64,000 bases of DNA from Rhea pennata. Taxonomy: Eukaryota; Chordata; Aves; Rheiformes; Rheidae. This document shows positions 1 through 64,000 of the stretch, piece by piece; position 1 is the stretch's first letter, and each line of letters begins with the position of its first letter. The notes beneath the pieces are model-generated. The model saw only the letters and a program-made list of their open reading frames with translations. It searched no databases and was not told the origin of the DNA. The stretch spans positions 11,503,383 through 11,567,382 of the forward strand of contig NC_084670.1 of NCBI RefSeq assembly GCF_028389875.1. The letters run 5' to 3'. Position numbers and translations under genes: made by a program.

Positions 1-18560
<18,560 letters not shown>

Positions 18561-20245
18561 GCCCCGGCTGCTGCCACTGTCACTGGCAGAGTCTGGCCGC
18601 GGCACAGGGACACAAGAAAGAAGAAGGAACGAAAGTGGAGAACACCTTCCCCCAGTCGGCAGAGGCTGCTCTGTTCTGTTCTTCTGTTTTTTATTTTCTT
18701 TCTTTTTTTTTTTCTTTCTTGGATTTAACCATTTCATACACTGAGAAGATCCAGAGATTCTTTGGGCACAAACCAAAAGGCAACCACGGGAAAGGATGGT
18801 TTGCTCAGCCCTTGCCCTCCTTTGCCAATACCAAAAGCTAACCTGGAAATCTAATACCTCCTTCCTGAAGGAAGCGGTCGCTGGAGGGATCCGAAGGTTG
18901 CAAAGTAAAAAAATCTTAAAAATTACGTGGAGGAAAAAAAAAGGAAAGAAAGAGCGAGCAAAGAAACCTGCAACACTAGAACCTCATGCGTCACCAAAAG
19001 CGATGGCTTTGCAGAGTGCTTCTCCTGCCCGCCCGAGACATGCAAACTCCTCTATTTGTGAAGATACTTCAATAAAAACAAATTAAAGTAACTGTTCTCA
19101 GGGATTGCTTACTAAAAGTAACACAAAAAAGCATTTATGATACTGTAAATACTATAGTATATGTGTCAATTATTAAATTGTAAAGTTATAATTATTTATA
19201 ATTCTGTCTTTTATTTGGGGGATACTTGAAATTGTCGTGGGCTGGGGCGATTATTTTTATTATTGCTATTATTATTATTATTAACTATTATTTAAAAAAC
19301 CATCAAAACCGCAAACAAAGAGGAGAAGGCACGCGAACATTTCTCAGGTTTCAGCATTGTCAGCAGCGAGAAGGGTGTGGGGGGAGGCGAACGTCCGCTT
19401 GACTCGCAGCCCTGGGACGGACGGGCAGACAGACGGACAGAGGAGCGGCAGCCCAGCGCTTGAGGACAGCAAAGGAATGGACTTGGGCAGCGCTTGCTCG
19501 GACACGCACGGACGCTGGCCTCGCAGTGGGCCCTTCGCCTCCAGTGGGCCGGACCGAGCGGTGAAGGATGGCGCGGCGGGCGCGGGAGCAGCGCGAGCCC
19601 ACCTTGTACATAGCCCGGTTTTTAGCCTTCTCTCCGTGGGCGCCATGTGTGAGTGTGCGAGGTGCGTGGGAGCGCGTGCTCGAGGGGTGCCTTTCTTAGG
19701 GGGAGGGAAAGGGGGGCAGGGGCAGCAATGCAGCCTCTTTGGGGCATTTTTACTTTCCTCTCCAAGCTGTGGCCAACATGGGGATACGCGTGCAGCGGGT
19801 GCCCGGCTCCTTGCCGGCTTCACGGCGAGCAGCTGGGCCGAGCCCTTGCCTGGCTGGAGGGTGAGCCCTGTGCAGGGATGGACTCTCTATTTGGTCCTGG
19901 GCCATTGGCTTTTAGGTTTTGTTTCATTTTTTTTTTCTGAAGGGTTGGGAGGGCTGGGGAGGCCGGGGCCAGTCTGGACAGTGACTTGTAGTTAGAGAAC
20001 ACGGGCTAGTTATCTACTGTCTGGTTTGACTTTTATTTTTTTTGGAAAGCGACTTGTGTCCACGCTCCGGCCAGGAAACCAATTGTACTCAGTATCTGTC
20101 GCCACCAAAATAGCATTCTGCAACCAGTCTGTTTCTCTCCTTTTCTTTTTTTTTTTTTTTTGTTTGTGTGTGCGTGCGTGTATGTGTGTGCGTGTGACCT
20201 CTTCATCTGATGTTTAATAATAAAAGGGATGAACATTACCATACG
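18561..20245 (+). other. ZSWIM5: ZSWIM5 3' UTR with two poly(A) signals
   Basis: Sequence after the ZSWIM5 stop. AATAAA occurs at 19071-19076 and again at 20219-20224, so a short (about 0.5 kb) and a long (about 1.7 kb) 3' UTR are both possible. It holds two perfect Pumilio-type sites, TGTAAATA at 19144-19151 and TGTACATA at 19605-19612, an AU-rich block at 19120-19310, a T-rich tract at 18683-18722, and T(n) followed by a TG-rich run at 20145-20197. Between about 19330 and 19720 the sequence turns CpG-rich, which is unusual inside a 3' UTR. The true 3' end is inferred. Confidence 0.7.
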
Positions 20246-21619
20246 TATCTCTACTGCCTTTATCTGAAGCTGGAGGGGTTTCCACGTGTGCGGTGCAGCA
20301 CGGGCAGCACACACGATCCAAGGAGGGCAGGCACCACAGGGGACGAGGTGAGGCTGCTCTCCAAGGTGTCCTGGCTCGTCCAGAGCACCTGGCTCACTTG
20401 CCTTGCAGAGGGGCAGAGAGCAGTGAGACACCCGGGTCACCCTACGTTGCGATTCCCAGTGTCAGTGAGTCCTAGCCCAACCTGGGGCAAGGACGGCCCT
20501 GGCCATGCCGACTGGAGCAGCATCTGAGCAAGCAGTGGCCTCATCTTGATCGATCCTACAGCCAGCTTTGACCGCAGTGAGTGGGCTGTGGTGTGGGGGG
20601 GGGGTGTGGGGGGGGTGGCACAGTGTCACATCTCAGGGCTTCTGGGTGCTACTGGCATCCCAGGGTGCTCACTCTGGGGCTTGCTGAGCCCCAAGCAGAA
20701 TTAGGTTCCCTGAGGAGGGGATGGTTTTGTTGGGGGATTTCAAGGTCTTGGTCCCAAAGAAAGTCTGGGCAGGAAGCTGGGGAGGGTGATTGTTATGCTA
20801 GGGCCATGCTAGCTGCACCCCCCCCCCCTCGCCCCCCACCTCCATCCCAGCCTGCAGGCCTTTGTGCAGAGGACTCTATCACATGGCCAATAAGCGCGAG
20901 CTGGCTGTCCCCAAGGTGAGTCCCACTGGGTCTGCTACCAGAACGAGGAGGCCCCGGCACTGCTGGGTCAGTGTTGCACTGCCTGAGGGGAGGTTGTAGA
21001 AAGGCAGAGCCACAGCAGAGCCAATGCCAAACAGCCACCAAGAGCTTTGGCAGTGGTCATGCTGAGCCTGCAGCAAAAGTGGGATGTGATCCCCAAGCTC
21101 CTAAGGCCCAGGCTCCCACCATCCTATGATACTCCTCTCCCTTTGCTGGCCTATCCAAGCACCTAGACGTGGGAGTTGGTCCTGGCCAGGGCCTGGCAGT
21201 CACTCCCCATGCCTCAAAGCTGCCAAAACCCTGCTTCACTAGCTGGCTGACCACCACAACCACTCCCAGGACAAGAGGAGAGGCCAGGGGATGGCCATGT
21301 CCTTCCTTTGGCCAAGCAACCACTGCAATTCCTTCTCCAGCACCTGAGGGGGATGGCTAGACCCAGGCTGGGCCTTGGTGCCAGGCCCTCAGGGCTGTTA
21401 GAGATCCTAAGAAAATGCTTTACAGGTTGGGGTTCCCTGGAGTTCCCCATGTGCCTTATCCCAATGGCAGGACTGAGATAGGCCCAGGATAGGCCCTAGG
21501 ACAGCCCAGGGCTCAGGGACTCCCTGTCATCCTCACACACCACCACTGGGCTGGCAGCAAAGCCCATCTCCTCTGCCACCAAACAATTCCCCATCCCCAC
21601 CCCAGCCAGAGCCACACGG
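20246..21619. other. Intergenic spacer between convergent ZSWIM5 and UROD
   Basis: About 1.4 kb between the two tail-to-tail genes. It holds G runs (20597-20617) and a C run (20817-20828). No gene, RNA or named repeat was recognised. Confidence 0.6.
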
Positions 21620-21639
21620 CTGCCATAGAGAGGTGCTGG

Positions 21640-21645
21640 TTTAAT
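21640..21645 (-). promoter_or_regulatory. UROD: Likely UROD poly(A) signal (ATTAAA)
   Basis: On the minus strand ATTAAA lies about 90 bases after the UROD stop codon, in the usual range for a short 3' UTR. No AATAAA was seen between the stop and this site. Confidence 0.55.
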
Positions 21646-21736
21646 GCTATATCCCAACCTGGAATGAGCCCTGCAACCATGCAGCAGTCGGGCTGGCCGT
21701 GCTTCAGCCACTGTCCTGTCCCCTGAGCCCCAAGGC

Positions 21737-24700
21737 TCAGCTGCGCTTGTTCATGTGGCGGGAGTGAGCGTGCACGGCCTCCACGAAGGCACCCACGTGC
21801 TCGGGGCTCATATCAGGGTAAAGGCCGTGGCCCAGGTTGGCGATGTAGCGTTGGGTCCCAAAACCCTCCAGCATCTTCTTCACCAGCTCCCCAATCTTCT
21901 CCTGCAGGCATGGTGGGAAACCACTTGTCAGCCCCATCCAGCCTGGGGTATCCAGTTTCCCACTCGTCCCCATCCAGCCTGGGATACTTGGATCCCCATG
22001 CCAAAGGGTAGGGCACACACAGTAGCACAGGCTTAGTCCTGCTGGGGACAGGAGCCAATTTTCCAGGTGGGGAAACTGAACCAAGGAGGCTTTTAACCCA
22101 GGCCAAAACTAGCCCCTGTTGCTGGCCACAGCCATCGCTTACCTTGGGCGCATAGAGGGCACACGGGTCCAGGTTCCCTTGCAGGGTGACGTCTTTGCCT
22201 ATCTGCGCACTGGAGTGGAGAGGAAGCAGGTGAGCAGATGCATGTGGCTCAGAGAGCAGGGGCAGCTGGGTGCTACTCCAGCCCCTACTACAGGGCACTT
22301 GGGACACCTCAGTGCAGCCCCTGGTTGCTGTTAGCTCCATGTAGTGCTAGAGCCGGGCTCTCTCCACCCCAGGCCAGAAATTCCCAGGCCTGTGATGGCT
22401 CAAGGCAGAGGAAGGGGCTGGGACACTCATCCTGAGGTGCGGCATGGGCATATGAGTGCTGTGCCAGATTCCTACCGAGCTTCCTGTGGCCGTATAGTCC
22501 AGTCAAGACCGATCACCTCGTAACCAGCACAGGCCAGGTCCCCCAACGCGTAGTGTGCGTCCTTCGCGAAAACAATCTGGGGAGAGAGGAGACGAGCAGT
22601 GACTCTGCTCCGGGCCAGGCCCCTCTCCATGAGCTGGAACAATGGGGGACAGTGCGGAGGATACAAGCGGTACCAGGAGCTGCAAGGAGGGATGTTGTCA
22701 TGCTCCTGCTCCCGTAGCAGGTTGGGGGAGCAATGCCTGTACAGGTGGCACATGCCCAGTGCAGAGCACCCATGTTGGGCTGGTGAGGGCTGAGTGAAGA
22801 CACCAACTCTGGAGCTAGGAGGGTAGCTCAGGGTCCTGCTCAAGGGTGGGCAGGACCCTGCAGCAAGGAGTTCCCAGACACCATCTGCACTGATTTCTTG
22901 CCTGTTCTTACACCCCTTCCTACTGCTAGGGCAAGGAGCTGGCCATGCTACTCCTCCTCCTCCTCACAAGCCCCCAGGCAACAGGACTACCCCAGGCAGC
23001 CCTGGACTCACCATGGGCACTAGAGGTAGTGCCTCAGCCTTCAGCTTGCTCTTCACGCCACGGGCGATGTCTTGGATGTAGGGTAGGGCAAAGTCCTGGA
23101 ATTGCTCTGGGCCCAGGTGCCCCGCGTGTGATTCAAACAGTTGAAGCGCCTGTCAGAGATGTGGGGCTGGGAGAACCAAGGGCACCATGCACCCCAGTCC
23201 TTCCTCCTTCTCCTCCTCCCAGCTGCTGGACCTCCTCCCAGCCCCACTCTTTGTCCCTAGTCTCTGACCTCCTGCCTGGACTCAGCCCTGGGACACACCT
23301 GTGCTCCAGCAGCCACCTGCCCCACTAAGTAGTCGGTGATGACATCTGTCAGCAGCCGCAGCAGTCGGTGGCTTGCATCAGGATGATGATAGAGCCATCT
23401 CTTGGCCTTTGCCATTGTAGTGGAGCCACCACCTTCAATCATATAGGACATGAGCGTCCACTGCAAGAAGCAGAGGAGAAGACAAAGAGAGAGATGAAAG
23501 ATGTGAGGCATCAGCCATGGGATCAGTGCTGAAGGCAGGGCTTGTGAGTGCCCTAGGACTTGAGGCTCATCTGCTCCTACATCAAAAATCACCCTGCTTT
23601 ACACAGGATAAATTACACTACTGAAGCCAATCCTGCCAGAAGCGGGCAGCTCTAGGGGAAGAGCCCAGAGGAAGGAGTAGGGAAGACTATGCCCACTTCC
23701 CGGAGCCCCATCACTTACAGGTGCCCCAGAGAAGCCAATGAGGGGCACCTTGCCCTCCAGGCTGTGCCGTGTCAGTGTGATGGCCTGAAAGACGTAGTCC
23801 AGTTCTGCAGTCACATCCACCTTCTGCCTCAGTTTCAGTAGATCCTCCACTTCCTTCAGGGGCTCCGGGAAAGTGGGTCCTTTGCCAGGTGCCATGACAA
23901 CATCCATGCCTAGTGCCTGGGGATGGAGGAGAGAGGAAGAAGCAGAAATGGGTAGTTCTGGACCAGCCCCTTTCCTACCCACTGCTTCCCACTACCAGCC
24001 ACAGCACTCACCTGGGGCACCACCAGAATGTCAGAAAAGATAATAGCAGCATCCAAGGGGAATCGTCTGAGTGGCTGCAGAAGGCAGAGCAGAAGAAGCA
24101 GTGTGAGGGACCCAGGTCCCTTCCCCACAGAGGGCTCAGACATGCACACAGCCACCCCGAGCAATGGGGTCCTTGAGGTGTGTCAGAAATCTGCCTGGTT
24201 AAAGGTGGTTGTACAGCCCATGCCACCCTGTCCCATCTCAGTGGGTTGCTTGGTGGCTGTTAATCGGTCCCTGAGCTAGGCTTTGGGCTGCAAAATATCC
24301 TGGGAGATGCAGCCGCTCAGGGTAAACGGTAGACCTAAGGGACAGGGAGAAAACCTGTCCCAGCCTGGGAGAAGCGAGGGGACACACAGACCTCCCCAAA
24401 GGTCTGCTCACCTGAAGCGTCAACTCACAGCACACCTTGGGACTCCGGCACGTGGTAAAGAAATCTTGTGCAGCTCGAGTCTCCCGAAACTCTGCAAGAA
24501 ACACGCATGAGTGCGACAGGGTGCACATGGGGCAGCACCAGCTCTGTTCTGCTGCCCAAGCAGCACCCGTTCGTTTGCTCACCAGGCAGGTAGCGCCCGG
24601 CTTGCCGCATGCACCACACCGGCGTGTACTCTGTCTCCTCGCCACGAGCTGCTCGCAGGAATGTGTCATTCTTCAGCCTGGGGAAGTCCTTGGGGCTAAG

Positions 24701-26010
24701 CCAGGAAGGAGCAGAGACAGGCTGTCACCAGAGAGAAAAGGGCGCCGCTTCCCCCCGTTGGAGAGGGAGACCACGCAGGCAGGACAGGCTGGGAGGGTGA
24801 TGACTTGCACAGGGCCAGTAACTTGCCTCTTGCAATGGCATCACTAGCACCAGCTTCTTGCCTCAGTTTCCCAGCAGGACAGGGGGCTACAAGAGACCCC
24901 TTAGCGCTGCCAGGGGTGAAGGGCACCTTGGAGAAGGGAGACGGGTGCGTTCCCCTGCTCGTGGCCAGGCAGGCCGGAGGGTGAGCAGAGCCAGGCTGGT
25001 CCCCAAGCACCAGACCCCCGCAGGCCTGGGGCTGCGGCACTCGCTGCGCTGTGTGGGGCCCTGCCAGGTCTCCGGGGACCCACCGGGGCGGTGCTGATCC
25101 AGGGCACAGCTCCCGGGAGCTCGCCCCAAGGTGGCCCACTCCGGATCCCGAGGACGGGGCCAGCGCAGGAGGCCTCCGGGGGACAGGCGGTGCCTTGCCC
25201 AGGGCCCGGCGAGATTAAGTTATCAGCAGCAGCAGTTGCTCCCGCCTGGAGAGACTCGGGGCCAGCAGGACCCCGGGTGGCCGTGGCGTGAGGGGTCCCC
25301 GCGCCTATCTCGGCCGCGCAGGCCTGGGCCGGCGGCACGGGGCTGAGCCCCCGCGGGCTCGGTGCAGGTGCCACTATGGAGCGGGCGAGCCCGCGCTTGC
25401 GCTACCGCGGCGGCCTCCGCTCCCCGGGCAGCCGGGCGGCCCGGACGCTTCCCAGCGGACTTACGGCGCGGGGTGGCAGACCAGTATCCCCAGTGACCCA
25501 TCCCGGTGCGGCACCAGTGTCCCCAGTGACTCATCCTAGTGTGGCACCGGTGTCGCCAGGGCCTCACCAGTGCCCCCAGTAACCCATCCCAGGGCCGCAC
25601 CAGTGTCCCCAGTAACCCATCCCAGTGTGGCACTGGTGTCGCCAGGGCCTCACCAGTGCCCCCAGTAACCCATCCCAGTGAGGCACCAGTGTCCCCAGGG
25701 CCTCACCAGTGTCCCCAATAACCCATCCCAGTGCGGCACCAGTGTCCCCAGGGCCTCACCAGTGCCCCCAGTGACCCATCCCAGTGAGGCACCAGTGTCC
25801 CCAGGGCCACATCAGTGTCCCCAGTGCAGGGCCCCAGGGCCGCACCAGTGTCTCCAGTCTCGCAGCCACGTCCCCAGTAGTGCACCGGTGCCACACCAGC
25901 GTCCCCAGCGCGGGCCCCCCGTGTGGCGATGCGGGCACAGGGGAGGCGGCCGCACGCGATCCTGCCGCCCCGGGCCCAGGTACTCACACGAGCCGCTCGC
26001 TGCCCTCCAT
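21737..26010 (-). CDS. UROD: Uroporphyrinogen decarboxylase, complete
   Basis: Cytosolic haem-pathway enzyme that removes the four acetate carboxyls of uroporphyrinogen III to give coproporphyrinogen III. Exons in transcript order: 26010-25988, 24695-24583, 24491-24412, 24075-24013, 23916-23719, 23460-23299, 23149-23012, 22576-22476, 22209-22143, 21901-21737. Together they give 1110 bases and 369 residues (human 367). The start MEGSERL is the only ATG that fits; exon 1 encodes only seven residues and part of the next. Active-site residues are all present: Arg38 and Arg42 in MRQAGRYLP, Asp87 in [11 protein letters not shown], Tyr165 in SYMIEGGGS, Ser220 in [10 protein letters not shown] and His340 in [10 protein letters not shown]. 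The enzyme works as a homodimer, with no signal peptide. It shares a divergent promoter with HECTD3. No damage was seen. Confidence 0.97.
24696..25987 (-). other. UROD: UROD intron 1
   Basis: First intron of UROD, very GC-rich and partly CpG island. Its promoter-proximal half is a minisatellite (25480-25912, listed separately). Long open frames on both strands here come from the repeat and have no family resemblance. Confidence 0.7.
25480..25912. repeat. Minisatellite with 53-bp period in UROD intron 1
   Basis: Tandem array with a composite unit of 53 bases made of two related halves: one carries CCAGTAACCCATCCCAGTG, the other CACCAGTGTCCCCAGGGCC. The middle (about 25560-25800) is the most regular; both ends are degenerate. 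It contains no exon. It lies about 80-530 bases inside the UROD gene from its promoter, so copy-number change could affect promoter spacing or first-intron splicing; this last point is inference. Confidence 0.9.
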
Positions 26011-26250
26011 CCTCCCGCACGCCGCTGCGCAGTCCGCCTCCGCCCGCCCCGCCCCGCCCCGTGGGCGCCGCCATCTTGTCTAGTCCCGCCCCTCCGTACG
26101 CGACACGGGCGCCGCCATCTTGCCCTGCCCGTGCCCCGCGGGCGCCGCCATCTTGCCCGGGCAGCGGGCGGGGTTTGCCGTAAACCCGCGAGTAGTGACC
26201 TCCGGTGCTGGGCTCGGCCGCCGGCGGCACCGGGCCGGCGCGGGAGCGCG
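26011..26250. promoter_or_regulatory. Divergent UROD/HECTD3 CpG promoter with three YY1-type sites
   Basis: Only 240 bases separate the UROD and HECTD3 start codons, which point away from each other, as in human. The interval is CpG-rich without a TATA box. The 16-mer GGGCGCCGCCATCTTG occurs three times, at 26063-26078, 26107-26122 and 26140-26155; each contains the YY1 core GCCGCCATCTT. GC boxes (CCGCCCCGCCCCGCC) lie at about 26043-26060. YY1 sites near start sites are typical of housekeeping promoters. Transcription starts cannot be fixed from sequence. Confidence 0.8.
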
Positions 26251-37806
<11,556 letters not shown>

Positions 37807-37895
37807 TGTTGTAGCCTACCAAGCAGCATGGACAATCATTCAACAAAACCATGCAATGGGAAGAGCCCCCTTTCACCCCCAGGATGTGTATATAT

Positions 37896-37901
37896 AATAA
37901 A
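37896..37901 (+). promoter_or_regulatory. HECTD3: HECTD3 poly(A) signal
   Basis: AATAAA 90 bases after the HECTD3 stop codon, followed by a GT-rich stretch. It gives a short 3' UTR of about 110 bases. Confidence 0.8.
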
Positions 37902-37919
37902 TGTCTAGGTATGAAGCCT

Positions 37920-40900
37920 GGCTCCCTGCAGTGCTAAGCAGCACTGCTTTGGACACAGAGGTTTGGGACTTTGGCAGGGTGGGAGCTAGCTCAGAAAGTA
38001 AATGTGATTGCAGGAATGAAACCTTGTCCCCAGCCATGGAATATCAGAAAGGTCTGGTAGGTTTTTGTAGTGAGTTTTTTCTCCAGATGTCCTGACTGCA
38101 TCTCATAACTCACTCCTACCCTTCCAAGGCAGTGCTCTGCTCCAAGTAGAGATGGGGTAGGGCCATGAAGGTTATGGTACAGGATGGAGAACTTTGTGAG
38201 GTGCTGCTGAGACCATGGGGATGCTCAAAGATGCTTGCTGTGTCCTAGCCCAAGTGTTCTGACCACATTCCCTTGTCTCATTCCTACTTCCACATGAGAA
38301 CATATAAATGAGATCATTCATCTGGATTTAAAAAGAAATGGGGCAGACTGGTGGTAGGTGCTGCAGGGGTGCCTCTGGCCACCAGGTGTCATGACAGACC
38401 TGTATGCCAGGGAACAGCAGGACTGTGGGTGCTGTCAGGACAGGACTCTTGTACTCTTACATCTCACCAAATCCCAGTTACCTGCACCTGTGGTTCCCTG
38501 CACCCAAGCACTGCAGAGGCTGCTGGGGACCTGCTTCCCTGCAGGAGATGGAAGTTGTCTGCTTCCCTCCTGCTCTGTAGTCTCACTGTGAATGCAGCAG
38601 GGCATGCTGGTGGCGTAGTAGTCATTCTCTCAGGCTCTTCAAGCCTTGGTTTTCCTCTCAAAGGCTGTGTTACAGTTAATGTGCTGCAGTTCTTGCAGAG
38701 ATATGCAGGGAGGGCCAAGCTCTTCTCCCCGACAGTGGGAGTTAGAGCAGCAGCAGGCATTGGAGTGCCAGGCTCTGTTCTCTTCTGCCGTGGGGAGGGA
38801 AGTGGAGGTCTCCAGCACAGCAGGCTAGTCCTTGCCCCAGGGCAGCAGGAGGACTGCAGACAGCAGATGTTGGAGCTCCTCAAGCACATGACGCAGTAGT
38901 AGGTCAGTGTGTGATGGAGGTGATGAAAGCTTTACAATGTCAAGACTGTACAAAATGTTATTTCACCTTCCCAGCCCTGAGCAGGATAGCAGCCTACCAC
39001 GCATGAGCTACCAGATGTCAGTTTGCTTTTATACCCCCTCCCACAGCGGTATTGTCAGTCTCTGAGGTCTGCTGGGCCGTTATTACTACAGAGGCACTGA
39101 GCCACCATTGCTGGAGTGGGGCTGATGCTGAGACTTAGAACTTGCTCTGTGCCTAACACCTCATGTCTTTTCCTCCCTGTTGAAGAAACCTGTTATCCAG
39201 AAACTGCTTCTAGTCCTAAATGAAGTCTGTCCCTTTACCTGTTTCCTTTGAAACTGCTGTATTCCCAGAGCTGCTGAGAGGAGTTGTACTGAAAGGACTG
39301 TAGGATCAGGAGAGGGTGTATGCTGAGGTTTCCCGCATCGCAGTGAGCAGGAGTCTAGGGTGAGCAAGGGTATTGTTTCTGGTAGCTTTTGCCTGCAGCA
39401 GAGCCTTCCACACTCAGTTTGATGGGTGTGAAGTCCTATCTGCTGCTGGGGGCTTTTTTTGGAGCATGATGTGTTATCTCAGAATTGGGCTCTGCAACTC
39501 TGTGGCTGACTTCAGTGTCCAGTATAGAGAGGAGCAGGGCCTCTGCATGATAACTTTCCACAGTGGAGGCTGAGTCATTTGCTAGACAGTTTATTTTAAA
39601 TGGACAGGAGTGAGCTGGTGAAAGAGTTTTGATCCTCTGGCTTGGCCTTGGGCAGGAGTATTGAAAATTTTCTCTTCAGACCAAGTTGGGGAGCCCAGAG
39701 AGCAGCTGGATGAGATGGGATTTGAAATGGGCTTGTAGATCCCTTCTGGCTGCTGCTGTTTGGGTAGAATGGATCTTGCTTTTTCCAACCTTGTCTATTT
39801 CTAAGGGACATGATGTTGTTTATTTACTGAGCAGAACTAGAAACAGCAAGAAAAAATAGATTTTTTTTTTTACAGCATTGTACACAGTGCTTTTAGTGTA
39901 GATCTCAAAGCCACAGATGTGTTCTATTGGCTGGGCAGCAGGTGGCTAGCTGTCTAAGATGGTTTGATAGTACTGACAGGTTGTTGGGTTGCTCAGGGTG
40001 ATGTCCAGGCTGAGGAAAGGCACTGACTGCAGTGAGAGTTCACCGCGTTGGTGTCTCTGGAGCAGGGTGGCTGAGGTGTCGAGCTGATGTGGCTGGGCAG
40101 CAATGGATGTGAGCCTTTCCCCAGAAATGTTTTAGCATCTTCATCATTGGAGATGCTCAAAACTTGGCTACTTGTGGCTCTGAACAACTTGATCTGACTT
40201 CCAGTTTCACTCTGCTAACTTCACCTCTGGGTCCTCCCAGTATTTTATGACTGTTATTACTCTGGCCTCCCTCCTTGCAGATCTTGTACTTTGTCCTTTC
40301 TTGCTCTTCCCACTAGTAAGGGCTTTTAGCCCCCAACCTTCTCCAGTTGTTGGGTTTATTTCCTGCCACTGAGAAAACACTGCTGCTGAGGCTTCCTAGA
40401 TTTGAGTGCCAGGGCTCCGGTGAATGGGACCTAGCTGGTGAGGGTGGTGACTTTTGATTTTAAAAAACACTAGTCATTACAGGAGCCTGGGCCTAGTAGG
40501 CGGGTTGCATCTGGAGACTCATCTAGTGCATTTTGGGTTTTATCCCTTACAAACATATTGACAACATTGTTTTATCATATAGTTTGGACCACTCTGCATT
40601 ATGGCAATGTGTGTGTTGGAGAATGGCAACAGCATCTGCCATAGTGCTGTTTGGGGGTGCAGAGACATGTGAAAGTCTTACCTCAATGCAGTGGTCAGCT
40701 TGTCCTGTAACTGGAATTGGCTGCAGTCAGTGTGTGGTCAGAGGGTATCTGGGCAAGTGTGGCTGCTGCTGAGCAAGGACTCCAAAATAGCCTACAGATG
40801 GCACTTAGTTTGCAGTGCAAAGGTGAACTGGGGACAGGGAGCTGGTAACCTGCCTGGATTTCCTCTATGCAGTGCCATGTCTTGTATATAGTGATTTAAA

Positions 40901-42930
40901 GCCAACTGCAAATTGAATTTCTGATGTGATAACACAGTGAATTGTGGAAAAGATCACCCTGGCTCAGCTCCAGCCAGTCTCAGGAGGCAGAAGTGTAGGT
41001 GTTATTTTGATACCAGGTCACGTTTCTCCTGTGATCTCTAAAGTTGTGGGTAGTGGCTGTTGCCTGTCATGGTTGACTTTACACAAGTTAGTTGTGACTC
41101 TGCCCTGCCTGGAAATTTTGCTGTGCCGTTGCGCAGCAAAGGGATGGGAGAGCCTTTGAGGGCAGCACAGGGAGCAGTAAGCTACAAACCGAAGGCTCTG
41201 CTCTGCTCTATTCCTGAATCTCAGGTAGGTATGAGATCAAATTTTAAGCGAGTGACACCCTGAGAAAGGTGCTCATGCCGATGTGCTTAGATGAGGCAGA
41301 GCTGCAAAAGAGAGGTGTCCGTGCGCGGGCAGAGCTGCCAGCAACGTGGGAGGATGAGGAAGGAGAAAGTTGGCACCTTCAGGGTGTGTATGGCTGCAAG
41401 AGGAGCTGGGGATGGGATTAATGCTGTTACAGCTCACTGTAACTGCTCGCTGTACCTCTCCTGATTTTCAGCTTGCTGAATTGTCATAGAATCGCTTCAG
41501 GTTATTAATACGCACATGTAGACTAGCTGTTCATTATTCCACTAATAATTAATAATTAATACCTTGGAGTATTAAAAGTTACAAATAGGTTGACAGGATC
41601 TGAATGTCCCTACCTCATGTAGGATCTAAAATAAAATGAACTAACTATTCTCGGCATTTTTCATTTCTTTTATCTGGTGGGGCTGGGAATTCTGCACACT
41701 CCCATCATGATAAACAGCACCAGAGACTGATGATGCATGAGGCAATTGAAGGTGAAGCAGCAGAAGTTGTCTCCCATGCTACTGCACAAACTGATGACAC
41801 CGAGGGGGCACAGCCCTTTGTGGCGTTCTGCAGCCAGCTTTATGGGGTGACACATGCTGGCCAGGGAGGGAGGGTGTCACTTATTCTTACAGGCCTGGAG
41901 CCACAGCTCTAGTTCCATGATTAGCGCCTCAGGCTTGGTTTGTTAGGGTTAAGTTCCTGCCAGGAGGAAATGATCTTTCAATACCTCCAGGAGACCACCA
42001 ACCAGGGACCCAGAGGTCCTGCTCAGAGCCATCCTGGGGGGAAAAAAGACTTTGGGTGTGGAGCCTGGGTCACACCGCCCACTCGCCTCCCTGGGCAGCT
42101 GGGGCAAAAAGATGCTCTTTTGCTAAGCCCTGACCTCCACGCAGTGGGCTCCAGGCCTGCGGAGGGTCACGCACCTGCAGCCCATGAGATGTCCCCATCT
42201 GTGGCAGGGCCTTGGGAAGCTGCTTTTCCTGCTGTAGCAATCCCATACGTAATCATAGCCCCTGCCCAGGGACAGGGGCACACCAGTAAGGCAGAGCTGG
42301 GCAGGACCAGCACTGTCAGCCCACAGAGCAGGGAGGATTGCCCAGCTGTCCTGGTTGATGGGAGAGACTTGCTGTGCTTGGGAAGACCCCGTTCAATAAC
42401 CCTGCAGGGGGGACAGCCCAGCTCCCTGGGGCACTGTCAGCTCGCTCTCTGCACTGTACCTTTGCAAGTAGGGATGGGCCTGGACTATGACCTGCCGTGA
42501 GAGCAGGCAGGCGCCAGAAGGGTGCTTGGACCTTTGAGCTCAGCCAGGCTGGTTGTTTGCTGCTCCTGCTCCCTACACGCTGCTCTCTGTGCTTGACCCA
42601 GAGAAATGCAAATATTGCAGGGTGGAGCTCAGCCGGACTCTGCCACCGCCTCGCAACGGTATGTGACGGGCAGCTGTGACACGATGCACTGCTTGGGTGC
42701 TGCTGGGATGCCACGGCTGCATGGGTTAAAGCTGCCTCTGGGCAGGGAGGCCGGTCCTCCTCCCTGACGGGCATGCTCGGAGCCTCCCCAGCCCACAGCA
42801 CTGTGCCTGGGGCAGGAATAGGCCTCTGGGCAGCCCAGGCCCAGCTTTCCCACAGCAGCATGCCAGCCCCTAGGCCCCCCCGCCCCGTTCCCTTCTCTTC
42901 CTTATCCTGTGCCTAGGGGGTGCCCTGAGC
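37920..42930. other. Spacer between the two HECTD3 genes
   Basis: About 5 kb with no recognised exon on either strand. It contains a CR1-like fragment near 40105-40205 and an AT-rich patch at 41500-41660. Open frames such as 41940-42500 (+) show no family resemblance. No leftover piece of UROD or of HECTD3 was recognised here, so the duplicated unit appears to have been HECTD3 alone or its flanks have decayed. Confidence 0.6.
40105..40205 (+). mobile_element. CR1-like LINE fragment, very decayed
   Basis: Contains TTGGAGATGCTCAAAACTTGG, then GAACAACTTGATCTGAC, which resembles the stretch near the 3' end of avian and reptilian CR1 (a 'ggagatattcaaaac' block followed by a 'ggcaacctgctct'-like block). 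The call is from memory of the consensus and is weak. Confidence 0.4.
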
Positions 42931-43175
42931 CCACGGTGGCCGCTTTGCCGAGCCCCGGTGGTGCCGAGCTCCCCCTCTGCTCGTAGGGGTGCAGGCAGGG
43001 ACGGGAGGGTCGGGGGCTGCTGCGGCCGGGCAACCCCCGCCCCGGGGCGGGCACGGGAGCTCCGGGCCGGGCGCGGCGGGAGGCGGAGCCGGGGGCGGTG
43101 GCACCGCCGGGGGCGCAGCGGAGCGGAGCGGCGGCGGCGGCGGCGGCGGCGGCACCGGGCCGGCGCGGGAGCGCG
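42930..43175 (+). promoter_or_regulatory. CpG-rich putative promoter of HECTD3-like gene
   Basis: CpG-rich sequence just upstream of the second HECTD3 start codon, with GC boxes (CCCCGCCCCGGGGCGGGC at about 43038-43055, GGGGGCGG at 43091-43098) and a CGG run at 43130-43153. No TATA box and no YY1-type GCCGCCATCTT site were seen, unlike the promoter of copy 1. There is no divergent gene on its other side. Start sites are unknown. Confidence 0.55.
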
Positions 43176-46100
43176 ATGCGCGCGGGCGGGGAGGCGCCGC
43201 ACCAGGTGCTGGGCCGGCTGCGGTTCCTGCTGCAGTGCAGCGAGTGCTTCCGCCGCGCCCGGGCGCTGCCCGCCGCGCTCTGCTACGTGCCGCGGGAGGT
43301 GCAGTACAAGATCTGCAAGGACCCCGCGGCCGCCGCCGCCGCGGCCGCCGCCCGCAGCCTGCTCAGCGTCTGGGACAGCCCGGGGCCGGCGCGGGGCGGC
43401 AAGCGGGCGGCGCGGGCCACCATCGAGGTGCGGAAGGGCGGCTGCCTCCGCGCCACCGGCGAGGAGTACTGCAACGGCGCCGGGCTCTGGGTGAAGCTCA
43501 GCAAGGTAACGGCACCGGCACCGGCACCGGCACCGGCACCGGCGGGGCCCCGCCGCCCCCCATCGCCGCACCCGCCGCTCGTGCGGATCCGCGCAGGCTG
43601 CGCGGCTCCCGCGGCTCGCGCTGTCACCCCGCTCTAAAGAGCCGCCCAAAGCCTTTGCCCCGGCCGAGCGGGGCCCGGGCTCGTGACCGGCGGTGCGGGA
43701 GGGCGACGCCGAGCAGCAGAGCAGCGCAAGGGGCTCCTGCGGGGCACAGCGCGGCTGGGCGAGCGGGAGCGAGGGATAGGTTTTACTGGGGAAGGAGGGA
43801 GCTGGGTTGCTTAGAGGCACACGAGGTGGATTCGTCCTCTGTTGCTTCTTCAGGTCTTACTGTTTCCCAGAAGTTGAACCTGGCTGTTCTGGGCTGGGTG
43901 ACATCTGGGTGTCGCTACACAGTTGTCACATTTCCTCAGGACCTTGAAATCAGTGGTCCCAGGACCCTTTTGTGTCACGAAGGGGCTCAGCTTGCTAATA
44001 ATCTTCCTGCAGCACCCAAGAGGGACAAGCCCCAGGGATGCTGCAGGGAGCTGGTTTGGGGTCCAGACAGTTGTGACAAGTCCGGATGTGATTTCAGGAG
44101 CAGCTAGAAGAGCACAAGGGCTGCCATGACCTGGAAGAGGGCTGGCTCCTGGCACAGAGATTTGGAGAGGGAGGAGATAAGCTGGTCCCAGTTGAGTCTG
44201 TGGAGAGGATCCAATGGCAGCAGCAAATGTTCGGGGTTGATTATAAACCTGCGGTCAGGTAGGGCCCGAATGCGCTGCCTGGCACTCCCAGCCAGGGGAC
44301 AGCGATGTGTGTGTTGCTGAGTTGCGTGTGACTGATGCCCTACAGAGGACATGTGGCCCAGCTCTCCCAACTCTTTTGGGCATGCCGAGCACAGCCCCAC
44401 TGACCCCCTTTGGCACAGGTGAGACAAATGTCCCTGCCAAAGAACCTATGTGCAGGATGGTGCCACCTCTTAGGCTACCTGTGCTTGCTTCTGGCAGTGC
44501 CTATGGAAGAGAGACATCAGGGTGGTTCAGCACCACTCAGATTTGGGCTGAGCATCTGGCACCTGGATGCTGCACCCCCTGGCCCTGTACTGCTGCTGCC
44601 TTAAAGGCTAAGTTGGCAATTGCTGGGGCATGCTGAGCTCTGACCCATCTTTTCACCTACATAATTCCTCTGCCGGGGCTGTTCCAGCTGGGAGCAAGTG
44701 GTGGATCTGACATACTCCATGCGGCTCGGAGGGAAACCCAGGCTTGTGGAGCAGGATGAGGCTGCAGTGCAGAAGTTTCGGTACGAGCCCATCTCCTGGA
44801 GCAGTCCTGCGGCAGGGTGGGGGTCTGGAGCGGGGGCTGGTCGCCATTTGATGAAGACAGCCTTTGCTCCACGTGCCAACGGGTCACTTGCGTTGCACTA
44901 TTTCCACTGGGCCGGGGCGGCCATAAATTCTACTGGGCCAGGGTGGCCATAAATACCCAGTGCGGTGGCAGCAATACAGCTGTGTCCCGATTTGGTGACT
45001 GTGGGATGCTGGGGCCTTCCCGATAGGGGGGTGCCCAGATCATCTAGGGCTAATGGACAGGCTGGGAGCTGGCTGGCAGGTCTGGGGTGCAGATTGGTCG
45101 CCCTTGGCCCATTAACCCTGAGCCTGCCTGCAGGTCCCTGCCACCGTCCTGGAGCTATGAGTGTGACACGGAGCTGGCGCGCTTCCTCTATGATCGCAGA
45201 GAGAGGGAGCTGGAGAGACTTGACTGCATCAAGGAACACATCAACAGCCTCGAGGTTTCCTCGGTGCGTAATAGGGCTGGACCAGCCTGCGCAGGAGAAG
45301 GAGCAAGCTGGGCTGGGCAACTCTGGGAAGCCCCAGAAATGGGAGGAGTAATGACTTTACTAAACTTCCTCCTCACAAGGGGAGGAGGGAACTGGAAGGC
45401 CTCCAGGCATCAGCTCTCCTCTGCCCTTGGGTAGGGAAGAGGCTTTGTTCATGGCACATCTCCTGGTCTCTGGGGGGGGGGGGGGAGCTGGAGGTATCAT
45501 GGTATGCCTGGCATGTGCTGGCAAAAATTAGCATGAGTTGCAGCACATGGCACACATGAGTCTCATCGCAGCTCAGAGAAGGTGTAGCCGGTGGTACCTG
45601 GTGCCTCCATGAGGAACAGGGGCTGGGGTTTTAACAAAGCTGGTGTGAGTTGGGCAAAACCCTACTGCATCTCATTGGCACTCTCCAACCCCCGAGGGGT
45701 TGGTGGCCACGTCCAGCTTGCTCTGTACAGGAATTGCCGTTCACTAGCAGCCCAGCAGATGCAAGGACTGGCCTGGTCTGACCTCCTCTGGCCTCCTGGA
45801 ATCCCTCCTGGAGGTGGCCCCAGCATGCGCAAGGATGCTCACCCTGCCTCCTTCTGCCCACTGCGCTCTTCCAGGAGGTCTTCAATGCATCCCATCTGAC
45901 GGACGGACGGACAGACACCTTCTGGGAGAGTGATGGGCCCCTGGGGGAGCAGTGGGTGCGGCTCAACATGAAGAAAGGCTCCGTTGTCAAGTGAGACCTA
46001 TGGGTATCCTGTATCTGGCAGGGGTTGTGCTGGAGATGAACAGGGTCTGAGGCCCTTGTTTGCCTTGACTACAGCTCTTTACTTGGGCTCTCTTGGCCAC

Positions 46101-49100
46101 AACCTGGGGCTCAAGGTAGAAGTGGGGGACAGTTGTGTTCCAGGAGGGAGTCTGGTGTGCACAGCCCTGCTGGCAGCTCAGGGGGCATCTCCCAGGTATC
46201 TCCATGCCCAGGAGGCTCAGGACAAAGTTTCTTCTCACTCTTCTCATCTCCAGGAAGCTGTGGCTGGTGCTAGCGTCGCAGGTCACATCCTTCATACCCA
46301 GACGGGTGGCCGTGTATGGTGGGGAACTGAACAGGCTGCATCATCTGCGAAGTGTCTTAATCAGCGAGTGAGTAACAAGAGAGAAGCATCATTGATCCAG
46401 CTTTGACCAAACTCCTAAACTGTACCTGTGTCCAGTGTGGAGGTTTAAGGGAAGTGCTAAGGTAGATCCTGAGCGATCCATCCCTGACATGGGCTCTCAG
46501 CGGGTCTGGGCTCCCTGAGCTGGAGGTTGTATCAGTTGCTGCAAGCGTGATGGACACCCATCCTCTGCACGCTAACCAAGTGCCTTCAACTGTACTTCTG
46601 GTCTGCAAGCTATTTTGTGGCTGCTGGCTGGTGACTTTGGGGGTTCTTCTCCCTCCTTGTTTGTGGGAGCACATACGACTGTCGTTTCTTCTCCGGGCAT
46701 CTCTCTCCACGCTAGAACTAGAGTTCTGGTGCACTTTACCTCCCTCTTTGCTGCACTGTCCCAGGCCGTCTTGGAGCTCTGCAATGCTCTCTTTGAGGCA
46801 GGCACCCAGCCTGCACACACCGCTGTGCACCTGGGGTTTACACAGGGAACTGAAGACCTCCTCTTTGCCCAAAACTGGCCTGCTTGCCCTTTTGCTTGAG
46901 CAGTGAGATTTGTCTTTGAAGAAACATCTGCGAGACCGCTGAGGTCTCTTTTCTGGTTCTTCTCTGGAAGTGACTTCTGCCTTCTTCAGGATGTCTCTGT
47001 TCTTCTGTGCTTCTCCGTTTGCTGCTCTCCTGCTAAAGCCCTCGGTGAGCAGAAAGGCTCATGCGGTGGGGGGCTCAGAGAGTGTTGCAGAGCCCTACTC
47101 TGGGATTTGCTGCTCACTTGCTGCTTAGCTGTGGTCATGTTGCAGAAATACCTTTCCCTCCCCTTCCTGCAGCCCCAGTGGTTTTGGGTAGCCAGGGTGG
47201 AGGCAGGGTGCAGCAGCCTTGGTGGCAGTGCAGAGATGGGAGCAGGCAGAAGGGCAGCATGGCCTGAAGCACGGATGCTGCTGGTGGGAGCCTGTGGATG
47301 CCACTGAGTCTGCTCAGGGCTGTGAGGAGCATCCCTGCCATCTTCCTTTGCCCAGGCGCCCTGCAGCTGGCCCGCTCAGCAGGCTGAGCCATGCGGCTGG
47401 GACAGACGTAGGTGCCACTGTGGATCCAGGAGCATCATCTCGCCTCTAGGGGCGAAAAAGAGGCTCTGTCATCTCCTCTGTGCTATGTGTGCAGGAGCAG
47501 CTTCCATGACGTGTGCATTCTCCGTGACATGAAAACCTACCTGCCGGTCCTGGAGATCCGCTTTCTGGAGTGCCGGGGTGAGCTCGTACGACCAGACCTG
47601 GGGCTGCCAGCCCAGCAGAATCCATGCACCTGTGAGGGCTGCAAGAGGTTTTTGTGGCTTTTCCTGTTCTGCTGGCTGCTGCTTTGGTTCCTTGGGAGAA
47701 GGTCTGGGGATGAGCTCCATTTGGGATGCTGCAAGGCAAAGCTGGAGGTGGCCCCCTGTCCCCTATTGAAACAACCTTCATCCAAGCTGTGCTGGCTGCA
47801 GGTCTGCACCGACATCTTTGTCCTTTCTTGGCAGAGGGCGGGTGCAACGTTCGCCTGCAAGGGATTAAGATCAAGTCCGTCTGGGAGTGGGACATGGTCC
47901 TCAATGCGGACATGTTCCAGCCGGCCAGGCTGGTGCGGTATCCCCTCCTGGAAAGGGTGGAAGCAGACACGTTGTACCGGCGGGCTGTGCTCATTCAGAG
48001 GTACATCATGGGAATGGTTCCTTGCCTGCAGCAAGCCTGGGGCCTGAGGGAGGACCATGCCTGGCCTCTAGCAGGGAATTGCATATGTCTTTCTTGAAGT
48101 CTGCTATCCCCTTTGCCAGCTGGGGCCAGCACGGACCCCACAGCGAGCTCCTTTGCAGCAAGCCAGTCACACCACTGCAGCATGGGCCACATGCTGGAGC
48201 TGCTCTTGATTGCACTTTTTCTTTGGGAGGGGTCCAGATAAAGCACTTGGACAGAGGCTGCTCCTTGGGCACTCCCCATCGCCAGGCCAGGGCCCTTCCA
48301 TGACCTGGAGGGGACCCACGTGTGGCGAGCTTGTGCCCTGGGCCCTGCACTGTGCCAACGCAGGGTGAGGTTCTGCGTATCCCCCAGCCCCATTGCATCC
48401 CCACGCTGCTCCTCTCCGGTCTCCAGGTTCGTCACCCTCCTGGACAGTGTCCTGCATTATCTGATCCCCATCTCGGACCAGAGCATCGGTACCTTCAGCA
48501 TGCTCAGGGTGAGTGTTTGTGGGGCTCTCACCACCTGCTAGCTGGGGATGGCACTGTCAACATGTGCGGCCAGGAGCGTGGCCCCTAACCAGCCCTGCCT
48601 GTCCCTTGGTAGAGCATCAAGCCGTTCCTGCTGCTGTCCAAGCATTGCACAGCCCTCATTGCCCAGTGCCTGCAGGCCTCGCAGAGCCCCGCACCACAAA
48701 CCTCACCAAAGCTGTACCTCAACCGGTACCTGGCCCGGGAGCACCGCGCCAACCCTGCGCTTGACCCCCGCTGCAAGAACGCTGTCTTCACCCAGGTACC
48801 CTCAGCTTGGCTGAGGCGGGCTGCGCACTGTGCGAGGGCACTGGGCAGGGGATGTGTTTGCTGTTTGAGCCATCACTGAGCCTTGCTGCAGCTTGGTCCC
48901 CTTTCCGCTTTGTGCTCCTCTCTAGGTGTATGAAGGCCTCAGAGCTTCAGGCAAGACTGAGCAGCCCATGGATTATAGGTAGGGGCCATGCTGGGATTTC
49001 AAGTCTATGTTTGCGGGGTGTCACTGCCCCGAGTGGGATGTGGGTGCAGGGAGATGCTTGATGCTGCCAACCCCGGGCATCTTCTGCCTGGCTCGGAGGA

Positions 49101-52100
49101 TGCCTGTACATGGGGCTGCCGCTTCCCCACAGGTGGCCCCTGAGCTACAGCCAGTGGTGGGAGTGCGAGTTCATCACAGAGGGCATCGTGGACAACGGTG
49201 AGAGCCCCCTGCTCATCCCGAGGGCTCTTCCAAGGGCACTGGCTCTCCTGCACCTGGTGGAGACCAGACAGAAGCTTGCGGGTGTCACCTGGTGCTGCAG
49301 GGTGCCTACACGGTCCCTGGTGCCTTCTGGGTGGTAGCCCTGCTCTGCGCTGTGGTGGGGACCCTGCATCTGCCCTAACCCTCCACAGCACTGCCACTGC
49401 CCCCCAGCAGGGCAGTCCTGGGACTGCCGGCTGGGCCAGCCCTGGGCTGTGTGTCCAGCTCAGCCCCCCACGCTAACCAGCTGCTCTTCACGTTGCAGGT
49501 GGAGGCTTTCGGGACAGCCTGGCCGATGTGTCGGAGGAGCTGTGTCCCAGCTCGAGCGACGTCGCCGTGCCCCTACCCTTCTTTGTGCGCACATCCAACC
49601 AGGTGCAGCAGGGTAGCACCTGGCATCTGCCTGTCCCAGCCTCAGGGCACCCAAACCTGTTGGTGTTTCTCAGGCCTGCAGCAGCTGGTGCAGTTGAATT
49701 TAGGCTTGGAGAGGTCCTTCAGGCTGGGCTCTCCCTTTTGCAGGGAGCCTTGGGATATGCTCTGGGAAGAAAATTCATCAGAGACTGGTACTGCCTGTGG
49801 GCTTGTCCCTGAGTTGCAATATTTTGGGGCTTTAGTCCTATCCTAATGCTTGCAGGGCTGTCAGTCAGGCTGCTGTTCATGCACCCATCTGATGGAGATC
49901 TCCTGGATGGGTGTAAAAGGGGCAGGAAAGGCAGGCAAGGGGATGGAGTGGGAAGGTCTAAGGGGGAGACTGTGCTAGGCTCGTCCTGGCTGCCTGTGTT
50001 GTGTCTCTGTCTGCAGGTCCTAATCACCTCTCTCCTGCAGGGTAACGGTGCTGATGACACCAGGGACATGTATGTCCCCAACCCCTCCTGCAGGGACTTC
50101 CCCAAGTATGAGTGGATTGGGCAGCTCATGGGAGCAACTTTAAGGGGCAAGGAGTTTCTGGTGAGCCCTGGCAAGGGGGTCTGGTGAGGGTCAGACCTGC
50201 CCCGGATGTTGCAGCCCAGGGGTATTGATCCTCCTGCTGCCACATCCCAACTGGAAGTGTTGCCTGGGGAGAAGACTATGTCATCGGCCAGTGCACCCTG
50301 AAGGAGATGCATGAGAAGGACGTGTGTCTCCACTCCCTCCTGCAGGTCCTGTCTCTGCCAGGCTTGGTGTGGAAACAGCTGGCAGGGGAGGAGGTCAGCT
50401 GGAGCAAGGACTTTGCTGCTGTGGACTCGGAGCTGGTGAGTAGGGATGAGGGCCAGAGCTGGCTGTACGTGCCTGTGGCCTGCTGGTTGCTCTGCAATGA
50501 TAGCTTTTACTTGTTTTCGTTCCAGGTGAAGCTCCTGGAGGTGCTGCAGGCAGTTGACAGGGAGGCCTTTGACTTCATGTTCGGCAGAGAGCTGACCTAC
50601 ACGACGGTGCTAAGTGACCAGCGCGTGATGGAGCTGATCCCCAATGGCAGCAGCACTGTGGTACGCTACGAGGACCGTGAGGAGTTCATTCGCCTGGTGC
50701 AGAAGGCTCGGCTGGAGGAGAGCAAGGAACAGGTAACACTGCCTCCTATGGCTGGCTGGGCTGCAAGGTGGACCTTGCCCCATATGACAGGCTCTCCTGG
50801 TACCTTCATAGTCAGCAGTTGGCCTGGACCCTAGCCGTGGTGTTGGTGGCTGCAGAAACATGTCCCTGGTACCAGTTCCAGCTGGGCAGTCCCTTTGTGC
50901 ATCCTGTGCATGGGCTGACTCCAAGCCCCAGGGCTGATTCTTGGCTCTACCATGAGCCGTGGGCCTTCTCTGGGGTCCCTTAGTGCCTTGCTTCAGTGCT
51001 CTGACCAGCTGCCCCAGGCTCAGACTCACTGCAGCAACGTGGGACCCCTTCTGTGCTCCCCTAGATTGCAGCCATGCGAGCTGGGCTGCTCCGCGTGGTG
51101 CCCCAGGCTGTGCTGGACCTCCTGACCTGGCAGCAGCTGGAGAGGAAGATCTGCGGGGAGCCCGAGATCACAGTGGCCGAGCTGAGGAGGTTCAGTAAGT
51201 GCCAGGGCAGGCTGATGCTGCTCTCTGCTCTGACTGGTGTCTGCAAACCAGGACCCTGCATTTCTTTGCCTGGTTTTGGACAAGGTGCCAGTCTTGCTCA
51301 GGAGTGCCAGGGGCTCCTGGGATCTCACTAAGCAGCCCAAACCTTTCCAAGCAAGCCAAGGGTAACCCTCACTCCTTCCACGTGCATCTGCAGCCCCCGG
51401 CTGCAGAGGAACCCAGGCCATGTTCTGCAAAGAGGGTCTTGGTGGAGGACCGTGGCTGGGGGAGCCAAGGCAGCAGGCAAGGGGAGCTAAAGCCTGCCTG
51501 GCCTCGGGTAGGAGGTGGCCCTGTCTTCTCCAGGAGCAGTGCCCTGGGGCTGCGTGCTCAGCCGGGTGCTGGCAGGTGTCAGATGTTCAGAGTGTGCAGG
51601 GCAGAGGGAGAGCAGCCCGGCCCACGTCCCGAGGGTCCCTTCCTCCCCCACCTCCACTGCCGGGACTCGCGGAGGGGCTGGACGCATCCCGTGTTCACTT
51701 TCCCTTGCTGGGAGTCGCTAACAAAGCTTTGGGGCATTCCTTGTCGCAGTGACGTTTGAGGACTTTCCTCAGGACGACTCCCGTGTCCAGATGTTTTTGG
51801 AGGCGCTCAACAACTTCACCAGGGGTGAGTGACCCCCCAGGCCTTTACTCACTCTGTGTGTGCACCGCCGTGGGGGGGGTGGTGGGTCCAGTAGGATGGA
51901 GTACCACTGCCCTGAGCCCCTGGGAGACTCATCAGAGCCCCTGGGATTCCCTAGGAAGCCGTCCCCGGGACACTGAGACCATGCCGTAGCTGTGCTGTGC
52001 GCTCCTGGGACGCTGCTGCAAGGGCAGTCCCTGCTGCGGTGGCGGGTGGCCGGGGACCCCGCTGGCAGGTTGGGCGTGGAGCTTGCTGGCCCCATCAGGC

Positions 52101-52570
52101 TCTTTTGCCAAGACCTGAGCCCTCTTCTTCCTTTCAGAGGATCTCAGCCGCTTCCTCAAGTTTGTCACTGGCCGGAGCCGCCTCCCGGTTCAGATCACCG
52201 TCTACCCGGACAGGACAAAGTGAGTCTGTCCTGCGCTGGCCTGGGCATCTCAGGGCTCTGCCAGGGACTGGGGCCAAACTGGTTTCTTCTTTCTCCAAAG
52301 CTCCGAAGCAGTGGACCTGATGCCAGAGGCCTCCACCTGCTCCTGCACCTTCTTCTTGCCCACGTACTCCTCGTGAGTGGAACTGGGCTCAGGGCGGGGG
52401 CCACTCGCCCTCCCCGGGGCTGGCACGGGGGTCCCGTCCCCCTCTCGGTGCCCATCGCGGCTGTGCCCCAACCTCTCCTTTCCAGGGCCAAGGCCTGCGA
52501 GGAGCTGCTGCGTTACGCCGTCTACAACTGCGTGTCCATCGACACGGACAAGAACATCTGGGACGAGTGA
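43176..52570 (+). CDS. HECTD3-like tandem paralogue, complete (copy 2)
   Basis: Second HECT E3 ligase gene, head to tail with HECTD3. Exons: 43176-43505, 44098-44258, 44688-44780, 45134-45263, 45875-45990, 46254-46367, 47495-47577, 47835-48000, 48427-48508, 48613-48795, 48926-48978, 49133-49197, 49499-49602, 50041-50160, 50346-50435, 50526-50732, 51065-51194, 51750-51824, 52138-52219, 52301-52372, 52486-52570. Sum 2541 bases, 846 residues; every exon has the same length and phase as in copy 1 except exon 4, six bases shorter. All junctions are AG/GT and the frame is open throughout. Exon 1 is identical to copy 1; the rest is diverged (37 of 53 residues shared in exon 2, 55 of 69 in exon 16). 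The DOC region differs most but keeps [21 protein letters not shown] and [10 protein letters not shown]. Catalytic Cys808 is at 52338-52340 in [11 protein letters not shown], with an extra cysteine two residues on. It looks like an intact gene; its substrates are unknown. Confidence 0.93.
43518..43544. repeat. Hexanucleotide repeat (GGCACC)n in intron 1 of HECTD3-like
   Basis: About five tandem GGCACC-type units just after the exon 1 donor. The matching place in HECTD3 (26585-26600) has about two units. This 18-base difference is the only change found inside the otherwise identical block shared by the two genes. Confidence 0.8.
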
Positions 52571-52649
52571 GAGCCCCGGGGGGCCCGCCGGCACCGGGAG
52601 CTGCTCTGCCGGCCAAGAGGAGCCGTCTGCCCCCGGGGACACCGGCCTC

Positions 52650-52655
52650 AATAAA
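52650..52655 (+). promoter_or_regulatory. HECTD3-like poly(A) signal
   Basis: AATAAA 79 bases after the stop of the HECTD3-like gene, in the same relative place as in copy 1. Its presence supports a gene that is still expressed. Confidence 0.75.
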
Positions 52656-52689
52656 ACTGCAGGTCGGAGGCCCCGTTACCTCCATCCAG

Positions 52690-52719
52690 CCACGGATCGC
52701 GTTCGAGTCCGTGGTTTTT
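52690..52719 (+). other. Perfect 7-bp hairpin followed by T5
   Basis: CCACGGA (52690-52696) pairs with TCCGTGG (52708-52714) around an 11-base loop that includes GTTCGAGTCC, and TTTTT follows at once. It lies 35 bases after the HECTD3-like poly(A) signal. The loop resembles a tRNA T-arm (B box), but no A box or acceptor stem was found. Function unknown. Confidence 0.5.
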
Positions 52720-52740
52720 GAGGGCCGGGCTTGGAGCACG

Positions 52741-52750
52741 TTTATTTATT
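52741..52750 (-). promoter_or_regulatory. Possible minus-strand poly(A) signal
   Basis: On the minus strand this reads AATAAATAAA, two overlapping AATAAA signals. If used it would end a minus-strand transcript coming from the CpG-rich spacer at 52800-54600. No such gene was recognised, so this may be chance. Confidence 0.3.
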
Positions 52751-54157
52751 CAGCACTCTGCAAGGCAGGGCAAGGTGGGGGGCCGGTGCAGCCCCCCGCG
52801 TGCTGGGCGCTCGGGCGGTGCACGGCGCTGCAGGATGGCGAGTGTCGCGTGCATGCGTCGGCTGCGCGGCCTGCGGTCTGGCCAGCCCCCGGGGGCCGGC
52901 GGCCACCAGGTGCCGCACGCAGCCCGGCCGCTCCGGAGCAGCCCGGGACCCCCAGCGGGAGCTGAATCAACGTCCTGCGGGCTCTGAGCCCCACCGCCAA
53001 ACCGGCCCTGCCCCTGCCTGCGCCGACCCCTTCCTCGCACAAGGATCCCGCTCTCCGTCCTCGTGCCAAACCCCGCAGCGTCCGGCAGCACCCTGGCGCC
53101 TCGGCAGCGCCAGACCCCCCAACCCGTGGCGCGGGAGGATGGGGAGACGTCCGTCTCCGTGCCCCTCGGCTACCCACGTGCCTTGCCGCGCAGGGCTGGC
53201 CGAACCCCGAGGTCCCCGTCCTCGCCCCCGCGCTGAGCCGCCGGCTGCGGAAGAGTCTTAGCGCCCGGTCCCTTGGCGGCTACCGGGACCCCGACGCGTG
53301 CAACGTGGGTGCACGAGCTGGGCGAAGCAGCGCAGCCGCCCTCGGAGCTGGCACGGGCAGCTAACGCTTGCGTGCTGCAAGCGCAGCCCCCTCCCATCCC
53401 TGGCTTTGCCCCGCGGCCCCGGCAGAGGCGAAGCTGCGCCCCGGCTTCCCCCGGGCTCGTACGCGTTGCTAGTGCTGGAGACGCAGCGCGGGTCTGGGTA
53501 GGGCTCCACTTTCCATGCGGAGCCAGCACCAGCCGCAGCTCCTCCCCAAGTGTGCTGGGATGTTCAGCAACGAGGCCCCCGCGTTGAGCCAGTGCTGGGG
53601 ACGATTTATGGCACGCGTAAGGCTGTGCCGCGCCGCTGTGCGTGCTGGGGCCGGAGCCCGTCTGGCGAAGGCTGCGGCGTGGGAGGCATCGCGCTTCCCG
53701 CCCGCGCGCAACGGCAGCACGGGGCAGGAGCCCCCCAGAAACCCGAGGGGACGCCGGCCCCCCTGGCTGGGCAGCAGCCCCATGCAGACCCACGTGCACC
53801 AGGCGCCGTGAGCCCTGGCAGCCCCGTGGCTGCAGCCAGATCTCCAGCTGTGTTTTACGCGGACGCCTGCCCCTGCAAAGCAGCCAGCTGGCTGTTAATG
53901 CCCACGTGCCAGGGTGATTTGGGCTTTGGCTCCTGGAGCCGTGCAAGACACTCATGGTTTGCACGGTCACTGAGCTGGGCTGGAGGGGGGCAGAGCTACC
54001 AGGGGCTGCCCCGGTTGTCCGTGCGTTTTGTGTCTGTTCCGTCCAATCTTGAAATCCTCTGCTGCCTCACTGCTGGCTGGCCCTCCTGCACGGCTGAGGA
54101 GTGCACACTGCCCAGAGACCCCTGCAAATCCCCCCCCCCCGTTGGCAATGATGATCC

Positions 54158-54370
54158 CCTGCAAACTGCCCCCTCTGCAATGCCTCCCTTCACAATCTGC
54201 CCCCTCTGCAATGCCCCCCCAAGCCCTCTGCAAACTGCCCCCCTGCAATGCCTCCCTTCACAATCTGCCCCCTCTGCAATGCCCCCCCAAGCCCTCTGCA
54301 AACTGTCCCCTCTGCAATGCCCCCCCTCACAAGCTGCCCCCCTGCGAGCTGCCCCTCAGCAATGCCCCCC
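54158..54370. repeat. Minisatellite with about 68-bp period upstream of EIF2B3
   Basis: About three degenerate copies of a 68-base C-rich unit built from smaller CTGCAATGCC and CTGCAAACTGCCCC blocks (clearest at 54167-54302). It ends about 270 bases before the likely EIF2B3 first exon. Open frames on both strands across it are produced by the repeat. Confidence 0.85.
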
Positions 54371-54559
54371 CGCCCCGCGGCCCCCGCCCCGCCTGCAGCC
54401 CGCCGCCCGGCCGCCAGGGGGCACTGTGTCGCCGACCCTCTCTGCCCGGCCAGGCGGGGATCCATGACTCGGCGCTCCTCGGCCTGGGATCCTCTCGCTG
54501 CCCTGGCCGGGAGGGCGTCGGTTGCTGTGAGACGCCGGGGAGGGAGGATCTATCCTCTC

Positions 54560-54685
54560 GGCGCTCCACCTCCGCCCTGAGCGATCGAGCTGATCGGCTG
54601 TCCGCGCGCGCGCGCAGTGCGCGCCGGCGCCGCCATTGCCGTCCTGTCAGTGCGGCGCTGGGAGCCGGCGGCGGCCGGGTCCGAG
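54560..54685 (+). promoter_or_regulatory. EIF2B3: EIF2B3 CpG promoter and non-coding first exon
   Basis: CpG-rich sequence with alternating CG (54602-54615), an NRF1-like GCGCAGTGCGC and a GCCGCCATTGCC YY1-like box near 54630. A good donor (CCGAG|gtaacg) at 54685/54686 joins in a plausible way to the acceptor before the start-codon exon at 54903, so a short non-coding first exon probably ends at 54685. Its start is not known. Confidence 0.55.
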
Positions 54686-54797
54686 GTAACGACGCGGCGA
54701 GGGGCGGCGGGCGGCGGGGCCGGGAGGGGCAGGCGGAGGCGCAGGCGGTGCGCGCGCCTCCGAGCAGCGGCGGGGGCTCCGGTCCGGCCAGGTCTTA

Positions 54798-54825
54798 GCC
54801 TGGCCTGGCCTGGCCTGGCCTGGCT
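54798..54825. repeat. CCTGG pentanucleotide repeat
   Basis: Run of about five CCTGG units between the EIF2B3 non-coding exon and the start-codon exon, followed by related CTCGG units. Confidence 0.85.
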
Positions 54826-54903
54826 CGGCTCGGCCCAGCGCGGGCCTGCTGCGGCCGGCCTTGAGCAAGCGAGCGCGGCCTGCGCGTGTGCTTCCGTTGC
54901 AGC

Positions 54904-57832
54904 ATGGAGCTCCAGGCCGTGGTGATGGCGGCGGGAGGCGGTTCCCGGATGACAGACCTGACCTCCAGCATCCCGAAGCCGCTGCTCCCCGTGGGCAACC
55001 GGCCCCTGCTCTGGTACCCCCTCAACCTGCTGGAGCGTGCCGGCTTCGAAGGTGAGGCGGGAGGGGGACGGGGCGCAGAGGGGACAGGCTTCACCAGCCA
55101 CCTCCTCCACTGCCTCTGGCCTCTCCCCTCGTTCTGATGCCTTGTCACTGTTGCTCTGCTGACCGTTGCCTTAGCCACAGGTCCCTTTTCCACCCTGGAG
55201 GGAACCGTGACTGCTGTTGGTCCTTGTGTGCTTTCCTTAATGTTAACTCTGTTGTCCCCCTCCCTTAAGGCTTTTTCTCTTGACGTGCTTCTCACAGATT
55301 TGATGTCTCCTACTGTTGTTGATTGGATATCTCTCCCTCATTTAATTCTCTGAATCATTATGGCCTGAGACATGTGTCAGCTCTCTTGGGATGTCTCTTG
55401 GTTTGTTGTTCCAGTCTGGCCTGAAGTTCAGGGTTATGTGCTCTGTTTGAGGCACTTAGACCTTTGTTGCTCCTGCATGGAGCCAGGTGGTGGGTTTTGT
55501 ACAGAACAGGATGGGGAACTGGCAGAATGTAATGTTCTGTGGGCCTTGTTTCACTAGAGGACTAAAACTGCAGTTAGTATATGGTGAAGTTTTTTGGCAT
55601 TTTCTGGTATAAGTTTTCTTTACCTTTTAGATGATGAACCAAATTTTCCCGTGGTGTTCCCTCTGCTACTTATGGAACTTCTTCCTTCTATCCTTCATGT
55701 CCCTGTTTTTTCCTCTTTTTTGTTTTGTTGTCTCTGCTTCTCCATTTTTCTTGTTGTTCCTTTGTGACTGTGTGGTTCTTTTATATTCTATCCTGAGAAT
55801 CTGACTTTATTTTTTCCTGCCTACATCTTTTTTTTTTTTTTTTTTTTTTTTTTCTTCCTCTCTTTGAATATGTTTGGCCCAACCCATGATTTTTCCATTT
55901 TAGCCTCTTACTATTTTAAGTGTGAGGGAATGGAAGAATGTGTAAACATAAACTTCTGGGCTTAATTTTATTCATTAAGCAGCTTTTAAGAATTTTTTCA
56001 TTTGGATTTGTTTTTTGATGGCTACTATTGAAATCTGCTTTCTGAATGTTAGTTTTCTTTATTTGACTGTTCTTCCTTCTTTTTTTTTCCTTAGAATCAT
56101 CCTTTCATCCTTTGATACGGACATATGGATAGCCAAAATCATCATTGTAACCATTTCTATGCTTTACACGACTTGTTTTAGCTATTCAATAGTAGTCTTT
56201 TCCATTTGATGTTTTTGACCACTAGTAGGTGGTATTATGGTTGGATCTGTCTTCTTTCTTTTGGTTGTTATGCAGAAATCTTCAGCTTGTTTATCTCCTA
56301 CTAAAATTTGGACCACACTAGTTTGTATACGCATCTTCAGGAAGCAACCTACCACCTTCTTCCTCTTCTCTTGCTGACTCCTGAGCAAGCTGTATACTTC
56401 TGTCTTAATACTCTAGTGACATGAATTCTCTCCCGACTCTTCTGTTGTGTCAGTTGGATCATAATTTTTATTATGTGTTAGGAGTATTTGGTCCTTTCTC
56501 TTTGTTCCTCATAAATGCCTATGTTAGTAAATAGATGTACTGCAGGCTGATTGGCTTTTTCCCTTTTGTCCCCCTTGCAAGTGCCTTGTCTCTCCTTTGT
56601 CTACCTTATTGGATTTATGCTGAAAGGTGGAAATTCCTTCTCCATCAGTAATTTTTCTTCCCAACTCAAGATGTTGTAACTCTATTGTTTTGCGCAGGTT
56701 TGTCAGCCTGTTTTGAATCCAAGTTGGCATCCCATATGGGAGAGGGCAGAATATCCCCTCTTTCTAGTACCAAACTGCCACACAACTGTCATGTTTACAG
56801 TCTCTTCATCTTTTCTGTTAGTAGATCCAGTATGACTTCAGTTTTGACCTATGCAAATTGATTTTACTGTATGTTAAGCTTATAACATAGCCATCAGTCT
56901 AGAAAGCTTCTGTTATTTGCTGTATTTCTCTTTTAAAATCCCATAAGTTTATGATGTTTCTTCTTTTTTTTTCTGTTTGAAGCTAAATTGAAGATTTGAC
57001 TCTTGCTTTTTCCTCCAGTTCTTGAGGCCAGAGGAAAAGGTTTCTTGCTGTTCTATTTTCTCTGCAGAATTCTATTGTCACACTCTTTGCTTTGGAAAGT
57101 ATGTTTTCATATCATTATTGCCAACAAATGCTATCTATCTACCTTTTTTCATTTGTAAATGGAGTAGGTCTTTTGATCACAAAGTACTCCACTTCCTTCC
57201 CAGGCTGGTACTGGGAAGTGATTTGAGCAATAAAATGTTGTTGTTGATGGTGTTTTCCATAAAGAGTTATACAGGATTAGGGTGGGCAAAAGACAGAGAT
57301 CTAAAATATCAGTGGCATTAAAGCAGGGTCTCATGATGGCATTCTTCAGTTCATACTCTTTGAAGGCATAGTTTGAGGTCACTTTCTAAAGATAGAAAAC
57401 ATCTGTTTTCTGTCTTACTAATTTTAGGTCACTTTACATCCCCAGTGCGTCTGTCCCTTTGAGTAAGCTCCTTCCAAAAAGGAGAGATTGTTTTCATCTT
57501 CATTAGGAACTTGAATCTCTTTTGCAAGACCTATTATTGCCAAGAGAGCTTAGTTCACTGTAGAACCCAGTTATGTGACTCAAGCCATTTGACACTTCCA
57601 TCAGGCTTCATAAATAAAAAGTGAGTGTGTCTTATTCACGATGAATACATTAGTGTCTTTGCTTAATCTTGCCCTGCTTTCTTCTGTCCTAGAGGTCATT
57701 GTGATTACAAGAAAGGAAATCCAAAAAGTGTTAAACCTGGACACAAAAATGAAGCTGGATTTTGTGTGCATCAGTGACAACATGGACATGGGTACAGCAG
57801 ATTCACTGAGATATATTCACCAGAAAATTAAG
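54904..57832 (+). CDS. EIF2B3: EIF2B3 (eIF2B gamma), first 96 codons
   Basis: Gamma subunit of eIF2B, the exchange factor that reloads eIF2 with GTP in the cytosol; gamma pairs with epsilon in the catalytic part of the decamer. Two coding exons are in the window: 54904-55051 (exon begins at 54903) and 57693-57832, joined in phase. They encode [18 protein letters not shown]...[19 protein letters not shown] and then [14 protein letters not shown]...[19 protein letters not shown]. The first part is the nucleotidyltransferase-like fold with its glycine-rich loop and the [11 protein letters not shown] motif. The remaining roughly 355 residues (human total 452) are encoded beyond 64000. Human mutations in this gene cause vanishing white matter disease. 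No damage seen. Confidence 0.95.
55052..57692 (+). other. EIF2B3: EIF2B3 intron, strongly strand-asymmetric (T-rich)
   Basis: Intron of 2.6 kb. From about 55300 to 57650 the plus strand is T-rich and the minus strand correspondingly A-rich, including a T27 run at 55827-55853. Such asymmetry is common in old A-rich retroelements inserted in antisense, but no family could be named and no end repeats were found. It carries only short broken frames. Treated as intron of unknown origin. Confidence 0.45.
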
Positions 57833-58249
57833 GTATTATCTCTTTTTTTTTTAACCTAGGCAAGAAAACATTTATTTAAAACAATCCTTTTTTTTTAATC
57901 CCACTTTAATGCTTTAAGAGCTCTACCATGTAATAATAGAGCAGGTAACTGAATTTCTTGCTCTTCAGAAGATCTGAATTTTGTCTAGATCATCCGAGGG
58001 GAAATCAAACAAGAACTCTAAATGACTGGAATTGACAGCTAGGAAGGCTGAAGTAGGTCTGGACTTGGCAGTAGCCTGCTTCTTAGTGTTAGTCTTCTGA
58101 CAGGTTAATAAAAATGTTGCATCTGTTCATACAGTTTTTGGTATGATGTATGATAGCTGTTGTCTAGTTAGTGCTTGGGAAAGTAGAGTTTTGCACAAAT
58201 GTTCATTTTGCTCTTAGCCTAAGCAATAAACTGATATGTAAGGAAAACT

Positions 58250-58330
58250 AGGTTCAGTTCTTGGCACCATGACAGGCTTACCTGTGCTTTGGGCACGTGA
58301 CTTACTCTATGCTTCAGTTTTCTGCTTTTC
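58250..58330 (+). repeat. MIR-type SINE fragment
   Basis: Reads GGTTCAGTTCTTGGCACC, then TGTGCTTTGGGCACGTGACTT, then TATGCTTCAGTTTTCTG, in the same order as the MIR blocks 'gggttcgaatccc', 'tgtgaccttgggcaagttactt' and 'tgcctcagtttcctc'. Diverged, in sense orientation. Confidence 0.6.
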
Positions 58331-60684
58331 CTACACTTTTGGTGGCTTGGTCACATTGTTCCTCAAATTTCATAAAGGGCTGCTTTTCACAGTTGAGTGC
58401 TGTTGTAGTAACTGTGTACTGTATTTTAACTGCTAACTACGCAAGTAAAAATACTCCCATGTAAGGCTGAAATGCTGCTTGGAGTTCTTGCCAAGTTTAG
58501 GGGTGGAATGTTGTTTTTGTGGTTGTCATACATAACCTTTTTGATTTATTTCCTGTCTGTTTAGGTCATCTTAGCCAAATTGTCTGTTTAAATAAAGTTT
58601 GCAACAAAATACCAATGGACCATTTAATGTCCTGAGGTGTCTCTTGTCTTCAGACTCTTTTTGAAGGTAATAAACTGCAGGATAACAGGCTGTGTACTCC
58701 TGAGAGGAAAGCGCCAATCAAGACAAGACTTAGTGGGAAAACGTGGGTGTCTCGATGGTATAATGAGAGTTATTTGGCCAGGGATTAATGCACAGACTAG
58801 CATGATTCAGTGAGCAAAGAGAAAGTATAAAGAGGAGAAGCAAAATCAACAAAATGATATTTTAACTTAACTGATGGTTTCTGTCCTGTGGATAATTGCA
58901 CTCTGTCACAGGTCAATTTGGTATTACTTTTAAATGTGTGTATGTAGTAGGGAAACAGCTGTCTGCATCGCAAACTGTGACCATGGTCTTACAGTTTTAT
59001 TGCCTGATGAGAGTGATAAGTCCAGCTGTTTAGGCAGATCTATTTTTGACAATTCTGGCAACTTTGCTGAGGAGGCCTGAGGGATGACAGTGAAGAATAT
59101 GAGAGTAAGAAATGGGGAAGAAAATGGACTGTTTTTTCTGAGGAGAGACAGTGTTGGTTTGTGCTTATTTTCCCAAAAAAGGATTAGAGAAGATTGGAAG
59201 TAGTACTGGGAAACACACAACTTTTCAGTAAACTATGTATGAATGTCAGCAATTGTTTATAACCTTTTTATTCTGTGTCTTGCTTGTCTGGCCAAATAGG
59301 ACATAGTGCTCTCTTATGTGAAACACGCCTATACTAAGTTCTGAGCAAATTGCTGCGCTGTGTATTTTGGAGTCATTCCATTAGTAAATGTATACCACTC
59401 ATATACTTCTTACAGGATATACCCTCTCCTGTCTGATATAGGTGAGAGAACTGCACAGTACAGGCAGATGAAAAGCTGCAGTATGTTGGCTAGATCTATG
59501 GTCTAGCAGGAGAGGATTCTTGCTGAAGAATGAATTTCCCTGGTGAAAACAACTGCTGCTTGTGGCCATAGTTTGCTGGCAGAGTTTTTGCAGCCCATGC
59601 CAAAAGCCTCATGAGGAGCTTAAACTGGTTGCTGAAACTTTTATTTGTCACAAATTGAGTTAATTGCCTGCGGACAGAAGAGCAAGTATGCTGAGTAAAA
59701 ACGAGGTAACATGGCACAGTATAGACAGCTTGCCTGTGTGTAATGCAAGTGACATGGAGTAAAGCCAAGATTAAAAATGTGCTGTAAGAAATATGTCAAG
59801 GGCTAACTGAATGGCTGATCATAAATCTCAAGATACGTGTAGATACTGGATCACTCTAAAGCATAAAATCTCATGACTTTCTGCTTGGTCTTGTATTTAA
59901 CAGGGGATTCCACTTGTGTAGCACTGCTGTTCACTCTGCCTGCTTTGGCAGGCTTTTTTGCTGTGTTGTACCTTCATCAATAAAATTTGATACTGTAGAG
60001 ATTAAATGTTGAGACTAGATTTAGATAATTGCATTCAACAGTAGCATAAGAATGCATGTGTGCAAGGCGTATATGGGCTAAGGGAAGATAGTTTTCACTT
60101 TATTTTATCACTTTTTTTGTGCTAGCTCTTTTGGGCAGATGAGACTGACTTTCTCTGTTCATAGCAACAGGCAGCTGACTCGACCAGACTTAGTGTTTCC
60201 TTGTTGTTCAGAAGCTGCAAGAGAGCAAAGGAAACCTGTTCAAGTTTCCTGTTTGCTCTTTGCCCACTCTGCACGCACAAGCTTTTTTGGACATCTGCTT
60301 CAAGAGTTGATGTAGTAGATGTGTGCTCTTTGCTCTACTGGAACTCTTCCTGTTATTTTTGGCTTTCTCAGCTTACGACTGATTGACAAGGTAGCAGCTT
60401 TGTTAGATGTTTTATATTCATTACAAGTTTGATTATATCCTTTTCTTGGATCCTTCCCACAACAAAGATATTGTGCTAAACTTAATTCTTGAAATAAGAA
60501 GTAATGAACAACAAAAATCTCGGTCTTGTAAGTTCTATTTTGTGTGTTCCTAGGCCTGAGTGCCAGCCTAACCTGTTTTTTTGCCAGTAATTGTTTAATT
60601 GACTTGTTACTGTGTTTTTTAAGACACTCAATTCTGGTGTCTGAAAGCTAACACCAGTAGTAAGTTTGTCTTTACAATTCTTGG

Positions 60685-60775
60685 CCTGAGAACTGAGGCT
60701 TAAAGAGATGAAGTAACCTACCTAAGATCATTTAAAAAGATCTGTAACAGCACTGGAAGTTGGACAGTTATTTCA
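60685..60775 (-). repeat. MIR-type SINE fragment, reverse
   Basis: Reads AACTGAGGCTTAAAGAGATG, then AAGTAACCTACCTAAGATCA, then CAGCACTGGAAGTTGG, which follows the reverse complement of the MIR core ('gaaactgaggc...gttaagtaacttgcccaaggtca...'). Diverged. Confidence 0.6.
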
Positions 60776-61333
60776 AATCTCTTACGGTTTTATGCACAAG
60801 ATCATCTGTCTTTATTGTGTGCACATTGCACACTGTTCTTCCACCTTGACAAGGCCAGCGGGACAAGAGGTTAAACACTATTGCTTTTAATGGAAACTAC
60901 TGAAATGGGAATGTAGTAGAGCTGCAGTCCAATTTCTGAACCACAAGTGGTTTTTTCAGTGTATGCTGGAGTATGACTTTAAAATAGTCCTCAATGTGGT
61001 ATTGTGTTGGTTTAAATGTAAGTAACTGAAAACTCATTTTGCAACATATGTAGTAGAAACTGCTAAAGAGTTTTTTTTTGTTTTTGTTTTTTTTTTTTTT
61101 TTGTATCTGTTCATATTAAACTTTAATTGGATCATAACTTAATGCAAAACATTGATAAGTGTATTATTAACATCCAGCACTTAAAATGACATGATCAAGA
61201 AGCGCAAAGTGCATGCAGCAGTTATCCTTTTGTATAAGGGTATGAAAACAATTTAAGAACTTTGTGACAACTATCTGTCTGAACTTTTAATTGCTTTCCT
61301 GTCTATAATCCCAACATTTTCTAGAATGCTGTC

Positions 61334-61379
61334 AGTTTGGGGATACTGATAGCCATAGTTTGGGGATACTGATAGCCAT
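61334..61379. repeat. 23-bp perfect tandem repeat, two copies
   Basis: AGTTTGGGGATACTGATAGC... at 61334-61356 is repeated exactly at 61357-61379. The exact match suggests a recent slippage or duplication in the EIF2B3 intron. Confidence 0.95.
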
Positions 61380-64000
61380 AGAAACTTCTGTATGGTATAT
61401 AGACTATGATTTTTAAGGTGCAATCGTGATGTTTTTAGTATACTTCCCATATCACTATCAGTGTTAGTCCCTTGACCCTTTAACACCCTAGTATTCTACC
61501 CATCTTTTGCAGGACTAGTAATAGGTAATTAAAAAAAAAAACATGAAAATGGTGAAACTACAAAGATTTAATTCTGTTCTCATTATCTTTGAGGTTAGAA
61601 ATTACAGAACACAGACTTTTATAGACTTGCAGTTGGTGGTATTATAATACAGCTCTTGTTGAAACTGCTGCTTTATCACCATTGGGATGTTTACAGGTCT
61701 CTGTCACCTGATGATCTATGCTGATGGGAGAGCCTAAATAGGTTAAACAAAGAAACAAACTGGTCTTGCATCCTCTAGTTTTCGATGAAAGATTGATGAC
61801 CTTACCTGGTCACGAAGACTGTAGTGAGCTGGCCTGTCCCGGATGGGTTACTTTGTCTTGGCAAGAGGCTGATAGATAAAGGAAAAATTTTTTTTTTATT
61901 ATTATTAATTTGGAAGATGAAGGGTGCTATCCTTAGAGGTAAGTAAATTCATTACAGGAACATCAATATTTGTACCTTCTGACTTCCTTTTTTCTTTTTC
62001 TTTTTCTTTTTTTTTGGTCATTTGTGTATGCAATTTTACCAGAGTAATTCTGAAGTGGTTTACTTAAAGAAAACTCCAGTACTTGAACTGCTGCCGTATC
62101 CACAGCATGGAAATGAAAGGAGGTGTGGATCCAGCAATATATAAGACTTACTGGATGCCAAAAGAGGCACTAGAGTAGATGTTTTCTGCTCACTGTCTGG
62201 CAGGTTCTGAAAAGCTATGTAAAGTAGTGGAAAATACCCTTCACTAAATCTTTTAAAGACAACAAAGAGCTATGGCAAACCAAGCAGCTCTGATAGATTA
62301 TAACAAGCAATAAATAAAGTAGTTATATCCTTAGTTTCCAAATTGTTAAAGCATTGCAGGCATGGGAAGCACATAGCTTTTGTGTGCTTTGTCAAAGTGC
62401 CTGTAGAGTTCGTAGGGGGGAAGAAGTAATCTGCTTTCCTAAGAGTCAGCTTCTGTAGAAGATAAACTTCCATTAGGGACAAATGGGAAACAATTTGGAT
62501 GTAGGAGTAGCTTAAGCCAGCCATGATCAGGAACAATCAAATACTTCTTTCACAGAAAATAAGAAAATTCCGAACTTGCTATGAATTTGTCTTTAATTTT
62601 CCTCAACATTCTTTATTGTGAGAGTATGTGGTATTCCAAGATTAAGGGCTTTTAAATGAGATCAGTGTTAGGCACATGTTAAAAACAGTATGACTGTTTA
62701 TCATACTGCTTTAAGCCATGAGTGAAGTTACAGGAGTGACAGCAGGTGCTTAAGTGTAATTTGTTAACTTCTACATTTTTTTTTTAAGCATCCAGACTCT
62801 GCCAACTGCTGGGAGCAGTGGGGAAGGTTTTTTTATTTTTTTTTCCTCCTTCTCTCAAAATTGTTTTCTCCTCAGTAACTATCTCCAGTCCTTGTTTCTG
62901 ATTTTGATTGGGAAGCAGAAGTGGCTGGAGCGTTCAGATGACTTGAATCTGAAAAACAGGGAAATTAGTAAGAGTCTTCACAGTGTCAGGGTTGATACCT
63001 GATATGCTTTTCAGCAAGAGAAGAGAGGCGAGTGGTGTCTACAGCAAGCAGTAGAAGATGATGCGGCATTGTTTTGTAGGCAGCTCATCTTGCGGTGATG
63101 ACTTTTCTTGTAATTGTGGGCAGTAGATTTCCTCTTAAAATGTTAAGATTTCAAGAGACATCAAAAGAAGTTATGTAATGTAATCCCCTAGCTTACTTAG
63201 GAAGGCTTTTCCTCTGTAGCTGGTATTAGTACGCTTTTTTCCAAGTGGTACTATAAAGCCTTCTAATATGTCTGTTAAGGCTTTTGTAGGGTCCTTCTCT
63301 CATATATTTCTCTGATTTCTTCAGTCTAGTGTTATGTTTTCAGCTATTTGGCTTCTACCGCCATTCTTGAGGGACTTCGCTCACAGCTTGGGAGACCTTC
63401 AGATGATTCGCAGGATTGGTATGCGCAGGATTGGTATGTGCCATGGCCTGCCGTATTATTGCACAGTAATAGTGTTAAGACTTTGGTAGTACAGAGCTCC
63501 CAATGTTGAGGATTAATAACAAGAAATTATGTTGTAAGCTAGGAGCCCAACAGTAAATTACAGAGTCCCAGAATGTACTAGTTGAATGTGAGGTGAGTGT
63601 GAGCATGAAAAGGTAAATGCAAGATAAGAATATATTGGGAAAGTATGTTTTGACAAGAGATGAGAAATTATTAATGCTGTTCAAGGCAGTGGCAAGGTTT
63701 TGCCTGGAATATTTTACAGGTCTGGAACTCATATGCATGTTCAAAAAAAGTGAATTCCAACTGTAACAGATGCAAAGAAGGACTGCTGGAACAAGGAGGA
63801 AAGAGCGTTTGTGTTGAGTTTGAATTATTTCTATAGCAAAATCAAGGAAATACACTTTCTGTCAGTGTTCTGGGAAAGGGAAACAAGCACTAGGAAAAGA
63901 GATAAGATATCCAGGATTAAATATAATGGTGGAACAAATATAAATGGGTTTAAATTTGCTATGAAAAAAGAGTGAAAATTACAAGAAGGTTTCCATCCAT

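Follow-up and report, generated by a model that had tools for sequence, protein, structure and literature searches.

In this study, we analysed a window of the Rhea pennata genome, that is, the whole stretch of 64,000 nucleotides at positions 11,503,383 to 11,567,382 of contig NC_084670.1. The window carries two HECTD3 genes, called copy A and copy B here, which lie in tandem and in the same orientation, with their first exons 17 kb apart and with the same exon structure. The UROD gene is the divergent neighbour of copy A.

21767..24673, minus strand: UROD exons, five matches to PF01208
26067..26155, plus strand: three GCCGCCATCTTG motifs, upstream of copy A on the UROD-facing side
26251..37806, plus strand: HECTD3 copy A, 21 coding exons, 848 amino acids, without internal stop
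43176..52570, plus strand: HECTD3 copy B, 21 coding exons, 846 amino acids, without internal stop

The 21-exon models of both copies were predicted from mutual homology and splice signals, and in these models GT and AG were found at all 20 junctions of each copy. The STCS motif of the HECT domain, which is presumably the site of the catalytic cysteine, reads STCSST in copy A and STCSCT in copy B, aligned to STCSST in the human protein. Both predicted proteins match human HECTD3 (PDB 9r85) across residues 14-864 of the human protein, with residues 6-848 of copy A aligned, and this whole-length match together with the in-frame exons places both predicted genes in HECTD3. Outside exon 1, the identity to human HECTD3 was 629/738 residues (85%) for copy A and 467 of 738 columns (63%) for copy B.

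Human UROD and HECTD3 presumably have the same divergent arrangement as UROD and copy A in the window. Therefore, we believe that copy A is the copy at the original place, whereas copy B is derived and fast-evolving. The GCCGCCATCTTG motif, which we take to be YY1-like, is absent from the rest of the window; its three occurrences, all upstream of copy A, indicate that the promoters of the two copies differ. The GC-rich region directly upstream of copy A also contains a minisatellite (25480-25857) whose units measure about 53, 86 and 106 bp, and a 68-bp minisatellite of 2.7 copies lies at 54159-54345, about 1.6 kb beyond the coding end of copy B. In copy B, exons 4 and 6 (45134-46367) are unusually diverged, at 44-47% identity to copy A and to human, whereas copy A and human were 89-93% identical there. 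Part of this region matches APC10/DOC-type domains, and copy B may therefore have an altered binding target.

The first exons of the two genes lie within a shared tract, the features of which are as follows.

26222..26649, plus strand: tract in copy A; 26222-26617 certain, 26641-26649 probable
26251..26580, plus strand: coding exon 1 of HECTD3 copy A, 110 codons
26618..26640, plus strand: 23 bp of copy A that are absent from copy B, ending in GCCCCC, as does the block itself
43128..43153, plus strand: (GCG)8.7 repeat, the left edge of the tract in copy B; the match stops within the (GCG)n run
43147..43569, plus strand: tract in copy B, 18 extra bp included; 43147-43560 certain, 43561-43569 probable
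43176..43505, plus strand: coding exon 1 of HECTD3 copy B, 110 codons, the same as in copy A
43510..43543, plus strand: (CGGCAC)5.7 repeat, three units longer than that of copy A

The original prediction was that 26222-26617 matches 43147-43560 base for base except for 18 bases of GGCACC repeat, and our alignment bears this out. The 396 bp of copy A and the 414 bp of copy B were identical in 396/396 aligned columns with one 18-bp gap, the sole difference inside the block being three additional GGCACC units in copy B. BLAST split the block into a match of 379/379 (26222-26600 = 43147-43525) and a match of 33/33 (26585-26617 = 43528-43560), with a 16-base overlap in copy A. The block consists of 29 bp 5' of the ATG, exon 1 with its 330 coding bases, and the beginning of intron 1. 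All 330 coding bases had also been said to be the same, wobble sites included, and they are (330/330; 26251-26580 in copy A, 43176-43505 in copy B), as are 70/70 fourfold sites. The longest identical run in the codon alignment was 338 nt, a length that 0/5000 codon shuffles reached (shuffle maximum 70). In both genes, exon 1 is joined to exon 2 in phase 0, in frame and with a proper splice site.

At the right edge, the 23 bp found in copy A are followed by 9 matching bases (26641-26649 in copy A, 43561-43569 in copy B), then by a 1-bp indel and 4 matching bases. A 9-base continuation was reached in 10/5000 and 7/5000 shuffles in two tests (about 0.2%). The tract thus probably extends slightly further to the right, to about 430 bp, and the 23-bp and 1-bp indels at this edge rest on the 9-bp continuation. 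The 23 bp seem to have been lost from copy B by deletion between direct repeats. Beyond the tract limits, no convincing alignment of the two copies was obtained in the upstream flanks or the remainder of intron 1. The next homology on the right is the diverged exon 2, past intron 1, and on the left nothing aligns.

The other exons of the two genes are strongly diverged. In exons 2-21, 504/736 residues (68.5%) and 74.8% of bases were identical between copies A and B, with a pS of 0.474, a dS of 0.749 and a dN of 0.211 (pS 0.465 and dS 0.725 for exons 2-20 of the first-pass models). Fourfold sites were identical at 142/232 positions outside exon 1, compared with all 70 inside it, so the many silent differences claimed for the remainder of the genes are real. 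The introns of copies A and B gave no blastn match to each other. It had been proposed that equally similar introns would mean a young duplication. The tandem position, the single orientation and the common exon structure would suit a recent duplication of the entire gene, but the divergence of the other exons and of the introns rules it out.

The longest identical run within exons 2-21 was 40 nt, which was reached in 38/2000 shuffles; this is a weak sign of a second conversion. Exon 16 (35706-35912 in copy A, 50526-50732 in copy B) had an identity of 0.80 between the copies and of 0.78 and 0.70, respectively, to human, with a shared run of 15 residues. The likeness of the two copies in this exon is either ancestral or the trace of an older exchange.

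Exon 1 of each copy lies in a CpG-rich island. The block has a GC content of 0.80 and a CpG observed/expected ratio of 1.01-1.02 in both copies, whereas the ratio in the gene bodies is 0.22-0.30, and the GC3 of exon 1 is 100% in both copies. A G-quadruplex pattern scan of both islands gave matches near the 396-bp block and none inside it. The GC3 removes many possible differences, and strong selection or GC composition alone might be thought to keep exon 1 unchanged. However, the 70 fourfold sites are made up of 35 C and 35 G, a composition that predicts about half of them matching instead of 70/70 (probability about 1e-21), and the bases of intron 1 inside the block are identical as well. The exon 1 protein was identical to human HECTD3 at only 57/105 residues, so it is not highly constrained. 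Selection or composition alone is ruled out by the fourfold and intron sites.

The original prediction left two causes side by side, gene conversion and an assembly artefact. In the artefact, the GC-rich exon 1 of one copy would be missing or poorly covered and would have been filled with the sequence of the other copy by gap-filling, consensus or polishing. The high GC content of the block and its left edge inside a (GCG)n repeat are in keeping with this, and older assemblies are known to handle GC-rich first exons poorly; the reported cause is mostly their loss from Sanger and Illumina data, and PacBio assemblies recover them (PMC9516821). Nevertheless, the two copies are not the same in every base up to the edges, repeats included. 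The 18-bp repeat change, probably together with the 23-bp and 1-bp indels, is unlike simple copying and argues for two separately read sequences, although misassembly could also change the number of repeat units. The window and the 20 kb flanking it on each side are free of N, the contig is 38.6 Mb long, and in both copies the splice site and the frame are correct before each gene's own exon 2. In a DNA search of the 1.27-Gb assembly, the block was found at these two sites only, along with three partial matches of 36-41 bp on contig C1. This search, which scores the best candidates only and skips very common words, met no third exon 1, and a diverged one could escape it. A comparison of the block with a plasmid collection gave no match and is uninformative for animals. 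Taken together, we consider the artefact unlikely and gene conversion the better fit.

An ectopic duplication or template-switch insertion was also considered, in which exon 1 entered a copy B that lacked its own through microhomology at GC-rich repeats. In favour of it, the edges of the tract lie in GCG and GCCCCC repeats and no alignable homology flanks it on either side. On the other hand, the tract occupies corresponding positions in the two genes, with exon 1 joining exon 2 in phase 0 in each, and copy B would have had to persist for a long time as an open gene without exon 1. A relic or degenerate second exon 1 was sought with tblastn in the whole window at E up to 10; beyond the two exons only weak hits were obtained (E 0.38 or worse). 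This insertion is, in our judgement, highly improbable.

We believe that the shared tract probably arose by interlocus gene conversion, a recent event between old HECTD3 paralogues in tandem that was limited to their GC-rich first exon. Matching wobble and intron sites, restricted to exon 1 in its correct place and frame, are the trace expected of interlocus gene conversion, and here the match includes silent and non-coding sites within otherwise diverged homologues. Interlocus conversion tracts are reported to span 50 to several hundred bp (PMC3924818), and the tract in question measures 396 bp with certainty and probably about 430 bp. We infer conversion as the cause from the sequence of one assembly, and some observations weigh against it. 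Because neither the promoters nor the remainder of intron 1 can be aligned, long homologous arms are lacking around the tract. In zebra finch, the mean allelic conversion tract is given as only 32 bp, with long events rare (PMC12047795).

The course of events may have been as follows. HECTD3 would have been duplicated long ago in this lineage, after which copy A stayed beside UROD and copy B evolved fast. The CpG-rich island at each exon 1 may attract meiotic recombination, as would be expected of birds without PRDM9. Zebra finch, like other birds, is described as lacking PRDM9, and both its crossovers and its non-crossovers concentrate at CpG islands (PMC12047795). A break in one exon 1 would then have been repaired from the other copy 17 kb away, with about 400-430 bp copied. 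This latest event was probably one of a series, through which exon 1 would have stayed alike as divergence went on in the promoters, intron 1 and the remaining exons.

The probable series of events goes beyond the original prediction. Conversion is reported to take place mainly above 80% identity and rarely below it (PMC3924818). Because conversion is poor between diverged sequences, and because the other exons are about 75% identical, a single conversion between such sequences would be hard to start; exon 1 probably never fell that far, and the pattern points to recurrent conversion.

The ages are in line with a recent event in an old pair. No substitution was found in about 157 neutral-like sites of the block (91 synonymous and 66 non-coding), which gives a 95% upper bound of about 3.8-6.4 My on the age of the shared state at 1.5-2.5e-9 substitutions per site per year. 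This rate is our own reading of the zebra finch figures, 5.0e-9 per generation with a generation time of about 2-3 years (PMC12047795), and mutation in a CpG island may run faster or slower. Applied to a dS of 0.73, these rates date the HECTD3 duplication to 146-243 My, which is approximate given the near saturation of silent sites. Of the 736 columns outside exon 1 in an alignment of copy A, copy B and human, 449 were the same in all three, 178 were changed in copy B only and 36 were all different. Copies A and B agreed against human in 55 columns, compared with 18 in which copy B and human agreed against copy A. This favours a duplication after the split from mammals, with the reservation that changes on the human branch also feed the 55.

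The direction of the transfer was approached through the comparison with human. The identity of exon 1 to human is lower than that of the remaining exons of copy A, and so lends no support to copy A as the donor. Exons 2 and 3 of copy A are also low in identity to human (0.63 and 0.61, respectively). With both exon 1 and these neighbouring exons low, the outgroup comparison gives no direction of transfer.

We tentatively suggest a further possibility, that exon 1 has evolved in concert from the duplication onwards, for many tens of My. A CpG-island hotspot would re-copy it again and again, and the similarity so maintained would sustain further conversion, while the sequence outside drifted beyond reach. 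If this is true, the pair has a common N-terminus but separate promoters and separate ligase bodies. If the conversion itself is real, interlocus exchange is restricted here to one coding exon in a CpG island, between paralogues whose divergence makes conversion difficult in any other part, and the pair is a small natural experiment on whether conversion between duplicates is driven by promoter-type hotspots in birds. It would also follow that exon 1 of HECTD3 misleads trees, orthologue calls and read mapping, the last because short exon 1 reads fit both copies equally.

Among the titles and opening lines of abstracts in the open-licence literature, no related account of the HECTD3 pair or its conversion was found. 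Against human HECTD3, both copies match, and copy B stands out as a fast-evolving, tandem extra copy. The event that we propose is of a known kind, with close published precedents, in an unusual place. The globin genes HBB and HBD are less diverged overall than the HECTD3 pair. In primates, four events are reported to have copied parts of HBB onto HBD, and each tract begins in the 5' flank (PMC4390247). Like the HECTD3 genes, HBB and HBD are a linked pair with tracts that run from the 5' flank over exon 1, and the later gene parts are diverged in most of the events (PMC4390247). They differ in their known direction of transfer, with HBB as the donor, and in one tract of the four that extends to exon 3 (PMC4390247); in the HECTD3 pair, the flanks are unalignable. 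For the BEX/WEX/GASP genes, Winter and Ponting proposed recurrent conversion, so that diverged genes still convert (PMC1274310). In that family, the shared part is mainly the 5'UTR, with some coding events, and more than 20 genes in several mammals are involved (PMC1274310), compared with a coding exon, a gene pair and one assembly in this study. Similarly to the HECTD3 pair, the BEX/WEX/GASP genes of placental mammals are described as having a GC-rich 5' exon that is homogenised between linked homologues while the rest of the gene diverges (PMC1274310).
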